Assembly (NCBI RefSeq): GCF_016793225.1
Contig: NZ_JAEUMN010000087.1
Span: 1 to 64,000 of the forward strand
Source of the DNA: Phenylobacterium sp.
GTDB taxonomy: Bacteria; Pseudomonadota; Alphaproteobacteria; Caulobacterales; Caulobacteraceae
Direction of reading: 5' to 3'
Length of the DNA: 64,000 nt
A program made the position numbers and the translations under genes. The notes under the pieces are model-generated. The model was not told the DNA's origin, searched no databases, and saw only the letters and a program-made list of their open reading frames with translations. This document shows, one piece after another, positions 1 to 64,000 of the stretch (its first letter is position 1; each line of letters starts with the position of its first letter).

Positions 1-40
1 CGCCATCGGCTTGCATCGCCGCTGCGATCTCTCGGATCAC
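1..40 (-). CDS. possible 5' end of a gene running off the left edge
   Basis: Reading leftward from a GTG at 38-40, the frame encodes VIREIAAAMQADG up to the window edge. It looks like a helical N-terminus and lies just downstream of spt, separated by a hairpin. In Caulobacter the neighbourhood of spt holds further sphingolipid genes, so a functional link is possible. With only 13 codons and a weak ribosome binding site this is a guess. Confidence 0.2.
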   Translation of the reverse strand, partial: MIREIAAAMQADG

Positions 41-79
41 CTTACGGGAAGCCGAGCGCCGGAGCCGCCCTCTCCCGAC

Positions 80-113
80 CTCTCCCTCTCCGCTTCGCGG
101 GGGGAGAGGAGAG
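80..113 (-). terminator. hairpin-forming GC-rich inverted repeat after spt
   Basis: Runs of CTCTCC at 80-85 and 86-91 face GGAGAG at 103-108 and 108-113 around a central GCTTCGC. This gives a strong stem immediately after the spt stop. No U-tract follows on the minus strand, so it may be a transcript-end stabiliser or a degenerate member of the CTCCCCC/GGGGGAG repeat family seen at 44.5 and 57 kb. Confidence 0.4.
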
Positions 114-115
114 TT

Positions 116-1330
116 CTACGCCGAGGCGCGACGCGGACGCTGCAGCAGGCCGTACTCGAGGCCCAGGCGCTCGAAGATATCCAGCACCGCGTCGATCTGC
201 TCGGCGGTGTGGGCCGCGCTGACGCTGGAGCGCAGCAGCGACTTGTTCTCGGGCGTGGCCGGCGGGATCGCCAGGTTCAGGTAGACGCCGTTCTGGAGCA
301 GGGCGTTCCACATGGTGACCGCCATGGCCTGGTCCGGCATCACCACCGCGGTGATCGGGCTGGCGTGCGGTCCAACCGCGAAGCCCATGTCGCGCAGGCC
401 GTCGTAGAGGCGGTCGGCGTTGGCGGCCAGGCGGACGCGCAGGCTGGAATCTTCTTCCAGGCGCTTCAGGGCCGTCAGGGTCGAGGCGATCACGGCCGGC
501 GGCAGCGAGGCGGTGAACATGTACGGCCGGCTGACGATGCGCAGCAGGTCGAAGTTGTCCTCGTTCGAGACCAGGAAGCCGCCGACGGCGCCCAGGCTCT
601 TGGAGAAGGTGCCGACGATGAAGTCGACGTCGTCCTCGACGCCGGCGGCCTCGGCCAGGCCGCGGCCCTTCTCGCCCAGGACGCCCATGGAGTGGGCTTC
701 GTCCACCAGCAGGTAGGCGCCCATTTCCTTCTTGACCGCGACCATCTCCTTGAGCGGCGCGACGTCGCCGATCATCGAGTAGATGCCCTCGACCACGATC
801 AGGCTGCCCTTGGCGGCGTCGCCCATGCGGCGCAGACGCTTGGCCAGGTCTTCGGGATCGTTGTGGCGGAAGCGGATGACCTCGGCGCCCGACAGCTTGG
901 CCGCGTCATAGATCGAGGCGTGGCTGTCGGCGTCCAGGATCAGGTGATCGCCGCGGCCCACGAGGCCGGAGATGCCGCCCAGGTTGGCTTGGTAGCCGGT
1001 GGTGAACACCATGGCGTGCTTGCGGCCGTAGAACTTGGCGAGCGCCGTCTCCAGCGCCGTGTGGCCGGCGAAGGTGCCGTTGGCGAACCGCGAGCCCGTG
1101 GTGCCGGTGCCCCACTGCTTCACCGCCTCGGCCGACGCCTCGATGCAGGCGGGGTCGAACGTCAGGCCCAGGTAGTTGTTCGTCCCGAGCAGGATGACCT
1201 TCCGGCCGTCGAGCAGGCCTTCGGTCGGCGAGAGCACGGCGTCGAATCGAACGGCCGAGGGATCGGCGCCGGCCGCGCGGATGCCGTCGAGGGGGGCGCG
1301 GTAGCCCAGGTGCTTGTCGAGGAGCCCCAT
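116..1330 (-). CDS. spt: serine palmitoyltransferase
   Basis: A PLP-dependent alpha-oxoamine synthase of 404 aa that should condense L-serine with an acyl thioester to give 3-oxo-sphinganine, the first step of sphingolipid synthesis. Visible family features are GTNNYLG (49-55), GTGTTGSR (74-81), the cofactor-stacking His in DADSHASI (H137), VDEAHSMG (209-216, PLP-binding Asp210 and His213) and the Schiff-base lysine in GTFSKSLGAVGG (K244). AONS, KBL and ALAS share this fold. The adjacent dedicated acyl carrier protein, acyl-ACP synthetase-like ligase and NAD-dependent epimerase make Spt the best reading, matching the known Caulobacter cluster. Its ATG lies 2 bp after the acpR stop, so the two are very probably cotranscribed. 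Confidence 0.93.
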   Translation of the reverse strand: MGLLDKHLGYRAPLDGIRAAGADPSAVRFDAVLSPTEGLLDGRKVILLGTNNYLGLTFDPACIEASAEAVKQWGTGTTGSRFANGTFAGHTALETALAKFYGRKHAMVFTTGYQANLGGISGLVGRGDHLILDADSHASIYDAAKLSGAEVIRFRHNDPEDLAKRLRRMGDAAKGSLIVVEGIYSMIGDVAPLKEMVAVKKEMGAYLLVDEAHSMGVLGEKGRGLAEAAGVEDDVDFIVGTFSKSLGAVGGFLVSNEDNFDLLRIVSRPYMFTASLPPAVIASTLTALKRLEEDSSLRVRLAANADRLYDGLRDMGFAVGPHASPITAVVMPDQAMAVTMWNALLQNGVYLNLAIPPATPENKSLLRSSVSAAHTAEQIDAVLDIFERLGLEYGLLQRPRRASA

Positions 1331-1332
1331 CG

Positions 1333-1587
1333 TTAAGCCTTCACCCGCAGCTTGTTGATCAGATCGGAGAGATCGCCAACCGTCTGCACCGTCGCCAGAC
1401 GATCAAGGGGAATCGAGAGGTCGAAACGATCCTCAAGCTCCATGACGATGTTCATCAGCGCAAGCGAATCTACGGCGAGGTCGCGGGCGATGTCCGTGTC
1501 ATGGGTGACCTGAACGCTACGGCCCAGGACCGTCTCGGCGGCTCGCGCCACCTCGCGGACGGTCAGATCCGTCGTCAGTTCCGCCAT
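1333..1587 (-). CDS. acpR: acyl carrier protein dedicated to sphingolipid synthesis
   Basis: A small acidic carrier protein, 84 aa from the ATG at 1587. The phosphopantetheine serine is S41 in the motif DLAVDSLALMN, followed by the typical helix II and III residues. In Caulobacterales and Rhodobacteria a specialised ACP next to spt carries the acyl chain for serine palmitoyltransferase, and position alone supports that role here. The frame extends upstream to a GTG at 1662 (109 aa). Neither start has a good Shine-Dalgarno; the ATG start gives the usual ACP length and is preferred, but the extension also has protein-like composition and cannot be excluded. Confidence 0.85.
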   Translation of the reverse strand: MAELTTDLTVREVARAAETVLGRSVQVTHDTDIARDLAVDSLALMNIVMELEDRFDLSIPLDRLATVQTVGDLSDLINKLRVKA

Positions 1588-1694
1588 TCGGAGGCCCCCC
1601 ACGGCCTGTTCGATCAGTTCACGCCAGTCGCGCACATAGCCTTGTCCGACCGCGATTTCCACAACCCGTGCGCCGACCGGTCACAAAACCGCAT

Positions 1695-2627
1695 CTAATG
1701 TTTCATCCATGCCGCACTGCGGTACCAGGCCACGGTGTCGGCGAACCCGGCCTCCAGATCGTACCGCGCCGCCGAAAGTCCTTTCGTACGCTCGTCCTCG
1801 GCGACCGCCCAGTTCGGATGCAGGAGTTCGCGCGCCTTGGCGGAGGTGAGCATCGGCGAGGCGCCCAGCAGCGCTGTGAAATCATTTGTGATTCCGATCG
1901 CGCGCACGATCGTCCCCGGGACGGGCGCGAGCCGCGGCGTACGGCCGCAGGCCCTCGCCGCCGCCGCCATCAGCTCGGACCAGCCGTAGCCCGCGGGTCG
2001 ATCGTCGCAGAGCGCCGTCAGCAGGCCGGCGGGCTGCGCTGCAGCAAGGTCGGCCACCTGGCGCGCGGCGTCCTCGACGTGGATCATCGACACGCGCGCC
2101 CGCTCCGACAGCACCGGCAGCACCGGCGAGACCGCCGCACCCTGGAACACTGGCAGCAGTTCGCGGTCCCCGGGCCCATAGATGGCGCACGGCCGCGCCA
2201 CCGTCAGCCGGGGGCCCAGAACCACCCGCATCGCCTCCTCGCCGGCCCGCTTGCTGGCGGCGTAGTGCGAAAGCTGCGGCTCGCGCGCCGTCAGGCTCGA
2301 GACCAGGACCACGTGGGGGACCTCGCGCGCCGCGAGCGCCACGCGGTGCGCCCCCTGGGCGTTGATCGCGTCGAAGGCGGCCCGGTTCGGCGCCTTCACC
2401 AGACCCGCGGCATGGATCAGCACGTCCGCCCCCGCCGCCAGCCGCGCCAGGGCGGCCTCGTCCGTCAGGCTGCCGGGCACGACCTCGGGCTCGCAGTCGC
2501 GCCAGAGGGGGTCGATGGGGTCACGCCGCGCCAGGATCCGCACGCGCCAGCCGTCGGCCGCCAGCACCCGGACAAGCTGACGCCCGAGGAACCCGGTGGC
2601 TCCGGTCACCGCGGCGAGGCCCCTCAT
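1695..2627 (-). CDS. cerR: NAD-dependent epimerase/reductase, ceramide reductase CerR
   Basis: A 310-aa extended short-chain dehydrogenase. The dinucleotide-binding motif TGATGFLG is at 8-15, and catalytic candidates are S110/S111, Y122 and K126 in YAASK. In Caulobacter the corresponding gene of the spt cluster reduces the 3-oxo group of oxidised ceramide after N-acylation, reversing the eukaryotic order. The sequence alone shows only an atypical SDR; the specific role comes from gene order (spt, acp, epimerase, ligase). It begins about 90 bp downstream of the ligase stop and is followed by a 107-bp gap before the acp ATG. Confidence 0.82.
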   Translation of the reverse strand: MRGLAAVTGATGFLGRQLVRVLAADGWRVRILARRDPIDPLWRDCEPEVVPGSLTDEAALARLAAGADVLIHAAGLVKAPNRAAFDAINAQGAHRVALAAREVPHVVLVSSLTAREPQLSHYAASKRAGEEAMRVVLGPRLTVARPCAIYGPGDRELLPVFQGAAVSPVLPVLSERARVSMIHVEDAARQVADLAAAQPAGLLTALCDDRPAGYGWSELMAAAARACGRTPRLAPVPGTIVRAIGITNDFTALLGASPMLTSAKARELLHPNWAVAEDERTKGLSAARYDLEAGFADTVAWYRSAAWMKH

Positions 2628-2718
2628 GCCGCGCCCCGGGGGCCGTCCTCTGCGCGAAGCGCGCCAGGGGCCCGCTGTCCGCCGCTGGCGGAACCGGGAC
2701 GACAGCTCGAGGGCGTCC

Positions 2719-4452
2719 TCAGGCCGGCACCTCCTGCTTGAAGGCCCCCGCCAGGAACAGCGCCCGCGCCTTCGAGCGCGACAGCTTGCCGGACGAGGTC
2801 TGGGGCAGGGCGTTGTGGCCCACCAGCTCCACCTGCGCCTCCACGCCGTGACGGGCGCGCAGCAGGGCCGCCACGTCGTCCACCAGCGCGCGCCGCACCT
2901 CGGGATCCGAGGTCCGCGCCTGCACGAGCACGACCAGCTGCTCGCCCGCGTCGCGATCGATGGAGAAGGCCGCCACGTCGCCGCTCTTCAGCTTCTCGAC
3001 CTCGGATTCCGCCGTCCATTCCAGGTCTTGCGGCCAGACATTGCGGCCGTTCAGCAGGATCAGGTCCTTGGCCCGGCCGGTCGGCACGATCTCGCCGTCC
3101 ACCAGGTAGCCCAGGTCGCCCGTATCCAGCCAGCCGTCGGCGGACAGCACCGCCTCGGTCGCCGCCCTGTCGCCGAAGTACTCGCGCATCAGCGACGGCC
3201 CGCGGACGAAGATGCGGCCCACCTGCCGCTCGGGCAGGGCGGTTCCGGCCTCGTCGCGCACCTCCAGTTCGTGACCGGGGAAGATCCCCCCGCAGCGTAC
3301 GAAGCCCCGCGCCCGGGCGCCGGTCCCCTTCACGACCGCCCCGTCACGCTCCATGCGCGTCACGTCCACGGAATCGAAGACCAGGCCACGGTCGAGCGGC
3401 GCCATGGTCAGCGCCAGGGTCGCCTCGGCCATGCCGTAGCTCGCCACGAAGGCCTCCGCGCGGAAGCCGGCGGCGGCGAACCGCTCGGCGAACGCGGTGA
3501 GCGGGCCCGGCCGCACCATGTCGCCGCCGCAGCCGGCCACCCGCCACTGGTCCAGCTTGAGGCCCTCACGCGACCCGTCGCCGCGCTTGGCGCACAGCTC
3601 GTAGCCGAACGAAGGGCTGTAGCTGATCGTGCCGCCGTTCTTCGACATCAGGTCCAGCCACAGCAGCGGCCGGCGCACGAACGCACCCGTCGGCATCAGG
3701 TCGATGGACATCTGCCCCGAGAGCGGCATCAGCAGGAAGCCCACCAGTCCCATGTCGTGGTAGAGCGGCAGCCACGAGATCGCCCGGTCCGCGGGGGTCA
3801 CCTTCAGGCCGCTGCTCGTGGCGGCGAAGGCGTTGGCCATCAGCGCCCGGTGCGTGCAGAGCACGCCGGTCGGATTGCGCGTGCTGCCCGACGAGAACTG
3901 CACGTAGCAGGGGTCGTCCGGCTGCGGGGGCTCCAGCGCCACGGGGGCGGCTTCCGGCAGGTCGCCCACGCGCCCCACCAGCCTCACGTCCGCCGCCTTG
4001 GCCGCCTCGGCCAGCCACGGCTGCAGCGTCTCGGGCCCGAACACGGCGGCCGCCCGAGCCGATCCCAGCATCCGGGCGATCTGTTCCACATAGGCGTCGC
4101 GGCCGCCCAGGGGCGCCGGCAGCGGCAGCGGCGCCGGCGTCAGGCGCGCGTACTGGCAGGCGAAGAAGGCGACCACGAACTCGGCGTCCGTCTCGGCGAC
4201 CAGCCCCACGCGGTCGTGGGTCTTCAGCCCGGCCGCCAGCAGCCGGGCGGCCATGGCCAGCGCTCTCGCGCGCAGCTCGGCGTACGGGATCGCCTCCGCC
4301 AGTTCGCCGCGCAGGCCGTACAGGTTCACGCCCGTCGGACCGCCCGCGGCGAAGTCCAGCGCCTCGGTCAGCGTGGCGAAGCCGTCCAGGCGGAACGGGC
4401 GGTCCGGCGCCGTTGGGGTGGGGCCAGGAAGCGTGGTGGGCGTCGCAGTCAA
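2719..4452 (-). CDS. aasR: fatty acyl-AMP ligase / acyl-ACP synthetase of the sphingolipid cluster
   Basis: An ANL-superfamily adenylate-forming enzyme of 577 aa, expected to activate a fatty acid and load it on the neighbouring ACP. The AMP-binding P-loop-like segment YVQFSSGSTRNPTG sits near residues 183-196. Further family motifs are SWLPLYHDMG, YGMAEATLA and the hinge region TGDLGY, then a C-terminal SSGKLSRSKAR resembling the A10 lysine motif. The start is taken as TTG at 4452: it overlaps the flippase stop as TTGA, has an AAAGG box 6 nt upstream, and no ATG or GTG lies near. A long open frame continues upstream but is antisense-like junk inside the flippase gene. The overlap implies translational coupling. 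Confidence 0.85.
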   Translation of the reverse strand: MTATPTTLPGPTPTAPDRPFRLDGFATLTEALDFAAGGPTGVNLYGLRGELAEAIPYAELRARALAMAARLLAAGLKTHDRVGLVAETDAEFVVAFFACQYARLTPAPLPLPAPLGGRDAYVEQIARMLGSARAAAVFGPETLQPWLAEAAKAADVRLVGRVGDLPEAAPVALEPPQPDDPCYVQFSSGSTRNPTGVLCTHRALMANAFAATSSGLKVTPADRAISWLPLYHDMGLVGFLLMPLSGQMSIDLMPTGAFVRRPLLWLDLMSKNGGTISYSPSFGYELCAKRGDGSREGLKLDQWRVAGCGGDMVRPGPLTAFAERFAAAGFRAEAFVASYGMAEATLALTMAPLDRGLVFDSVDVTRMERDGAVVKGTGARARGFVRCGGIFPGHELEVRDEAGTALPERQVGRIFVRGPSLMREYFGDRAATEAVLSADGWLDTGDLGYLVDGEIVPTGRAKDLILLNGRNVWPQDLEWTAESEVEKLKSGDVAAFSIDRDAGEQLVVLVQARTSDPEVRRALVDDVAALLRARHGVEAQVELVGHNALPQTSSGKLSRSKARALFLAGAFKQEVPA

Positions 4453-5822
4453 AGATCGCCTTTCGGACTCTCCGGGGGATCGGGCGCGCGCGCGTCGGCG
4501 GCCCGCCGATTCCCGTTCTCTCTGAGGATGAACCACAGCATGCCCAGGGCAAGGGCGCCGGCCGCGGCAGCCAGCCCGGCGCCCGCGCCTATAAGGCCGA
4601 ACCGCGAAATGAGGAAGGGCAGGGCGGCCACAAAGGCGATCCCCACCGCCAGGCGCACCCAGACGGCCCGCCCAGGCTTGCCCAGCGAGATCAGCAGCGG
4701 TTCCAGGGGCAGGGCGCAGATCCCGATCACCGCCGCGGCCACCTGCCACGTCATGGCGTCGGCGGCCGGCGCGAACTCCTTGCCCAGCACCGCCGACAGG
4801 AGCGGCGGCCCGGCCACGGTGGTGACCAGCAGCAGCAGGGCGCCCACGCCGCCGGTCAGGAGGCCCACGTTGCGCGCCAGCCGCCACATGGCGTGCATGC
4901 GCTCGTCGGCCCGCAGCCGGGCCAGCTCGGGATAGAGCGCCGGGGTCAGGAGCTTCGCGGGCTTGGCCATGGCGTCGGCCACCTGCCGGCCCACGCGCCA
5001 GAACGCCGCCTGCGTCGGTCCCGCGATCGCGCCCACCATCAGCGTCGCCACGTGGGTGAACAGCACGTCCAGCCCGGCCGCCAGGTTGGTGTTCCAGGCG
5101 AAGCGCCAGATGCCCGGCATGCCGGCGGCCAGCGGTCCGCGCCACGAGAACCCCTCGGTCAGGCCCCGCCGCTTCAGCTCGGCGTACGCGGAGCCGGCGA
5201 GATAGCACCAGCTCCCCAGCGTCGCGACGAAATAGGCCAGCAGGAATCCCGGGAGCCCGCCGCCCAGCACCCAGGCCATGGCGCTCGCCACCAGCCGGAT
5301 CAGGGCGATCAGCACCGCCTGGCGCGCCATCACGTCGAACCGGTCGAACAGCCGCAGCAGGCCCGTGGGCGTGGCCGAGACCGTGAAGACGGCCGTCAGC
5401 ATGAACAGCGCCGCGATCGGAGCCTCGGCCTCCGACCATCCCAGCCGCCCCGCGAACAGGAACGAGCCCAAGACGCCTACGCTCACCGCCACGAGGGCGC
5501 TCACGATGTCCAGGGTCAGGCTGAAGCGCACCACGCGCTGGAAGTCGGCCTTGCGCCCCTCGGCCAGCGGACGCGAGCCGTAGTGCAATACCGTCTGCCA
5601 TGACTGGAACTCGACCACGTCGGCGAGGAACGCCACGAAGGCCTGGATCAGGACCAGCACGCCCAGCGTCGGCGCGCCCAGCGCCCGGGCGGCGATCGCC
5701 ATGGTGGCCAGCCCCAGCAGCGCGTTGATCGTGCGTCCGCCCAGCAGCCGTCCCGCGTTCGCCAGCACGCGCATCAGGATCGGCCGAACGCCGGCGATCT
5801 GTTCCGCCTGGGACGCCGTCAT
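4449..5822 (-). CDS. Wzx/MATE-like lipid-linked oligosaccharide flippase family protein
   Basis: A polytopic membrane protein of 457 aa with roughly 12-14 hydrophobic helices and little between them, resembling polysaccharide biosynthesis (RfbX/Wzx) flippases of the MOP superfamily. Recognisable pieces are the N-terminal GGRTINALLGLATMAIAARA and the final LGMLWFILRENGNRRA. It is the first gene of the minus-strand cluster and its stop overlaps the TTG start of the ligase. The substrate cannot be read from sequence. Because of the coupling, export of a sphingolipid or glycosylated sphingolipid to the outer leaflet of the inner membrane is a reasonable hypothesis, as is an unrelated O-antigen or capsule unit. 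Confidence 0.72.
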   Translation of the reverse strand: MTASQAEQIAGVRPILMRVLANAGRLLGGRTINALLGLATMAIAARALGAPTLGVLVLIQAFVAFLADVVEFQSWQTVLHYGSRPLAEGRKADFQRVVRFSLTLDIVSALVAVSVGVLGSFLFAGRLGWSEAEAPIAALFMLTAVFTVSATPTGLLRLFDRFDVMARQAVLIALIRLVASAMAWVLGGGLPGFLLAYFVATLGSWCYLAGSAYAELKRRGLTEGFSWRGPLAAGMPGIWRFAWNTNLAAGLDVLFTHVATLMVGAIAGPTQAAFWRVGRQVADAMAKPAKLLTPALYPELARLRADERMHAMWRLARNVGLLTGGVGALLLLVTTVAGPPLLSAVLGKEFAPAADAMTWQVAAAVIGICALPLEPLLISLGKPGRAVWVRLAVGIAFVAALPFLISRFGLIGAGAGLAAAAGALALGMLWFILRENGNRRAADARAPDPPESPKGDL

Positions 5823-6052
5823 CCGGCCAGCCTACTCCGTTACGCGCCGCCCCCGAAACGCGACGCGCCCAGATACCCCCGACCGCCCCGGCGCGCCAAG
5901 CGTCGTAGCCGCGCAGGGGAAAGGGCCGCAGGTGCGCTGAGGATCGTCTCGCCGGCGCTTCCGCGCGGCCGAGTGGCCGGAAACACCTCGGGCGCCTTGT
6001 CCAGCGTGACCTTCAACCCACCTAGAACGGCTCAACCGCATCCGGGGTCGCG

Positions 6053-6655
6053 ATGTTCGAATGGATTGTGGCGGCGGTGGCCGCAGGCGGCCTTGTGGCC
6101 GTGGCCTTCCTGATGTTCGCCGAGAACGTGGTCCCCCCCATCCCGTCGGAAGTCATCATGCCGCTGGCGGGCTTCGCGGCGGCGCAGGGCCACCTGAGCT
6201 TCGCCGGAGTCGTCTCGGCCGGGACCGTCGGCGCGGTCGCCGGGGCCAGCGCCTGGAAGGTCGTCGGACGACGGGTGCGCCGCGACAGGCTGCGCGGCTG
6301 GATCGGACGGAAAGGCCACCTGCTGACCCTCGAGCCCAAGGACTTCGACCGCGCCATGGGGCTTTTCGAACGCCATGGCGCCGTGGCCGTGTTCATCGGA
6401 CGCCTGATTCCCACCGTGCGGACGTTCATCTCGGTCCCGGCGGGCATCGTCCGCATGCCGTGGCCGAGCTTCCTGCTCTGGACCTCGCTCGGGACCGCGC
6501 TGTGGACGCTGGGGCTGGCCTCGGCCGGATACGTGCTGGCGGCCGAGTACGACCGGGTGGAACGCTGGATGGATCCGGTGACCCAGGTCGTCATCGCCGC
6601 GGTGCTGTTCCTCTACGTCTACCGCGTCATCCGCCTGCGGCGGCAGCGGCGCTGA
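6053..6655 (+). CDS. DedA family membrane protein
   Basis: A 200-aa inner-membrane protein of the DedA/SNARE-associated family. Early in the protein is ENVVPPIPSEVIMPLAG, the conserved amphipathic re-entrant segment. In the middle is the signature GRLIPTVRTFISVPAG with its arginines, and a last transmembrane helix ends in a basic tail (VIRLRRQRR). DedA proteins are undecaprenyl-phosphate or phospholipid flippases and/or influence membrane potential; the sequence does not say which. It is transcribed away from the ceramide operon, with about 230 bp of gene-free DNA between them in which I see no clear regulatory motif. Confidence 0.88.
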   Translation: MFEWIVAAVAAGGLVAVAFLMFAENVVPPIPSEVIMPLAGFAAAQGHLSFAGVVSAGTVGAVAGASAWKVVGRRVRRDRLRGWIGRKGHLLTLEPKDFDRAMGLFERHGAVAVFIGRLIPTVRTFISVPAGIVRMPWPSFLLWTSLGTALWTLGLASAGYVLAAEYDRVERWMDPVTQVVIAAVLFLYVYRVIRLRRQRR

Positions 6656-6786
6656 GCCGCACTTCCGCGCCATGCAGGCCGCGGCCCCTTGCCCTGCGCG
6701 CCCTGCTCCCGCTTATCATCGACCCCAAGGCGGCCGCCGCGCCGCCGCGCCCGTATGTGTGAGGGCAGAGTAGGGGCCGGACGACC

Positions 6787-8376
6787 ATGCTGAAGACGCT
6801 CGCGCGCACCGTCGCCGCAGGCCTTGCCGCCGCGGCGCTCGCGACGCCGGCCCAGGCCGAGATCCGTGCGCTGATCGTGGCGGTCTCCACCTACACCGAC
6901 CCCATTCCCTCGCTGGAGGGGCCGCCCAACGACGCCGCCGCGCTGACCCGCCTGCTGCAGGCCCAGGGCGCCACCGATATCGTCTCGATCAAGGACACCG
7001 ACGCCACCCGGTCGAGCATCCGCGGCGCGCTGGAGGCGCTGGGCAAGCGCTCCAAGCCCGGCGACTGGGTGATCTTCTTCTACGCGGGCCATGGCGCCCA
7101 GGCGCGCTCGCGCGACCCCACCGAGGTCGACGGCATGGACGAGTTCATGGCCCTCTCCGGCTTCCGGGTGGCCAAGCCCGATCCAAACCAGTTCGTGCTC
7201 GACAACGATCTGCGCGGCTGGCTCATGAACTTCTTCCCGACCAGCGTGAACGTCTTGCAGATCGCCGACGCCTGCCACTCCGGCACGCTGAACCGCGCCG
7301 TCGTCGCGCCCACGCCGTTCAAGCGGCGCACGGCGCTGGACAATCCGATGGCGATCTCGCTGCCGCCCGGCCCGCCGGATCCCGCGGCCAAGGCGCCAAG
7401 CGCCGGCGATCCGCCGAACCTCGTCTACGTGGGCGCCGCCCAGGACGACCAGTTCGCCCTCGAGGGTCCGCTGCCCCGCGGCGACTCGCCCTCCCGCGGG
7501 CTGCTGACCTTCGCGCTGGAGAGCGCGCTGCAGGACCGGCGGCCCAACGGCCACCTGGCCGCCGACCTCGACGACGATGGCCGGCTCTCCCTGGCCGAAC
7601 TGGCCGCGACGCTGGAGACCCGGACCCGCGAGCTGTCGTCCACCCAGCAGTGGGCTTCGGCCGCCGTGCCGGCTCGCAACGAGCGCAGCGTGATCTTCCA
7701 GCCGCTCAAGCCGCCGCCCGCCGACGAGATCCCGATCGAGGTGAAGCCCGCCGACGACCAGGCCGCCGAGCTGCTGAGCGGCCGCGGGCCATGGGCCTCG
7801 ATCCCGCGGGGCGTGCCCGACCTGACCTGGAACGCCAAGGAGGGCTGGGTCACCGACAGCCGGGGGGACCGGGTCGCCGAGGGCCTGACCAGCGCGGAGC
7901 AGCTGACCGGCGTCATCCTCAAGCGCAAGGCGGTGAGCCAGCTTGCGGCCTCGGCGAACGAGCGGGTGGTGAAGGTGGCGGTCGGGCCGCGCCCGGCCGG
8001 GCAGCTCTACCGCGCCGGCGAGGCCGTCGACCTGGCCGTGACGCATCGCGGCGAGGCCGCCTGGCTGACCGCGTTCAACCTGGCCGGCGACGGCACGGTG
8101 CAGATGCTCTACCCCCTGGAGGGCGACGGCGACGGCCGCGTCGAGGCGGGCCAGTCCCGCGTCGTCCTGGCCCGCACCAAGGCGACGAAGCCCTTCGGCG
8201 TGGACAACGTCGTGGCCGTGGCCACGCCCGTGGAGCCGCGACTGCTGCGGGCGGCGCTCAAGCGGATGGACGGCAAGCGCGAGGCCATGGCCGCCGCCGG
8301 CGCCGTGCGCGACGAGCTGGATCAGGCGAGAGGCAAGGCCGCCGTGGGCCTGGGCGAACTCTACACCGGCCCCTAG
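6787..8376 (+). CDS. secreted caspase-fold (C14) protease with DUF4384-like C-terminus
   Basis: 529 aa. A signal peptide (MLKTLARTVAAGLAAAALA, cleavage near AQA-E25) precedes a caspase p20-like domain. The catalytic dyad is visible as His102 in FFYAGHGAQ and Cys163 in DACHSG, so the enzyme is probably active. From about residue 400 the segment GEAVDLAVTHRGEAAWLTAF..GTVQMLYP matches the beta-sandwich DUF4384 that often accompanies bacterial caspase-like proteins. It is expected in the periplasm, which argues against an intracellular death protease. No obvious partner is adjacent; the next gene is convergent. Substrate unknown. Confidence 0.82.
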   Translation: MLKTLARTVAAGLAAAALATPAQAEIRALIVAVSTYTDPIPSLEGPPNDAAALTRLLQAQGATDIVSIKDTDATRSSIRGALEALGKRSKPGDWVIFFYAGHGAQARSRDPTEVDGMDEFMALSGFRVAKPDPNQFVLDNDLRGWLMNFFPTSVNVLQIADACHSGTLNRAVVAPTPFKRRTALDNPMAISLPPGPPDPAAKAPSAGDPPNLVYVGAAQDDQFALEGPLPRGDSPSRGLLTFALESALQDRRPNGHLAADLDDDGRLSLAELAATLETRTRELSSTQQWASAAVPARNERSVIFQPLKPPPADEIPIEVKPADDQAAELLSGRGPWASIPRGVPDLTWNAKEGWVTDSRGDRVAEGLTSAEQLTGVILKRKAVSQLAASANERVVKVAVGPRPAGQLYRAGEAVDLAVTHRGEAAWLTAFNLAGDGTVQMLYPLEGDGDGRVEAGQSRVVLARTKATKPFGVDNVVAVATPVEPRLLRAALKRMDGKREAMAAAGAVRDELDQARGKAAVGLGELYTGP

Positions 8377-8406
8377 GGGGTCGGAGCCGTCCCGATCACG
8401 ATCCCG

Positions 8407-8426
8407 GTCCCGGCCTTCGCCGGGAC
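8407..8426. terminator. hairpin between convergent genes, REP-like palindrome
   Basis: GTCCCGGC-CTTC-GCCGGGAC forms a perfect 8-bp stem with a 4-nt loop between the convergent caspase and PEP-CTERM genes. It can work as a bidirectional transcription stop, and its sequence is close to the palindromes at 19496-19513 and 19591-19608. Confidence 0.5.
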
Positions 8427-8445
8427 GGTCGGAAGCTTCTGATAT

Positions 8446-9165
8446 CTAGCCGGCCGGCGCCGTCCGACGCCGGCGCAGGGCGCTGCCGGCCGCGCCGAAG
8501 CCGAGGATCATGAGCGCCCAGGTCGTCGGCTCGGGCACGCCCCCCGTCACGACCTCGGACACCGAGTAGAAGTCCGGGCGCAGGAAGGCATAGGCCGAGT
8601 TGTTGCCGAAGATGCTGGACTCCTCGATCTGGAGGTAGCCCGAGAACGAGGCCGGTCCGCCCGTGAAGGCGTTGACCACCGGCGATTCGGCCACGGCCTG
8701 CGCCAGCACGCCCGCGGCCGCCGTCGCCCCGTCGAGGGTCAGCTGGTTGTTGACGGAGAAGAGCCCCGGGATCTCGAAGAAGGCGCTGACCGTGTGGAAG
8801 GCGTAGCCCGGCCCGAAGGCCCCGAAGGGCGAGACGCTGTGGGTCTGGACCTGGTTCGTGAAGCCCGAGCCGAGGTCGAAGGTCGTCCCGCCGATGGTGA
8901 TCGTGGAGCCGATCAGCAATCCGTCGCCGATCTCCCCGTTCGCCGCCGGCGTGATCGTCGAGAAGGGCGCCTCGGTGTCGTAGGTGAAGGTCGCGACGAA
9001 CGCGAGCCCGTCGAGGGCCGTGTCGCTGGTTCCGAAGACGCCGGTGGTATCGTAGCCGCCGTCGACGACCCCCCGGTAGGTGGCCACCCACGTGCTGGCC
9101 GCCGCCTGGCCGGCGATGGCGAGGACTCCCGCGGCCACGACCGCGCCGAATGCTGCGAACTTCAT
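8446..9165 (-). CDS. PEPxxWA-CTERM sorting domain protein
   Basis: An exported protein of 239 aa from the ATG at 9165. It has a signal peptide (MKFAAFGAVVAAGVLAIAGQ..ASA) and a C-terminal sorting tag VPEPTTWALMILGFGAAG followed by ALRRRR, the PEPxxWA-CTERM type handled by an exosortase. The middle is Gly/Ser/Thr-rich and beta-like with no recognised domain. The frame continues upstream 24 codons, but the signal peptide fixes the start. Such proteins are thought to be attached to or released from the envelope, often with exopolysaccharide. It shares its tag and neighbourhood with the protein at 10719. Confidence 0.8.
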   Translation of the reverse strand: MKFAAFGAVVAAGVLAIAGQAAASTWVATYRGVVDGGYDTTGVFGTSDTALDGLAFVATFTYDTEAPFSTITPAANGEIGDGLLIGSTITIGGTTFDLGSGFTNQVQTHSVSPFGAFGPGYAFHTVSAFFEIPGLFSVNNQLTLDGATAAAGVLAQAVAESPVVNAFTGGPASFSGYLQIEESSIFGNNSAYAFLRPDFYSVSEVVTGGVPEPTTWALMILGFGAAGSALRRRRTAPAG

Positions 9166-9268
9166 TCCCGCCCCCGCTCGTTCGGCGGCCGGAACGGACG
9201 CCGAATCCATGGTTAACGGGGCGGCGCCCCATGGCAAGGGCGTACCCCGCAGAGGCGAAGCTTGCGCG

Positions 9269-9712
9269 CTACGGTGAAGCCTGGGCGATCAGCGCCTCGA
9301 GGGCCGCCCGCGCCTGCTTCTGGCAGGCGCCCTGCTGCGCGGCGAGGATCTGGTCCACGGTCTGGAGTTCGGAGGCCGGCGGGCAGATGCCGCCGCGGCG
9401 GCCGCCGAACTGCCGGGAGGTCGGGGGCGGGGCGATGAGGGCGGCCAGCGCCTGGACCCGACCGCCGTCGTCGCTCCGCCGGCGGCTCGGCGCCGTCACG
9501 CCCGCGGCGGCGCCGCGCAGGGTGACGACCTCGCCCCCGCCGCTCATCAGGGTCAGCGTCTGTCCCGCGGGCAGGGCGACCCGCTGGCCCGCGTCCAGCG
9601 TGAGCCCGGGCTTCAGGCTCGCCTCGCTCGAGGCGACGACCACATAGTCGGCCGCCTGCGCCGCGCCGGCCGCGGCCAGGGCTAGGACAAGGGGCAGGAT
9701 GGCGCGCGACAT
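9269..9712 (-). CDS. exported hypothetical protein
   Basis: A small secreted or periplasmic protein of 147 aa. The ATG at 9712 has a GGAGG 8 nt upstream and begins a clear signal peptide (MSRAILPLVLALAAAGAAQA). The mature part has a short beta-rich segment (DYVVVASSEASLKPGLTLDA, LPAGQTLTLMSGGGEVVTLRG), a Ser/Arg-rich linker and a C-terminal helix with two cysteines. I recognise no family, although a FecR-like beta segment is conceivable. It precedes the PEP-CTERM gene by 103 bp on the same strand. Confidence 0.6.
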   Translation of the reverse strand: MSRAILPLVLALAAAGAAQAADYVVVASSEASLKPGLTLDAGQRVALPAGQTLTLMSGGGEVVTLRGAAAGVTAPSRRRSDDGGRVQALAALIAPPPTSRQFGGRRGGICPPASELQTVDQILAAQQGACQKQARAALEALIAQASP

Positions 9713-9803
9713 GATCCGTTCCTCCACGTTCCCGCTGACGCTGCATCCGGCTTCCCGGCGCTGCGGTCAAGGTTGCAGGCGTCCCGCGCGATTGCGGTGC
9801 GTC

Positions 9804-10535
9804 TCAGAGCAGGCGGGCGGCGGCGAGCCGGGCCACGGCCTGCGCCCGGTTCACGGCGCCCAGCTTCTTGCGGGCGTTGTCCACATGGAAGCGGGCGGTG
9901 GTTTCGGAAACCCCCAGGATCACCGAGATCTCCCAGTCGGACTTGCCCTCGGCCACCCAGGCCAGGGCGTCCCGCTCGCGCGCCGTCAGCCGCACGTCGT
10001 CGTCCTCGGACGGGAGCGGCGAGAACGTCATCAGCTTCTCGGTCAGCATCAGGCCGGCGAGCTGCACCGCCAGGGCGTCCTCGCCCGCGAGATCCGGATC
10101 CAGGAAGCCCAGGTGGAGCGAGGCGATGGTGCGGTGGCGGCCGTACGACGTCGCGCAGACTGCGTCGGCGATGCCCGCCTCGCCCATGGCCTCCCAGTAG
10201 GTCCCGTACCCCTTGTCCCCGCGCGGCGCGAAGTCGGAGAAGCGGTAGCGCGTCATCCCGCCACGAATCGCCTCGAGCAGCGGATTGTTCTCGAAGCAGA
10301 CGTAGTCGAAGGCGGGCGTGCCGGCCCGCCACGTCTCGGGCGCGATCCGCGCGACGACGCCGCCGGCCGCGAAATGCGCCTCGGAGGTGAGGGGTGTGAT
10401 GGGACGCCGGTAGAGCCGGGTCTGCAGGTAAGAGGCGCCCAGGCCGCGCACCGCGCCGAAGAAGCCGGCGCTGGCCGCCTCCGGCGTGTCGGCCGACAGC
10501 GCCGCCTCGGCGATGCTGAGCGCGCGTTTCAACAT
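9804..10535 (-). CDS. LuxR-family regulator with N-terminal sensory domain
   Basis: A transcription factor of 243 aa from the ATG at 10535. The first ~165 residues resemble the autoinducer-binding alpha/beta fold of LuxR proteins (YVCFENNPLLEAIRGGMTRYRFSDF). The C-terminus is a typical GerE HTH: LTARERDALAWVAEGKSDWE through ETTARFHVDNARKKLGAVNR. No luxI-like synthase is nearby, so it may be a solo LuxR. A GTG at 10586 would add 17 residues; the ATG is preferred although its GGGAGG is 13 nt away. It diverges from a PEPxxWA-CTERM gene, a candidate target. Confidence 0.82.
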   Translation of the reverse strand: MLKRALSIAEAALSADTPEAASAGFFGAVRGLGASYLQTRLYRRPITPLTSEAHFAAGGVVARIAPETWRAGTPAFDYVCFENNPLLEAIRGGMTRYRFSDFAPRGDKGYGTYWEAMGEAGIADAVCATSYGRHRTIASLHLGFLDPDLAGEDALAVQLAGLMLTEKLMTFSPLPSEDDDVRLTARERDALAWVAEGKSDWEISVILGVSETTARFHVDNARKKLGAVNRAQAVARLAAARLL

Positions 10536-10718
10536 GGGACCGGTCGTGCCTCCCGGTTCGACTGTCCCGACCCTAGCAAGTTCCACGCCCGCGGGTAATC
10601 ACGAGCGTCAACCCCTCGGTTTCGAGAGCTGTCCCAGGCCCGAACCTTGCCGCACGTTTGATCATCCGATGCGCGCTGGTGTGCGCACCGGGCGTTGAGC
10701 TTCGAGTGGGGTGCGATC

Positions 10719-11336
10719 ATGAGACGAGTACTTGCAGGCTTGGCGCTGGCCGCCTGCTTTGGCGCGCCGGCGGCCCAGGCCGCAGTGACCTACACGTTCG
10801 CCGGTTCGATGACCTTGAGCCTCGTCAACCCCGAGGATCCCGAAGGGCCCTTTCTCGAAACGCCGGTGACGATGAGCTTCACGCTGACGCGTCCCGGCTT
10901 CATCACCGACGGGACGTTCACGCCCGACAGCTGCACCGACGACAACGCATTCTTCTCGTGCGGCGACATGGAGTTCAACACCTTCCCCAACGCCTTCAAT
11001 GTCGGCGGCGACTTCATGTCCTTCGGCTATTCGTACAACGACGGCGTGGCCAACGCCTTCGGGGGCGGCGGCTTCTACTTCTTCGCCTCGGGCGCCTTCG
11101 GCGCGCCGGGCGTCTACACGACCGACGGCTGGCCGGTGAACGGGCCGCCTGTGGGCCAGAACGAGTTCGACTGCTGCTTCGGCAACGCCGGCTTTGCGAC
11201 CCTGACCGTTTCCGGCTCGCCCGACGTGGGCGGCATCCCCGAGCCGGGGACGTGGGCGCTCATGATCCTCGGTTTCGGCGGGGCCGGCGCGATGCTGCGC
11301 CGGCGCCGTCACACGGTCACCTGCGCGGCGGCCTGA
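10719..11336 (+). CDS. PEPxxWA-CTERM sorting domain protein
   Basis: 205 aa from the ATG at 10719, with a signal peptide (MRRVLAGLALAACFGAPAAQ-A) and the C-terminal tag GIPEPGTWALMILGFGGAG followed by AMLRRRRH. The body is rich in Phe, Gly and Asp with several cysteines (DSCTDDNAFFSCGD, FDCCFGNAG), probably a disulfide-bonded beta domain of unknown function. It is transcribed divergently from the LuxR-type gene. The near-identical C-terminal tags here and at 8446 suggest one exosortase handles both; no exosortase gene is in the window. Confidence 0.8.
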   Translation: MRRVLAGLALAACFGAPAAQAAVTYTFAGSMTLSLVNPEDPEGPFLETPVTMSFTLTRPGFITDGTFTPDSCTDDNAFFSCGDMEFNTFPNAFNVGGDFMSFGYSYNDGVANAFGGGGFYFFASGAFGAPGVYTTDGWPVNGPPVGQNEFDCCFGNAGFATLTVSGSPDVGGIPEPGTWALMILGFGGAGAMLRRRRHTVTCAAA

Positions 11337-11424
11337 CACGGCGGCCGCTTGGGGGACGGCGGCGGGCTGATCCGTGTCAACGGCCCGCCGCCGTCAGCTT
11401 CCCGAAGCTTTCTGGAAACGCGCC

Positions 11425-11452
11425 TTGCCATCGGCGCGATTTTGCGTATTTT
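11425..11452 (+). promoter_or_regulatory. putative sigma-70 promoter of tRNA-Lys
   Basis: TTGCCA (11425-11430) and TATTTT (11447-11452) are separated by 16 bp in a local AT-rich island and lie about 48 bp before the tRNA 5' end. The fit to consensus is partial; position supports the call. Confidence 0.4.
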
Positions 11453-11499
11453 CCGCGCCCTCGCCGCCGGGCCCCTTCGGGACCGTCCGGAGCCGGGAC

Positions 11500-11575
<76 letters not shown>

Positions 11576-11633
11576 CCTGCGTCGGGCCTGGTGCCGCGCA
11601 GGCTCGGCGCCCGCAGGCGCTTCTGGTGATCAC

Positions 11634-11948
11634 GTGAAACAGATCGTCGATTTCGACTACCTCGAAGGCTTCGCCGCCGGGGACGCTCAGGTCGTGACCG
11701 AAGTCCTGGCGCTGTTTCAGGGCCAGGCCGAGATCTGGCGCGGGAAGCTGGCCTCGCCCGACGCCGGCTGGCAGGACCTCGTCCACACCATCAAGGGCGC
11801 CTCGCGGGGAATCGGCGCCCACGCGCTGGGCGATCTCGCCGAACAGGCCGAGGCCGGCGACGCCGGGATGGCCCCCCAGGTCCGCGCCGCGCTCGACGAG
11901 ACGGTGGCCGAGATCGAGGGCTATCTCTCCCGCATCGGCGGAGGCTAG
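11634..11948 (+). CDS. single-domain Hpt phosphotransfer protein
   Basis: A 104-aa all-helical protein whose motif HTIKGASRGIGA places the phospho-accepting histidine at H51, as in Hpt domains (HxLKGxxxxxG). It should shuttle phosphoryl groups between a hybrid kinase and a response regulator; no cognate gene is adjacent. The start is a GTG at 11634 beginning VKQIVDFDYL. The longer open frame starts inside the tRNA and is not credible. It lies 58 bp after tRNA-Lys and could be read through from it. Confidence 0.78.
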   Translation: MKQIVDFDYLEGFAAGDAQVVTEVLALFQGQAEIWRGKLASPDAGWQDLVHTIKGASRGIGAHALGDLAEQAEAGDAGMAPQVRAALDETVAEIEGYLSRIGGG

Positions 11949-12028
11949 CCCCTCAGCGCAACGCCGCCTGATCCGGTCCGGCGGTGCTCCCTTTCCACCC
12001 CTCGCTCTACGCCCTGCGGGCTCGGCGA

Positions 12029-12099
12029 GCGGTCCCCCTTTCCCATGCATGGGAAAGGAAAAGCCCCTTCCTTTCCCGCTCGCGGGAAAGGGGGACCGC
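12029..12099. repeat. nested inverted repeat with two internal palindromes
   Basis: A 16-bp arm GCGGTCCCCCTTTCCC (12029-12044) is perfectly inverted at 12084-12099. Inside are a perfect 22-bp palindrome centred on ATGCAT (12037-12058) and a second palindrome CCTTTCCCGC-TC-GCGGGAAAGG (12070-12091). The long stem and the two internal cruciforms use the same bases and exclude each other. The rest of the gap between the Hpt gene and the convergent downstream gene holds no gene I can support. Confidence 0.7.
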
Positions 12100-12146
12100 C
12101 CGCCGAAGAGCGGGTGGTGGAAAGGGCAAGCGGCAGGTGCGATCGG

Positions 12147-12770
12147 CTACCCCGAGCCCGCCAGCACCGTCGCGGTGTAGATTTCCACCAGCAGGCTGAA
12201 GGGCCGTCCATCCGGCGTCTGCAGGAGCGCACGATGCTCCAGGACGTCGTCGGGGATCGAAACCGGATGGTCGAAAGCGCCCGCGTCACACGTCTCCCAG
12301 CCCGGGGGCAGGGGGCTGAACAGGCGGCGGGCCGAGAGCGTTCGCCTCTGGAACGCGAGAGGCCGGACCACGACCCCGAACGGGGTGTCCGTCGACTCGA
12401 GGCCGGCGTTCATATCCTCGGTCAGGCGGGCGGGCAGGTACCAGTTGTCGGCGCGCGAGAGCAGCGCCTCGCCGCAGACGAGATGCACACGGCGCCGCCG
12501 GATCGGCGCGTCGGCGGCCGCGCCGAGCTGGCGGCGGGCGGCGTTGGCCGCCGCCACGTCCTCGGGGGTCGGAAGCCGTCGCGCCTGCACCTTCGGCGCC
12601 CGCGGATCGCGCCGGTCGCACAGCGCCTGCAGCACCGAGGTCGCGCTGTCCTGGCTGAGCAGTTCGGCGTTCAGATGTTCGAGCTGCGCCTGCAGCCGCA
12701 ATCGCCGCACATAGTTCGCGCCCGGAACCTGCGTCCCTTCGGACGCAGTCGCCGAAACAAGCAACGCCAC
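12147..12770 (-). CDS. chorismate-lyase-like protein with short hydrophobic N-terminus
   Basis: 207 aa from a GTG at 12770 with a strong AGGAGG four bases upstream. The N-terminus VALLVSATASEG is a minimal or degenerate export signal. The central region LLSRADNWYLPARLTEDMNA, then TDTPFG and FQRRTL, resembles the chorismate lyase/UTRA fold in uncharacterised alphaproteobacterial proteins. Genuine UbiC removes pyruvate from chorismate for ubiquinone synthesis; that activity is not shown here and no ubi gene is adjacent. It sits 34 bp downstream of the LysR gene on the same strand. Confidence 0.55.
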   Translation of the reverse strand: MALLVSATASEGTQVPGANYVRRLRLQAQLEHLNAELLSQDSATSVLQALCDRRDPRAPKVQARRLPTPEDVAAANAARRQLGAAADAPIRRRRVHLVCGEALLSRADNWYLPARLTEDMNAGLESTDTPFGVVVRPLAFQRRTLSARRLFSPLPPGWETCDAGAFDHPVSIPDDVLEHRALLQTPDGRPFSLLVEIYTATVLAGSG

Positions 12771-12804
12771 GAGACCTCCTACTGAACTCAGTCCTGGCGT
12801 TTCC

Positions 12805-13764
12805 TCAGATCCCGGCGCCGTTGTCGATGGCCCGCAGCGCCTCTTCGTGCGCCTGCGCCTCCGCCTCGATCCAGCCGATGAAGGCCTTCACCTGCGGGAG
12901 CCGTCCCTTGGCCTTGGGGTGCACCAGATAGTACGCGAAGTCGACCGCCGTGGCGATCTGCAGAGGCGCCACCAGCCGGCCCGCGTCCAGGTCGGCCTTG
13001 GCGAGGGTGCGCTTGGCCAGGGCCACGCCGCGCCCGTTGGCCGCGGCCTCGATGACCAGGCTGGACTGGTTGAAGCGGGGGCCCCGGTGCCCGTCGATGC
13101 CGCGCAGGCCGCGCGCCGCCAGCCACATGGGCCAGTCCGGGCAGGAATCGTCGATCTCGGGCGAGCCGTCGTGCAGCAGCACGTGGTTGGCGAGGTCCTC
13201 GGGCGTATCGAGCGGGATCTCCCTGATCAGCTCCGGGCTCACCACCGGGATGACCGCCTCGCTGACCAGGCGGCGCACCTCCAGTCCCGGATAGCGCCCG
13301 CCGCCGTAGCGCAGCGCCAGGTCCACTTCGCCGGCGTTGAGGTCCACCAGGTCCATGCCGGCGTTCAGCCAGACGTCCACCTGCGGATGGGCGCGCTCGA
13401 AGGCGCCCAGGCGCGGCGCGAGCCACTTGGCGGCGAAGGACGGCGGGGCGGTGATCGTCAGCCTGCGGCCGTCCACGGCGGCGGTAAGCAGGGAGGCGGC
13501 TTCCGCCAGCCGGTCGAACGCCTCGCGCAGGGCGGGCAGGGCGGTCTGGGCCGCGTCCGTCAGCAGCAGCCCCTTCGGCGTGCGCTTGAAGAGCGCCGCG
13601 CCGACATAGTCCTCGAGGTTCTGGATCTGCTGGCTCACGGCGCCCGGCGTGACCGAGAGCTCGTCGGCCGCGCGGCTGAAGTTGAGGTGCCGGGCGGCCG
13701 CCTCGAACGCCCGCAGCGCGTTCAGCGGCGGCAGGCGTCGACGCTGTGTGTTCCGCTGATCCAT
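12805..13764 (-). CDS. LysR-family regulator, GcvA-like
   Basis: 319 aa. The N-terminal winged HTH (LPPLNALRAFEAAARHLNFS, then ELSVTPGAVSQQI and LFKRTPKGLLLT) is typical of the GcvA/AmpR branch, followed by a periplasmic-binding-like effector domain (FAAKWLAPRLGAF, DLALRYGGGRYPGL). GcvA-type proteins regulate genes for amino acids, beta-lactamase and others, so the ligand is open. It diverges from the sulfur assimilation operon across 185 bp. That makes a role analogous to CysB/Cbl plausible by position, although GcvA-type proteins are not the classical sulfur regulators. Confidence 0.85.
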   Translation of the reverse strand: MDQRNTQRRRLPPLNALRAFEAAARHLNFSRAADELSVTPGAVSQQIQNLEDYVGAALFKRTPKGLLLTDAAQTALPALREAFDRLAEAASLLTAAVDGRRLTITAPPSFAAKWLAPRLGAFERAHPQVDVWLNAGMDLVDLNAGEVDLALRYGGGRYPGLEVRRLVSEAVIPVVSPELIREIPLDTPEDLANHVLLHDGSPEIDDSCPDWPMWLAARGLRGIDGHRGPRFNQSSLVIEAAANGRGVALAKRTLAKADLDAGRLVAPLQIATAVDFAYYLVHPKAKGRLPQVKAFIGWIEAEAQAHEEALRAIDNGAGI

Positions 13765-13949
13765 CCCGTCGCCGCCTAGAATTCCTGAACGCCCCGGCAG
13801 AAGTCCTTGGGTTGCGAAGTGGCCTCTCGACGCACTTATTGCAAGCGTCCGCCGCTGTATCGGCCCTTTTCAGCGGTGGGCGGTCGGCGGGGCGGGCGTC
13901 AGTCCGTCCCGTCGTGTTTGTAGGGTCGCCGCGTCGTTAGAGAAGCTAA

Positions 13950-14786
13950 ATGGGCCAAGGCCGCGAACACGAGAAGCGAAGCGACCGCCTGGTGGTCCTC
14001 GGGGGGCGCGGAGCTCGCCGTCCCGGCCGTGTGGCGCTGGTGGGCGCGGGTCCCGGCGATCCCGAACTCCTGACGATCAAGGCCCTGAAGGCGCTGCAGG
14101 CGGCCGAGGTGGTGGTCCACGACGGCCTGGTGACCGACGAGATCCTGGGCCTGGCGCCGGCCTCCGCGCACCGGATCAGCGTCGCCAAGCGCAAGTCGCG
14201 CCACGCCTACAGCCAGGACGAGATCAACCGGATGCTGGTGGCCTTCGCGCTCGAAGGCCTCGAGGTCGTGCGCCTGAAGGGCGGCGACCCGTTCATCTTC
14301 GGCCGCGGGGGCGAGGAGCTGGAGGCCTGCCGCGAGGCCGGCGTCGAGTGCATCGTCGTCCCCGGGGTCACGGCGGCGCTCGCGGCGGCGGCCGGAGCCG
14401 GCGCCCCGCTGACCCATCGCGGCTCGGCCCAGGCGGTCACCTTCGTCACCGGGCACGCCAAGGCGGGCGGCGAACCCGATCTCGACTGGGAAAGCCTCGC
14501 GCGGGCGAACCAGACGGTCGTCGTCTACATGGGCGTGTCCATGGCCCCGGCGATCGCGGCGCGCCTGCTCGCCGCCGGGCGCGACGGCGCGACCCCGGCC
14601 CTGGTCGTCGAGAACGCCAGCCGCCCCGACGAGCGGCGGTTCACCACCACGCTGGCCGGCCTGCCCGACACGGCGGACGCCGTGCGCGGACCGGCGCTGC
14701 TGATCGTCGGCGAGGCCATGGCGCTTGCCCGTCCGGGTGAAGCCTCGCCGCGCCTCGAAACCCTGCTTCGGGAGGCCCGCGCATGA
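13950..14786 (+). CDS. cobA: uroporphyrinogen-III C-methyltransferase
   Basis: A 278-aa SUMT that methylates uroporphyrinogen III with SAM at C2 and C7 to give precorrin-2, precursor of the siroheme used by the downstream sulfite reductase. Motifs are VALVGAGPGDPELLTIKALK (SAM site), VVRLKGGDPFIFGRGGEE and PGVTAALAAAAGAGAPLTHR. It lacks the CysG N-terminal dehydrogenase/ferrochelatase part, so that step must be encoded elsewhere. It is the first gene of a six-gene operon and overlaps the DUF2849 gene by ATGA. Confidence 0.92.
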   Translation: MGQGREHEKRSDRLVVLGGRGARRPGRVALVGAGPGDPELLTIKALKALQAAEVVVHDGLVTDEILGLAPASAHRISVAKRKSRHAYSQDEINRMLVAFALEGLEVVRLKGGDPFIFGRGGEELEACREAGVECIVVPGVTAALAAAAGAGAPLTHRGSAQAVTFVTGHAKAGGEPDLDWESLARANQTVVVYMGVSMAPAIAARLLAAGRDGATPALVVENASRPDERRFTTTLAGLPDTADAVRGPALLIVGEAMALARPGEASPRLETLLREARA

Positions 14787-15145
14787 AGGCGCTCACCGCC
14801 AATCGCCTGACCGACGGCGAGGTCGTGTTCTGGAAGGACGGCGCGTGGGTCGAGCGCTTCGCCGACGCCCAGCTCTGGTCCGACGACGACGCCCAGGCCG
14901 TGGAGGCCGAGGCGCAGGGCAAGAGCCAGGGCACGACCGTGGTCGACGTCTACCTGATCGACCTCGTGGAGTCGGAGGGCCTCTGGGCGCCCCTGAGCTA
15001 CCGCGAACGCATCCGGGCGCTGGGCCCGACGAACCATCCGCACCACGGCAAGCAGGCCGAGGGCGGGGCGGTGATCGAGGCGCTGCAGCACGCCAGCGGC
15101 GCGGCGCGCTCGACCGGCCGCGTCAACCTGATCAAGCGGAAGTAG
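14783..15145 (+). CDS. DUF2849 domain protein of the sulfite reductase operon
   Basis: 120 aa, starting MKALTANRLTDGEVVFWKDG. Proteins of this family occur almost only between cobA and cysI in alphaproteobacteria, so a function in sulfite reduction or siroheme handling is inferred from location. No catalytic motif is evident. The ATG overlaps the cobA stop (ATGA) and the stop is 7 bp before cysI. Confidence 0.82.
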   Translation: MKALTANRLTDGEVVFWKDGAWVERFADAQLWSDDDAQAVEAEAQGKSQGTTVVDVYLIDLVESEGLWAPLSYRERIRALGPTNHPHHGKQAEGGAVIEALQHASGAARSTGRVNLIKRK

Positions 15146-15152
15146 GGCCGCC

Positions 15153-16808
15153 ATGTACCAGTACGACACCATCGACAAGGAGATGCTGGCCGACCGGTCC
15201 GCCGAGTTCCGCGGCCAGGTCGCGCGCCGGCTGTCGGGCGAGCTGACCGAGGACCAGTTCAAGCGCCTGCGCCTGATGAACGGCCTCTACCTGCAGCTCC
15301 ACGCCTACATGCTGCGGGTGGCCATTCCCTACGGCTCGCTGAACCCGACCCAGCTTCGCAAGCTGGCCTGGATCGGGCGCACCTACGACAAGGGCTACGG
15401 CCACTTCACCACGCGCACCAACCTCCAGTTCCACTGGATCAAGCTGAAGGACGCGCCCGACATCCTGGACCACCTGGCCAGCGTGGACATGCACGCCATC
15501 CAGACGTCGGGGAACTGCATCCGCAACACCACCACCGACCCCTACGCCGGGGCCACGGCCGAGGAGGTGGACGATCCGCGGGTGTGGGCCGAGGCGATCC
15601 GCCAGTGGTCCACCTTCCATCCGGAATTCACGTTCCTGCCGCGCAAGTTCAAGATCGCCATCACCGCCGCGCCGAAGGACCGCACGGCGGCGCGGGTGCA
15701 CGACATCGGCCTGGTGCTGAAGCGGGCGCGCGACGGGGCGCTGGGCTTCGAGGTGATCGTCGGCGGCGGCATGGGCCGCACGCCGCACATCGGGCCGACG
15801 ATCCGCGAGTTCCTGCCGGTGAACCGGCTGCTCTCGTACCTCGAGGCGATCCTGCGCGTGTACAATCGCCACGGACGCCGGGACAACATCTACAAGGCCC
15901 GGATCAAGATCCTCGTGGCGGCGCTCGGCAAGGACGAGTTCGCCCGGCAGGTCGAGGCCGAGTGGGCCAAGATCGGCGAGGCGGTCGACCTTCCCGACAC
16001 CGAGCTCGCCCGCATCCGCGGGGCCTTCGCGCCCCTGGGCTTCGAGACTCTGCCCGAGCGCTCGGAGGCGTTCGAGACCGCCAAGGCCTCGACGCCCGCC
16101 TTCGCCCGCTTCGCCCGCAACAACGTCAAGCCGCACAAGAAGTCCGGCTACGGCATCGTCGAGATCAGCCTGAAGGCGATCGGCGAGACGCCCGGCGACG
16201 CGACGTCCGACCAGATGGAGGTAGTGGCCGACCTGGCCGAGCGCTTCGGCCAGGGCGACATCCGGGTCACGCACGAGCAGAACCTGGTGCTGCCGCATGT
16301 GAAGCTGGACGACCTGCCGGCGGTGTGGGCGGGCCTCGAGGCCGCCGGCCTCGCGACCCCGAACATCAACCTGGTCAGCGACATCATCGCCTGCCCGGGC
16401 CTGGACTACTGCGCCCTGGCCAACGCCCGCGCGATCCCGATCGCCCAGCACATCGCCGAGAAGTTCCGCGACCAGGATCGCGCCGAGCAGGTCGGCGAGC
16501 TGAAGATCAAGATCAGCGGCTGCATCAACGCCTGCGGCCACCACCATGTGGGCCACATCGGCATCCTGGGCGTCGATAAGAAGGGTGAGGAGTTCTACCA
16601 GCTCACCCTCGGCGGCTCGGGCGCCGAGGACGCGGCGGTCGGCTCGATGCTCGGCCCGGCGCTGCCCTACGAGAAGGTGGCGGACGCGGTGGACACCCTC
16701 GTCGACGTCTACCTGCGCGAGCGCAAGGACGGCGAGCGGTTCCTGGACACCTTCCGGCGCACGGGCGTCGCGCCCTTCAAGGAGGCCGTCTATGCCGACG
16801 CTCATTGA
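15153..16808 (+). CDS. cysI: nitrite/sulfite reductase hemoprotein (sulfite reductase)
   Basis: 551 aa, a cytoplasmic siroheme-[4Fe-4S] enzyme expected to reduce sulfite to sulfide with six electrons. The cluster and siroheme cysteines are C414 and C420 (CPGLDYC) and C457 and C461 (CINAC), followed by GHHHVGHIG. Siroheme-binding basic residues occur in FTTRTNLQFHW and NCIRNTTTDP. Nitrite reductases share this fold; the operon with cysH, DUF934 and DUF2849 points to sulfite. No CysJ flavoprotein is present, so electrons probably come from ferredoxin via the downstream fpr product. Its last 17 bp overlap the DUF934 gene. Confidence 0.92.
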   Translation: MYQYDTIDKEMLADRSAEFRGQVARRLSGELTEDQFKRLRLMNGLYLQLHAYMLRVAIPYGSLNPTQLRKLAWIGRTYDKGYGHFTTRTNLQFHWIKLKDAPDILDHLASVDMHAIQTSGNCIRNTTTDPYAGATAEEVDDPRVWAEAIRQWSTFHPEFTFLPRKFKIAITAAPKDRTAARVHDIGLVLKRARDGALGFEVIVGGGMGRTPHIGPTIREFLPVNRLLSYLEAILRVYNRHGRRDNIYKARIKILVAALGKDEFARQVEAEWAKIGEAVDLPDTELARIRGAFAPLGFETLPERSEAFETAKASTPAFARFARNNVKPHKKSGYGIVEISLKAIGETPGDATSDQMEVVADLAERFGQGDIRVTHEQNLVLPHVKLDDLPAVWAGLEAAGLATPNINLVSDIIACPGLDYCALANARAIPIAQHIAEKFRDQDRAEQVGELKIKISGCINACGHHHVGHIGILGVDKKGEEFYQLTLGGSGAEDAAVGSMLGPALPYEKVADAVDTLVDVYLRERKDGERFLDTFRRTGVAPFKEAVYADAH

Positions 16809-17289
16809 GATCCGCGACGGCGTGGCGAAGACCGTCGCCGACGCCTTCACCCACGTGGCCGACGACGAGGACATGGCGACCGGCGACGTGATCCTGTCGC
16901 TGGCCCGCTTCCAGTCGGACGGCGACCGGCTCCTCTCCGAGGGGCGGCGGCTGGGCGTGCGGCTGAAGAGCGACGAGCAGGTCGAGGCGCTGGCCTACGA
17001 CCTCCCGCGCCTCACTCTGGTGGCGCTGGAGTTCCCGAAGCATCTGGACGGCCGCGCCTACTCGAACGCGCGCCTGCTCCGCGAGCGCTTCGGGTTCAAG
17101 GGCGAGGTCCGCGCGGTCGGCGACGTGCTGCGCGAGCAGGCGCCGTGGATGATCCGCGTCGGGTTCGACGCCTACGAGCCGGCCGACGGCTCCAGCGCCA
17201 ACGAATGGCAGGCGGCGGCGCGGCGCTATCGCCATGCCTACCAGCGGGCCGCCGACGACCGGCCTGTCGCGTTCGAGGAGCGTGCGTGA
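16792..17289 (+). CDS. DUF934 domain protein of the sulfite reductase operon
   Basis: 165 aa from an ATG at 16792 with GGAGG 6 nt upstream, inside the cysI 3' end. The family signature is FPKHLDGRAYSNARLLRERF followed by GEVRAVGDVL. DUF934 proteins are found next to CysI or CysH throughout Proteobacteria and are presumed accessory to sulfite reduction, possibly electron transfer or assembly; the biochemical role is not established. The stop overlaps the cysH ATG (TGATG). Confidence 0.85.
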   Translation: MPTLIEIRDGVAKTVADAFTHVADDEDMATGDVILSLARFQSDGDRLLSEGRRLGVRLKSDEQVEALAYDLPRLTLVALEFPKHLDGRAYSNARLLRERFGFKGEVRAVGDVLREQAPWMIRVGFDAYEPADGSSANEWQAAARRYRHAYQRAADDRPVAFEERA

Positions 17290-18035
17290 TGAGTTTGGCC
17301 TACGACGATTTCGACGCCAGCGGCGCGACCGCGCTTCGGCTCGACGCCGAACTGCGGCGGGCGCACCCACGGACGGTCCTCGAGGCCGCCGTCGAGAGCT
17401 TCGGCGACCGGCTGGCGCTGGTCTCTTCGTTCGGCGCGGAGTCGGCCGTGCTGCTGGACATCGCCGCCAAGGTGAAGCCGGACATCGCGGTGCTGTTCCT
17501 CGACACCGGGATGCTGTTCGGCCAGACGCTGGACTACCGCAAGACCCTCGCCGAGCGCCTGGGCCTGACGAACGTCCGCGACCTGCGCCCCCAGTACCAG
17601 GACCTCGCCACCGGCGATCCTCAGGCGAAGCTCTGGCAGACCGACACCGACGCCTGCTGCCACATCCGCAAGGTCCTGCCGCTCGACCGGGCGCTGGGCG
17701 AGTTCGACGCCTGGATCACGGGCCGCAAGCGTTTCCATGGCGGCGACCGCCTGAACCTGCCGGTGGTCGAGCACGCCGACGGCAAGGTGAAGTTCAATCC
17801 CCTGGCCAACTGGGGCAAGGCGGACCTCGACGCCTACGCGGCCGCCCACGATCTGCCCCCCCATCCGCTGGTGGCCCAGGGCTTCCCCTCGATCGGCTGC
17901 TGGCCGTGCACCTCGCCCGCGGAAGAGGGTGAGGACGTCCGCGCCGGCCGCTGGAAGGGGATGGACAAGACCGAGTGCGGCATCCATGTGGCCCGTGCGC
18001 CGGGGACGCCCAACAACGTCGGCGGCGACATCTAG
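17289..18035 (+). CDS. cysH: phosphoadenylyl-/adenylyl-sulfate reductase
   Basis: 248 aa. Reduces activated sulfate to sulfite in the cytoplasm. PP-loop-like residues are at SSFGAESAVLL (47-57), and LDTGMLF (71-77) follows. Two cysteine pairs, C123/C124 (DACCHIRK) and C204/C207 (GCWPC), are the [4Fe-4S] ligands typical of APS-using reductases. The catalytic cysteine is C230 in ECGIH. The Fe-S type suggests APS rather than PAPS as substrate, which is inference from family knowledge. It starts within the DUF934 stop and is followed by fpr after 12 bp. Confidence 0.92.
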   Translation: MSLAYDDFDASGATALRLDAELRRAHPRTVLEAAVESFGDRLALVSSFGAESAVLLDIAAKVKPDIAVLFLDTGMLFGQTLDYRKTLAERLGLTNVRDLRPQYQDLATGDPQAKLWQTDTDACCHIRKVLPLDRALGEFDAWITGRKRFHGGDRLNLPVVEHADGKVKFNPLANWGKADLDAYAAAHDLPPHPLVAQGFPSIGCWPCTSPAEEGEDVRAGRWKGMDKTECGIHVARAPGTPNNVGGDI

Positions 18036-18047
18036 GCAGTATCAGGA

Positions 18048-18875
18048 ATGAACGACGTGACCCTCGCCCCGCCGGCGCCCGCCGCCGCGACCAAGGCCTC
18101 GGCCGCCTTCTATGTGGAGACGGTGACCTGGGTTCAGCACTGGACCGACACCCTGTTCTCGTTCCGCACGACCCGCGATCCGGGCCTGCGCTTCGCGAGC
18201 GGCCAGTTCGTGATGGTCGGGCTGATGCTGGAAACCGGCAAGCCGCTGGTGCGCGCCTACTCCATCGCCTCGCCGTCCTGGCACGAGGAGCTCGAGTTCT
18301 ACTCGATCAAGGTGCCCGACGGTCCGCTCACCTCGCGGCTGCAGCACCTGAAGGTCGGCGACCAGGTGCTCATCGGCCGCAAGCCCACCGGCACCCTGGT
18401 GCTGGACGGCCTGAAGCCCGGCAAGCGGCTCTACATGCTGGGCACCGGCACCGGGCTGGCGCCCTGGCTGTCGCTCGCCCGCGAGCCTGAGGTCTATGAG
18501 CGGTTCGACGACGTCATCGTCACCCACACGGTGCGCGAGGTGGCCGACCTGAATTACCGCGAGCTCTTCGAGCGCGACCTCCCCAACGACGAGATCCTGG
18601 GCGAGATCATCGGCGGCAAGCTGAAGTACTACCCGACCGTCACGCGCGAAGAGTTCAGGACCCGCGGCCGGATCACCGATCTCATCGAGAGCGGGCAGAT
18701 GTTCCGCGACCTGGGCCTGCCGCCCTTCGACCCCGCCGTCGACCGGGTCATGCTGTGCGGCGGACCATCGGTTCTGGTCGACCTGAAGCAGCAGCTGCTG
18801 GATCGCGGCTACGTGGAAGGCTCGATCTCGCAGCCCGGCGACTTCGTGCTCGAGCGCGCGTTCGTCGAGACCTAG
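18048..18875 (+). CDS. fpr: ferredoxin-NADP reductase
   Basis: 275 aa, a two-domain FAD/NADP oxidoreductase. FAD-binding motifs are RAYSIASP and PDGPLTSRLQ; the NADP site includes LGTGTGLAPWLS and MLCGGPSVL, and the aromatic residue before the end lies in DFVLERAFVET. As the last gene of the sulfur operon it can pass NADPH electrons through ferredoxin to sulfite reductase, replacing the missing CysJ. It is also a general Fpr of the oxidative stress type, so the operon context, not the sequence, gives this role. Confidence 0.9.
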   Translation: MNDVTLAPPAPAAATKASAAFYVETVTWVQHWTDTLFSFRTTRDPGLRFASGQFVMVGLMLETGKPLVRAYSIASPSWHEELEFYSIKVPDGPLTSRLQHLKVGDQVLIGRKPTGTLVLDGLKPGKRLYMLGTGTGLAPWLSLAREPEVYERFDDVIVTHTVREVADLNYRELFERDLPNDEILGEIIGGKLKYYPTVTREEFRTRGRITDLIESGQMFRDLGLPPFDPAVDRVMLCGGPSVLVDLKQQLLDRGYVEGSISQPGDFVLERAFVET

Positions 18876-18908
18876 CGGCCGCCCGCGCGCCGCTCGCCGC
18901 GGCGGCCT

Positions 18909-19442
18909 CTAGGCCGAGTGGGCCAGGACGAATGCCGCGCGGTCCTCGACGCTGGCCTTCGGAACGATGACCGGCGCGTAGCCGAGATCAGGCAGCGTGC
19001 GCACGATCCGCTCGAACACGGCCTCCATCTCCGACCAGTCCTGCCGGCGTTCCGCGTCCGGCGCGTAGATCTCGCGCCACGGCGGGAAGACGAACACGCG
19101 GCTGTTGTACCGACGCGAGGCCAGCGCCTTCAGCAGGGCCGGGGAGGGCAGCGCGCCGTTCGCGCCGTGCATGTCCATCAGGCCCCGGTCGAAGAAGACC
19201 CGCCGCGTCTCGTGCGCGAGGCCGTCGAAGGTGGCGATGTCGCGCGCGGTGGTCAGGTCGCAGCAGGCGGCCGGGTCGATCCACGGCACGGCCTGTCCTC
19301 CGGCGGCGACCTGTTCCCGGATCACCGCGCGGATGTTCTCGGCCGCCACAAGCTCGCCACGCGCGCGCAGGTGCTCGATCAGCGTGGTCTTGCCCGTGCC
19401 GCCGCCGCCGGTGAAGACGTGGAAGTTGGACTTTTCGATCAA
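18909..19442 (-). CDS. small P-loop NTPase (AAA_28-like)
   Basis: 177 aa from a TTG at 19442, with AAAGG about 9 nt upstream. The Walker A motif is FTGGGGTGKTTLIEHL near the N-terminus. A conserved FDRGLMDMHG and the C-terminal FPPWREIYAPDAERRQDW match the AAA_28 family of predicted kinases or ATPases, whose substrate is unknown. The open frame continues 32 codons upstream, but that part reads through the REP-like palindrome at 19496-19513 (peptide WIPAFAGT) and is not credible as protein. Convergent with fpr. Confidence 0.7.
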   Translation of the reverse strand: MIEKSNFHVFTGGGGTGKTTLIEHLRARGELVAAENIRAVIREQVAAGGQAVPWIDPAACCDLTTARDIATFDGLAHETRRVFFDRGLMDMHGANGALPSPALLKALASRRYNSRVFVFPPWREIYAPDAERRQDWSEMEAVFERIVRTLPDLGYAPVIVPKASVEDRAAFVLAHSA

Positions 19443-19495
19443 GCTGAGTTGCCTTTCGCGCACCGGCCTAGCCTTTGCGCTCCCCCTAGCGAGCG

Positions 19496-19608
19496 TCCCG
19501 GCGAATGCCGGGATCCAGATGGGAAGGCGCGGGCGCAAGAAGGGGAGGCTCGGAGCCCTTCCAAGCCGGCCTCAGAACCTGTGATCTGGGTCCCGGCATT
19601 CGCCGGGA
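19496..19608. repeat. pair of inverted REP-like palindromes
   Basis: TCCCGGCGAATGCCGGGA at 19496-19513 and TCCCGGCATTCGCCGGGA at 19591-19608 are exact reverse complements, each itself a near-perfect palindrome, 78 bp apart. They fill the gap between the P-loop NTPase and the 3D-domain gene. The related stem at 8407-8426 is a third member. Confidence 0.72.
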
Positions 19609-19642
19609 TGCTCGGTAGGTCTGGGGGCTTGGCCGCCGCGCC

Positions 19643-20122
19643 TCAGCGCGGGGGGCAGCCGTCGAACTTGCCGACCTTGACCGCCGTCAGCGTGGACAGG
19701 TTCAGCTTCTGCATCGGCTGCATCGAGGCCTTGCCGTGGCCGGTGTAGAGGTCGATGCGCTGGCCCTTGATCGCGCCGCCGACGTCGGAGGCGTACCAGT
19801 AGCCGTCGTGCGGCTTCCCGTCGGGCATCTTCAGGCCCACGGTCTCCTTGATGAAGATCACCGTGCGGCGCGGGATGATGTTCTTGTCGACCGCGATGGT
19901 GCGCATCGGGACGACACGGCAGCCCAGCGAGTCGAGCGCGCCCACGCCCTTGGCGCCGGCGTGATAGAGCGTGGCCTTGACGTTGAACACGCCGGTCCCG
20001 GGCAGGGCGCCCGAAATCATCGAGGTGAGTAGGTCGCCCACGGGATCGTTGTTCGCGGCTTGCGCGTTGGACGCGATACCGATGGCGGAAATGACTGCCA
20101 GGGCGGCGAGGCGGCGTCGCAT
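19643..20122 (-). CDS. exported 3D-domain protein
   Basis: 159 aa from an ATG at 20122 with AAGGAG 9 nt upstream. A signal peptide (MRRRLAALAVISAIGIASNA-QA) is followed by a 3D domain: FNVKATLYHAGAKGVGALDS, RTIAVDKNIIPRRT and YASDVGGAIKGQRIDLYTG, the conserved aspartates that give the domain its name. This fold is the catalytic core of MltA-type lytic transglycosylases and of resuscitation-factor-like proteins, so peptidoglycan cleavage in the periplasm is likely. A longer open frame to 20293 has no signal peptide at its start. Confidence 0.83.
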   Translation of the reverse strand: MRRRLAALAVISAIGIASNAQAANNDPVGDLLTSMISGALPGTGVFNVKATLYHAGAKGVGALDSLGCRVVPMRTIAVDKNIIPRRTVIFIKETVGLKMPDGKPHDGYWYASDVGGAIKGQRIDLYTGHGKASMQPMQKLNLSTLTAVKVGKFDGCPPR

Positions 20123-20307
20123 TGACGGCGTCTCCTTCGTCGTTGAACTGGTGGCCGGAGTCCTACCGGCTGAGCTCGCCCGGGGCAACCCCCGATGGCC
20201 GTCTTGCCGCATGCTGTGAGTTTTCCTTACACCCCGGGGCAAGCCTCCTTGCTTGCTGCCCGAGAGAAATCGGCCCAAGGCAGCGCTTCGCATCAGGAGG
20301 GCAGGTC

Positions 20308-20892
20308 GTGAAAATCTACGGGGACAGCAAGTCCGGAAACTGCCTGAAGGTGAAGTGGACGGCCGATTTCGTAGGCCGCGCCTACTCCTGGATCGAGACC
20401 GACATCATGGTGGGCGAGTCCCGCACGGAGGCCTTCCTGGCGATGAATCCGGCGGGGCAGGTGCCGGCCGTGGTCCTCGACGACGGCCGCCCGCTGGCGC
20501 AGTCGAACGCCATCATCCTGCACCTGGCCGAGGGCTCGTCGCTGATTCCCGTCGACGCCTACGATCGCGCCCGGATGCTCGAGTGGATGTTCTGGGAACA
20601 GTACAGCCACGAGCCCTACGTCGCCGTCGCCCGCTTCCAGGTGAAGTACCTCGGCAAGCCCGTGGCCGAGTTGGAGAGCCGGATCGTCGAGCGGGGCGCC
20701 CAGGCGCTGGCCCGGCTGGAGCTGGGGCTGCAGAGCTCCTCGTTCCTTGTGGGCGAGACCCCGACGCTCGCGGACGTGGCGCTCGTCGCCTACACCCGCT
20801 GGGCGCATGAAGGCGGCTTCGACCTGGCCGACTACCCGGCGGTGCGCGGCTGGGTGGCCCGGGTCGAGCAGGCCCTGCGCATCCGCGACTAG
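20308..20892 (+). CDS. glutathione S-transferase family protein
   Basis: 194 aa from a GTG at 20308 with AGGAGG 7 nt upstream. The thioredoxin-like N-domain reads VKIYGDSKSGNCLKVKWTAD with the glutathione-binding loop MNPAGQVPAVVLDDG and LAQSNAIILHLAE (Gln-Ser contact). The helical C-domain ends TLADVALVAYTRWAHEGGF. Ser9 or a neighbouring residue could activate the thiol. Substrate cannot be predicted. Confidence 0.87.
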   Translation: MKIYGDSKSGNCLKVKWTADFVGRAYSWIETDIMVGESRTEAFLAMNPAGQVPAVVLDDGRPLAQSNAIILHLAEGSSLIPVDAYDRARMLEWMFWEQYSHEPYVAVARFQVKYLGKPVAELESRIVERGAQALARLELGLQSSSFLVGETPTLADVALVAYTRWAHEGGFDLADYPAVRGWVARVEQALRIRD

Positions 20893-20972
20893 AGCGTGTA
20901 CTCATAAGCTGGGATCAGGTGGAAGCGCCTTAAACGGACCTCGTGAAGGTCAGAGATGGGTGGTTTGCGGAC

Positions 20973-21302
20973 CTAGGGCTCCAGCCCGCGCTCGAATTGG
21001 TGGTCGTCAGAACGCGCATCCTCCCGCGCGAAGAATGTTCTGGCGGCTTCCTCTTCAGGAGCGCGGCCTCGAAACGGCAAGACTGGCCCCCATTTCCAGA
21101 AGGCAACCGATAGCGCTCCGCCAATCGCCAGGTACATCACAATCAGTCGAGCCCCTGACGGAGCGCCGAGCGCGACGTAGTGGGCCCACCAAGCCAGCGC
21201 CGTAGTGGCGAACCACGCCACAACTAGGAGCGATAGTGCTGCGAAGAACGCCAGCCTTCTTGCGGCCTGTGCCCGTCGCGCGCGTCCCTTCCAATCCGTC
21301 AT
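20973..21302 (-). CDS. hypothetical small membrane protein
   Basis: 109 aa from an ATG at 21302, with two predicted membrane segments (LAFFAALSLLVVAWFATTAL and ARLIVMYLAIGGALSVAFW) joined by a short loop, then a charged cytoplasmic tail. I recognise no family. The frame can extend to 21377, but that prefix (MSDDRFRPVADIRQ) looks derived from the repeat at 21338-21400, so the inner ATG is preferred despite a weak Shine-Dalgarno. Codon use and GC are lower than in neighbours. Confidence 0.5.
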   Translation of the reverse strand: MTDWKGRARRAQAARRLAFFAALSLLVVAWFATTALAWWAHYVALGAPSGARLIVMYLAIGGALSVAFWKWGPVLPFRGRAPEEEAARTFFAREDARSDDHQFERGLEP

Positions 21303-21337
21303 TCGTGCCCCGTGCTTACGGTCAAGCTGCTCTGTCT

Positions 21338-21400
21338 GCCGAATGTCCGCAACGGGTCGAAAGCGGTCATCGCTCACGCGGCGACAAGCGGACCTCAGCG
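21338..21400. repeat. probable intergenic repeat fragment
   Basis: The stretch containing TGTCCGCAACGGGTCGAAAG, then cggtcat and agcggac, looks like a dispersed alphaproteobacterial intergenic repeat (from memory of such elements, translated as RFRPVADIR). Only this copy is clear in the window. The surrounding gap 21303-21544 holds no other feature I can support. Confidence 0.35.
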
Positions 21401-21544
21401 GGCGTGATGAGTAACACGACCTAGAGCGCGTTCCGCGCTCGAGCCCTTGGTTTGGAGCCTCATTGTCCCGTTCGGACGGCTCCTTCCGAACGGATGAGGC
21501 TCGAGGCGCTTGCGCCTGTCACGCGCCCACGCGAAACGGAGGGC

Positions 21545-22549
21545 ATGAAACACCTCCTCGCGCCGGCCGTGGCCGCGCTCGCCCTCGCGCTCCCCGGCTC
21601 GCTGCTCGCCTGGGGCAACACCGGCCACCGCATGCTGGGCGAGCTGGCCATGCGCGCCCTGCCGGCCGAGGTCCCGGCGTTCCTGCGCACCCCCCAGGCC
21701 GCCCGCGACGTCGGCGAGTTCTCGCGCGAGCCGGACCGGTCCAAGGGCTCGGGCCGCATGCATGGCCATGACCGCGACGCCGCCCACTTCATCGACCTCG
21801 ACCCCGAGGGCCGGCTGCTCGGCGGACCGCCCATGCTGCCGCTCGCGCCCACGCGCGCCGAGTTCGAGACCCAGCTCCGGGCCGCCAATCTCGACCAGTG
21901 GAAGACCGGCTATCTGCCCTACGCCCTCATCGACCGCTGGCAGCAGCTCACCACCGACCTCGCTTACTGGCGCGTGCTGGACGCCGCGGAGAAGAACCCG
22001 AAGTGGGCCAGGAACCGCGTCTGGTTCCGGCAGGATCGCCTCCGCCGCGAGGCCCTCGTCCTGCAGACGCTGGGCGAGCTCTCCCATTTCGTCGGCGACG
22101 GCAGCCAGCCCCTGCACGTGACCGACAGCTACAACGGCTGGAGCGGCCCGAACCCGAAGGGCTACACCACCGCCAAGATCCACGGGCCGTTCGAGAGCGA
22201 CTTCGTGCAGGCCTATGTGAAGGCCTCGGACGTCGCCGGGCGCATGACGCCCCTGCGCCTCTGCAACTGCCCGTTCGAGCAGCGCGTCGGCGAGTACCTC
22301 GTCGCCACGGGCCGGCAGGTCGTCCCCTTCTACGAGCTGGAGAAGGCGGGCGGCCTCGCGCCGGGCGACCGTCGGGGCGTGGCCTTCGCGTCCGCGCGCC
22401 TGGCGGTGGGCGCCTCGGAGCTGCGTGACGTGATCGTCGAGGCCTGGCGCGCCAGCGAGAACCGGCAGGTGGGCTGGAAGCCTGTCGCCGTCCGCGACGT
22501 CCTGGCCGGCAAGGTCGATCCCTATCCAGCCCTCTACGGCATCGACTGA
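21545..22549 (+). CDS. secreted S1/P1-type nuclease
   Basis: 334 aa from an ATG at 21545. After a signal peptide (MKHLLAPAVAALALALPGSLLA) the mature N-terminus is WGNTGHR, and the N-terminal Trp and the His of this motif bind zinc in the family. Further zinc ligands are expected in HFIDLD, LSHFVGDGSQPLHV and KIHGPFESDF, where the last Asp/Glu pattern differs slightly from the eukaryotic HxxxD. The enzyme should cut single-stranded DNA or RNA to 5'-nucleotides outside the cytoplasm. It overlaps the Nudix gene by TGATG, starting a three-gene coupled operon. Confidence 0.85.
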   Translation: MKHLLAPAVAALALALPGSLLAWGNTGHRMLGELAMRALPAEVPAFLRTPQAARDVGEFSREPDRSKGSGRMHGHDRDAAHFIDLDPEGRLLGGPPMLPLAPTRAEFETQLRAANLDQWKTGYLPYALIDRWQQLTTDLAYWRVLDAAEKNPKWARNRVWFRQDRLRREALVLQTLGELSHFVGDGSQPLHVTDSYNGWSGPNPKGYTTAKIHGPFESDFVQAYVKASDVAGRMTPLRLCNCPFEQRVGEYLVATGRQVVPFYELEKAGGLAPGDRRGVAFASARLAVGASELRDVIVEAWRASENRQVGWKPVAVRDVLAGKVDPYPALYGID

Positions 22550-23031
22550 TGCCGGCCCCCCAGTTCGGCGAGCCGCCGGCCGGCTACACGCCCGCCGACC
22601 GGCCGGCCGCCTTCTGCGTCATCGAGCGTGACGGTCTCGTCGCGCTCGTGGAGGTGGCCTGGGAGGGCCGGGGCCTCCTGCTGCACCTGCCGGGCGGCGG
22701 CCTGGATGAGGGCGAGGACGAGGCCGCCGCGGCCGTGCGCGAGTGCGGGGAGGAGGCGGGCCTCGCGGTGACGCTGGAGCCGGCGCCGTTCCTTCGCGCG
22801 GACCACTACTTCCTGCACCACGACGGCGTGGTCCGAAACACGCGCGGCGCCTTCTTCGCCGGCCGCGTGGCCGCGGAAGACCCCGCCCTGAAGACCGAGG
22901 CCGACCATCGGCTGGTCTGGATGGCGCCGCACGAGGCGGTGGTCCGGCTGGAACGCGAGGCGCATGCCTGGGCGGTCGCCGCCTGGCTGCGATTGCGCGC
23001 GCGCGCCCCAGGGTCTAGCAGCGCGCCATGA
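22549..23031 (+). CDS. NUDIX hydrolase
   Basis: 160 aa. The Nudix box is complete ([14 protein letters not shown] then RECGEEAGL, matching Gx5Ex7REUxEExGU), so a metal-dependent pyrophosphohydrolase acting on a nucleoside diphosphate derivative is expected; the substrate cannot be read. It lies between a nuclease and folD with overlaps at both ends (TGATG before, ATGA after), which fits nucleotide clean-up but may only reflect compaction. Confidence 0.88.
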
Positions 23032-23918
23032 CGGCGAGAATCATCGAAGGGCTGCCGGTGGCCGAGCGCATCCGCGCCGAGGTCACGGCCGAGGTGGCGC
23101 AGCTGCGCGCCGAACATGGGCTGCAGCCGGGCCTGGCGGTGGTCCTGGTGGGCGACGACCCGGCCTCGCAGGCCTATGTGAAGTCCAAGGGCGAGCAGAG
23201 CCTCGCCGCCGGCATGCACTCGGTCACGCACCGCCTGCCGGCCGACACGCGCCAGGACGAGCTGATCCGCCTGGTGGCCGACCTGAACGCCGATCCGCTG
23301 ATCCACGGCATCCTGGTGCAGCTGCCCCTGCCGTCGCACCTGGACGAGAAGCCGGTCATCTCCGCCATCGACCCCGACAAGGACGTGGACGGCCTGCACG
23401 TCGTGAACGCGGGCCGTCTCACCGTGGGCGAGCCGGCCCTGACGGCCTGCACGCCGGTCGGCTGCATGGTCCTGATCCGCGACACCCTGGGCGACGTGGC
23501 CGGCAAGCACGCGGTCGTGGTGGGCCGTTCGCGGCTGGTGGGCAAGCCGATCGCCCAGCTTCTCCTGGCGGCCGACTGCACGGTCACCATGGCCCACTCC
23601 AAGACGCAGGACCTGGCGGCAGTGTGCCGCAGCGCCGACATCCTCGTGGCCGCCGTCGGCCGGCCGCGCATGATCCGCGGCGACTGGATCAAGCCAGGCG
23701 CCACCGTCATCGACGTCGGCATCAACCGGGTGCCGTTCGACAACCCCGAGCAGGCGGCCCTGGGCAAGACGAAGCTGGTGGGCGACGTCCACTACAAGGA
23801 GGCGCTCGAGGTCGCGGGCGCGATCACGCCGGTTCCCAAGGGGGTGGGGCCGATGACGGTGGCGATGCTCCTGCAGAACACCGTCACCGCCGCGAAGCGG
23901 ATCGCCGGCGTCGACTGA
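23028..23918 (+). CDS. folD: methylenetetrahydrofolate dehydrogenase/cyclohydrolase
   Basis: 296 aa, of usual length. Bifunctional cytoplasmic enzyme that interconverts 5,10-methylene-THF and 10-formyl-THF with NADP. Signatures: catalytic Y50 and K54 in [44 protein letters not shown] (NADP site) and [18 protein letters not shown]. Overlaps the Nudix gene by ATGA. Confidence 0.96.
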
Positions 23919-23944
23919 CCGACCGGATCGGGCCCGCGGCCGGC

Positions 23945-24442
23945 TCAGGGCAGCCGTGTCCTGTAGGCCTCCCGCGCGGCCTTGAAGGTCTCGAAGGGGA
24001 ACTTGACCGGCACGCCTTCGAGGGCGGCGGCCAGCATGTCCAGGTGAGCCTCCCAGCCCGCGCAGCTCCGCGCCACGTCATCCCCCTCGGGCAGCCGGAG
24101 CACGAGCGTCAGGCGGCAGCCGTCCAGCAGCGCGCTCAGGGTCCAGGTCATCCGACGCGTGGGCTCGTCCGGGCCGCTCCAGGAGTATTCGAGCAGGTGG
24201 TCGGGCTCGTAGAGGGTCACCTCGGAGTCGATCACGATGCCGCTGTCCACGAAATCCAGGCGCGCCCGGCCGCCGATCCGGGGCTCGATGGTTCCCGGGG
24301 CGAGCCATTCCGGCAGCCGGGCCGCGTCGGTCAGCATGCGCCAGACCTCCTGCGGCGTATGGTCGAAGTCGCGCGTGAACTCGCAGCGGAAGCCGCTGTC
24401 AGCCCGAGTGATCCGCGCCAGGTCCTGTTCCGCGATGTCCAT
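23945..24442 (-). CDS. SRPBCC (AHSA1-like) domain protein
   Basis: 165 aa with the START-like fold typical of AHSA1/polyketide-cyclase proteins: FTRDFDHTPQEVWRMLTDAA, then LPEWLAPG, VIDSEVTLYEPDHLLEYSW, GCRLTLVLRL and GWEAHLDMLAAALEG. Such proteins bind small hydrophobic ligands or act as stress-related chaperone partners; no ligand can be named. It is convergent with folD and lies 57 bp ahead of the Mla-type lipoprotein on the other side. Confidence 0.8.
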   Translation of the reverse strand: MDIAEQDLARITRADSGFRCEFTRDFDHTPQEVWRMLTDAARLPEWLAPGTIEPRIGGRARLDFVDSGIVIDSEVTLYEPDHLLEYSWSGPDEPTRRMTWTLSALLDGCRLTLVLRLPEGDDVARSCAGWEAHLDMLAAALEGVPVKFPFETFKAAREAYRTRLP

Positions 24443-24499
24443 GCGCCACCTCCGTCTTCGGGAGCTTGGCGGCGCGATCGGCGTGCGCCTTGACGCGGC

Positions 24500-25132
24500 T
24501 CAAACCGGCTGGGCCTGGGCGTTCGTCCAGGCCACCACCTCGCGCAGCACCTCGGCCACCGCGCGGTCGTAGGCCGCCACGATCGCCGTCACCCGGTTGT
24601 CCGCGGCAGGAACGCGCTTCTCGAAGATCTGCTCGCGCACCATCTCGCGGTCGGTCCCCCGCGTGATCGCGGCGCGCACGCGGACGATGACCGTCGGCGC
24701 GGCCTTGGGCCCCGCCGTGTAGTGGGTCTCGAAGTTCCGCACGTCCAGGCGCAGGACATAGGCGGCCGAGGCCGGCTCGCCGCGCGACAGGATCCGCACC
24801 GGGCCGGGGTCGGCGTCGAACGCCGCCAGCACCGCCTCGTCCCACAACACCGTGGCCGGCGCGACCCAGCGCGTCTCGGCGACGTAGGCCGCCTTGCCGT
24901 TGGTGATCGTGAGCAGCCGGTCGCCCGCGGCCTCGCGCTGGAAGGTGGCGCTCGCCCGCAGCACGCCCACCGAGCCCTGGGGCGCGGTGACGGCCTCGGC
25001 GGCCAGCGGCTGGCCGAAGCGGTAGAGGTGCGCCGGCTTCGACTTGGGCAGCAGCGACACGCAGCCGCCGAGGGTCAGGGCGGTGACGGCGAGGGCGGCC
25101 GCCGCCGGCGCGAGGGTCCTTCTGCGGATCAT
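24500..25132 (-). CDS. ABC-type transport auxiliary lipoprotein (PqiC-like)
   Basis: 210 aa. It begins MIRRRTLAPAAAALAVTALT and carries a lipobox at LGGC, so the mature protein is lipidated, probably on the outer membrane. The rest resembles the ABC_trans_aux family (HLYRFGQPL, TRWVAPATVLWDEAVLAAFD, YVLRLDVRNFETHY). It is the last gene of the four-gene lipid-transport operon, coupled to mlaD by ATGA. In PqiC-type systems this lipoprotein docks the MCE protein at the outer membrane. Confidence 0.82.
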   Translation of the reverse strand: MIRRRTLAPAAAALAVTALTLGGCVSLLPKSKPAHLYRFGQPLAAEAVTAPQGSVGVLRASATFQREAAGDRLLTITNGKAAYVAETRWVAPATVLWDEAVLAAFDADPGPVRILSRGEPASAAYVLRLDVRNFETHYTAGPKAAPTVIVRVRAAITRGTDREMVREQIFEKRVPAADNRVTAIVAAYDRAVAEVLREVVAWTNAQAQPV

Positions 25133-26100
25133 TGGGGCACCTTCACCTCTTGCGCCGCACCCTTGCCGAGCGCGCCGGTCGGGCTGGACTGGATGTCGTT
25201 GACCAGCCGCTCGAGGGACTCCGCGGCGGTCTGGAGCTGGATCAGGGCGGCCGTCGCCTGCGGCAGGCCGTTGGTGGCGAACTCGGTCGTCGGTCCCTGC
25301 AGGCGGGCGATCATGGCGCGGGCGTCCCGCGCCGCGGCCGAAGCCTCCTCGGCGGCGTCGGCGACGTTGGAGATCGCGCGCTTGCCGTCGCCCTCCACCA
25401 GCCCGCGCGTGGACGCCGACAGCTTGGCGATCTCGTCCGCGGCGGTGTCGATCCGCTGCACCGCGCTCTGCAGGTCGGCGATGATCGCCTTGCGCTCCCG
25501 CAGTTCGGCGGTGAAGGCCTGGGTGTCGGACAGGGCCGCCGAGAACGTCTTGATGTTCTGGTCGGACAGCACGCGGTTCACCCGGTCCAGCGCCTCGATG
25601 GTGCGCGTCAGCACCGTGCCGCCGCCCTCGAGCAGGTCCGAGATGGCCGAACGCTGGCTCTTCAGCACCGGGATGCACTCCTCGCCGATGCGCCGCCGCC
25701 GGGTCTCGCACTCGGCCTCGGCGTTGTCCTTGAGAAGCTGGCGCGTGCCGGTCCCCGAGGTGATCTGGACATAGTTGAGTCCGGTGATCCCCTGGGGCTC
25801 CAGGGTGGCGTAGCTGTCGACGCGGATCGGCACGTCCTCGGTGACGCGGACGCGGGCGATGACGTTGCGCGGGTTGGTCTGGTCCAGCGCGATCCGGACG
25901 ACCTCGCCCACCTTGATGCCGTTGAAGTGGACCTCGCCGCCTTCGTTGAGGCCCCGCACCGGTCCCTGGAAGACGACGTCGTAGAGGTCGTACTCGGCGT
26001 TGATGCGCAGGCGGGCCAGCCAGACGATGAACACCGCCAGGGCCGCCGTCAGGATCAGCGTCGAGAGGCCCACGAGGGCGTAGTTGGCGTTTCTTTCCAT
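25129..26100 (-). CDS. mlaD: MlaD/MCE family substrate-binding protein
   Basis: 323 aa: one N-terminal membrane anchor (ALVGLSTLILTAALAVFIVW), an MCE domain (FQGPVRGLNEGGEVHFNGIK, VGEVVRI, ATLEPQGITGLNYVQI) and a long C-terminal coiled-coil region with heptad-like leucines to the end. It should form a hexameric periplasmic ring or tube for lipid passage. Compared with E. coli MlaD (~180 aa) it has the long helical extension seen in MCE proteins of other Proteobacteria. ATG abuts the mlaF stop. Confidence 0.87.
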   Translation of the reverse strand: MERNANYALVGLSTLILTAALAVFIVWLARLRINAEYDLYDVVFQGPVRGLNEGGEVHFNGIKVGEVVRIALDQTNPRNVIARVRVTEDVPIRVDSYATLEPQGITGLNYVQITSGTGTRQLLKDNAEAECETRRRRIGEECIPVLKSQRSAISDLLEGGGTVLTRTIEALDRVNRVLSDQNIKTFSAALSDTQAFTAELRERKAIIADLQSAVQRIDTAADEIAKLSASTRGLVEGDGKRAISNVADAAEEASAAARDARAMIARLQGPTTEFATNGLPQATAALIQLQTAAESLERLVNDIQSSPTGALGKGAAQEVKVPQ

Positions 26101-26912
26101 CAGGCGTCAGCTCCAGCTCGGGCCTGGCGCGCGGCGCGGCCGCGGGGCCCGAGGAAGTACTCGCGGATCCAGGGGTGGTCCGAGGCTTCCAGCTCGCGCA
26201 CCGGCGCGTTGGCCACCACGTGCTTGTCGGCCAGGACGGCGACGCGGTCCGTGATCTCGTAGAGGGAATCGAGGTCGTGGGTGATCATGAAGACGGTGAG
26301 GTCCAGGCTGGCCGCCAGGTCGGCGATCAGTTCGTCGAACGCCGCCGCGCCGACGGGATCGAGACCGGACGTGGGCTCGTCGAGGAACAGCAGCTCGGGG
26401 TCGAGCGCCAGCGCCCGCGCCAGCCCGGCCCGCTTCTTCATGCCGCCCGAGAGTTCGGCCGGCTTCAGGGCTCCGGCCTCGGGCCGCAGGCCCACCATGG
26501 CGATCTTCACGTCGGCCAGCTCGTAGGCCTCCCGGCGCGACATGGCGGTGTGTTCGAACATCGGCGCCGCGACGTTCTCGCGCACGGTGAGGTTCGAGAA
26601 CAGCGCGCCGCCCTGGAACAGGACTCCCCAGCTCCGCTCCAGCTCGCTCCACGCGCTCTCGTTGGCGCGGCGCAGCTCCTGGCCGAAGACCCGGATGCTG
26701 CCCGCGGCCGGCTGCTGCAGGCCGATGATGCTGTTGAGCAGCACCGACTTGCCGGTCCCCGACCCGCCCACCACCCCCAGCACCTCGCCGCGCGGGACGA
26801 CCAGGTCGAGGTTGTCGTGGACCACATGGTCGCCGAACGCCGTGCGCAGCCCGCGCACCTCGATGGCCGGAGCGTCGTCGTCGAGGATCGGCCCGTCGCC
26901 CGGCCCGCTCAC
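26100..26912 (-). CDS. mlaF: ABC transporter ATPase of lipid transport system (MlaF-like)
   Basis: 270 aa from a GTG at 26912 that overlaps the permease stop as GTGA. Walker A is GGSGTGKSVLLNSIIG, the signature is LSGGMKKRAGLARAL, Walker B is LLFLDEPTSGLDPV, and the H-loop is MITHDLDSLYEI. LSGGM(K/R)KR is characteristic of MlaF/Mkl-type importers. The open frame continues far upstream out of register with the permease and is an artefact. Confidence 0.92.
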   Translation of the reverse strand: MSGPGDGPILDDDAPAIEVRGLRTAFGDHVVHDNLDLVVPRGEVLGVVGGSGTGKSVLLNSIIGLQQPAAGSIRVFGQELRRANESAWSELERSWGVLFQGGALFSNLTVRENVAAPMFEHTAMSRREAYELADVKIAMVGLRPEAGALKPAELSGGMKKRAGLARALALDPELLFLDEPTSGLDPVGAAAFDELIADLAASLDLTVFMITHDLDSLYEITDRVAVLADKHVVANAPVRELEASDHPWIREYFLGPRGRAARQARAGADA

Positions 26913-28033
26913 AGGTCGAGCTCCATGTAGATCAGGGCGAACGCCGCATCGAGCAGGATGATGGCGAAGATCGCATGCACCACCGCGGCGGTCACCCGCC
27001 GGCCGAGGGACTCCACGTCGCCGCCCGTGAGCAGGCCCTGCCGGCAGCCGATGCCTGCGACCACCGCGGCCATCACCGGCGCCTTCGAGAGCGCGATGTA
27101 GAAGTGGTTCACGCCCACGCTGTCGACGATGCGCTGCAGGAAGAACGTCGGGCCCAGGCCCAGCGTCGTCCAGCTCACCATCAGGCCGCCGAGCAGACCC
27201 GCCAGCGTGGCCACGAAGGTCAGCAGCGGGATCGTCAGGATCAGGGCGATGAAGCGGGGCAGGACCAGGGCCTCGAACGGGTCGACCCCCATGACGCGCA
27301 TGGCGTCCACCTCCTGCTGCATCTTCATCGAGCCCAGCTCCGCAGCGAACGCCGAGGCCGAGCGCCCCGCGAGCAGCACCGCCGTGATGACGATGTTGAA
27401 CTCCCGAAGCACCGCCACGCCGACGAGTTCCACGACGAACACCTCGGCGCCGAACTGGCGCAGCATGTTGACCCCGATCAGGCCGACCACCGCGCCGATG
27501 AAGAACGTCGTGATGGCCACGATCGGGATGGCGTCGAGCCCGGCGCGCTCCATCTGCGAGAAGATCGGCGCCCAGCGGATCCGGTGCGGGCGCACGAAGA
27601 GATTGAGGAACGTGCGGAACGAGACCACCAGCAGCCGACCGAGGAACCCCATGGTCGACAGGAACTCGTGCTGCAGGTCGATCACGCCCTTGCCGATGCG
27701 GATCGTCAGGTTGTGGAAGCCCTGGGGCTCCCGGCGGATCACCGGCTTCACCTGGACCGCCTTGTCGACCAGCTCCAGCAGGCGCTGCATCTCGGGACGG
27801 CCGCGGACCCGCTCGGGCGAATAGCCCTCGCCGACGGCCTTGGTGATCGCGTACGCGCCCGCGGTGTCCATGCGGCGGACGCGGGTCAGGTCCACATCGA
27901 CGCCGCGACCGCCCGTCGCCTTCGCCAGCGCCTGCCCGGCGTCGCCCAGCTGCGCCGTGGTCCAGTCGCCGCTGAGAATCGCCGTGGGGCGATCCGTCGC
28001 GGAGTCCATCTCGAATGCGGCGGGTTGCTGCAT
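26909..28033 (-). CDS. mlaE: MlaE-type permease fused to N-terminal STAS domain
   Basis: 374 aa from the ATG at 28033. Residues ~1-110 read as a STAS/MlaB-like domain (TAILSGDWTTAQLGDAGQAL, VDVDLTRVRRMDTAGAYAI). The rest is the MlaE permease with five or six membrane helices and the conserved EFNIVITAVLLAGRSASAFA then AELGSMKMQQEVDAMRVMGV coupling segment. The fusion puts the regulatory STAS subunit, separate as MlaB in E. coli, in the same chain. A TTG at 28129 would add 32 polar residues and is less likely. First gene of the operon mlaE-mlaF-mlaD-lipoprotein; no mlaC is present. Confidence 0.88.
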   Translation of the reverse strand: MQQPAAFEMDSATDRPTAILSGDWTTAQLGDAGQALAKATGGRGVDVDLTRVRRMDTAGAYAITKAVGEGYSPERVRGRPEMQRLLELVDKAVQVKPVIRREPQGFHNLTIRIGKGVIDLQHEFLSTMGFLGRLLVVSFRTFLNLFVRPHRIRWAPIFSQMERAGLDAIPIVAITTFFIGAVVGLIGVNMLRQFGAEVFVVELVGVAVLREFNIVITAVLLAGRSASAFAAELGSMKMQQEVDAMRVMGVDPFEALVLPRFIALILTIPLLTFVATLAGLLGGLMVSWTTLGLGPTFFLQRIVDSVGVNHFYIALSKAPVMAAVVAGIGCRQGLLTGGDVESLGRRVTAAVVHAIFAIILLDAAFALIYMELDL

Positions 28034-28270
28034 GGGGTCTTGTCCCGGCGTCTGGCGCGGCTGTCCAGCTTTGCGTTCGGGATCGTCCTCCCTGGTGAAC
28101 GTCGCCCGGGGCTCCGGGTCGAGGCCCAACGTGCATATGGCGAAGGTTGTTCCGCCCTCAATTGCGGCGCAAGGCTGGGGCTACGGTCAAGCTCGGCCTA
28201 GATTTGGTCCAAGTCACTTCGGAAAGGGACCCCGGGGGCGCTTGTCGCGTTTGTGTTGGATGGAGGCTCC

Positions 28271-28585
28271 GTGACCCGCCAGATCGATCTCGCCGGGGCG
28301 TCCGGCACGCGTTACCGCTATACGCCGATGGACGAGAACCGCTTCCTGCCGCCGGCGGGGGCGAACTACGTCATCGCCGAGCTCACCGACGACGGCGCCA
28401 CGGTCGTCTACGCCGGCGAGACCGACAACCTCGCCAGCCAGACGTGGCGTTCGGATCTCGAGCGCGCCCGCCGCAAGTACGCCGCGGCCACGGTGCTCAC
28501 GCGCCTGAACGTCACCCGCGCCGTGCGCGAGGCCGAGCGGCGCGACCTCATCGACGCCTACCACCCGCCGCTCAACGGCGCCTGA
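28271..28585 (+). CDS. small GIY-YIG-like protein
   Basis: 104 aa from a GTG at 28271 with GGAGG four bases upstream; other GTG/TTG starts at 28253 and 28256 are possible. The segment NYVIAELTDDGATVVYAGET, then DNLASQTW, and the closing EAERRDLIDAYHPPLNG resemble a GIY-YIG fold: Y-V-I near the first strand, VYAGET near the second, Glu in EAERRDL and the terminal PPLN. The arginine of classical nucleases is not obvious, so nuclease activity is uncertain. Confidence 0.55.
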   Translation: MTRQIDLAGASGTRYRYTPMDENRFLPPAGANYVIAELTDDGATVVYAGETDNLASQTWRSDLERARRKYAAATVLTRLNVTRAVREAERRDLIDAYHPPLNGA

Positions 28586-28706
28586 CGGCGGGGTCCGGCC
28601 TTCCCTGGGAGGGCCGGGCCATCCCGCACGATTTCGCCGTGATGCTGGCGCGTCCCGGCCGGCCTGGGCCATAGTCCTGACCAACTCGGCCGCGAGTTTC
28701 CCGCCC

Positions 28707-29639
28707 ATGGCATCCGAACCGGACGACAATCCCTTCGTGCGCAACAGCGCCTGGCCGAAGATGCCCCAGGCGCCCTTCCGCGTGGGGCCGTTGCCCAAGG
28801 CCCAGGCGACCGCGCCGGCAAGGCCGGGCCCGGAGGCCGACGTCGCGCCGAAGGCGGAAGGCGAGGGGGCGCCGCCCCCGCCGGCCCCGGCCGAGCCGCG
28901 GAAGATCACGCCCGTGTTCGCCCGCCCCACCGGCGGCGGCGCGCCGGCCTTCTCGGGCATGCCCATGGCGGCGCCCCTTGCGCGCGCCCCGGTCCAGACT
29001 CCGCCGGAGCCGGCGCCGGCGCCCGTGCCGCACAGCGCCGAGCCGCCCAGACTCGCGCCCGAAGCCGTCGCGCCCGAACCCCTCCCGCCCAAAGCGCCCG
29101 CGCCCGAACCGCTGGCGGAGGCGCCCATGGTCGCGCCGCCGCTTCGCGCCGCCGCCGCCCGCAAGGCTCCGTCGCGGCTGCCGGCCCTCGCCGCGACGCT
29201 GGTCGTGGCGGCGGGCCTGGGCGGCCTCGGCTACGTCCTCACGCGGTCGGACGACGCCGCGCCCGCCGCCCCGTCCGCTGTCGAGGTCGCCGCCGCCCCG
29301 CCGCCGGCGCAGCCCGCCCAGCTCGCGCAGTCCGCCCCGCCGGCCGAAGCCGCCGCGCCGTCCCCGCCGGCGCCCTCGCTCGCCGCACCCGTCGCGGCGC
29401 CGGCGGCGTCCTCGACCCGGCCCGCGCCTGCGCCGCGCGCCCCGTCCGGGGTGGCGATCCCGAGGCCCGCGCCGTCCCGCGACGCCGCCGAGGCGGCCGA
29501 GGAGGCGATCACGGCGCCCGTCATCGCCCTGCCGCCGCCCGCGCGCGTCGAGCCTGAGCCCGCGCCCGAACTGCCGGCCTACCGCCCGCCGCCGCCCCCG
29601 GATCCCGGCGCGCCGATGACGACCACGCGTCCCTACTGA
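28707..29639 (+). CDS. Pro/Ala-rich single-pass membrane protein
   Basis: 310 aa. Begins MASEPDDNPFVRNSAWPKMP, then about 130 residues rich in Pro, Ala and Glu, one transmembrane helix (LPALAATLVVAAGLGGLGYV, near 168-187), and a second Pro/Ala-rich periplasmic tail ending TTTRPY. This is a cytoplasm-membrane-periplasm spacer architecture like TonB- or SPOR-less division proteins; no domain is recognisable. Low complexity inflates spurious ORFs on the opposite strand here. Confidence 0.6.
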   Translation: MASEPDDNPFVRNSAWPKMPQAPFRVGPLPKAQATAPARPGPEADVAPKAEGEGAPPPPAPAEPRKITPVFARPTGGGAPAFSGMPMAAPLARAPVQTPPEPAPAPVPHSAEPPRLAPEAVAPEPLPPKAPAPEPLAEAPMVAPPLRAAAARKAPSRLPALAATLVVAAGLGGLGYVLTRSDDAAPAAPSAVEVAAAPPPAQPAQLAQSAPPAEAAAPSPPAPSLAAPVAAPAASSTRPAPAPRAPSGVAIPRPAPSRDAAEAAEEAITAPVIALPPPARVEPEPAPELPAYRPPPPPDPGAPMTTTRPY

Positions 29640-29714
29640 CCCCTTTCGCCGCGCGCCGCTTGCCCCGGCGGGCGCGGTCGTGGTCACTTCGCGGCGGACC
29701 GGGGAGGGGACCGC

Positions 29715-31025
29715 TTGACCGAGGGAGCGCTCGCCCTTCTGGGCTTCGCCATGGTGGCGACGTTCATGACGCTGATCATGACGGGCCGCCTGGCGCCGCT
29801 GGTCGCCTTGATCCTCGTCCCGGTCGCCTTTGGCCTTTTCGCGGGACACGGCCTCGACCTGGGCGCCATGGCGCTGGACGGCGTCACCCGCATCGCGCCC
29901 ACGGGCGTGATGATCATGTTCGCGATCCTCTACTTCGGCCTGATGATCGACGCGGGGCTGTTCGATCCCGTCGTGCGCCGCCTGCTGGCGGTCGTGCACG
30001 GCGATCCGGTCCGGGTGGTGGTCGGAACGGTGGTGCTGGCGGTGCTCGTCTCGCTCGATGGCGACGGCTCGACCACCTACATGGTCACCGTCGCGGCGCT
30101 CCTGCCGCTCTACGTCCGCATGGGCCTCGATCCGCGGATCATGGCCTGCCTGATCATGCTCTCCAGCGGCGTGCTGAACCTCACCCCGTGGGGCGGGCCC
30201 ACCGCGCGCGCCGCCGCGGCGCTGCAGGTGGACGCCGGCGCCATCTTCCGCCCGATGATCCCGGCCATGGGCGTCGCGGTGCTGTGGCTGCTGGCCCTCG
30301 CCTGGTTCTACGGCCGGCGCGAGCGTCGCCGTCTGGGCGTCCTGGCCCTGGCCCCCGCGGGCCCCGATCCCGGGGTCACGGTCTCGTCCGACCCCCACGC
30401 CCGCCGGCCGCGGCTCCTCGCCGTGAACGCCGCCCTGACGGCGGCGCTGCTGGCGGCCCTGGTCGCCGGGGTCGTGCCCCTGCCGGCGCTCTTCATGGCC
30501 GGCTTCGCCGTCGCCAGCCTGGTGAACTACCCGCGCCCGGCCGACCTGCGCGCGCGCATCGCCGCCCATGCCCCGAACGTCATCGCCATGGCCGGCCTGA
30601 TCTTCGCCGCCGGGGTGTTCACGGGCGTCCTCGCCGGCACGGGCATGGTCGAGGCGATGCCCAGGAGCCTGCTGGCGCTGATCCCGCCCTCCATGGGCCC
30701 CTACATGGCCTCCATCACCGCGGCGCTCAGCCTGCCGATGACCTTCTTCATCTCCAACGACGCCTTCTACTTCGGCGTGCTGCCGGTGCTGGCCGAGGCG
30801 GGGGCGAGCTACGGCGTCGACAAGGCGGCCATCGGCAGCGCGTCGCTGGTGGGCCAGCCCTTCCATCTGCTGAGCCCGCTCGTGCCCTCGACCTACCTGC
30901 TGGTGAGCTTGGCCGGCGTCGAGTTCGGCGAGCACCAGAAGTTCACCCTGCCCTGGGCCGTCGCGACCTGCGCCGTGCTGGCGCTGGCCGCCATGGCGGG
31001 CGGCGTCTTTCCGTTCCGCGCCTGA
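29715..31025 (+). CDS. CitMHS family citrate/proton symporter
   Basis: 436 aa from a TTG at 29715 with GGAGG 7 nt upstream. About 12 membrane segments. Family marks are SLDGDGSTTYMVTVAALLPL, GVLNLTPWGGPTARAAAAL and SLPMTFFISNDAFYFGVLP in the second half. CitMHS carriers take up citrate complexed with a divalent metal together with protons at the inner membrane. No citrate-sensing two-component system is adjacent. Confidence 0.88.
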   Translation: MTEGALALLGFAMVATFMTLIMTGRLAPLVALILVPVAFGLFAGHGLDLGAMALDGVTRIAPTGVMIMFAILYFGLMIDAGLFDPVVRRLLAVVHGDPVRVVVGTVVLAVLVSLDGDGSTTYMVTVAALLPLYVRMGLDPRIMACLIMLSSGVLNLTPWGGPTARAAAALQVDAGAIFRPMIPAMGVAVLWLLALAWFYGRRERRRLGVLALAPAGPDPGVTVSSDPHARRPRLLAVNAALTAALLAALVAGVVPLPALFMAGFAVASLVNYPRPADLRARIAAHAPNVIAMAGLIFAAGVFTGVLAGTGMVEAMPRSLLALIPPSMGPYMASITAALSLPMTFFISNDAFYFGVLPVLAEAGASYGVDKAAIGSASLVGQPFHLLSPLVPSTYLLVSLAGVEFGEHQKFTLPWAVATCAVLALAAMAGGVFPFRA

Positions 31026-31144
31026 CGGCGTCCGCGGGCCACGGGCGCCGCAACGTCACGCGGATCGACGGTTGACGAGCGCCGCGCGGGTCGCCTCACT
31101 TGGAAGGAACGGTATTCAACAACAACGAGAGGGAGGGCGCTTAC

Positions 31145-31663
31145 ATGGCCGCCAAGACGTTTCCCATCGAGGCCGGGCACATCATGATGTTCGCCCGGTC
31201 CATCGGTGACCCCAATCCCGTCTACTACGACGCCGAGGCCGCGAAGAAGACCGAAGCCGGCGGCGTCATCGCCCCGCCCACCTTCGTCCAGTCGAGCGCC
31301 CAGTTCGATCCCGACTACTTCCTGCGGCCGAAGATCGGCCAGCCCTGGTTCGGGTCGGGCAAGAACCCCACCGGCATCACCCGCGCGCCGGGCGGCGGGG
31401 GAGGGGGCGGCGGTGGCGGCGGCGGCCTCCACGCCGAGCAGCACTACGAGTACCACCGGCCGCTGCGCGCCGGCGACGTGCTCACCGCCACCACCTTCCC
31501 GGGCAAGACCTGGGAGAAGGAAGGCAAGCGTTCGGGCAAGCTGGTCTTCTCCGAAAGCGTCACCGAATACCGCAACCAGGACGGCGAACTGGTGGTCACG
31601 GCCCGCGGCGTGGGCGTGCGCACCGAGCGTCCGGTCGAGCAGCCCGCGAAGAAGGAGGCCTGA
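31145..31663 (+). CDS. MaoC-like N-terminal dehydratase domain protein with polyglycine loop
   Basis: 172 aa from an ATG at 31145 behind GGGAGGG. The fold is the N-terminal FAS1-type hot-dog half: IEAGHIMMFARSIGDPNPVY, then GGVIAPPTFVQSS and later HAEQHYEYHRPLRAGDVL. A run of 12 glycines encoded by mixed GGC/GGG/GGA/GGT codons precedes LHAEQ. It pairs with the MaoC protein 3 bp downstream, and the two probably form a heterodimeric (R)-specific enoyl-CoA or 3-hydroxyacyl-CoA dehydratase. Substrate not determinable. Confidence 0.8.
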   Translation: MAAKTFPIEAGHIMMFARSIGDPNPVYYDAEAAKKTEAGGVIAPPTFVQSSAQFDPDYFLRPKIGQPWFGSGKNPTGITRAPGGGGGGGGGGGGLHAEQHYEYHRPLRAGDVLTATTFPGKTWEKEGKRSGKLVFSESVTEYRNQDGELVVTARGVGVRTERPVEQPAKKEA

Positions 31664-31666
31664 GCC

Positions 31667-32077
31667 ATGCCGCTGTCCGCAGCCAAGCTGAAGGTGGGCG
31701 ACGTCCACACCGCGCGCCTCGTCGAGGACCTGAAGCGCACCCAGATCGTCCAGTACGCGGGCGCCTCGGGCGACTACAACCCGCTGCACACCGACGAGAT
31801 CTTCACCACCAAGGTCGCCGGCTACCCGTCGGTGTTCGCCCACGGCATGCTCACCATGGGCATGACCGGCAAGATGCTGACCGACCTCGTCGGCGACGGG
31901 CGCCTCACCAAGTACGGCGTGCGCTTCACCAGCCAGGTCTGGCCGGGCGACACCCTGGACGGCTCCGCCACGGTCACCGAGGTGGCCGACGGCATCGCCA
32001 AGTTCACCGTCTCCACCAGGAACCAGGACGGGATCGAGGTGCTCTCGGGCTACGCCGAGGCCCGCGTCGACCCCTAG
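31667..32077 (+). CDS. MaoC family dehydratase
   Basis: 136 aa. The hydratase-2 motif is present: YAGASGDYNPLHTD with catalytic Asp and His, then FAHGMLTMGMTGKML. It is the catalytic half of the pair with the preceding gene and likely acts on enoyl-CoA esters in fatty acid or steroid-like degradation. The next gene is an SDR that could oxidise the 3-hydroxy product. Confidence 0.88.
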   Translation: MPLSAAKLKVGDVHTARLVEDLKRTQIVQYAGASGDYNPLHTDEIFTTKVAGYPSVFAHGMLTMGMTGKMLTDLVGDGRLTKYGVRFTSQVWPGDTLDGSATVTEVADGIAKFTVSTRNQDGIEVLSGYAEARVDP

Positions 32078-32156
32078 CGGCTCCCGCATCGCCGGCCGGC
32101 GGCGTCCGCGTCGCCGGCCTTCGCGCTCGGCGCCATGGAGACAGGAGAGGGCCAGC

Positions 32157-32996
32157 ATGAAGGATCTCGCAGGCAAGGTCGCGTTCGTCACCGGCGGCGC
32201 GTCCGGCATCGGGCTGGGCATCGCCACCGCGCTGGCCCAGGCGGGCGTGAAGGTGATGCTGTGCGACATCGAGCAGGCGGCCCTGGACAAGGCGCTCGAG
32301 GGGCTGCGCCGGACGAACTTCGACGTGGAGGGCGTGCGCGCCGACGTCTCGCTGAAGGCCGAGCTGCAGGCCGCCGCCGCGGCCACCATCGAGCGCTTCG
32401 GCAAGGTCCACATCCTGGTGAACAACGCCGGCGTCGGCGGCGGCGGGCTCTACGGCAGCTGGACCGACGACGGCTGGGACTGGCTGCTCGACGTGAACCT
32501 GCGCGCGGTGGTCTGGGGCGTCGAGATCTTCGGCCCGCTGATCGAGAGCCACGGCGAGGGCGGGCACATCGTCTCCACCGCCTCGATCGCCGGCCTGATC
32601 TCGGGAACCAGCAATCCCTACAGCGTGACCAAGTACGGGGTGGTGGCCCTGTCCGAGGGGCTCCGCAACGAGCTGGCGCCGCGCAACATCGGCGTTTCGG
32701 TGCTCTGCCCCGGGATCATCCGCACCAACATCATGGACGCCGCCCGCAACGTGCCGGGCCGCTACAACCTGGAGGACCGCTCCCGCGACGTGGGCGCGGT
32801 GGGGGCGGCCTCGCTGCGCGAGCGCATCCAGGCCGGCATCGACCCGCTCTACGTGGGCGAGCTGGTCCGCGAGGGCATCGAGGACGACTGGCCGTACATC
32901 TTCACCGACAACGAGTTCGAGCCGTTCATCGAGGCCCGCTTCGCCAACATCAAGGCCGGCTTCGACCGCATCCGCGGCCGCACGCCACGGCGCTGA
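32157..32996 (+). CDS. short-chain dehydrogenase/reductase
   Basis: 279 aa, classical SDR: TGGASGIGLGIATAL (cofactor), NNAGVGGG, S-Y-K set in STASIAGL..NPYSVTKYGV, and PGIIRTNI. Asp in LCDIEQAAL after the second strand suggests NAD preference. Substrate unknown; the upstream MaoC pair suggests a 3-hydroxyacyl-CoA or similar alcohol. A good RBS (AGGAGAGG) precedes the ATG. Confidence 0.87.
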   Translation: MKDLAGKVAFVTGGASGIGLGIATALAQAGVKVMLCDIEQAALDKALEGLRRTNFDVEGVRADVSLKAELQAAAAATIERFGKVHILVNNAGVGGGGLYGSWTDDGWDWLLDVNLRAVVWGVEIFGPLIESHGEGGHIVSTASIAGLISGTSNPYSVTKYGVVALSEGLRNELAPRNIGVSVLCPGIIRTNIMDAARNVPGRYNLEDRSRDVGAVGAASLRERIQAGIDPLYVGELVREGIEDDWPYIFTDNEFEPFIEARFANIKAGFDRIRGRTPRR

Positions 32997-33017
32997 CGGC
33001 GACGCCGGCCGCGGCGC

Positions 33018-34328
33018 TCAGGTCTCGCGCGGGCAACGGATGCGGCAACGCACCCCCTCGGGCGCATAGGTGATGCTCGCCTGTCCGCCGTCGGCGGCGA
33101 GGGCGCGGCCGATCAGGCGGGTGCCGAAGCCGGTCCGGCTCGGCTCGGCCACGGGCGGCCCGCCGGTCTCCCGCCAGTCGATCTCCACGCGTTCGCCGTC
33201 CACCTGCCAGGCGATCTCGATCCGGCCCGTGGCGTTCGAAAGCGCGCCGTACTTCACCGCGTTGGTGGCCAGCTCGTGCGCCACGAGCGCCAGGTCGATC
33301 GCGACCCGCGAACCCAGCCGCACCGAGGGCCCGGCCAGGCCGAACCGGCCCTCGTCCACATGCACGCGCAGCTGTCCGACCAGCAGGTCGGCCAGGTCGA
33401 CCGGCTGCCAGCTTTCCGCGGTCAGGATGTCATGCGCCCGCGCCAGCGCCCCCAGGCGCTGCAGGAACTCGCTGCCGGCCTTCGCCTCGGCGCCCGACGA
33501 TCGGAGGCTCTGGCTCGCCAGGCCCTGCACGACGGCGAGCGTGTTCTTCACCCGGTGGTTCAGCTCGTTCACCAGCAGGCGGCGGCGCTCCTCGGCCTCG
33601 CGCGCCTCGGTGATGTCGCCCAGCACGCCCACCAGGACCCGGCCGTCCGACTCGTTCAGCAGCGCCCTCGCATGCACCCAGCGCCGCGCGCCGTCCGGCC
33701 GCGTGATCCGGAACTCCGCCTCGAACTCCGAGCCGTCCCTGACGGTCGCCTCCATGAGCCGTCGCACGGACGCCGAGTCCTCCAGGGCCACGAGGCCGCG
33801 CAGGTCCGTCAGGTCGACCTGGTGCTGCTCCAGCCCGTAGATCGCGCGCGCCCGGGGCGACAGGGTCACCAGGTTCGTGCCGACGTCCCAGTCCCAGTCG
33901 CCCAGGCCCCCCGACTGCAGGGCGATCCTCAGGCGCGCCTCGTTCAGCGTGGCCGCCTCCTGCGCGGACTTGAGCTGGTGGATGTCCGTGGCTGTCCCGT
34001 ACCACCGCATCCCGTCGCCGCGGCGGACGGGCGTCGCGCGGCTGACGTGCCAGCGCCAGGATCCGTCGGCCATGCGCAGCCGGTGTTCGGCCGTGTAGGG
34101 CGCGCTCTCGGCGACCGCGCGGGACCAGGCGGCCGTGGTGGCCTCCAGGTCGTCGGGATGCACGATGGGCGCCCAGTCGTACGAGCCCGAGGCGTCGCGC
34201 TGGAGCCCGGAATAGTTGGCGGCCTGGGCGTTGTAGTAGTCCACCACCCCGTTGTCGCCTGCGGTCCAGACGAGGTGGGGCAGCGTCTCGGCCAGGATCC
34301 GGAACGACTCGGCCTGCTCGTCCGCCAC
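33018..34328 (-). CDS. HWE-family sensor histidine kinase with two PAS domains
   Basis: 436 aa from a GTG at 34328 with AGGAGG upstream. No membrane segment, so cytoplasmic. PAS domain 1 covers ~8-120 (LPHLVWTAGDNGVVDYYNAQ) and PAS/PAC 2 ~128-245. The kinase core has the phospho-accepting H258 in NELNHRVKNTLAVVQGLA, an N-box AHELATNAVKYGALS and the IDWRETGG motif of HWE kinases. These often contain flavin-bound LOV-PAS domains, but neither PAS here shows the GxNCRFLQ motif. No response regulator is adjacent. Confidence 0.88.
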   Translation of the reverse strand: MADEQAESFRILAETLPHLVWTAGDNGVVDYYNAQAANYSGLQRDASGSYDWAPIVHPDDLEATTAAWSRAVAESAPYTAEHRLRMADGSWRWHVSRATPVRRGDGMRWYGTATDIHQLKSAQEAATLNEARLRIALQSGGLGDWDWDVGTNLVTLSPRARAIYGLEQHQVDLTDLRGLVALEDSASVRRLMEATVRDGSEFEAEFRITRPDGARRWVHARALLNESDGRVLVGVLGDITEAREAEERRRLLVNELNHRVKNTLAVVQGLASQSLRSSGAEAKAGSEFLQRLGALARAHDILTAESWQPVDLADLLVGQLRVHVDEGRFGLAGPSVRLGSRVAIDLALVAHELATNAVKYGALSNATGRIEIAWQVDGERVEIDWRETGGPPVAEPSRTGFGTRLIGRALAADGGQASITYAPEGVRCRIRCPRET

Positions 34329-34539
34329 ACTTCCTCCTCGCGCGCGCCGGACGTCGGCGACGGCCTGGCCCCACTCAGATAAGCGCGGCTTGACCTGGGC
34401 CGCAACGCGGCGCCGCCTCGACGCCGAGAGGCTGGATCGATGCGGCGCGTCGTGTTGATCTCGCGCGCAGGGGCTTCGCCCGCCGCCGGACCGCCCGCCG
34501 ACGTCTATCCGGGCCGCGCGATGACCGGGAGATCGATGC

Positions 34540-35733
34540 GTGCCACGTGCGGTGCTCTGCCTGAACGTCGGGTCGTCCAGCCTGAAGTTCGCGGCCTATG
34601 ACGCGGCGGCGGCGGGCCGTCCGCGGCTCTTCGGCGGCAAGGTTGAGGGGCTGGGCGGCGCGCTTCGGCTGCTGGCGCACGACGCGGCCGGCGCGCTTGT
34701 GGAGGATCGGAAGACCGGGGACGCGGGGCAGGCGGACGCCGCCCTCCGCCTCGTCTTCGACTGGATGGCGTCGCGCGCCGAGCCGGTCGACCTCGTGGGC
34801 GTCGGTCATCGCGTGGTGCACGGGGGCGGCCGCTATGTCGATCCGGTCGTGGTCGACGACGCGGTGCTGGCCGAGCTGGAGCGGTTCGACGCGCTCGCCC
34901 CCCTGCACCAGCCGTACAACCTCGCCGCCATCCGCGCCGTCACGGGGCTCCACCCCGCCCTGCCGCAGGTGGCGTGCTTCGACACCGCCTTCCACCACAC
35001 CATCGCCCCGGTGGCGGCGCGCCTGCCGCTGCCGCGGGCCTGGCACGACCGCGGCGTGCGCCGCTACGGCTTCCACGGCCTGTCCTACGCCTATCTGGCC
35101 CGGACCCTCGCCGGCGGGACGCACGGGGCGGTGGGCCGCCGCGTCCTGGCCGCGCACCTGGGCAGCGGCGCCAGCCTCTGCGCCATGGTGGACGGCGCCT
35201 CCCTCGACACCACCATGGGCTTCACCGCCCTCGACGGGCTGATGATGGGGACGCGGCCGGGCAGCCTGGATCCCGGCGTCGTCCTCTACCTGCAGGCCGC
35301 CGGAATGGCGCCGGCCGAGCTCGAGGACCTGCTCTACCGCCGCTCGGGGCTGCTGGGCGTCTCCGGGATCTCGGCCGACATGCGGGTCCTCGAGGCCAGC
35401 GCCGCGCCCGAGGCCCGCGAGGCCATCGACCTCTTCGTCTGGCGCACGGTTCGCGAGGCGGGCGGCCTCGTCGCGGCCATGGGCGGGCTCGACACCCTGG
35501 TCTTCACGGCCGGCATCGGCGAGAACAGTCCCGGCGTCCGCGCGGCGATCTGCGAGCGGCTGGCCTACGCCGGCGTCCGGCTCGACCCGCTGGCGAACCG
35601 GGAGCAGCGGGAGAGCCTCCATGCGGACGACAGCCGGGTGAAGATCCTGCGCATTCCCACCGACGAGGAGCGCATGATCGCCGACGAGACCCTGGCGCGG
35701 CTCGCGCCGGAGGGTGCGGGAGAGGGCGCATGA
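34540..35733 (+). CDS. ackA: acetate kinase
   Basis: 397 aa from a GTG at 34540 with GGAG upstream. ASKHA-fold kinase forming acetyl phosphate from acetate and ATP. Motifs: LNVGSSSLKF, VGHRVVHGG, FDTAFHHTIAPVA, RRYGFHGLSYAYLA, LAAHLGSGASLCAM and FTAGIGENSP. Overlap with the following Pta-like gene is ATGA. It may instead act on propionate or butyrate given the partner enzyme type. Confidence 0.93.
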   Translation: MPRAVLCLNVGSSSLKFAAYDAAAAGRPRLFGGKVEGLGGALRLLAHDAAGALVEDRKTGDAGQADAALRLVFDWMASRAEPVDLVGVGHRVVHGGGRYVDPVVVDDAVLAELERFDALAPLHQPYNLAAIRAVTGLHPALPQVACFDTAFHHTIAPVAARLPLPRAWHDRGVRRYGFHGLSYAYLARTLAGGTHGAVGRRVLAAHLGSGASLCAMVDGASLDTTMGFTALDGLMMGTRPGSLDPGVVLYLQAAGMAPAELEDLLYRRSGLLGVSGISADMRVLEASAAPEAREAIDLFVWRTVREAGGLVAAMGGLDTLVFTAGIGENSPGVRAAICERLAYAGVRLDPLANREQRESLHADDSRVKILRIPTDEERMIADETLARLAPEGAGEGA

Positions 35734-36668
35734 CCCGGCAGCATCGCGGCTACGACCGCCTCATGGCCGCCGCGGCGGGCGGTGCGCCGGCCCCCACCGC
35801 CGTCGTGCACCCCTGCAACGCCGCCTCGGTCGCCGCCGCCGCCGAGGCCGCGCGCCTGGGGCTCATCGCGCCGATCCTGGTGGGGCCGCCCGGGAAGATC
35901 GAGGCCGCCGCGCGCGAGGCCGGCGTGGATCCGGCCAGCCTGCGCATCGAGCCCGCGCCGCACAGCCACGCCGCCGCCGACCGGGGCGTCGCCCTCGTGA
36001 GGTCCGCCCAGGCGCGGCTCCTGATGAAGGGCTCGCTGCACACCGACGAGCTCATGGGCGCCGTCCTCGCGCCGGAAGGCCTGCGCACCGAGCGTCGGGT
36101 CAGCCACGCCTACATCATGGACGTGGAGGACTACCCCTGGCCGCTGATCATCACCGACGCGGCCATCAACATCGCGCCCGACCTCGCCGCGAAGGCCGAC
36201 ATCGTGCGCAACGCCATCGACCTCGCCCATGTGATCGGCGTGGAGCGCCCGCGCGTGGCGATCCTGTCGGCGGTGGAGACGGTGAACCCCGCGATCCCCT
36301 CCACGATCGACGCCGCCGCGCTGTGCAAGATGGCGGACCGGGGACAGATCGCGGGCGGGGTGCTCGACGGCCCGCTGGCGCTCGACAACGCCATCGACCG
36401 GGACGCCGCCGCCGAGAAGGGGATCGTCTCGCCCGTCGCGGGCCAGGCCGAGATCCTGGTCGTCCCCAACCTCGAGGCCGGCAACATGCTGGCCAAGCAG
36501 CTGACCTTCCTGGGCGACGCCGAGGCGGCCGGCGTCGTCCTGGGCGCCTGCGTGCCGATCATCCTCACCAGCCGCGCCGACTCCGAGCGCACGCGCCTCG
36601 CGTCCTGCGCGGTCGCCGTCCTCCTGGCCCGCGCCGCGCCCAAGGCCACGCCCGGCCTGCCGGGGTGA
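35730..36668 (+). CDS. pta: phosphate acetyl/butyryltransferase
   Basis: 312 aa, the short form of the phosphotransacetylase/phosphate butyryltransferase family. It converts acyl-CoA and phosphate to acyl phosphate, feeding or drawing from the kinase encoded just upstream. Seen: VVHPCNAASVAAAAEAARLG, LMKGSLHTDELMGAVL, HAYIMDVEDYPWPLIITDAA, GVLDGPLALDNAID and VVPNLEAGNMLAKQLTF. Some relatives process acetyl-CoA and others butyryl-CoA, so substrate choice is open. Translation is coupled to ackA. Confidence 0.88.
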   Translation: MTRQHRGYDRLMAAAAGGAPAPTAVVHPCNAASVAAAAEAARLGLIAPILVGPPGKIEAAAREAGVDPASLRIEPAPHSHAAADRGVALVRSAQARLLMKGSLHTDELMGAVLAPEGLRTERRVSHAYIMDVEDYPWPLIITDAAINIAPDLAAKADIVRNAIDLAHVIGVERPRVAILSAVETVNPAIPSTIDAAALCKMADRGQIAGGVLDGPLALDNAIDRDAAAEKGIVSPVAGQAEILVVPNLEAGNMLAKQLTFLGDAEAAGVVLGACVPIILTSRADSERTRLASCAVAVLLARAAPKATPGLPG

Positions 36669-36696
36669 GACGTCGACGCGTGGATGTCGGAGAGGA

Positions 36697-36771
36697 TGGT
36701 GGATGCGACAGGGATTGAACCTGTGACCCCCTCGGTGTGAACGAGGTGCTCTCCCGCTGAGCTACGCATCC
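36697..36771 (-). tRNA. tRNA-Val (anticodon CAC)
   Basis: On the minus strand the acceptor GGATGCG (5' end at 36771) pairs with CGCATCC. The D-arm is AGCTCAGCGGGAGAGC, the anticodon arm CCTCG-TTCACAC-CGAGG gives anticodon CAC, and the T-arm is ACAGG-TTCAATC-CCTGT. Discriminator A is followed by an encoded CCA (36699-36697). Confidence 0.96.
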
Positions 36772-36790
36772 TTACCCGGGAAGGTCGGGG

Positions 36791-36819
36791 GCTATAGCCG
36801 ACCGGCTTTCCCGCCGCAA
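36791..36819 (-). promoter_or_regulatory. sigma-70-like promoter of tRNA-Val inside gph 3' end
   Basis: On the minus strand TTGCGG (36819-36814) and TATAGC (36796-36791) are 17 bp apart. Transcription would begin near 36784, about 13 bp before the tRNA. The -35 element lies within the last codons of gph, so the tRNA has its own promoter embedded in the upstream gene. Confidence 0.5.
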
Positions 36820-37502
36820 GCGCCCAGCAGCCGCCGGCAGGCTTCCGGCAGGTCGTCGTAGTGCGAGATCACCGCGTCGGGCGACAGGTCGGCCACCGGG
36901 ATCTCGGTGTAGCCGAAATCCACCAGCACCAGCCCCGCGCCGGCCGCGCGGGCCGCGCCGGCGTCCGTGCCCGAATCGCCCACCAGGATCGTGCGCCCGA
37001 TGTCGCCGCCCGCGGCGTCGACGGCGGCCCGCAGGTGGGCCGCGTCGGGCTTGGGGGCGGGGGCCCGGTCGGGTCCCACGACGGCGGCGAAGCGGGCGGT
37101 GAGGCCCAGGGCGTCCAGCAGCGCCTCCGACAGGTCCGAGGGCTTGTTGGTGCAGACGCACAGCGTCGCGCCGGCCGCGGCGAGGGCGTCCAGCGCCGCC
37201 TCGCAGCCCGGGAAGGGTCGGCTCTCCTGCGCGATCCGGCTCCGGTAGTGCGGGATGAAGCGTTCGAAGAGCTGCTGCAGCCGGGTCGGATGCACGCTCT
37301 GGCCGGCCGCCTCGAAGCCCAGCTTGAGCAGATGCCGCGCGCCGTGGCCGATGTAGGCCCGCGCCTGGGCGAGCGGCAGGGCCGGCAGACCGTCCTCCCG
37401 CAGGATGTGGTTCAGGGTCCCGATCAGGTCCGGGGCGGTGTCGACGAGGGTGCCGTCCAGGTCGAAGGCGATCGTCGCGCCGCGCAGCGCCTCATCCGCC
37501 AT
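36792..37502 (-). CDS. gph: phosphoglycolate phosphatase-like HAD hydrolase
   Basis: 236 aa. HAD motifs I-IV: DLDGTLVDTAPDL, the threonine in CTNKPSD, KPDAAHL and VGDSGTDAGAARAAG. The CbbY/Gph-type cap lies between motifs I and II. Dephosphorylates 2-phosphoglycolate from DNA repair or oxygenase activity; related phosphatases are hard to separate by sequence. Overlaps the end of the M28 peptidase gene by 11 bp. Confidence 0.88.
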   Translation of the reverse strand: MADEALRGATIAFDLDGTLVDTAPDLIGTLNHILREDGLPALPLAQARAYIGHGARHLLKLGFEAAGQSVHPTRLQQLFERFIPHYRSRIAQESRPFPGCEAALDALAAAGATLCVCTNKPSDLSEALLDALGLTARFAAVVGPDRAPAPKPDAAHLRAAVDAAGGDIGRTILVGDSGTDAGAARAAGAGLVLVDFGYTEIPVADLSPDAVISHYDDLPEACRRLLGACGGKAGRL

Positions 37503-39756
37503 TGAGCACCGCCGTCGCCGCGTCGAGCCCGGCGGCGTAGTCGTTCAGCGCTTCGGCCGTCAGCACGATGTAGGCGCGGGCGTCCTCGAAGCGGCGCTCC
37601 TCGATGGCCTCGCGAACGCCCGGCAGGGTCTTGGCGCCATAGCCCGTGAACCGCCCCGGCGCGTAGATCATGTTCCGGTACCAGGGGCGGAAGGGCAGGC
37701 CGCGGTCGCGCAGCAGCCGCTGCTCCTGGCGCAGCAGGACGGCGTCCAGCGCCTTGCGCCGCGCCGGGGCCAGGCCCGGGCCCTTGGCCGCCAGCGCCTG
37801 GTCGAACGCCGCCGCGCTGGTCCGCAGCCGCGCTACGGCGCCGTCGAGCGGGGCGAAGTCGAGCTGCGGCGAGGCCGGAAGCGGCGCCGGGTCGCTGCGG
37901 GGGATCGTGGGATCGTCGGCCAGCCGGTAGGCGCCGATGGCCAGCAGGCGGGTCCGCGCGGCGGCCTCTTCCCGCTTGCCGTCCGCCAGCCGCTTCACCT
38001 CGTCCAGGTAGCCGGCCACCGTGTCCGCGAAGTCGCCGTAGCGCTGCACCGGGACCTCGGCGTCGGCCAGGCGGATCACCATCCGCCCCGTCACCCGGGC
38101 GAGGGCGCCGGCGTAGGCGTGGCCAGGGTCCACGAAGCGGCTGTGATGCTCGTAGGTGTCGTAGGCCGAATGGTAGACGCCGCCCGACTCGCCTTCGCCG
38201 CCGAAGCCCACGTTGAGGCTCGCGAGCCCGAGGTTCTGCAGGAACGCCGAGTAGTCCGAGCCGGACCCCAGCGCCTCGATCGGCAGGTCGCGCGTCGGGT
38301 CCGCGGCGATGCGGCCCAGCGCCGCCGCCCGCGTGTTGCCGGGTTGCTCTGCCGCGGCCACGGCCAGCGCCGCCCGCAGCCGGTCGCGAACCGAGACGCC
38401 CGTCTGAGGGTCCGCCACGTCGGCGGCGACCTGGTTGACGAAGCGCTGCAGCGCGTGGCTTCCGCCCACCGACAGGAAGCCCCGGCCGTTCGAGTCGGAG
38501 TTGATGTAGACGAGCGCCTTGGCCTTCAGCTCCGCCGCATGGGTCTCGGCCCACTCGGTCGAGCCCAGCAGCATCGGCTCCTCGGCGTCCCAGCTCGCGT
38601 AGACGATCGTGCGCTTCGGCCGCCAGCCGGTCTTGGCCAGCGCGCCCAGCGCCTTCGCCTCTCCCATCATCGCCACGTGGCCCGAGATCGGGTCCGTGGC
38701 CCCGAAGACCCAGCCGTCCCGGTGGTTGCCGCGCACCACCCATTCGTCCGGCCGCTCGCGGCCCTTCAGGGTGGCGATCACGTTATGGGCCGGCTTCAGG
38801 CTCCAGTCCGAGGCGACCTTCAGGCGGACGCGGGCGCCGCCGTCCCCGCCGCCCACGTGGTAGGTGATGGGCAGCGAGCCGCGGAAGCTCGCCGGCGCCA
38901 CCGGGCCGTCCAGGGACGCCAGCAGCACCTGGGCGTCGCCGTAGCCGATCGGCAGCGTCGGGATCTTCAGGATGGTGGGCGAGTCCTCGCGGGCGACCCG
39001 CCTGGCGTCCTTGGTCGAGCCGTAGCCCGGCGTCGTGGGGTCCCCCGGGAACAGCGTCATGTCCGCCACCGACCCGCGCTGGAACCCCTGCGGCGGCCGC
39101 GCCGCGCCCTTCGGGTAGGGGTCGTCCACGGCGTAGCCGTCGTCCCGCGGGTCGGAGTAGATGATCGCGCCCACGGCCCCGTGGTCCTGGGCCAGCTTCG
39201 GCTTGAGGCCCCGCCACCCGGCGCCGTAGCGGGCGATCACGATCTTGCCCTTCACCGAGACGCCCAGGCGCTCGAGGGCCTCGTAGTCGGCGGGCATGCC
39301 GTAGTTCACGTAGACGAGCGGCGCCGTCGCCTCGCCGTCGCCCTGGAACGCCACATAGGCCGGAAGCTGGTCCCTGGTGCGCGACGAGCTCTCGTCGCCG
39401 GGAACCGGAGCCTCGGAGAGCGTGGCCCTGAACGGCGCGCCGCGGCCCTCCACGAGCTCCAGGGCCACCTCCTTCGGCGTCGGATAGAGCACCCAGAAGG
39501 TCTCGATCCTCGCGTCCCAGCCCCAGCTCCTGAACTGGGCCAGCGTCATCTCGGCGTTGCGTCGGTTGTGCGGCGCGCCCACGTGGATCGGCTCGGCCGA
39601 CATGGTCTTCATCCACCCGCCCATCTCGGCCGGATCGATCAGGCCGTCGAACTTGGTCTCCAGCGCCGCGTCGGGGGCGGAGAGGGCGGCGGCGGGCGCG
39701 AGCGCCGCCAGGGCCGCCGCGCAGACGAGGGCGGCCGGACGCAGCTGAGATGCCAT
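37492..39756 (-). CDS. secreted M28 metallopeptidase (glutamate carboxypeptidase II-like)
   Basis: 754 aa. Signal peptide, then an M28/PSMA-like architecture. An N-terminal segment precedes a PA domain (~170-330: APLVYVNYGMPADYEALERL, KIVIARYGAGWRG), followed by the peptidase domain with zinc ligands and catalytic residues in NHRDGWVFGATDPISGH, DAEEPMLLGSTEW and NSDSNGRG, and a C-terminal TFR-dimerisation-like helical domain. Likely a periplasmic or extracellular exopeptidase for acidic or small peptides. Full length compared with human PSMA (~750). Confidence 0.9.
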   Translation of the reverse strand: MASQLRPAALVCAAALAALAPAAALSAPDAALETKFDGLIDPAEMGGWMKTMSAEPIHVGAPHNRRNAEMTLAQFRSWGWDARIETFWVLYPTPKEVALELVEGRGAPFRATLSEAPVPGDESSSRTRDQLPAYVAFQGDGEATAPLVYVNYGMPADYEALERLGVSVKGKIVIARYGAGWRGLKPKLAQDHGAVGAIIYSDPRDDGYAVDDPYPKGAARPPQGFQRGSVADMTLFPGDPTTPGYGSTKDARRVAREDSPTILKIPTLPIGYGDAQVLLASLDGPVAPASFRGSLPITYHVGGGDGGARVRLKVASDWSLKPAHNVIATLKGRERPDEWVVRGNHRDGWVFGATDPISGHVAMMGEAKALGALAKTGWRPKRTIVYASWDAEEPMLLGSTEWAETHAAELKAKALVYINSDSNGRGFLSVGGSHALQRFVNQVAADVADPQTGVSVRDRLRAALAVAAAEQPGNTRAAALGRIAADPTRDLPIEALGSGSDYSAFLQNLGLASLNVGFGGEGESGGVYHSAYDTYEHHSRFVDPGHAYAGALARVTGRMVIRLADAEVPVQRYGDFADTVAGYLDEVKRLADGKREEAAARTRLLAIGAYRLADDPTIPRSDPAPLPASPQLDFAPLDGAVARLRTSAAAFDQALAAKGPGLAPARRKALDAVLLRQEQRLLRDRGLPFRPWYRNMIYAPGRFTGYGAKTLPGVREAIEERRFEDARAYIVLTAEALNDYAAGLDAATAVLNGG

Positions 39757-39869
39757 GAAGACTCCGGGGACAGGATGGCGCGGACGCTAACCGTTAGTCG
39801 CGCCCCGCCACAAGGCTTGCTAAGCCGGGCGGGAGCCGAGACTCATGGACTTGCGTGGGGGAGCGCCGA

Positions 39870-41222
39870 ATGACCGCCAGAGCCGCCGTGATCATGGCCG
39901 CCGGCCAGGGCACGCGGATGAAGTCCAGGACCCCCAAGGTCCTGCACGCCGTGGGCGGCCGCGGGCTGCTCGACCGCGTGATCGACACGGTGCAGGCCGC
40001 GGGCTGCGAGCGCATCCACGTGGTGGTCGGCGCCCATAGCCCCGCCGTGCGGCAGCTGGTCGTCGACCGGCTGGGCGAGGCCGCGGTCGTCGTCCAGGAC
40101 CCGCCCCTCGGCACCGGCCACGCCGTCCTCTGCGCCGCCGACGCGCTCGCGGACTTCGAGGGCGAGGTGCTGGTGGTCAACGGCGACTGTCCGCTGCTGA
40201 CGGCCCAGGACCTGGAGCCGCTGTTCACCCTGCGCGGCCGCGGGACGCGGCTGGCCATCATGGCGTTCGAGCCGGTCCACCCGCTGAAGTACGGCCGCGT
40301 CCTGCGGGGGGCGGACGGGCACGTGGTGCGCATCGTCGAGGCCGCCGACGCCACCGAGGAGGTCCGCGCCGTCCGGACCTGCAACGCCGGCATGTACCTC
40401 GCCGACCGCGGCGACCTGTTCCGCTGGCTGTCGCGCGTCCGCAACGACAACGCCAAGGGCGAGTACTACCTCACCGACATCGTGGCCGAAGCCGTGCACG
40501 AGGAGGCGCTGGTCCGCGCCCACATCGCGCCGGAAGCCGCGGTCATGGGCGCCGACACGCCGCTCCAGCTCTCCCAGGCCGAGGCGGAGTTCCAGCGGCG
40601 CCGGCGCGCCTACTTCCTGGCCGAGGGCGTGCAGATGACGGCGCCCGAGACCGTGTTCTTCTCATGGGACACGGAGATCGCCGCCGGCGCCGCGGTCGAG
40701 CCGTACGTCGTCTTCGCGCCCGGCGTGAAGGTGGAGACGGCGGCCGTCATCCGGGCGTTCAGCCACCTCGAGGGCTGCGTGGTGCGCGAGGGCGCCCTGG
40801 TGGGACCCTATGCGCGGCTGCGGCCGGGCGCCGACATCGGCGAGGACGCGCACATCGGCAACTTCGTCGAGGTGAAGAAGGTCACGGTGGGCAGGGGGGC
40901 CAAGGCCAACCACCTGAGCTACCTGGGCGACGGCTCGGTGGGCGCGGGCGCCAACATCGGCGCCGGCACGATCTTCTGCAACTACGACGGCTTCTTCAAG
41001 TACGACACCCACGTGGGCGAGGGCGCCTTCGTGGGCTCCAACTCGGCCCTCGTGGCGCCGGTGACCATCGGGGCGGGCGCCTACACCGGCTCGGGCTCGG
41101 TCATCACCCGCGACGTGGCCCCCGAGGCCCTGGCGCTGGCCCGCGGCCAGCAGGTGGAGAAGCCCGGCTGGGCCGCCCGTTTCCGCCAGGCGATGAGCGC
41201 GAAGAAGGCCAAGGGCAAGTGA
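39870..41222 (+). CDS. glmU: bifunctional UDP-GlcNAc pyrophosphorylase / GlcN-1-P acetyltransferase
   Basis: 450 aa from the ATG at 39870 (GGGGAG 6 nt before; the upstream GTG at 39855 is less good). N-terminal uridylyltransferase: [35 protein letters not shown]-terminal left-handed beta-helix acetyltransferase with hexapeptide repeats ([58 protein letters not shown]). Makes UDP-GlcNAc for peptidoglycan and lipid A. Overlaps rpiA as TGATG. Confidence 0.96.
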
Positions 41223-41905
41223 TGGACGCCGACGCCCAGAAGCGCGCCGCGGGCGAGGCGGCCGCCGCCCTCGTGCAGGACGGCATGGTGGTGGGCCTGG
41301 GCACCGGCTCGACCGCGGCTTGGTTCGTCCGGGCGCTCGCCGCGCGCGGGCTCGACATCGTAGGCGTGCCGACCTCCAAGGCCACGGCCGAGCTGGCCGC
41401 AAGCCTCGGCATCCGGCTGGGGGAACTGGGCGAGACCCGGGCCATCGACCTCACCGTCGACGGCGCCGACGAGATCGGCCCCGGCCTGGCGCTGATCAAG
41501 GGCGGCGGCGGCGCGCTCCTGCGCGAGAAGCTGGTCTGGGAGGCGTCCCGTTCCTGCGTCGTCATCGCCGACGCCGCCAAGCAGGTGAAAACCCTGGGAA
41601 AGTTCGCCCTGCCCGTCGAGGTCACGGCGTTCGGGCACAAGACCGTGCAGGCGCGCATCTGCGACGTCCTGGCGGAATTCGAAATCGGCATCGCACCGAT
41701 GCTTCGACGCCGGGACGGGGAGCCGGTAACAACGGACGGCGGCAACCTTATCTATGACGCCGCCTGCGGGACGATCGCGGAGCCCGCCGCGCTGGCGGCG
41801 GCGCTGAAGAGCGTGACCGGCGTCGTGGACCACGGCCTGTTCCTCGATCTGGCCGATCGGGCGCTGGTCGGGACGCCCGACGGCGTCGTCGAACTGGAAC
41901 CTTGA
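41222..41905 (+). CDS. rpiA: ribose-5-phosphate isomerase A
   Basis: 227 aa. Interconverts ribose 5-phosphate and ribulose 5-phosphate. Motifs GLGTGSTAAWFVRAL, DLTVDGADEIGPGLALIKGG, GGALLREKLVW and TDGGNLIYD are all present. Its start is coupled to glmU and its stop lies 12 bp before the gor start, so glmU-rpiA-gor is one transcription unit. Confidence 0.95.
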   Translation: MDADAQKRAAGEAAAALVQDGMVVGLGTGSTAAWFVRALAARGLDIVGVPTSKATAELAASLGIRLGELGETRAIDLTVDGADEIGPGLALIKGGGGALLREKLVWEASRSCVVIADAAKQVKTLGKFALPVEVTAFGHKTVQARICDVLAEFEIGIAPMLRRRDGEPVTTDGGNLIYDAACGTIAEPAALAAALKSVTGVVDHGLFLDLADRALVGTPDGVVELEP

Positions 41906-41916
41906 GGAGACCGCGC

Positions 41917-43299
41917 GTGGCGGATCACGACTACGACCTCTTCGTCATCGGCGCCGGCTCGGGCGGCGTCCGGGCGGCGCGCGTGGCGGCCATGTCCGGC
42001 GCCAAGGTGGGGGTCGCCGAGGAGCACCGGGTGGGCGGCACCTGCGTCATCCGCGGCTGCGTGCCCAAGAAGTTCATGGTCTACGCCTCGGAATACGCGA
42101 AGCATTTCGAGACGGCGCGCGGGTACGGCTGGGAGGTCGGCGAGACCCGCTTCGACTGGTCCCGCTTCCTGGTGGAGAAGGACAAGGAGATCGCCCGGCT
42201 CTCCGGCATCTATGTCCGCAACCTGCAGAACGCCGGCGCCGAGCTCTTCCACGGCAAGGCGCGGCTGAAGGACCGCCACGTCATCGAGCTCGAAGGCAAG
42301 GGCGAGGTGACGGCCGGCAAGGTGCTGGTGGCCACGGGCGGGCGGCCCTGGATGCCCCGCGAGCTGCCCGGCGTCGAGCTCGCCATCACCTCGAACGAGG
42401 CCTTCCATCTGCCCGAACTGCCCAAGCGCATCGTGATCGCCGGCGGCGGCTACATCGCCCTGGAATTCGCGGGCATCTTCAACGGCCTGGGCGTGGAAAC
42501 GACAGTGGTCCACCGGGGCCCCAACGTCCTGCGCGGCTTCGACGACGACATCCGCGCCCACATCGCCGAAGAGATGGAGCAGGCCGGCGTGCGCATCCTC
42601 CTGGGGACGCAGCACACGCGCCTCGAGAAGACCGCGACCGGCATCCTCAACACCTTCGACAACGGGCACAGCTGCGAGAGCGACGTCGTCATGTTCGCCC
42701 TCGGCCGCGAGCCCTACACGGCCGGCCTCGGGCTGGAGAACGCCGGCGTGGACCTCGCGGCGAACGGAGCGGTGAAGGTCGACGGCTTCTCGCGGTCCAG
42801 CGTCGACAACATCTGGGCCGTGGGCGACGTCACCGACCGGATCAACCTCACGCCGGTGGCGATCCGCGAGGGCGAGGCGTTCGCCCGCACCGAGTTCCAC
42901 AACACGCCGATGTCCTTCGACCACGAGATGGTCGCCTCGGCCGTCTTCACCCAGCCCCAGATCGGCTCGGTGGGCCTCTCCGAGGCGGACGCGCGGCATC
43001 GGCACGGCAAGGTCGACGTCTACCTCTCGAAGTTCCGGCCCATGAAGGAGACCTTCTACGGCGGCCACCAGCGCGCGCTGATCAAGCTCGTGGTCGAGCA
43101 GGGCAGCGAGCGGATCCTGGGCTGCCATGTGGTCGCCCCCGACGCGGGCGAGATCATCCAGATGGCCGCCATCGCGCTCAAGATGGGCGTGACCAAGCCG
43201 CAGTGGGATTCCACCTGCGCCGTGCACCCGACCCTCGCCGAGGAGCTGGTCACCATGCGCGAGAAGTACACGCCGCCCGCGCTCGGACAGGTGGCCTAA
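41917..43299 (+). CDS. gor: glutathione-disulfide reductase
   Basis: 460 aa from a GTG at 41917 with GAGGAG 7 nt upstream; a TTG at 41902 is an alternative. FAD motif VIGAGSGGVRAARVAA, redox disulfide C43/C48 in GGTCVIRGCVPKK, second nucleotide motif VIAGGGYIALEFAG, WAVGDVTDR, and the dimer-interface catalytic pair in CAVHPTLAEELVTM. Keeps glutathione reduced, matching the GST and GPx genes elsewhere in the window. Confidence 0.95.
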   Translation: MADHDYDLFVIGAGSGGVRAARVAAMSGAKVGVAEEHRVGGTCVIRGCVPKKFMVYASEYAKHFETARGYGWEVGETRFDWSRFLVEKDKEIARLSGIYVRNLQNAGAELFHGKARLKDRHVIELEGKGEVTAGKVLVATGGRPWMPRELPGVELAITSNEAFHLPELPKRIVIAGGGYIALEFAGIFNGLGVETTVVHRGPNVLRGFDDDIRAHIAEEMEQAGVRILLGTQHTRLEKTATGILNTFDNGHSCESDVVMFALGREPYTAGLGLENAGVDLAANGAVKVDGFSRSSVDNIWAVGDVTDRINLTPVAIREGEAFARTEFHNTPMSFDHEMVASAVFTQPQIGSVGLSEADARHRHGKVDVYLSKFRPMKETFYGGHQRALIKLVVEQGSERILGCHVVAPDAGEIIQMAAIALKMGVTKPQWDSTCAVHPTLAEELVTMREKYTPPALGQVA

Positions 43300-43326
43300 G
43301 CCGGCGAACGCCCTTATCAGGCGGCC

Positions 43327-44499
43327 ATGAGCGAGAGGGGCGACCGCCTCGGGGCGTGGTGCGGCTGGGTGATGGTCGGCGTGGCCGCCCTGACGCCGCT
43401 GTTCGCCTGGCTGGGCCCCCTCGGCTTCGCGCCCCTGCTCAGCCTGGCGGGCCTGCTCTGCCTGCCGGCCGTCCGCGTGGACGAGCGGGACCGGCCCCTC
43501 GCCATCCTGCTGCTGCTCACCGTCGCCTGGGCCGCCGCCTCCACCTTCTGGAGCCCCCACAAGGCCACGCGGCTGGAAGACAGCGCCGCGCTGAAGCTCG
43601 CCTTCCAGGTGCTGCTCTACTGGTCGGCCTGGCAGGGCGCCCGTCGCGCCGCGCCGGCCCAGCGCCGCCTCGCGCTGAAGGTCTTCGGCTGGGGCCTGGC
43701 CGCGTACGGCGCCGTGCTCGCGGTCGAGGCCATGACCGAGGCGGGGCTCTACCGCGCGCTGCGCGACCTGATCCGCGACCCCATCCGGCCGGACCTCGGC
43801 AAGAAGAACATCGCGCACGGCAGCTTCGTGCTGGCGCTGCTCTGGCCCGTCGTCGCCGCGGGCGCGGCGCGCGCCGGCGCGTCCTGGCTGCTCGCGGTTC
43901 CCATGGCGGTGGGCACGGCGCTGGTGGGGGCGAAGTTCGGATCCGACGCGCCGGTTCTCGCGGTCGGGCTGGCGGTGGCCGCCGGCGTGACGGTCTGGAT
44001 CTGGCCGCGCTCGGCGCCGAAGTCGCTGGCGGTGGCCACGGCGACGCTGATCCTGCTGATGCCCCTCCTGATCCTGGCCGCGCTGAAGCTGCAGACGGGC
44101 CAGCACCTGCCGGAGTCCTGGGCCCAGCGCGTCGGCTACTGGGGCTACGCCCTGGCCCGTCTGGCCGACCATCCGTTCCGCGGCTGGGGCCTGGACGCCA
44201 GCCGGGCCTTCAGCCCCTGGATCCAGCTCCACCCGCACAACGGCGCCCTGCAGCTCTGGCTCGAGCTCGGGGCCCTCGGGGCGGTCCTGGGCGCGCTGGT
44301 GTGGGCGTTCGTCTTCCGCCGGTTCGCCGGCGAGGCGCGCAGCCTGGTCGCGGCGGGCGCGGCGGGGTCGGCCATGGTCTACGTCCTCTTCGGCGCCATC
44401 AGCTTCGGCGTCTGGCAGGAGTGGTGGCTGGGCGCGGCCGCCCTGACCGCCGCCGCGGCGGCCCTCGCCGACTCCGAGGACGCCGAACGCCGCAGCTGA
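43327..44499 (+). CDS. O-antigen ligase/polymerase-like membrane protein
   Basis: 390 aa with about 10-11 membrane helices and the Wzy_C loop HPFRGWGLDASRAF followed by IQLHPHNGALQLWLELG, containing the conserved periplasmic His and the HNxxLQ(x)W(x)ELG pattern. Such enzymes join or polymerise glycans at the outer face of the inner membrane; whether WaaL or Wzy type is not clear. It follows gor by 27 bp and may be cotranscribed, though functionally unrelated. Confidence 0.83.
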   Translation: MSERGDRLGAWCGWVMVGVAALTPLFAWLGPLGFAPLLSLAGLLCLPAVRVDERDRPLAILLLLTVAWAAASTFWSPHKATRLEDSAALKLAFQVLLYWSAWQGARRAAPAQRRLALKVFGWGLAAYGAVLAVEAMTEAGLYRALRDLIRDPIRPDLGKKNIAHGSFVLALLWPVVAAGAARAGASWLLAVPMAVGTALVGAKFGSDAPVLAVGLAVAAGVTVWIWPRSAPKSLAVATATLILLMPLLILAALKLQTGQHLPESWAQRVGYWGYALARLADHPFRGWGLDASRAFSPWIQLHPHNGALQLWLELGALGAVLGALVWAFVFRRFAGEARSLVAAGAAGSAMVYVLFGAISFGVWQEWWLGAAALTAAAAALADSEDAERRS

Positions 44500-44515
44500 G
44501 GGGACGTGGGTGGTC

Positions 44516-44556
44516 GATGCTCCCCCCCCTGGGGGAGCTCGCGAAGCGAGAGGGGG
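44516..44556. repeat. GC-rich palindromic repeat, copy 1
   Basis: Starts GATGCTCCCCCCCCTGGGGG and ends AGCTCGCGAAGCGAGAGGGGG. It can fold as two adjacent stems. Near-identical copies lie at 57182-57221 and 57942-57981, all in intergenic DNA after a gene end. It opens the 406-bp gap 44500-44905. Confidence 0.8.
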
Positions 44557-44577
44557 CCTGGCCCCACCCCAACCCCC

Positions 44578-44726
44578 TGTCATCCCGGTTTCCGCGCAAG
44601 CGGAAGACCGGGACCCATAGACTCCGCCTCTCCGGATAAAGCGCGGGCGCCGCCGCCAGCGGGCCACCCCCACACATCGGGCGCGTATGGGTCCCGGTCT
44701 TCGCCTGCGGCGAAACCGGGATGACA
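44578..44726. repeat. paired-REP element with 15-bp terminal inverted repeats, copy A
   Basis: Ends are TGTCATCCCGGTTTC (44578-44592) and its exact reverse complement GAAACCGGGATGACA (44712-44726). Each arm continues in an inner hairpin and the sequences GGGACCCATAGACTCCGC and GCGCGTATGGGTCCCGGTCT. The centre differs from copy B at 54443-54586. No ORF or transposase is inside. The rest of the gap up to 44905 shows no recognisable element; a promoter for the DAHP synthase is expected there but I cannot place it. Confidence 0.82.
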
Positions 44727-44905
44727 GCCGTGGGGGTGCGTAGGCCCACGGCCCTTTCCGCGATCTCTGCGGTTAACTTGGACCGGTGCAACGGCCGGCC
44801 CGCGAGGCATCGAACGCCGCAGCCGGTCCGCAGGGGCGTGACGCTGCGCTGCAATGTGGGTAAAACGCCCGGCCCGCTGACGACGGCGGTACCGGACTTG
44901 AGCAG

Positions 44906-46285
<1,380 letters not shown>

Positions 46286-46329
46286 GCCGGCGGCCGGCGC
46301 GCACCTCTTTTCGGGCGCGCCTGAACTTT

Positions 46330-46364
46330 CCTCCTGTCCCGCGGTTGAGGCGGGCCACAGGAGG
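46330..46364 (+). promoter_or_regulatory. hairpin covering the katE ribosome binding site
   Basis: CCTCCTGT (46330-46337) pairs with ACAGGAGG (46357-46364), and directly inside it CCCGC (46338-46342) pairs with GCGGG (46350-46354), with a CC bulge and a 7-nt loop. The katE Shine-Dalgarno AGGAGG (46359-46364), 6 nt before the ATG, lies wholly in the 3' strand of the stem. No U-tract follows, so translational control is more likely than termination. Confidence 0.6.
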
Positions 46365-46370
46365 GACGAC

Positions 46371-48464
<2,094 letters not shown>

Positions 48465-48501
48465 GCCTGCGCGGCCGCGGGCCTCGCGCCCGCGGCCGTC
48501 G

Positions 48502-48981
48502 TCACGCTGCGGCCTTCAGGCGCTGGCGGGCTTCCTGCTTCGCGCCGACCGCGTCGACGAGCCGGCCCGCCGCGCCCAGGCCGAACGTGGGCATGCCGCC
48601 GTAGATCGCTTCGTAGCGCCCGGGCGCGACCAGGTAGGTCTCGTGCCAGATGCCGACGTCGCCATCCATGCCCACGGTCCGGTAGAAGCTGCGCCAGGCC
48701 GGCAAGTGCTCGTGGTTTTCGGCGCGGGCGTAGGCCTCCAGATGTTCGAAGCTGCGCCAGTACTGCACGGTCATCACGTCCGGGAATCCGTTGAAGTCCT
48801 GCGCGTGCAGCAGGCCCAGTTCCGGGCGGGCTTCCAGTTCGCTGCGCATCCTCCGCATCGCCGCGGCGACGGGTCGCCACTTCCAGATCTTCCACGGCCG
48901 CAGGATGCGGGCGCCGATCAGGAAGACCACGAACTCGCCCTCCAGCTCGGCGCACATCCGCGCCTTGTTGATGCCGCCCAT
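48502..48981 (-). CDS. DUF4188 domain protein (dimeric alpha/beta barrel)
   Basis: 159 aa. Matches the DUF4188 family: INKARMCAELEGEFVVFLIG, ILRPWKIWKW, MTVQYWRSFEHLEAYARAEN, and GDVGIWHETYLVAPGRYEAI. Members are thought to be monooxygenase-like small enzymes of unknown substrate. Convergent with katE and divergent from the MATE gene. Confidence 0.82.
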   Translation of the reverse strand: MGGINKARMCAELEGEFVVFLIGARILRPWKIWKWRPVAAAMRRMRSELEARPELGLLHAQDFNGFPDVMTVQYWRSFEHLEAYARAENHEHLPAWRSFYRTVGMDGDVGIWHETYLVAPGRYEAIYGGMPTFGLGAAGRLVDAVGAKQEARQRLKAAA

Positions 48982-49153
48982 GTCGCCCTCGCTGTCCGGT
49001 TATCCCTTGCGGCTACCGCCCGGCGCCGGCGTTTGGATGTGCCCTCGAGGCCACGCGCGCAGGGAGAAGGCCGGCCAAGCTGAAGCTGGCCTTGCCGTCC
49101 CGCGACGCCGGCGCCAGTCTCCGCGCCTCTTTGAAAACCCGAGCTTGCCAGCC

Positions 49154-50530
49154 ATGGACCGCCCCGCGGGCCAGGCGCCCGCGGAGTCTCGGGGGCGCAC
49201 GAGCCCTTTCCGCACCGATCTCGACACCCTCCTGAAGCTCTCGGGACCGGTCGTCCTGTCGCGCCTGGGCATCATGGCCATGGGGCTCACCGACGCCATC
49301 GTCGTCGGCCGCTTCTCGGCGCGCGAGCTCGGCTACCACGCGCTGGGCTGGGCGCCGACCAGCGTGGTGCTGACCGCCGTGGTGGGCCTGCTCACCGGCG
49401 TCCAGGTGATGACCGCGCGCCGGATCGGGGAGGGACGCCGCGACCTGACCGGGGCGGTGCTCAGGCGCGGCCTGGCCTACGCCTTCTGGCTGGGCCTGGT
49501 GTCGGCCGTGATCCTGGCCGTCGGCGGTCCGCCGTTCATGCATGTGATCGGGCTCGAGAAGGACCTCGCCGACGGCGCCAGCCGGGTGCTGCTGGTCTTC
49601 TCGCTGTCGCTGCCGGGCTACGCGATCAGCGTCGCCTGCGCCTTCTGGCTCGAGGGCCTGTCCCGCCCGGGGCCGGCCGCCTGGTTCATGTGGGCGGCCA
49701 ACGTCGTGAACCTGGCGCTGAACCTGCTGCTGGTGCCGGGGACCTTCGACCTGCCGGCCATGGGCGCGGTCGGCGGGGCCTGGGCGACCATGGGCGCCCG
49801 GACCTTCCTGGCGCTGATCAGCGTGGCCTTCATCCTGCGCATGGCCGAGGCCCGCGCGCTCGGCGTCTTCGACCGGCCCGAGCGCGACCGGCCGGCCGAG
49901 ATCGAGCAGCGGCGCATCGGCTACGGCGCGGGGATCTCCAACTTCTTCGAGGTCGCCGCCTTCGCCAGCCTGAACGTGATCGCCGGCTGGATCAGCGCGC
50001 TCACCGTCGCGGCGTGGACGATCGTCCTCAACGTCGCGGCCATCGTCTTCATGGTGCCCCTGGGCCTGGCGACCGGCGCCGCGGTTCTCGTGGGCAAGGC
50101 CTACGGCGCCCGCGATCCCGCCGCCGTGACCCGGGCCGGCGTCGTCTCCTTCGCCGTGACCTTCGCGTTCGGCGTGGCGATCTCGCTCGCCATCTGGCCC
50201 GCCGCCGGCCTGATCTCGGGCGCCTACACGACCGATCCCGCGACCCTGGCGATCGCCATTCCCGCCCTGGCGCTGGCCTGCCTCTTCTTCGCGCCCGACG
50301 CGCTGCAGGTGGTGGCCGCCCAGTCGCTGCGCGCCCGCGGCGACGTCTGGGTTCCCACGATCACCCACCTCACCAGCTACATCCTGGTGATGATGCCGCT
50401 GGCCTGGTTCCTGGCGATCCCGATGGGGCAGGGGATCCTCGGCATGACCTGGGCCGTGATCGCCGCCAGCTTCCTGTCGGGCGCGCTGCTGCTGGGCCGC
50501 TTCTGGCTGCTGAGCCGCCGGCCGCTCTAG
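49154..50530 (+). CDS. MATE family efflux transporter
   Basis: 458 aa from an ATG at 49154, with 12 membrane segments in two homologous halves. The N-half opens LLKLSGPVVLSRLGIMAMGL then TDAIVVGRFSARELGYHAL; the second half contains EVAAFASLNVIAGWISALTV. NorM-type drug/cation antiporter of the inner membrane; substrate unknown. A longer open frame starting at 48791 overlaps the DUF4188 gene and is unlikely. It ends flush against the convergent PQQ dehydrogenase gene, with no base between the stops. Confidence 0.88.
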   Translation: MDRPAGQAPAESRGRTSPFRTDLDTLLKLSGPVVLSRLGIMAMGLTDAIVVGRFSARELGYHALGWAPTSVVLTAVVGLLTGVQVMTARRIGEGRRDLTGAVLRRGLAYAFWLGLVSAVILAVGGPPFMHVIGLEKDLADGASRVLLVFSLSLPGYAISVACAFWLEGLSRPGPAAWFMWAANVVNLALNLLLVPGTFDLPAMGAVGGAWATMGARTFLALISVAFILRMAEARALGVFDRPERDRPAEIEQRRIGYGAGISNFFEVAAFASLNVIAGWISALTVAAWTIVLNVAAIVFMVPLGLATGAAVLVGKAYGARDPAAVTRAGVVSFAVTFAFGVAISLAIWPAAGLISGAYTTDPATLAIAIPALALACLFFAPDALQVVAAQSLRARGDVWVPTITHLTSYILVMMPLAWFLAIPMGQGILGMTWAVIAASFLSGALLLGRFWLLSRRPL

Positions 50531-52483
50531 TCAGGGGCGCAGCGGCCCGGGCAGGGCGAAGGCCACCACCTGGTCGCCCGGCTTGGTTCCGCTCTTCCCG
50601 TGGCCGCCGGCCGCGATGACCACGTACTGCCGCCCCTTCCAGACGTAGGTCATCGGCGTCGCCTGGCCCCCGGCCGGCAGCCGGCCCTTCCACAGCTCGC
50701 GCCCCGTCGCGCCGTCGAAGGCGCGCAGGTAGTTGTCCATCGCCGCGCCGATGAACACGAGCCCGCTCGCCGTGGCGATCGGCCCGCCGAAGCCGGGGAC
50801 CCCGATGTCGCCCAGCAGCAGCTGCGAGCCCGGCGCGAGGTCGCGCGTGGTCCCCAGCGGGACCTCCCACAGCACCTTGCCGGTGCGCATGTCCACGGCG
50901 TGCAGCTGGCCCCAGGGCGGCGGGTTGCAGGGCAGTCCCAGCGGCGAGCGCAGCACCTCGCGCTTCATGCCGTAGGGCGCCCCGCGCTGGGCCGAGACCT
51001 CGGTGTCCATCTCGGCCTGCTGGGTGGCCTTCACCTTGTCCGCCGGGATCAGCGTCACGAGGTGCAGCGCGCTGGAGGTGTTCACATAGACCACCTGCCG
51101 GCCGGCGTCGAAGGCCAGCCCGCCCCAGTTCATGCCCCCGCCGGTGAACGGGTACAGGATCGTCCCCTGCAGAGACGGCGGCGTATAGATCCCCTCGCGC
51201 CGGGCGCCTTCGATCAGCCTGCGGCACGCGCCGCGGTCCCAGGGCGTCAGTCCGTAGGCGTCCTCGGGCGCGATCTCCATCGGGCTCAGCGGCCGCGGCG
51301 CCGTGGGGAAGGGCTGCGTGGGCGACAGAGGCTCGCCCGGGGCGCCGCCCTGCGGGACGCGGCGTTCCTCCACCGGGATCACGGGCGCGCCGGTCTCCCG
51401 CGCCAGGGTGAAGATCAGCCCCTGCTTGGTGGCCTGGATCACCGCCGGCGTGGCGCGCCCGCCGTAGGCCACGTCGCCCAGGGTCGGCTGGGCCGGGACG
51501 TCGTAGTCCCAGACGTCGTGGTGCGTCGTCTGGAAGCTCCAGCGCGGCTGGCCGGTCGCGGCGTCCACCGCCACCACCGAATTGGCCATGCCGTTGTTCC
51601 CCGGACGCAGGCCGCCGAAGAAGTCCGGGCTCGCGCTCGAGGTGGGCAGGAAGACGAGGCCGCGCGCCGGGTCCGCCGACATGGGCGCCCAGACGTTGGC
51701 CGCGCCCGCCTTCACGCCCGGCCCGGCGCCCGCCAGCGGATCGAAGGCCCAGCGCGGCGCCCCGGTGCGCGCGTCGTAGGCCCGCACCACGCCCGAGATC
51801 TCCTCCACCCGCTGGTTGTCGTCGATCGACGAGCCCACCACCACGACGCCGTTCACCACCACCGGCGGCGAGGTGATCTGCATCTGGCCCTTGCGCTCTA
51901 AGAGGACGCCCAGGCCCACGTCCACGGTCCCGCCCTTGCCGAAGCCGGGGCAGGGGGCGCCGGTCGCCGCGTCCAGCGCGATCAGCCGCCGGTCCACCGT
52001 GGGCAGGAACACCCGCGCCGCGCAGGCTGCGCCCGCCGGCGCCTCGGGGTCGCGCCAGAAGGTCACGCCGCGGCAGACGTTGTCGTTGGGGTAGCGGACC
52101 GTCGGGTCCACCTTCGGGTCGTGCCGCCAGATCTCGCGGCCCGTCCCCGGATCCAGCGCCGCCGCCAGGTTGAACTGCGAGCAGACGTAGAGCCGGCCCT
52201 CGGCCAGGATCGGCGTGTTCTCGAACGCCGCGTGCTCGATCTCCGCGCCGTTCCGCGCCAGCTCGCCGGTCGAATAGGTCCAGGCGACCTTCAGCCCCGC
52301 CACGTTCGCCGGCGTGATCTGCGCCGCGGACGAGTACCGCTGCCCGCCCGCGTCGCCGCCATAGTAGGGCCAGTCCGCTTCGGGCGCGGCCGCGACGGCC
52401 GCGCTCGGGCGTGGCGCGCACGCGGCGATTGCGAGTAGGCTCACGGCGGCGCAGGTCGCGGCGCATCGGGTCAGGACGGTCAT
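50531..52483 (-). CDS. PQQ-dependent dehydrogenase, glucose/quinate family, lipoprotein
   Basis: 650 aa. Starts MTVLTRCAATCAAVSLLAIA and carries a lipobox IAAC, so it is a membrane-attached periplasmic lipoprotein lacking the five N-terminal helices of Gcd. The body is an eight-bladed beta-propeller: DWPYYGGDAGGQRYSSAAQI, EIWRHDPKVDP, TTHHDVWDYDVPAQP, GGMNWGGLAFD and the closing ATPMTYVWKGRQYVVIAAGG. Oxidises a sugar or alcohol and passes electrons to quinone or cytochrome c. No PQQ biosynthesis gene is in the window. Its ATG interlocks with that of the divergent LytTR gene. Confidence 0.85.
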   Translation of the reverse strand: MTVLTRCAATCAAVSLLAIAACAPRPSAAVAAAPEADWPYYGGDAGGQRYSSAAQITPANVAGLKVAWTYSTGELARNGAEIEHAAFENTPILAEGRLYVCSQFNLAAALDPGTGREIWRHDPKVDPTVRYPNDNVCRGVTFWRDPEAPAGAACAARVFLPTVDRRLIALDAATGAPCPGFGKGGTVDVGLGVLLERKGQMQITSPPVVVNGVVVVGSSIDDNQRVEEISGVVRAYDARTGAPRWAFDPLAGAGPGVKAGAANVWAPMSADPARGLVFLPTSSASPDFFGGLRPGNNGMANSVVAVDAATGQPRWSFQTTHHDVWDYDVPAQPTLGDVAYGGRATPAVIQATKQGLIFTLARETGAPVIPVEERRVPQGGAPGEPLSPTQPFPTAPRPLSPMEIAPEDAYGLTPWDRGACRRLIEGARREGIYTPPSLQGTILYPFTGGGMNWGGLAFDAGRQVVYVNTSSALHLVTLIPADKVKATQQAEMDTEVSAQRGAPYGMKREVLRSPLGLPCNPPPWGQLHAVDMRTGKVLWEVPLGTTRDLAPGSQLLLGDIGVPGFGGPIATASGLVFIGAAMDNYLRAFDGATGRELWKGRLPAGGQATPMTYVWKGRQYVVIAAGGHGKSGTKPGDQVVAFALPGPLRP

Positions 52484-53414
52484 GGCGAAATCCGAAGGGC
52501 AGGCGATGGCGGCGATGGAACATCGCGCCGCCCTCGTGCGCCAGCCGGGCCGGGACGAACGGCTCGCGGCCAGGGACGAACCGCCCGGGGCGGGGCTGCA
52601 AGGCCTTCTCCGCGGGATCGACGGCGACACCGTCCGCGGGCTCCTGCTGTCCTGGGCCATCGGGATGTCGGTGGTGGCCGTCATCATCCTCTTCAACGTG
52701 CTCACCCGCCGCCATGACTTTCCCGGGCAGCCCATCGCCGAAGTCGTGGTCCTGGAAGGCTCCAGCCTGGTGAGCATGGCGCCGGCGCTGCTGATCGCGG
52801 GGCTGGCGGCGCTCTGGCTTCGGCGCTCCCGGCCGTCGCCGCTCCGGATGGCCGCGGGGCTCGCCCTGGCGTTCGCGCCCTTCGCCCTGGTCCACATCGG
52901 CGGCTTCGTGCTCATCCGCCAGGCGGCCTACGCCGCGGCGGACGCCCGCTACCACTTCACACCGCTCGGGCAGGAACTGGCCTACGAACTGGCCAAGGAC
53001 GCGCCCGGGTTCGCGGTGTCGGTGTTCCTGTTCTGGGTGACCCTGGGCTGGATCATGCGCCCGGCCGCGCTTCCAGCCCCCGCGACGCCCGCCACCTTCG
53101 ACATCCGCGACGGCGCGCGTCTCATCCGCGTTCCGGTGCTGGCGATCGTCGCGATCCGTTCGGCCGGCAACTACGCCGAGTTCCTGCTCGACGACGGCCG
53201 GCGGCCGCTCATGCGGACCGCGCTGGGCGGGCTCGAGACCCTCATGTCGCCCCTGGGCTTCGTGCGCACCCACCGCTCCTGGCTGGTGAACGCCGCGCGG
53301 GTGACGGGCCTGGCGCCGGAGGGGTCGGGCGACTACGCCGTCGAGATCGGCGAGCTCCGCATCCCCCTGTCGCGCCGCTACCGGGCGGCGCTGCAGCGGC
53401 TGCGGGCCGGCTAA
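52482..53414 (+). CDS. membrane-anchored LytTR-type transcriptional regulator
   Basis: 310 aa. Four hydrophobic segments between about 45 and 195 (GLLLSWAIGMSVVAVIILFN, SLVSMAPALLIAGLAALWL, AGLALAFAPFALVHIGGFVL, FAVSVFLFWVTLGWIM) anchor a C-terminal LytTR DNA-binding domain (~205-305: LIRVPVLAIVAIRSAGNYAE, FVRTHRSWLVNAARV, IPLSRRYRAAL). LytTR with a membrane part and no receiver domain is a known alphaproteobacterial arrangement. The first ATG shares bases with the divergent start; an in-frame ATG at 52506 with an AGG-rich upstream is an alternative. Confidence 0.82.
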   Translation: MAKSEGQAMAAMEHRAALVRQPGRDERLAARDEPPGAGLQGLLRGIDGDTVRGLLLSWAIGMSVVAVIILFNVLTRRHDFPGQPIAEVVVLEGSSLVSMAPALLIAGLAALWLRRSRPSPLRMAAGLALAFAPFALVHIGGFVLIRQAAYAAADARYHFTPLGQELAYELAKDAPGFAVSVFLFWVTLGWIMRPAALPAPATPATFDIRDGARLIRVPVLAIVAIRSAGNYAEFLLDDGRRPLMRTALGGLETLMSPLGFVRTHRSWLVNAARVTGLAPEGSGDYAVEIGELRIPLSRRYRAALQRLRAG

Positions 53415-53415
53415 C

Positions 53416-54318
53416 CTACACGCCCGCGCCCAGGATCCAGCCTTCCTCGCGCTCGGCGTCCAGGACGGCGTCGGCCGCGGCGCCCTTCGGCGGCGCGAAC
53501 AGGGCGCCCAGCTTGCCGGCCTCGTCCAGGCGCGCGAAGTGCTCGGCGGTGGTGCGCACCTGGGTCAGGTCCTTCACCTCGCCCGGGGCGCCCTGCGGCT
53601 TCAGCATCGAGGGGTAGACCTCGGCCGCCACCACGTCGACGCCCGCCAGGTCCGCCTCGGTCAGCGCCTTGAAGCCCGTCTCGAAGGGCCACGCCTTGAA
53701 GCCCTCGCCGCGCGCCGCCTTCAGCCGCCGCACGAACGGGATGCCCAGGATCGCCTGACCGCCCACCGAGCCGTTGTAGTAGAGCTTCCAGATCGACGCC
53801 GCGCCCTTCGCCGCCAGGTCGGCGTGGCGGAACTCGGGCAGGTCGTCCGGCCCGTGGTTGCGGGTGCGCTTCGGCTGCAGCGTGGTCAGCGCATCCTTGG
53901 GCGGGCAGCCCCAGAACGGGAACGGCCCGCCGGTGAGCCGCCGGTTGACCTCCGAGCCGACGCCGAAGCGGTTGTTCGTGTTGTCGGGCTTGTCCTTCAC
54001 CATCTTGGCCAGCTGGTCCCAGGTGGCCTGCCACGGCGCCTCGCCGGGCAGCTTCAGCGCCGCCGCGAACCCGCGCGGGAAGCCCAGCGGGAAGTCGAAG
54101 CCCAGCAGGCAGCGCTCGTTGCGCTTCTTCAGGTCGTCCAGGATGGCCGTCAGCCGCGTCTCGGCCTCGGCCCGCGTCGCCGGGTTGAAGCTCTCGAACG
54201 CCATCCGGAAGCGGATGTCGCGCTTCAGAACGCCGATCCAGATCGAGTCCGCGCCGGTAGTCGGCTTCGCCGCGGCGCTCCAGTCGACGATCACATAGGC
54301 GCTGAACAGGCGCGGCAC
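53416..54318 (-). CDS. DUF429-like protein of predicted RNase H fold
   Basis: 300 aa. MPRLFSAYVIVDWSAAAKPT and GADSIWIGV at the start, LLGFDFPLGFPRGFAAALKL and later VDVVAAEVYPSMLK give the acidic positions D/D/E seen in DUF429-type RNase H-fold proteins. Some homologues are labelled cobalamin- or molybdopterin-related in databases without proof. Function unknown. Convergent with the LytTR gene, one base apart. Confidence 0.6.
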   Translation of the reverse strand: MPRLFSAYVIVDWSAAAKPTTGADSIWIGVLKRDIRFRMAFESFNPATRAEAETRLTAILDDLKKRNERCLLGFDFPLGFPRGFAAALKLPGEAPWQATWDQLAKMVKDKPDNTNNRFGVGSEVNRRLTGGPFPFWGCPPKDALTTLQPKRTRNHGPDDLPEFRHADLAAKGAASIWKLYYNGSVGGQAILGIPFVRRLKAARGEGFKAWPFETGFKALTEADLAGVDVVAAEVYPSMLKPQGAPGEVKDLTQVRTTAEHFARLDEAGKLGALFAPPKGAAADAVLDAEREEGWILGAGV

Positions 54319-54442
54319 GGGCGGAAACTCCAGACCTTGGGGGAGGACCGCAGCGTTTTACGCCCTAACCACCCAGCGTCCAGCAAGAACCGCCCACCGC
54401 GCCGAGAAGGCGGCGAAGCCGCAATCTCGAACCGCCATCCGT

Positions 54443-54586
54443 TGTCATCCCGGTTTCGCCGCCAGGCGAAAACCGGGACCCATAGACTCCGCGCCCCAGG
54501 CAAACCCCCGTCGCCGCCGCCGCGACCTACCCTCAGAGACCGGCGCGTATGGGTCCCGGTCTTCGCTGCGCGAAACCGGGATGACA
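54443..54586. repeat. paired-REP element with 15-bp terminal inverted repeats, copy B
   Basis: Same ends as copy A (TGTCATCCCGGTTTC and its inverse at 54572-54586) and the same inner motifs GGGACCCATAGACTCCGC and GCGCGTATGGGTCCCGGTCT, with a different central ~45 bp. It fills the middle of the 314-bp gap 54319-54632; the flanks carry nothing I recognise. Confidence 0.82.
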
Positions 54587-54632
54587 GCCGCGAGGGTGTT
54601 TGGTGCGACGAGACGAGAAACGCCGAGGGCGC

Positions 54633-55634
54633 CTACCCCAGCTTCACCAGCATCTTGCCCAGGTTCTCGCCCTTGAAGAGGCCCAGGAAGGCGTCGGGGG
54701 CTTTTTCGATGCCTTCGAAGACCGTCTCCTTCCAGGTGACCTTGCCGTCCTTCACCCAGCCCGACAGGTCCTTCAGGAACGCCGGCATCATGTCCCAGTG
54801 GGTCGAGACGATGAAGCCCTCCATCCGCAGCTGCTTGCCCACCATCAGCACCAGGTTGCGCGGGCCGGGGGGCATCTCGGTGGCGTTGTACATCGAGATC
54901 GCGCCGCACAGCGCGAAGCGCGCGAACGGGCGCGCCGCCGTCAGCGCCGCCTCCAGGTGCTCGCCGCCCACGTTGTCGAAATAGACGTCGATGCCGGACG
55001 GCGCGGCCTTCATCAGCGCCGCCGTCAGGTCCTTCTCGGCCTTGTAGTCGATGACCTGGTCGGCCCCGATCGACTTCAGGAACGCCACCTTCTCGGGTCC
55101 GCCCGCCGAGGCGATCACCGTGTGGCCCTTGGCCTTGGCGATCTGCACCACCATCGAACCGACGGCGCCCGCGCCGCCCGAGACGAACACCACGTCGCCG
55201 TCCTTCAGCGCCGCCACCTTCAGCAGGCCCGCATAGGCCGTCAGCCCCGGCATCCCGGCCGCGCCCAGGAACGCCTGCGGCGGCAGGCCCATGGGGTCCA
55301 GCTTCTGCACCTGGGCGGCGGGAGCGTTGAAGCCCTCGCGCCAGCCGAAGCCCGACTGCACCAGGTCGCCCGGCTTGAAGTTCGGATCGCCCGAGGCCGT
55401 GACCTCGCCGACCGCCCCGCCGTCCATGGCCTTCCCGAGCTGGAACGGCGGCGTATAGCTCTGCACGTCGTTCATGCGGCCGCGCATGTAGGGGTCGACG
55501 GTCATCCAGGTGTTGCGCACCTGCACCTCGCCTGGGCCCGGCGCCGGCAGCTCCACGCTGGCCAGCTCGAAATTGGCGGCGGTGGGCATGCCGCTGGGCC
55601 GGCTCTTCAGGCGGATCTCGCGAACCGTGGTCAT
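54633..55634 (-). CDS. NADP-dependent MDR oxidoreductase (CurA/prostaglandin reductase-like)
   Basis: 333 aa from an ATG at 55634 with GGGAGA 6-7 nt upstream. Zinc-free medium-chain reductase: WMTVDPYMRGRMND, GMPGLTAYAGLLKVAALKDG, FVSGGAGAVGSMVVQIAKAK and YFDNVGGEHLEAAL. Reduces the double bond of alpha,beta-unsaturated ketones or aldehydes with NADPH. Upstream open frame runs antisense to the Gfo/Idh gene and is ignored. Confidence 0.9.
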   Translation of the reverse strand: MTTVREIRLKSRPSGMPTAANFELASVELPAPGPGEVQVRNTWMTVDPYMRGRMNDVQSYTPPFQLGKAMDGGAVGEVTASGDPNFKPGDLVQSGFGWREGFNAPAAQVQKLDPMGLPPQAFLGAAGMPGLTAYAGLLKVAALKDGDVVFVSGGAGAVGSMVVQIAKAKGHTVIASAGGPEKVAFLKSIGADQVIDYKAEKDLTAALMKAAPSGIDVYFDNVGGEHLEAALTAARPFARFALCGAISMYNATEMPPGPRNLVLMVGKQLRMEGFIVSTHWDMMPAFLKDLSGWVKDGKVTWKETVFEGIEKAPDAFLGLFKGENLGKMLVKLG

Positions 55635-55715
55635 GATGCGTCTCCCTATCTTCAAACGGTTGTATGACCTCGGGCGGGTGGCGTCGAGCCGGCGGCGCGT
55701 GTTACGGCCGCGCCC

Positions 55716-56633
55716 ATGAGCTTGCGCGGCGGCGTCATCGGGGCAGGGGTGTTTGGCGGCTACCACGCGCGGCAGTACGCGCGGCTGCCCGACGTGACCT
55801 TCGTCGGCGTCTTCGACGTGCATCCCGACCGCGCGGCCGCGGTCGCCATGCCGCTCGGCGGCCGCGCCTTCGCCGACCTGGACCAGCTTCTCGCCGAGGT
55901 CGACGTGGTCACCGTGGCCTCGCCCGCCAGCGCCCACGCCGGGCAGGCCCTGGTGGCGATCGCCGCCGGAAAGCACGTCTACGTGGAGAAGCCCATCGCC
56001 GTGGGCGTCGCCGACGCCGAGCGGATCCGCGCCGCCGCCGACCGCGCCGGCGTCGTCGTCGCCTGCGGGCACCAGGAACGCGTGGTGTTCCAGGCCATGG
56101 GCCTGCTCGACGCCATGGAACAGCCGCTGCTGCTGGAAGCCGTGCGCCACGGCCCGCCCTCCGAGCGCAGCCGCGACGTGTCGGCCGTGCTCGACCTGAT
56201 GGTCCACGACATCGACCTGGCGCTCGCCATCGCCGCCGGGGACGCCGTCACCGCCGAGGCCGAGGGCGCTCGCGCCGCCGACGGGGTCTGGGACCAGGTC
56301 CGCGCCGAGGCCACCTTCGAGGGCGGCTTCACGGCCGTCTTCGACGTCTCCCGGATGGCCGAGGCCCGCCACCGCACCATGCGGGTGGTCTATCCCTCAG
56401 GCGAAGTCGCCATCGACTTCGTGGCCCGCACCTTCCGCAACACGACGCCGTTCCCGCTGAACCCCGACTTCGCCGACACCCCCGCCGCGCGCGACCCGCT
56501 GGGCGCCAGCGTCGAGGGGTTCCTCCAGGCGGTCCGGGGCGCCGCGCCGCGTCCCGTCGTGACCGCCGCCGAGGCCATCGCCGCCCTCGACCTCGCCGTG
56601 GCCGTGGAACAGGCGTTGGAGGACGCAGGGTAA
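55716..56633 (+). CDS. Gfo/Idh/MocA family oxidoreductase
   Basis: 305 aa. N-terminal Rossmann motif GVIGAGVFGGYHARQY and the family marker EKPIAVGVADAE with the catalytic lysine, then a C-terminal substrate domain with DLMVHDIDLAL. Likely acts on a sugar, inositol or similar polyol with NAD(P). Divergent from the MDR reductase across 81 bp. Confidence 0.85.
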   Translation: MSLRGGVIGAGVFGGYHARQYARLPDVTFVGVFDVHPDRAAAVAMPLGGRAFADLDQLLAEVDVVTVASPASAHAGQALVAIAAGKHVYVEKPIAVGVADAERIRAAADRAGVVVACGHQERVVFQAMGLLDAMEQPLLLEAVRHGPPSERSRDVSAVLDLMVHDIDLALAIAAGDAVTAEAEGARAADGVWDQVRAEATFEGGFTAVFDVSRMAEARHRTMRVVYPSGEVAIDFVARTFRNTTPFPLNPDFADTPAARDPLGASVEGFLQAVRGAAPRPVVTAAEAIAALDLAVAVEQALEDAG

Positions 56634-56670
56634 CGGCGTTAGCGTCCCGGCCACGAAGCCCGGAGGCCCC

Positions 56671-57147
56671 ATGACCAGCGCCCACGACTACACGTTCGAC
56701 GCCATCGCCGGCGGCCCGCTGCCGCTCGCCACCTTCAAGGACAAGGTGGTCCTGGTGGTGAACACGGCCTCGAAGTGCGGCCTCACCCCCCAGTACAACG
56801 GCCTGGAGCAGCTCTACACCGACTACAAGGACAAGGGCCTCGTGGTCCTGGGCGTGCCCTGCAACCAGTTCATGGGCCAGGAGCCGGGCAGCGAGAAGGA
56901 GATCGAGACCTTCTGCGCCACGACCTTCGGCATCGACTTCCCCATGACCGCCAAGGTCGACGTGAAGGAGGCCGGCCGCCACCCGTTCTACGAATGGGCG
57001 GAACAGCAGCTCGGCGAGCCGGCCGTCCCGGTGTGGAACTTCCACAAGATCCTGATCGGCAAGGACGGCGAAGCGCTGCAGGCCTTCGGCCCCCGCACCG
57101 AACCCCAGGACCCCGCCCTCGTCGCCGCCATCGAAAAGGCCCTGTAG
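56671..57147 (+). CDS. glutathione peroxidase family protein
   Basis: 158 aa. Thioredoxin fold with peroxidatic C36 in NTASKCGLTPQY, C64 in VPCNQF, the Gln in NQFMGQEPG, and W122 in VWNFHK. It is the cysteine form, so it may use thioredoxin rather than glutathione. Reduces hydrogen peroxide or lipid peroxides in the cytoplasm. An array of repeats begins directly after its stop. Confidence 0.92.
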   Translation: MTSAHDYTFDAIAGGPLPLATFKDKVVLVVNTASKCGLTPQYNGLEQLYTDYKDKGLVVLGVPCNQFMGQEPGSEKEIETFCATTFGIDFPMTAKVDVKEAGRHPFYEWAEQQLGEPAVPVWNFHKILIGKDGEALQAFGPRTEPQDPALVAAIEKAL

Positions 57148-57181
57148 CCCGTCCCGGCGTGCTCGCCGAAGCGAAAGCACA

Positions 57182-57221
57182 GATGCTCCCCCCCTGGGGG
57201 AGCTCGCGAAGCGAGAGGGGG
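57182..57221. repeat. GC-rich palindromic repeat, copy 2
   Basis: GATGCTCCCCCCCTGGGGG then AGCTCGCGAAGCGAGAGGGGG, almost identical to copy 1 at 44516 and copy 3 at 57942. Copies 2 and 3 bracket the tandem REP array. Confidence 0.8.
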
Positions 57222-57245
57222 AAGGACGCCAAACCTGCCCAGCCC

Positions 57246-57923
57246 CGTCATCCCGCGGCTCGTCCGCGGGACCCCTGCCGGCGGCGACGCAGGCGCGTCC
57301 GGGCGGTCCTGCCACGCCGGCCGCCTCACAGCCGGCGGAAACATGGATCCCGCGGACAAGCCGCGGGATGACGGTGGGTTTTCGTGTGGGATCGCCGATG
57401 CAGGCGAGGGGCGGTGGCCCCATCCCCTCTAGCCGCAAAGGGCGCGGAGGCCTCCGCGCGCTCCGCGTTCTCCGCGGTTCAATCGAGCGCCTGCGAGCTC
57501 GCCGCCCTGCCCAGCCCCGTCATCCCGCGGCGTGTCCGCGGGACCCATGCCGGCGGCCACGCGGGCGCCTAGCGGTCCTGTCACGCCGCCTACCTCACAG
57601 CCGGCGGAAACATGGATCCCGCGGACAAGCCGCGGGATGACGGTGGGGTTTCGTGTGGGATCGCCGATGAAGGCGAGGGGCGGTGGCCCCAACCCCTCTA
57701 ACCGCAAAGGTCGCGGAGGCCTCTGCGCGCTCCGCGTTCTCCTCCGCGTCCTCCGCGGTTCAATCGAGCGCCCGCGAGCTCGCCGCCCTGCCCAGCCCCG
57801 TCATCCCGCGGCGCGTCCGCGGGACCCATGCCGGCGGCGACGTGGGCGCCTAGCGGTCCTGCCACGCCGGCCGCCTCACAGCCGGCGGAAGCATGGATCC
57901 CGCGGACAAGCCGCGGGATGACG
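57246..57923. repeat. tandem array of three paired-REP elements
   Basis: Three units (57246-57373, 57518-57642, 57799-57923) each begin CGTCATCCCGCGG and end in the inverse CCGCGGGATGACG, with inner CCGGCGG and ATGGATCCCGCGGACAAGCC motifs. The ~145-155 bp between units is itself duplicated (GGGATCGCCGATG, GGCGAGGGGCGGTGGCCCC, CTCCGCGTTCTC, TCAATCGAGCGC), giving a period of 272 and then 281 bp. No convincing gene is inside; ORFs through it translate the repeat. With its flanks it accounts for the 880-bp gap 57148-58030. Confidence 0.85.
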
Positions 57924-57941
57924 GTGGGAGGCGAAAACGAA

Positions 57942-57981
57942 GATGCTCCCCCTCTGGGGGAGCTCGCGAAGCGAGAGGGGG
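57942..57981. repeat. GC-rich palindromic repeat, copy 3
   Basis: GATGCTCCCCCTCTGGGGG then AGCTCGCGAAGCGAGAGGGGG; differs from copy 2 by one base in the C-run. It ends 14 bp before the promoter described next. Confidence 0.8.
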
Positions 57982-57995
57982 AACGGCCGCCAGGT

Positions 57996-58029
57996 TTGAC
58001 TCCCCACGCCGCATGTTCTACATTTGTTC
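57996..58029 (+). promoter_or_regulatory. sigma-70 promoter with overlapping LexA-type box
   Basis: TTGACT (57996-58001) and TACATT (58019-58024) are 17 bp apart. GTTC (58015-58018) and GTTC (58026-58029) are separated by exactly 7 bp, the alphaproteobacterial SOS box GTTC-N7-GTTC, which encloses the -10 element. The predicted transcription start falls at about 58030-58032, on the ATG of the next gene. Repression by LexA and induction by DNA damage are inferred. Confidence 0.6.
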
Positions 58030-58030
58030 C

Positions 58031-58612
58031 ATGTCGTCGCCCGACCCGCGCCTTGCGATGCTCGCCCGGATGCGCGAGCCCGCCCTAGAGCTGGGCTGCG
58101 CCGTGGCCGAGGCGGCCAAGGCGTCGGTTGTGGGCGACGCGCGGTTCTTCGGCCTGACCGAGCTCTACCTCAAGTGCTTCGCGGCGGTGCGCCTGTCGAT
58201 CGCCCTGGAGCTGCGGCTCGAGCGTGAGGCGCGGCTCGCGTCGCGCGCCGCGCCGGACGGCCCCCTGGCCGGCCGGGACGCGGACCTGGAACCCACCCCG
58301 GAACCGGAGCGGCTCGACAGCGACCTGGCCGGCGAGCGCGAGCGTGAGACCGCCAGCTTCCCGTTGCTGCTTCGGACCCTGGAGGGGGTGGTGGACGAGG
58401 CGGCGAGCCTCGTGACGCCCGAGCCCGCCGAACTTCCGACGCTGCGCGATCTCATGGCCCGTCTTCAGGGGCCGCGCGCGGAGGCGCCCGCCCGCCCGTC
58501 GCGCGACCTGCGCGCCCGTCTCTCCGGATCGGCGTCGGTGGCGGTCCTGCCCCGGCCGGTCCTGACGCCGTCGCAGCCGGGCGGCCGCGCCACGGGGCCG
58601 CCCCGCGGCTGA
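58031..58612 (+). CDS. unrecognised protein, putatively SOS-regulated
   Basis: 193 aa from the ATG at 58031. N-terminal ~85 residues are helical (MSSPDPRLAMLARMREPALE; FFGLTELYLKCFAAVRLSIA then LELRLEREARLA), followed by an acidic linker, a second helical stretch (ETASFPLLLRTLEGVVDEAA) and a Pro/Arg-rich tail. No signal peptide or domain is recognised. There is no room for a Shine-Dalgarno: the ATG coincides with the predicted transcription start, so the mRNA is probably leaderless. The frame extends upstream only by reading repeats. Confidence 0.65.
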   Translation: MSSPDPRLAMLARMREPALELGCAVAEAAKASVVGDARFFGLTELYLKCFAAVRLSIALELRLEREARLASRAAPDGPLAGRDADLEPTPEPERLDSDLAGERERETASFPLLLRTLEGVVDEAASLVTPEPAELPTLRDLMARLQGPRAEAPARPSRDLRARLSGSASVAVLPRPVLTPSQPGGRATGPPRG

Positions 58613-58645
58613 CCCGTCGCGTCCGCGGGCCGCAACGCCCGTCAG

Positions 58646-59641
58646 CTATCCATCCACGTCCACGACGATCCGGCCGCGCACCTTGCCGTCCAGGATGTCT
58701 CCCGCCAGTCGCGGCAGGTCCGCGAGCGTGGCGCGGCTTGTCATGGCCGACAGCCTGGCGAGGTCCAGGTCGCGGGCCAGGCGGTCCCAGGCCTCCACCC
58801 GGTCGGGCGCCGGGCGCATCACGCTGTCGATGCCCGCCAGCACCACGCCGCGCAGGATGAAGGGCGCCACCGAGGCCGGCAGGTCCAGGCCCTGGGCCAG
58901 GCCGCAGGCGGTGACCACCCCGCCGTAGCGCGTCTGCGAGAGCACATTGGCCAGGGTGTGGCTGCCCACCGCGTCCACCGCGCCGGCCCAGCGCTCCTTG
59001 CCCAGCGGGCGTGCGGGGCCCTGGAACTCGGCGGCGTCGATCACCTCGGCGGCGCCGAGGCCCGTCAGGTAGCCGCCTTCGCTCTCCTTCCGCCGCGACG
59101 AGGCGACGACGCGGTAGCCCAGCTTCGCCAAAAGGGCGATCGCCACGCTGCCGACCCCGCCGGCCGCGCCGGTCACCAGGATGTCGCCCCTGTCGGGCGT
59201 GACGCCCTGCTTCTCCAGGGCCAGCACGCACAGCATGGCGGTGTAGCCCGCCGTGCCGATCGCCATGGCCTGGGCGCTGGTCAGGCCCTGCGGCAGTTTC
59301 ACCAGCCAGTCGCCCCTGACCCGGGCGCGCTGGGCGTAGCCGCCATGGTGCGTCTCGCCCACGCCCCAGCCGTTCAGGACCACCCGGTCGCCGGGCGCGA
59401 AGCCGGCATGGCTCGAGCTCTCCACCACGCCCGCGAAGTCGATCCCCGGGATCAGCGGCCAGACCCGCACCACCGGCGAGCGGCCGGTCAGGGCCAGCCC
59501 GTCCTTGAAGTTGATCGTCGAGTGTTCGACGCGGACGGTGACGTCGCCGTCCATCAGGTCGGCCGGGGTCAGGTCCTCGAGGCGGGCCTCCTGGCCGGCG
59601 TCGGTCTTGTGCAGGCGCAGCGCGCGGAACGTATCGCTCAT
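58646..59641 (-). CDS. acuI: acrylyl-CoA reductase-like MDR oxidoreductase (AcuI/YhdH family)
   Basis: 331 aa from an ATG at 59641 with GGAGGAG 8 nt upstream. YhdH/AcuI markers: [73 protein letters not shown]. Expected to reduce acryloyl-CoA to propionyl-CoA with NADPH, protecting against a toxic intermediate. Coupled to the upstream enoyl-CoA hydratase (overlap of stop and start), which supports a role in acyl-CoA metabolism. Confidence 0.83.
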
Positions 59642-60480
59642 GCCGTCTTCTCCTCCGGGCGCCCCGGCGTCAGTCCATGCCGCTCGCCGCGCCGTCCGCG
59701 CACGGCCAGGTCCACGGTGAGCAGGCGCCGCTCCCCGGCCACGCGCATCTCGTTCCCCGGCATCCACATCATCGCCACGTAGTCGCCCAGCGAGTCCTCG
59801 ACGGCGCGGCTGAAGCCCTGCGCGTCCTGCGCCTTATTCATCTGCAGCTTGGCGAAGCGGAGATAGCCGGGGTCGTTCTCGGCCACCCGGCGCGCCCAGG
59901 CGAAGGTCTCGCGCTCCAGGTCCGCGTTCGGCAGCACCCGGTTCACGAAGCCGGCCTCGCGGGCCTCCTCGGCGCCGATGAACCGGCTCTCGAAGCACAG
60001 CTCCTTCGCCCGCCGGATGCCGATGTCCCAGGGGATCGACATGTACTCCACGAACCCCGGCAGGAACTGGGCGTCGTCCGCCGCGAAGACCACGTCCATG
60101 GCCGCGGCCAGCATCCAGCCCGCATAAATGCAGTAGCCCTCGACCATGGCCACGGTCGGCTTCTCGAAGTTCCGCCACTTGAGCAGCAGGTCGAGGTTGT
60201 AGGTCTTGAAGGCGTCGTAGTGCCGGATCCCGCCCTTGCCGATCTTGGCGTCCCGGTAGGCCGCGCCCTCCGGCGTCCCCAGGTCGTGACCGGTGGAGAA
60301 GACGCCGCCCGCGCCGCGCACCAGCACGATCCGGACCTCGGGGTCGAGGCGCGCCAGGTCGAAGGCCTGGTCGATCTCGTCCAGCATCCGCCAACTCTGG
60401 GCGTTGCGATACTGCGGCCGGTTGAGCGTGATCACGCCGACGCCGTCCTCGACCGCGTACTGGATATCCTGGAATTCCAC
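59638..60480 (-). CDS. enoyl-CoA hydratase/isomerase family protein
   Basis: 280 aa from a GTG at 60480 with GGGAGG 7 nt upstream. Crotonase fold: [20 protein letters not shown], oxyanion-hole segments [14 protein letters not shown] and [20 protein letters not shown]. The usual second catalytic glutamates are not obvious at the canonical position ([14 protein letters not shown]), so it may be a variant hydratase or other crotonase. Start overlaps nothing; the stop overlaps acuI. Confidence 0.83.
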
Positions 60481-60528
60481 GATCTTCCTCCCGTATCCTG
60501 TTGCGGAACTATAGGCAGGGCGAGTCCG

Positions 60529-60915
60529 ATGAACGAAGCCGAGATCATCTCGCAGTCTCTGGAAGCGGTGGCCGAGCGGGCAGGGGATCCGGCGCCGGCG
60601 GTGTTCGCGCGCCTCTTCGCCGAGTTCCCCCAGGCCGAACCGCGCTTCGCCCGCGACGTGAACGGCAGCGTGCGCGGCGAGATGCTGGCGATGGTGCTGA
60701 ACTGCCTCATGGACCCCGGCGGGCCCTATCAGCTGCATCTCGTGCGCGCCGAGCGCCTGAACCACGACGGCTTCGGCACGCCGTCCCAGGAGTTCGACCG
60801 CTTCTTCGGCGTCGTGCACGAGACCTGCCGCGACCTCGCCGGCCCCGACTGGACCGCCGAGTACGACACGGCGTGGCGCGCCCAGATCGATCGCGTGCTC
60901 CAGGGCTCGCAATGA
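60529..60915 (+). CDS. globin-like protein
   Basis: 128 aa. The helical pattern SLEAVAERAGDPAPAVFARL, FAEFPQAEPRFARD, EMLAMVLNCLMD, and RFFGVVHETCRDLAGPDWTA then EYDTAWRAQIDRVL follows the globin fold as in flavohaemoglobin-like heads. A candidate proximal histidine lies in ERLNHDGF. Haem binding is inferred, not certain. It diverges from the enoyl-CoA hydratase across 48 bp. Confidence 0.7.
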   Translation: MNEAEIISQSLEAVAERAGDPAPAVFARLFAEFPQAEPRFARDVNGSVRGEMLAMVLNCLMDPGGPYQLHLVRAERLNHDGFGTPSQEFDRFFGVVHETCRDLAGPDWTAEYDTAWRAQIDRVLQGSQ

Positions 60916-60919
60916 GAAA

Positions 60920-60945
60920 GGCGCCCCGCCTCACGGCGGAGCGCC
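60920..60945. terminator. bidirectional terminator-like hairpin
   Basis: GGCGC-C-CCGCC pairs with GGCGG-A-GCGCC around a TCAC loop (one C-A mismatch) between the convergent globin and TonB receptor genes. An AATGAGAAAG precedes it, giving a short U-run for the minus-strand transcript. Confidence 0.55.
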
Positions 60946-60970
60946 TCCATTCACGCCGGTGCGGCGAGGA

Positions 60971-63772
60971 TCAGAAGAACTTGTACTGGATCTCGATCCC
61001 GTAGGTGCGCGGCGGGGTCAGCGGATAGGTGCTGGCCGGATTGTTGCCGGCGATGTCCGGCCGCGCGTCCTGCACGACGTTGACGATCGGCGCGCCGGCG
61101 GGCGGCGTGTAGATCGATCCGGCCCGCCGCGACGCCGTGGCGCCGCCCTCGTAGCCCAGGTCGTCGAACAGGTTCTTCACGAAGGCGATGACCGTGGTCT
61201 TCTGGTCCTTGGCCTTCCAGGTCAGACGGGCGTCCACCTGGTCCCATGACGGCGACTTGTAGTAGGCGCGATTGAAGATCGAGCCGTACTGGCTGTCGCG
61301 CCAGGAATAGCTCACCGAGCCGGTGACCGAGGATCCGTCGCCGAACATGTGGGTGTAGTTGGCGTTGATCGCGATCTTGTGCTTCGGCGAGTTGGGCAGG
61401 GCGTAGCCCTTGAGCTCCTGCACCCGCTGGAAGCCGCCGTTCGGGTCGGGCGAGCCCGACACCTGCGTCGTGGCGCCCGCCGCGTTCACCACGGGACGAG
61501 GGCTCGTATAGACGTCGGCGGCGCAGGTGGTCGCGGTGTCGCCGTAGGCGATGGCGCGGCACAGCGAGCGGTCGGTGATCGGCCGCGCGCCCGCCGCGAG
61601 CGCCGCCGGATCGGCCGGGTCGATGGCCTGACCCTTGTCGATCTCGGCGTCCAGGTAGCTGTAGTTGAAGAGGATCTGGAGGTTCTCCATGGGCTGCCAG
61701 ATCGACTCGATCTCGATGCCCTTCGAGGTGGCCTCGGGCACGTTGTAGAAGATCGACTGCGTGACCGCGACCGCGCCCGAGGTGTTGACGATCGTCAACG
61801 GGATCTGGGCGTTCTTGTAGTCGTAGTAGAAGGCCGCGATGTTGGCCTGGATGTTCGGGCCGAAGTTCTTCTTCAGGCCCACCTCGAAGGCGTCGACCTT
61901 CTCTTCACGGGTCAGCGGATTGGGCGAGAAGCCCACGTCGATGCCGATCCGGAAGCCGCCCGGCTTGTAGCCGTGGCTGAAGCGCGCGAAGGCGTTGGTG
62001 TCGGGATCCGGATCCCACTTCAGGGTCAGGTTTCCGGTGATCTCCTGCCACTCCTCCTTGAGGTAGCGGGTGGCGAAGCCGGTCACGGGATCGAAGACCG
62101 TGGGGGTGATCACGCCCTTCGGCAGGACCGCGGCCGAGGACCACTGGTTCTCGGTGATGTCCACGGGCGGGATGCCGCCCGCGACGGCGCCGTTCAGCTC
62201 GGGCGCGGCGAAGCAGCCCGCGACCAGGTAGCAGAGCAGCCGGCCGCGCTCGACCCCTTCCTTCTTGTCCAGCGAGTAGCGGATGCCGCCCGAGATCGTC
62301 CAGTTGTCGACGAACTCCCAGTCGATCTGGGCGTAGGCCGCGCGCGAGGAGATGTCGAACTCGGGATAGGTGTCGAAGATCCGCTGCGCCGGGTTCGGCG
62401 CGCACACCCCGTTCCGCTTGGCGCAGAGCGCCGCCGGTACGCCGAACGGACCCCGCACCCGGGGTTCGTCGGGCAGGTAGGTGTAGACCGGCTGCCCGTA
62501 GCTCTCCTTCCAGTAGTAGAGGCCCGCCAGCCACTGCACCGGTCCGTCGTGGGTCGAGAGCAGCGTGATCTCGTTCGACAGCCAGGACTCCTCCTCCTGG
62601 TAGTTGAACGCGTAGCGGGGGCGGACCACCGCGTTGTTGGCGCCCGTCAGCGACGGCAGGGTGTAGCGCACGATCGGCGCCGTCTGATCGACCGGCGTCG
62701 GGCCCTGCAGGTAGTAGTGATAGTGCACCCCGCCCAACTGGTAGCGCAGGTCGAAGCCCTGGAAGTGGTACGTCCACTCGCTGGCGAAGATGTAGGTGCC
62801 GTTCAGGTCGACGTCGTACGGAACGGTCGAGGCGATCTTGCGCGGATTGGTCAGCGCCGGATTCACGCAGCCGCCCGGATTGAGGTTGACCACGTTCGTC
62901 GCGTTGCCGCTGCAGCCGTAGCCGGGCTGCAGCGTGATGCCGGCGTTCGCGGCCTCGAAGGTCGGGAAGACGGCCGGCGTCCAGGTCGCGCGCGAGCCCG
63001 GGCCGCCGGCGCCGTTCCGCCACTCGATCCAGGTCAGCTTCATCCAGCCGTCGAAGTTCTCGCCGATGTCGAACTTCAGCTGCCCTTCGATGATGTTGGT
63101 GTTGATGATGTTGCCTTCGTCCGGAAAGCCCGGGACGACGTTCTCGATCCAGCCCTTGGTCTGCTTCTCCCAGTTGGCCGCCAGGCGGAAGGTCACGCCC
63201 GGGATGAAGGTCGGGCCCGAGACCGCGCCTTCCAGGATGTGGTGGTTGTAGTTCTGGTACTGGCCGCGGACCTCGGCGTACCAGTCGTCCGTGGGCCGCT
63301 TGGACACCAGGTTGATCGCGCCGCCGATGGCGTTTCGGCCGTAGAGCGTCGCCTGCGGGCCCCGCAGGATCTCCACCCGCTCGAGGAAGAGGGGCGTCTT
63401 GCCGGCCTCGACCGTGGAGGTCGTGTAGATGCCGTCCGAATAGACCGAGACGGACGCGTCGGCCGCGTGGACGTTGTTCGTCCGGCCGATGCCGCGCAGG
63501 CTGACCCGATCGGTCTGCGTCGAGTACTGCAGGCCCGGCGTGAAGTTCGTCAGGTCGAACACCGACTGGATGCCGATCAGGTCACGCTTTTCCGCGGTGA
63601 ACGCCGAGATCGCCACAGGAACGTCCTGCAGGCTCTGCTCCCGGCGCTCGGCCGTCACGACGAGTTCCTCGATCGTGGTGGACGCACTCGATGACTGGGC
63701 CTGTGCGCCCGAGGCCGCCATGACGGCGGCCAGCAGCGCGCTCGAGGCAAGCAAGCTTCCCTTGAACTTCAT
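60971..63772 (-). CDS. TonB-dependent receptor
   Basis: 933 aa from an ATG at 63772 with GGAGG upstream. Signal peptide (MKFKGSLLASSALLAAVMAA..AQA), a TonB-box-like TIEELVVTAERREQSLQDVP, a plug domain (SVFDLTNFTPGLQYSTQTDR, RGIGRTNN, ERVEILRGPQATLYGRNAIG), and a 22-strand barrel ending RTYGIEIQYKFF. Outer-membrane uptake of an unknown ligand. Length and the C-terminal Phe are typical. A second, similar receptor follows upstream of it on the same strand. Confidence 0.93.
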   Translation of the reverse strand: MKFKGSLLASSALLAAVMAASGAQAQSSSASTTIEELVVTAERREQSLQDVPVAISAFTAEKRDLIGIQSVFDLTNFTPGLQYSTQTDRVSLRGIGRTNNVHAADASVSVYSDGIYTTSTVEAGKTPLFLERVEILRGPQATLYGRNAIGGAINLVSKRPTDDWYAEVRGQYQNYNHHILEGAVSGPTFIPGVTFRLAANWEKQTKGWIENVVPGFPDEGNIINTNIIEGQLKFDIGENFDGWMKLTWIEWRNGAGGPGSRATWTPAVFPTFEAANAGITLQPGYGCSGNATNVVNLNPGGCVNPALTNPRKIASTVPYDVDLNGTYIFASEWTYHFQGFDLRYQLGGVHYHYYLQGPTPVDQTAPIVRYTLPSLTGANNAVVRPRYAFNYQEEESWLSNEITLLSTHDGPVQWLAGLYYWKESYGQPVYTYLPDEPRVRGPFGVPAALCAKRNGVCAPNPAQRIFDTYPEFDISSRAAYAQIDWEFVDNWTISGGIRYSLDKKEGVERGRLLCYLVAGCFAAPELNGAVAGGIPPVDITENQWSSAAVLPKGVITPTVFDPVTGFATRYLKEEWQEITGNLTLKWDPDPDTNAFARFSHGYKPGGFRIGIDVGFSPNPLTREEKVDAFEVGLKKNFGPNIQANIAAFYYDYKNAQIPLTIVNTSGAVAVTQSIFYNVPEATSKGIEIESIWQPMENLQILFNYSYLDAEIDKGQAIDPADPAALAAGARPITDRSLCRAIAYGDTATTCAADVYTSPRPVVNAAGATTQVSGSPDPNGGFQRVQELKGYALPNSPKHKIAINANYTHMFGDGSSVTGSVSYSWRDSQYGSIFNRAYYKSPSWDQVDARLTWKAKDQKTTVIAFVKNLFDDLGYEGGATASRRAGSIYTPPAGAPIVNVVQDARPDIAGNNPASTYPLTPPRTYGIEIQYKFF

Positions 63773-63834
63773 GTCCTTTCCTCCCCGCAGTTCCGAGCGC
63801 TGACGCGCTTCTTTCCCGACGCGCAAAAGCAAGC

Positions 63835-63858
63835 GGCCCGCCTCTCGCGAGGCGGGCC
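63835..63858 (-). terminator. terminator-like hairpin between two TonB receptors
   Basis: GGCCCGCCTC pairs perfectly with GAGGCGGGCC around TCGC. On the minus strand it follows the stop of the partial receptor by about 10 bp and is followed by GCTTGCTTTTGC, a modest T-run. Confidence 0.6.
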
Positions 63859-63868
63859 GTCGGTACTC

Positions 63869-64000
63869 AGAAGAACTTGTACCGGAGCTCGAGCCCGTAG
63901 GTGCGAGGCGGTGTCGTGTAGTAGGTCTTCGAAATCCCCTGCACGCAGTAGATGGTGCCGATGTTCCCCGCGGCCGGGTTGCTGGCCCCCTGGGCCACCG
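63869..64000 (-). CDS. TonB-dependent receptor, C-terminal fragment (cut by window edge)
   Basis: The minus-strand frame from the right edge ends KTYYTTPPRTYGLELRYKFF and stop at 63869. This is the last beta-strand of a TonB-dependent receptor and closely resembles the end of the neighbouring receptor (PPRTYGIEIQYKFF), so the two are probably tandem paralogues. Only 43 codons are visible. Confidence 0.85.

What the first reader, a model, noticed from the sequence alone, without database searches (positions are those of the whole stretch)
57996..58612. Leaderless gene behind a perfect GTTC-N7-GTTC box, a candidate new SOS gene
Directly seen: TTGACT-N17-TACATT with GTTC at 58015 and 58026 spaced by exactly 7 bp and overlapping the -10, and an ATG at the predicted start of transcription. 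Known: alphaproteobacterial LexA binds GTTC-N7-GTTC. The encoded 193-aa helical protein matches no family I know, so it could be a damage-inducible division or repair factor.
Basis: partly seen in the sequence, partly recalled or inferred. Interest (0 to 1): 0.7.

Follow-up and report, generated by a model that had tools for sequence, protein, structure and literature searches.

The report
Multicopy leaderless DNA-damage genes in Phenylobacterium
The gene is one copy of an undescribed bacterial gene family that is scattered through many Phenylobacterium genomes, most copies carrying their own promoter with a predicted DNA-damage switch, which suggests the cell, or the gene itself, gains from making this protein when DNA is broken.

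Summary
In detail: TTGACT-N17-TACATT, GTTC-N7-GTTC over the -10, and an ATG 1 nt after the box lie at the stated coordinates. Comparison supports the reading as a LexA (SOS) target, and the gene is not single. It belongs to a family of ~200-aa helical proteins without a significant match in Pfam, NCBIfam, PHROGs, PADLOC or by fold. Profile A2 matched 45 of 101 genomes of the genus, its own included, with 1-22 copies each. The genus is inferred to be Phenylobacterium.

Of 155 distinct homology-found members, 126 have a perfect LexA box and 1 has it with one mismatch. Another 18 instead carry a box like that published for DriD (PMC12340889). Ten have neither, or only a weak match. LexA and DriD are two of the DNA-damage regulators known from Caulobacter; homologues of both are encoded here. 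A quick tree needs 9 exchanges between the promoter types, at least 5 on strong branches. Compared coding pairs show purifying selection (median dN/dS 0.41). Six relatives lack the window's insert.

Damage-inducible, leaderless expression is well supported but unmeasured. The protein's activity is unknown; a damage-triggered accessory effector is inferred.

The parts
58031..58612 (+). Leaderless-type ORF, 193 aa, member of the multicopy family; predicted helices 6-31, 37-73, 97-106, 110-127, 134-146, 160-164, and a poorly ordered tail ending RATGPPRG
58015..58029 (+). GTTC-N7-GTTC (GTTCTACATTTGTTC), predicted LexA operator overlapping the -10
   Evidence: conserved in position in most homologues
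57996..58001 (+). predicted -35 element TTGACT
   Evidence: TTGAC lies within 24 nt of the box in 100 of 126 LexA-box members
58019..58024 (+). predicted -10 element TACATT inside the box
57148..58655 (.). about 1.5 kb insert between a glutathione peroxidase gene and a quinone-oxidoreductase-type gene whose aligned ends lie 11-79 nt apart in six relatives; limits approximate
57461..57928 (.). part of a tandem array of about 280-nt repeats (copies 57461-57647 and 57742-57928, 95% identical; also 57303-57473 and 57572-57742, 94%) with CCGTCATCCCGCGG palindromes
57928..57983 (.). 56-nt REP-like palindromic sequence directly upstream of the promoter; second copy at 57168-57223 (91% identical)

Best explanation
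The gene is a LexA-repressed, leaderless, DNA-damage-inducible member of an undescribed multicopy family of the genus (inferred Phenylobacterium). Shown by computation: a family of ~200-aa soluble helical proteins, dispersed, patchily distributed, with purifying selection in the pairs compared. Most copies (145 of 155) bring their own short promoter in which a damage-regulator site is fused to the core promoter and the start codon sits near the predicted transcription start. In most copies, including this one, the site is a LexA box over the -10; in others it is a DriD-type box at the -35 position. Inferred mechanism: LexA on the box blocks RNA polymerase. Single-stranded DNA activates RecA, LexA is cleaved, transcription starts at or within a few bases of the ATG, and the leaderless mRNA is translated at once. 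DriD-type copies reach the same state through an activator that senses single-stranded DNA. Inferred function, low certainty: an accessory damage-triggered effector or adaptor (checkpoint-, growth-arrest- or defence-like) whose unit of promoter plus gene multiplies and inserts between genes, rather than a core repair enzyme.
For: Promoter: the four full-length homologues found first keep GTTCTAYYTTTGTTC 3-6 nt before the ATG. In one search, 123 of 158 distinct members have a perfect box at 0 nt (64), 1 (11), 2 (31), 3 (12), 5 (3) or 6 nt (2) from the start. Re-scored for both boxes, 155 homology-found members give 126 perfect LexA, 1 with a mismatch, 20 DriD (18 kept; L038 and L153 dropped as weak) and 8 neither. 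SD-like motifs in the 20 nt upstream: 2 of 126. Regulators: one LexA homologue, with GTTCTCTAGGTGTTC about 40 nt upstream of its start; a protein matching 8tp8 at E 6e-136 (named DeoR-family regulator in the table, and recalled to be Caulobacter DriD), with a DriD-type box at its own promoter and another upstream of recA. DriD-site control: at least 11 of 12 positions in 18 of 28 members without a LexA box, against 12 of 5600 shuffles and 5 of 125 LexA-box members. Genus-wide a DriD core pattern occurs in 73 of 101 genomes, with 4 control hits in total. Switching: 9 LexA/DriD changes, at least 5 forced by strong branches, on 149 members. Coding constraint: median dN/dS 0.41, under 0.5 in 79 of 101 pairs. 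Dispersal: similar copies with different flanks, 15 copies in one chromosome, empty site in six relatives.
Against: No expression, 5'-end or binding data exist. 26 of 126 LexA-box members have no TTGAC in the 24 nt before the box, and the commonest -35/-10 spacing is 19 nt rather than 17, so the core promoter is imperfect. 8 of 155 members have neither box. The LexA pattern is not exclusive: of 20 pattern hits that I chose because they were not yet known members, 9 are not family genes, and 4 of 56 genomes without an A2 match have one hit each. 95 of 126 LexA-box members have another in-frame ATG/GTG/TTG within 36 nt upstream before a stop, often the TTG inside the box itself, so the start rests on promoter position and conservation. 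Some copies are broken: 3 of 15 in G011 have disrupted frames (L328, L333, L335), and several hits elsewhere carry a stop inside. The 12-position DriD pattern was loosened from the published consensus after I had seen the family sites; on the published 14 positions 16 of the 18 kept members score 9-12, L177 scores 8, and L004 scores 10. 55 of the 101 dN/dS pairs come from one genome. The function is inference; no fold or family match supports any activity.
Confidence: 0.75

Rival explanations
1. A selfish or mobile DNA element: the unit of promoter plus gene is propagated for its own sake. Its protein promotes its own copying or insertion, and the damage switch times mobility to moments when DNA is broken.
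For: 1-22 copies per genome and patchy presence, 45 of 101 genomes; copies about 78-95% alike with different flanks in the sets compared; insertion between conserved neighbours; REP-like palindromes beside most of the 15 G011 copies and beside the window copy.
Against: No recombinase or transposase signature by family or fold. No clean terminal repeats or target duplications seen by eye; not tested systematically. No match in phage records (L095 only), plasmid records (L095 and the window protein) or two viral-contig scans.
Confidence: 0.3
2. A damage-induced growth- or division-arrest effector family, analogous in logic to SidA and DidA (division inhibitors of Caulobacter induced through RecA/LexA and through DriD).
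For: The same two regulators are predicted for the family. DriD control of didA and RecA-dependent induction of sidA are published (PMC4211646, passages seen).
Against: No sequence relation shown. By hydropathy only 1 of 150 members reaches 1.6 over 19 residues, so these look soluble, whereas DidA and SidA are small inner-membrane proteins (recalled).
Confidence: 0.25
3. The box is a chance match, or is bound by another regulator, and the gene is constitutive.
For: Inside the window alone one match is expected by chance.
Against: Position-specific conservation across divergent members, about 254 fused promoters against 3 control hits, and replacement by a DriD-type site in sister copies.
Confidence: 0.06
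4. The ORF is not a protein gene but a by-product of a repeat sequence.
For: It lies beside a tandem repeat array, other long frames overlap it, and some relatives are broken.
Against: Protein-level conservation at 28-47% identity to 42 other members, median dN/dS 0.41, confident helical models.
Confidence: 0.03

Closest known systems
Caulobacter crescentus SOS (LexA) regulon
   Same: Operator GTTC-N7-GTTC (PMC12700426, passages seen); LexA present in this genome
   Different: None of the passages seen describes a multicopy family or leaderless promoters fused to the box; I did not compare the genes of that regulon one by one
DriD regulon of Caulobacter (didA, bapE, recJ, dnaG; PMC12340889, passages seen)
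   Same: Sister copies carry a DriD-type site; the published didA promoter contains AATACGTCCGTTTCTGGCGCATGG, very like the family boxes
   Different: The window gene has no DriD site above background (9 of 12 positions); the family is a different protein and multicopy
SidA and DidA damage-induced division inhibitors
   Same: Control by the same two pathways
   Different: Small membrane proteins (recalled); family members are ~200-aa soluble helical proteins
LexA-controlled toxin genes of E. coli (tisB, symE, hokE; recalled)
   Same: Accessory, patchy genes under LexA
   Different: No sequence or fold relation found; copy number and the LexA/DriD exchange are not features I know there

Membership tests
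LexA (SOS) regulon, alphaproteobacterial type | GTTC-N7-GTTC in the promoter | tested here: met
   58015-58029
LexA (SOS) regulon, alphaproteobacterial type | LexA encoded, with a box at its own promoter | tested here: met
   the box lies about 40 nt upstream of the lexA start, in reverse orientation
LexA (SOS) regulon, alphaproteobacterial type | box kept by homologues at the same place | tested here: met
   123 of 158 members at 0-6 nt; 126 of 155 with a perfect box
LexA (SOS) regulon, alphaproteobacterial type | LexA binding, derepression without LexA, induction by damage | not testable with these tools
   needs experiment
DriD regulon (window gene) | ATACGAC-N7-GTCGTAT-type site at the promoter | tested here: not met
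   best 9 of 12 positions; within the background of LexA-box members
DriD regulon (18 sister members) | DriD-type site at the -35 position | tested here: met
DriD regulon (18 sister members) | DriD orthologue in the genome | tested here: inconclusive
   shown only for the window's own genome; the other genomes were not searched for it
DriD regulon (18 sister members) | DriD binding and activation | not testable with these tools
   needs experiment
Leaderless mRNA | no Shine-Dalgarno; ATG at the predicted transcription start | tested here: met
   2 of 126 with an SD-like motif; distances
Leaderless mRNA | mapped 5' end at or within a few nt of the ATG | not testable with these tools
   needs 5'-end mapping
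SidA/DidA-type division inhibitor | membrane-spanning segment | tested here: not met
   window maximum 1.25; 1 of 150 members at or above 1.6 (hydropathy only)
Any family in Pfam, NCBIfam, PHROGs, PADLOC | profile match for the window protein or for 9 other members scanned | tested here: not met
   window protein: 0 families at E <= 1 in all four libraries; other members: only weak, inconsistent hits, best E 0.0044
Transposable element with encoded recombinase | recombinase domain | tested here: not met
Transposable element with encoded recombinase | terminal repeats and target duplication | tested here: inconclusive
   none seen by eye

The most novel reading that the evidence does not exclude
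A new class of damage-triggered genetic unit: a minimal module (about 50 nt of promoter plus one gene) that spreads to tens of places in a genome, inserts between conserved genes, and is held by selection to DNA-damage control so strictly that lineages repeatedly swap a LexA repressor site for a DriD activator site and keep a leaderless start. Either the host has evolved a large redundant set of damage effectors, or a selfish unit uses DNA breakage as its cue.
Probability: 0.4. Interest if true: 0.87.

Novelty: new variant of a known kind. Interest (0 to 1): 0.75.

Why it matters
If the promoters work as predicted, 45 of the 101 genomes held for this genus carry a large undescribed branch of the DNA-damage response. 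In the window's genome the family accounts for all six fused TTGAC/LexA-box/ATG promoters found. Repeated exchange between a repressor site (LexA) and an activator site (DriD) in one gene family is a natural experiment on what selection keeps: the damage cue itself, not the regulator. It also suggests candidate targets of DriD outside Caulobacter crescentus, among them recA.

Tried and rejected
Single-protein search of genome contigs found nothing; the window protein is divergent, and a close set of another subfamily worked. Pfam, NCBIfam, PHROGs and PADLOC hits of the other members were weak and inconsistent between members. Fold searches gave no match at E <= 0.001 for either model in the PDB (best E 0.2 for the window, 0.59 for L146) nor for the L146 model in BFVD (best 0.034) (the window model was not run against BFVD). 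Profile searches of PDB sequences gave nothing below E 0.06. Phage or plasmid origin was not supported: no match for L095 in phages, for L095 or the window protein in plasmids, or for A5 and A6 in viral contigs. The idea that the copies have clear transposon ends found no support by eye: no consistent terminal repeats, and outer limits that vary with neighbouring REP-like palindromes. A DriD scan with one mismatch in the own genome is noise (44 hits against 35 for the control), so only exact matches were used there. I first read the non-LexA members as box-less; most turned out to share a DriD-type site. A clade of five (L170, L172, L173, L198, L199) has both a LexA box and a DriD-type box upstream of it; these count as LexA in all tallies. 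Dropped before counts: a marginal own-genome hit on C186; L038 and L153 from the DriD class; partial ORFs, members with neither box, L036, L037, L038, L100-L102 and L153 from the tree; G011 ORFs outside 190-230 aa from dN/dS.

Full report
Observation. The sequence at 57996-58612 is as described. The promoter-like pair TTGACT-N17-TACATT, the perfect GTTC-N7-GTTC at 58015-58029 and the ATG at 58031 are all present, and the ORF is 193 aa. One such box is expected by chance in 64 kb, so the observation gains its weight only from outside the window. In the whole genome the box pattern is found 122 times against 20 for the reversed pattern. Followed by an ATG within 12 nt it occurs 20 times against 0 (one box is listed twice with two ATGs). 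With TTGAC in front and ATG within 6 nt it occurs 6 times against 0.

The gene is one of a family. A single-protein search matched the own genome and 5 of 59 relatives, all five of the same genus. Four full-length homologues carry the box 3-6 nt before the ATG, and a fifth has it with one mismatch 2 nt before the ATG. Reading the other boxes of the genome showed further leaderless genes with the same promoter. A profile of six of these (A1) matched 26 of 249 genomes of the taxonomic family: 23 of this genus, the own one included, and 3 weakly in one other genus. A second profile (A2, 15 sequences) matched 45 of 101 genomes of the genus with 1-22 copies each, at most 33 candidates per genome being scored, but only the own genome among 385 of the class. 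A2 was not run over the other genera of the family, so genus restriction is likely, not proven.

Genus. Of 25 loci found in named records, 13 are labelled Phenylobacterium, 10 carry only broad labels (Proteobacteria, Alphaproteobacteria), one an Alphaproteobacteria MAG label with a weak match, and one (L321) Rubritepida. Contig lengths identify isolate LY.12, labelled Phenylobacterium, with G220, which is in the window's genus; the window's genus is therefore inferred to be Phenylobacterium. L321 may be mis-binned or transferred; it too has the box directly before its ATG.

Copies in this genome. C14 (the window), C119, C171, C110, and C150 and C151 (cut at contig ends) have the LexA box and leaderless start. 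C9 has a DriD-type box. C43 is cut before its promoter and could be the continuation of C150 or C151, so the number is 7 or 8. A marginal hit on C186 (E 2.4e-5) was dropped. All 7 copies whose upstream is visible carry one of the two boxes.

Promoter statistics. In the loci fetched up to, 158 distinct ORFs match the profiles at E <= 1e-5, and 123 have a perfect box 0-6 nt before the start: ATG in 116, GTG in 6, TTG in 1. After re-scoring with both boxes, 155 homology-found members give 126 perfect LexA, 1 LexA with a mismatch, 20 DriD of which I keep 18, and 8 neither. Nine members that came from loci chosen by the LexA pattern are left out of this count; own-genome copies first seen through the box were found again by profile. 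The spacer is strongly biased (T at position 5 in 103 of 123, at positions 9, 10 and 11 in 122, 115 and 112), as expected if it doubles as the -10.

The second promoter class. The other members mostly share TACG[AT]CCGNNTCTG[AT]CG[CT]A or near forms of it. In 17 of the 18 kept, the box ends 21-24 nt before the ATG; in L004 it is 13 nt, or 22 nt for its second ATG. A preprint on DriD (PMC12340889; passages seen) gives the consensus ATACGAC-N7-GTCGTAT and a didA promoter with AATACGTCCGTTTCTGGCGCATGG, and states that DriD sites overlap the -35 in the promoters studied. The ATG then falls near the expected transcription start, so these copies are predicted leaderless as well. On a 12-position pattern, loosened from the published one after I had seen the family sites, 18 of 28 non-LexA members reach 11 or 12, against 12 of 5600 dinucleotide shuffles and 5 of 125 LexA-box members, which are the dual clade named below. 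The genome has a protein matching 8tp8 at E 6e-136, an entry I recall as Caulobacter DriD. Its four exact places for the pattern are at that gene, upstream of recA (recognised by reading the translation; no family search run), at the family copy on C9, and inside one ORF. Genus-wide a core motif occurs in 73 of 101 genomes, up to 17 times in one, with 4 control hits in total. Of 20 such sites that I chose from family-bearing genomes, 11 start family members by profile, 4 more are cut at contig ends with a promoter and start like their neighbours', and 5 are not family. Of 29 one-per-genome loci with the motif, 8 are family members; one site (L350 and L375) is in both sets. The motif is thus also used by other genes.

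Regulators in context. LexA and DriD are two of the DNA-damage regulators known from Caulobacter; a third, Cada2, answers methylation damage (PMC10957082, passages seen).

Switching. On a quick tree of 149 members with a known box (131 LexA, including pattern-chosen loci, and 18 DriD), the two states need 9 changes, at least 5 forced by strongly supported branches. The tool warns that such support is less safe in quick trees with long rows, and L055, L098 and L004 are long. A simpler model gave 7 changes on a tree of 152 rows. In genome G680 two sister copies, L175 and L218, have different regulator sites.

Specificity. About 254 fused LexA promoters were counted in 47 of 101 genomes, against 3 control hits. 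43 of these 47 are among the 45 genomes with A2 matches; 4 of the other 56 genomes have one hit each, and 2 of the 45 have none. Of 20 hits deliberately chosen because they were not yet known members, 11 proved to be members and 9 not. The promoter is therefore mostly, not only, used by this family.

Dispersal. Copies within a genome are about 78-95% identical in the sets compared. They mostly match from 20-90 nt before the ATG to about the stop with different flanks, though some pairs share longer flanks. In G011, 15 copies lie in one chromosome, 14 of them about 83-94% alike and L338 about 70-77% to the others; the shared core starts near -47, most have REP-like palindromes outside, and 3 have disrupted frames. 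In six relatives, out of 11 loci examined from a search of 40 genomes, the aligned ends of the window's two neighbour genes lie 11-79 nt apart; the other five loci showed only one of the two genes. The window has about 1.5 kb there. Compared pairs are constrained: median dN/dS 0.41 in 101 pairs, 79 below 0.5, 55 of the pairs from G011 (median 0.44).

Protein. Models show long helices and a poorly ordered tail (mean pLDDT 79.1 for the window, 89.5 for L146), without a fold match at E <= 0.001. Members look soluble by hydropathy (1 of 150 at or above 1.6). Among 151 complete members, ends such as SSA (30), DTG (19), PRR (10), PSG (7) and DSS (7) recur, which may mark a functional C-terminus or a proteolysis signal; untested.

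How it most likely works. LexA on 58015-58029 covers the -10. Damage removes it, RNA polymerase starts at or beside 58031, and the leaderless mRNA is translated. What the protein does remains inference. Predicted control by two damage regulators and copy-number variation fit an accessory effector or adaptor better than a core repair enzyme.

Literature. Searches for Caulobacter with SOS regulon, LexA and GTTC; leaderless with SOS box, Alphaproteobacteria and LexA; DriD with didA, Caulobacter and WYL; Phenylobacterium with LexA and with SOS response; leaderless with Caulobacter and SOS; paralogous family with SOS box terms; and DriD with LexA, Caulobacter and regulon gave listings with starts of abstracts. 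In them, and in the passages seen of five papers, I saw no description of this family. The library holds open-licence papers only, and three of the listings did not show every paper found.

Noticed in passing
L249 (about G000:C164:2527-2739): recA (recognised by reading) has a perfect DriD-type box (TACGACCGTTTTTGACGTA) far upstream, and a GTTC-N7-GTTC box on the other strand between that box and the recA start: possible joint control.
   Followed up: partly
L170, L172, L173, L198, L199, upstream of the start: Five related members carry a LexA box plus a DriD-type box in apparently reverse orientation farther upstream: possible dual control.
   Followed up: partly
L007, L012, L023, L026 (own genome): Other boxes are followed immediately by TTGAC, so the box lies upstream of a -35; downstream genes include a weak HNH match (L007), a DUF1963 protein (L012) and a phage terminase small subunit-like protein (L023).
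   Followed up: partly
L056 and L041 (own genome): GTTC-N7-GTTC boxes upstream of a mraZ gene and of an AlkZ-like DNA glycosylase gene.
   Followed up: no
window 57168-57983: Tandem array of about 280-nt repeats bracketed by two copies of a 56-nt REP-like palindrome, directly upstream of the promoter; related repeats at other genome sites.
   Followed up: partly
L326-L340 (G011), 3' of the stop: A conserved stretch of about 310 nt with inverted ends (CTCCGCTCATCCCGGCGAAAGCCGGGATCC and its complement) follows most of the 11 copies aligned, a MITE-like structure.
   Followed up: no
L328, L333, L335 (G011): Three of 15 copies have disrupted reading frames behind an intact promoter.
   Followed up: no
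L100-L102 (other genus, g31): Weak relatives in another genus of the family have neither box; L101 and L102 have TTGAC close to the start.
   Followed up: no
L321 (contig JAQGHY010000122.1, labelled Rubritepida): A family member with the box directly before its ATG outside the genus label: mis-binning or transfer.
   Followed up: no
family C-termini: Recurrent last residues SSA, DTG, PSG, DSS over divergent copies; possible degron or binding end.
   Followed up: no
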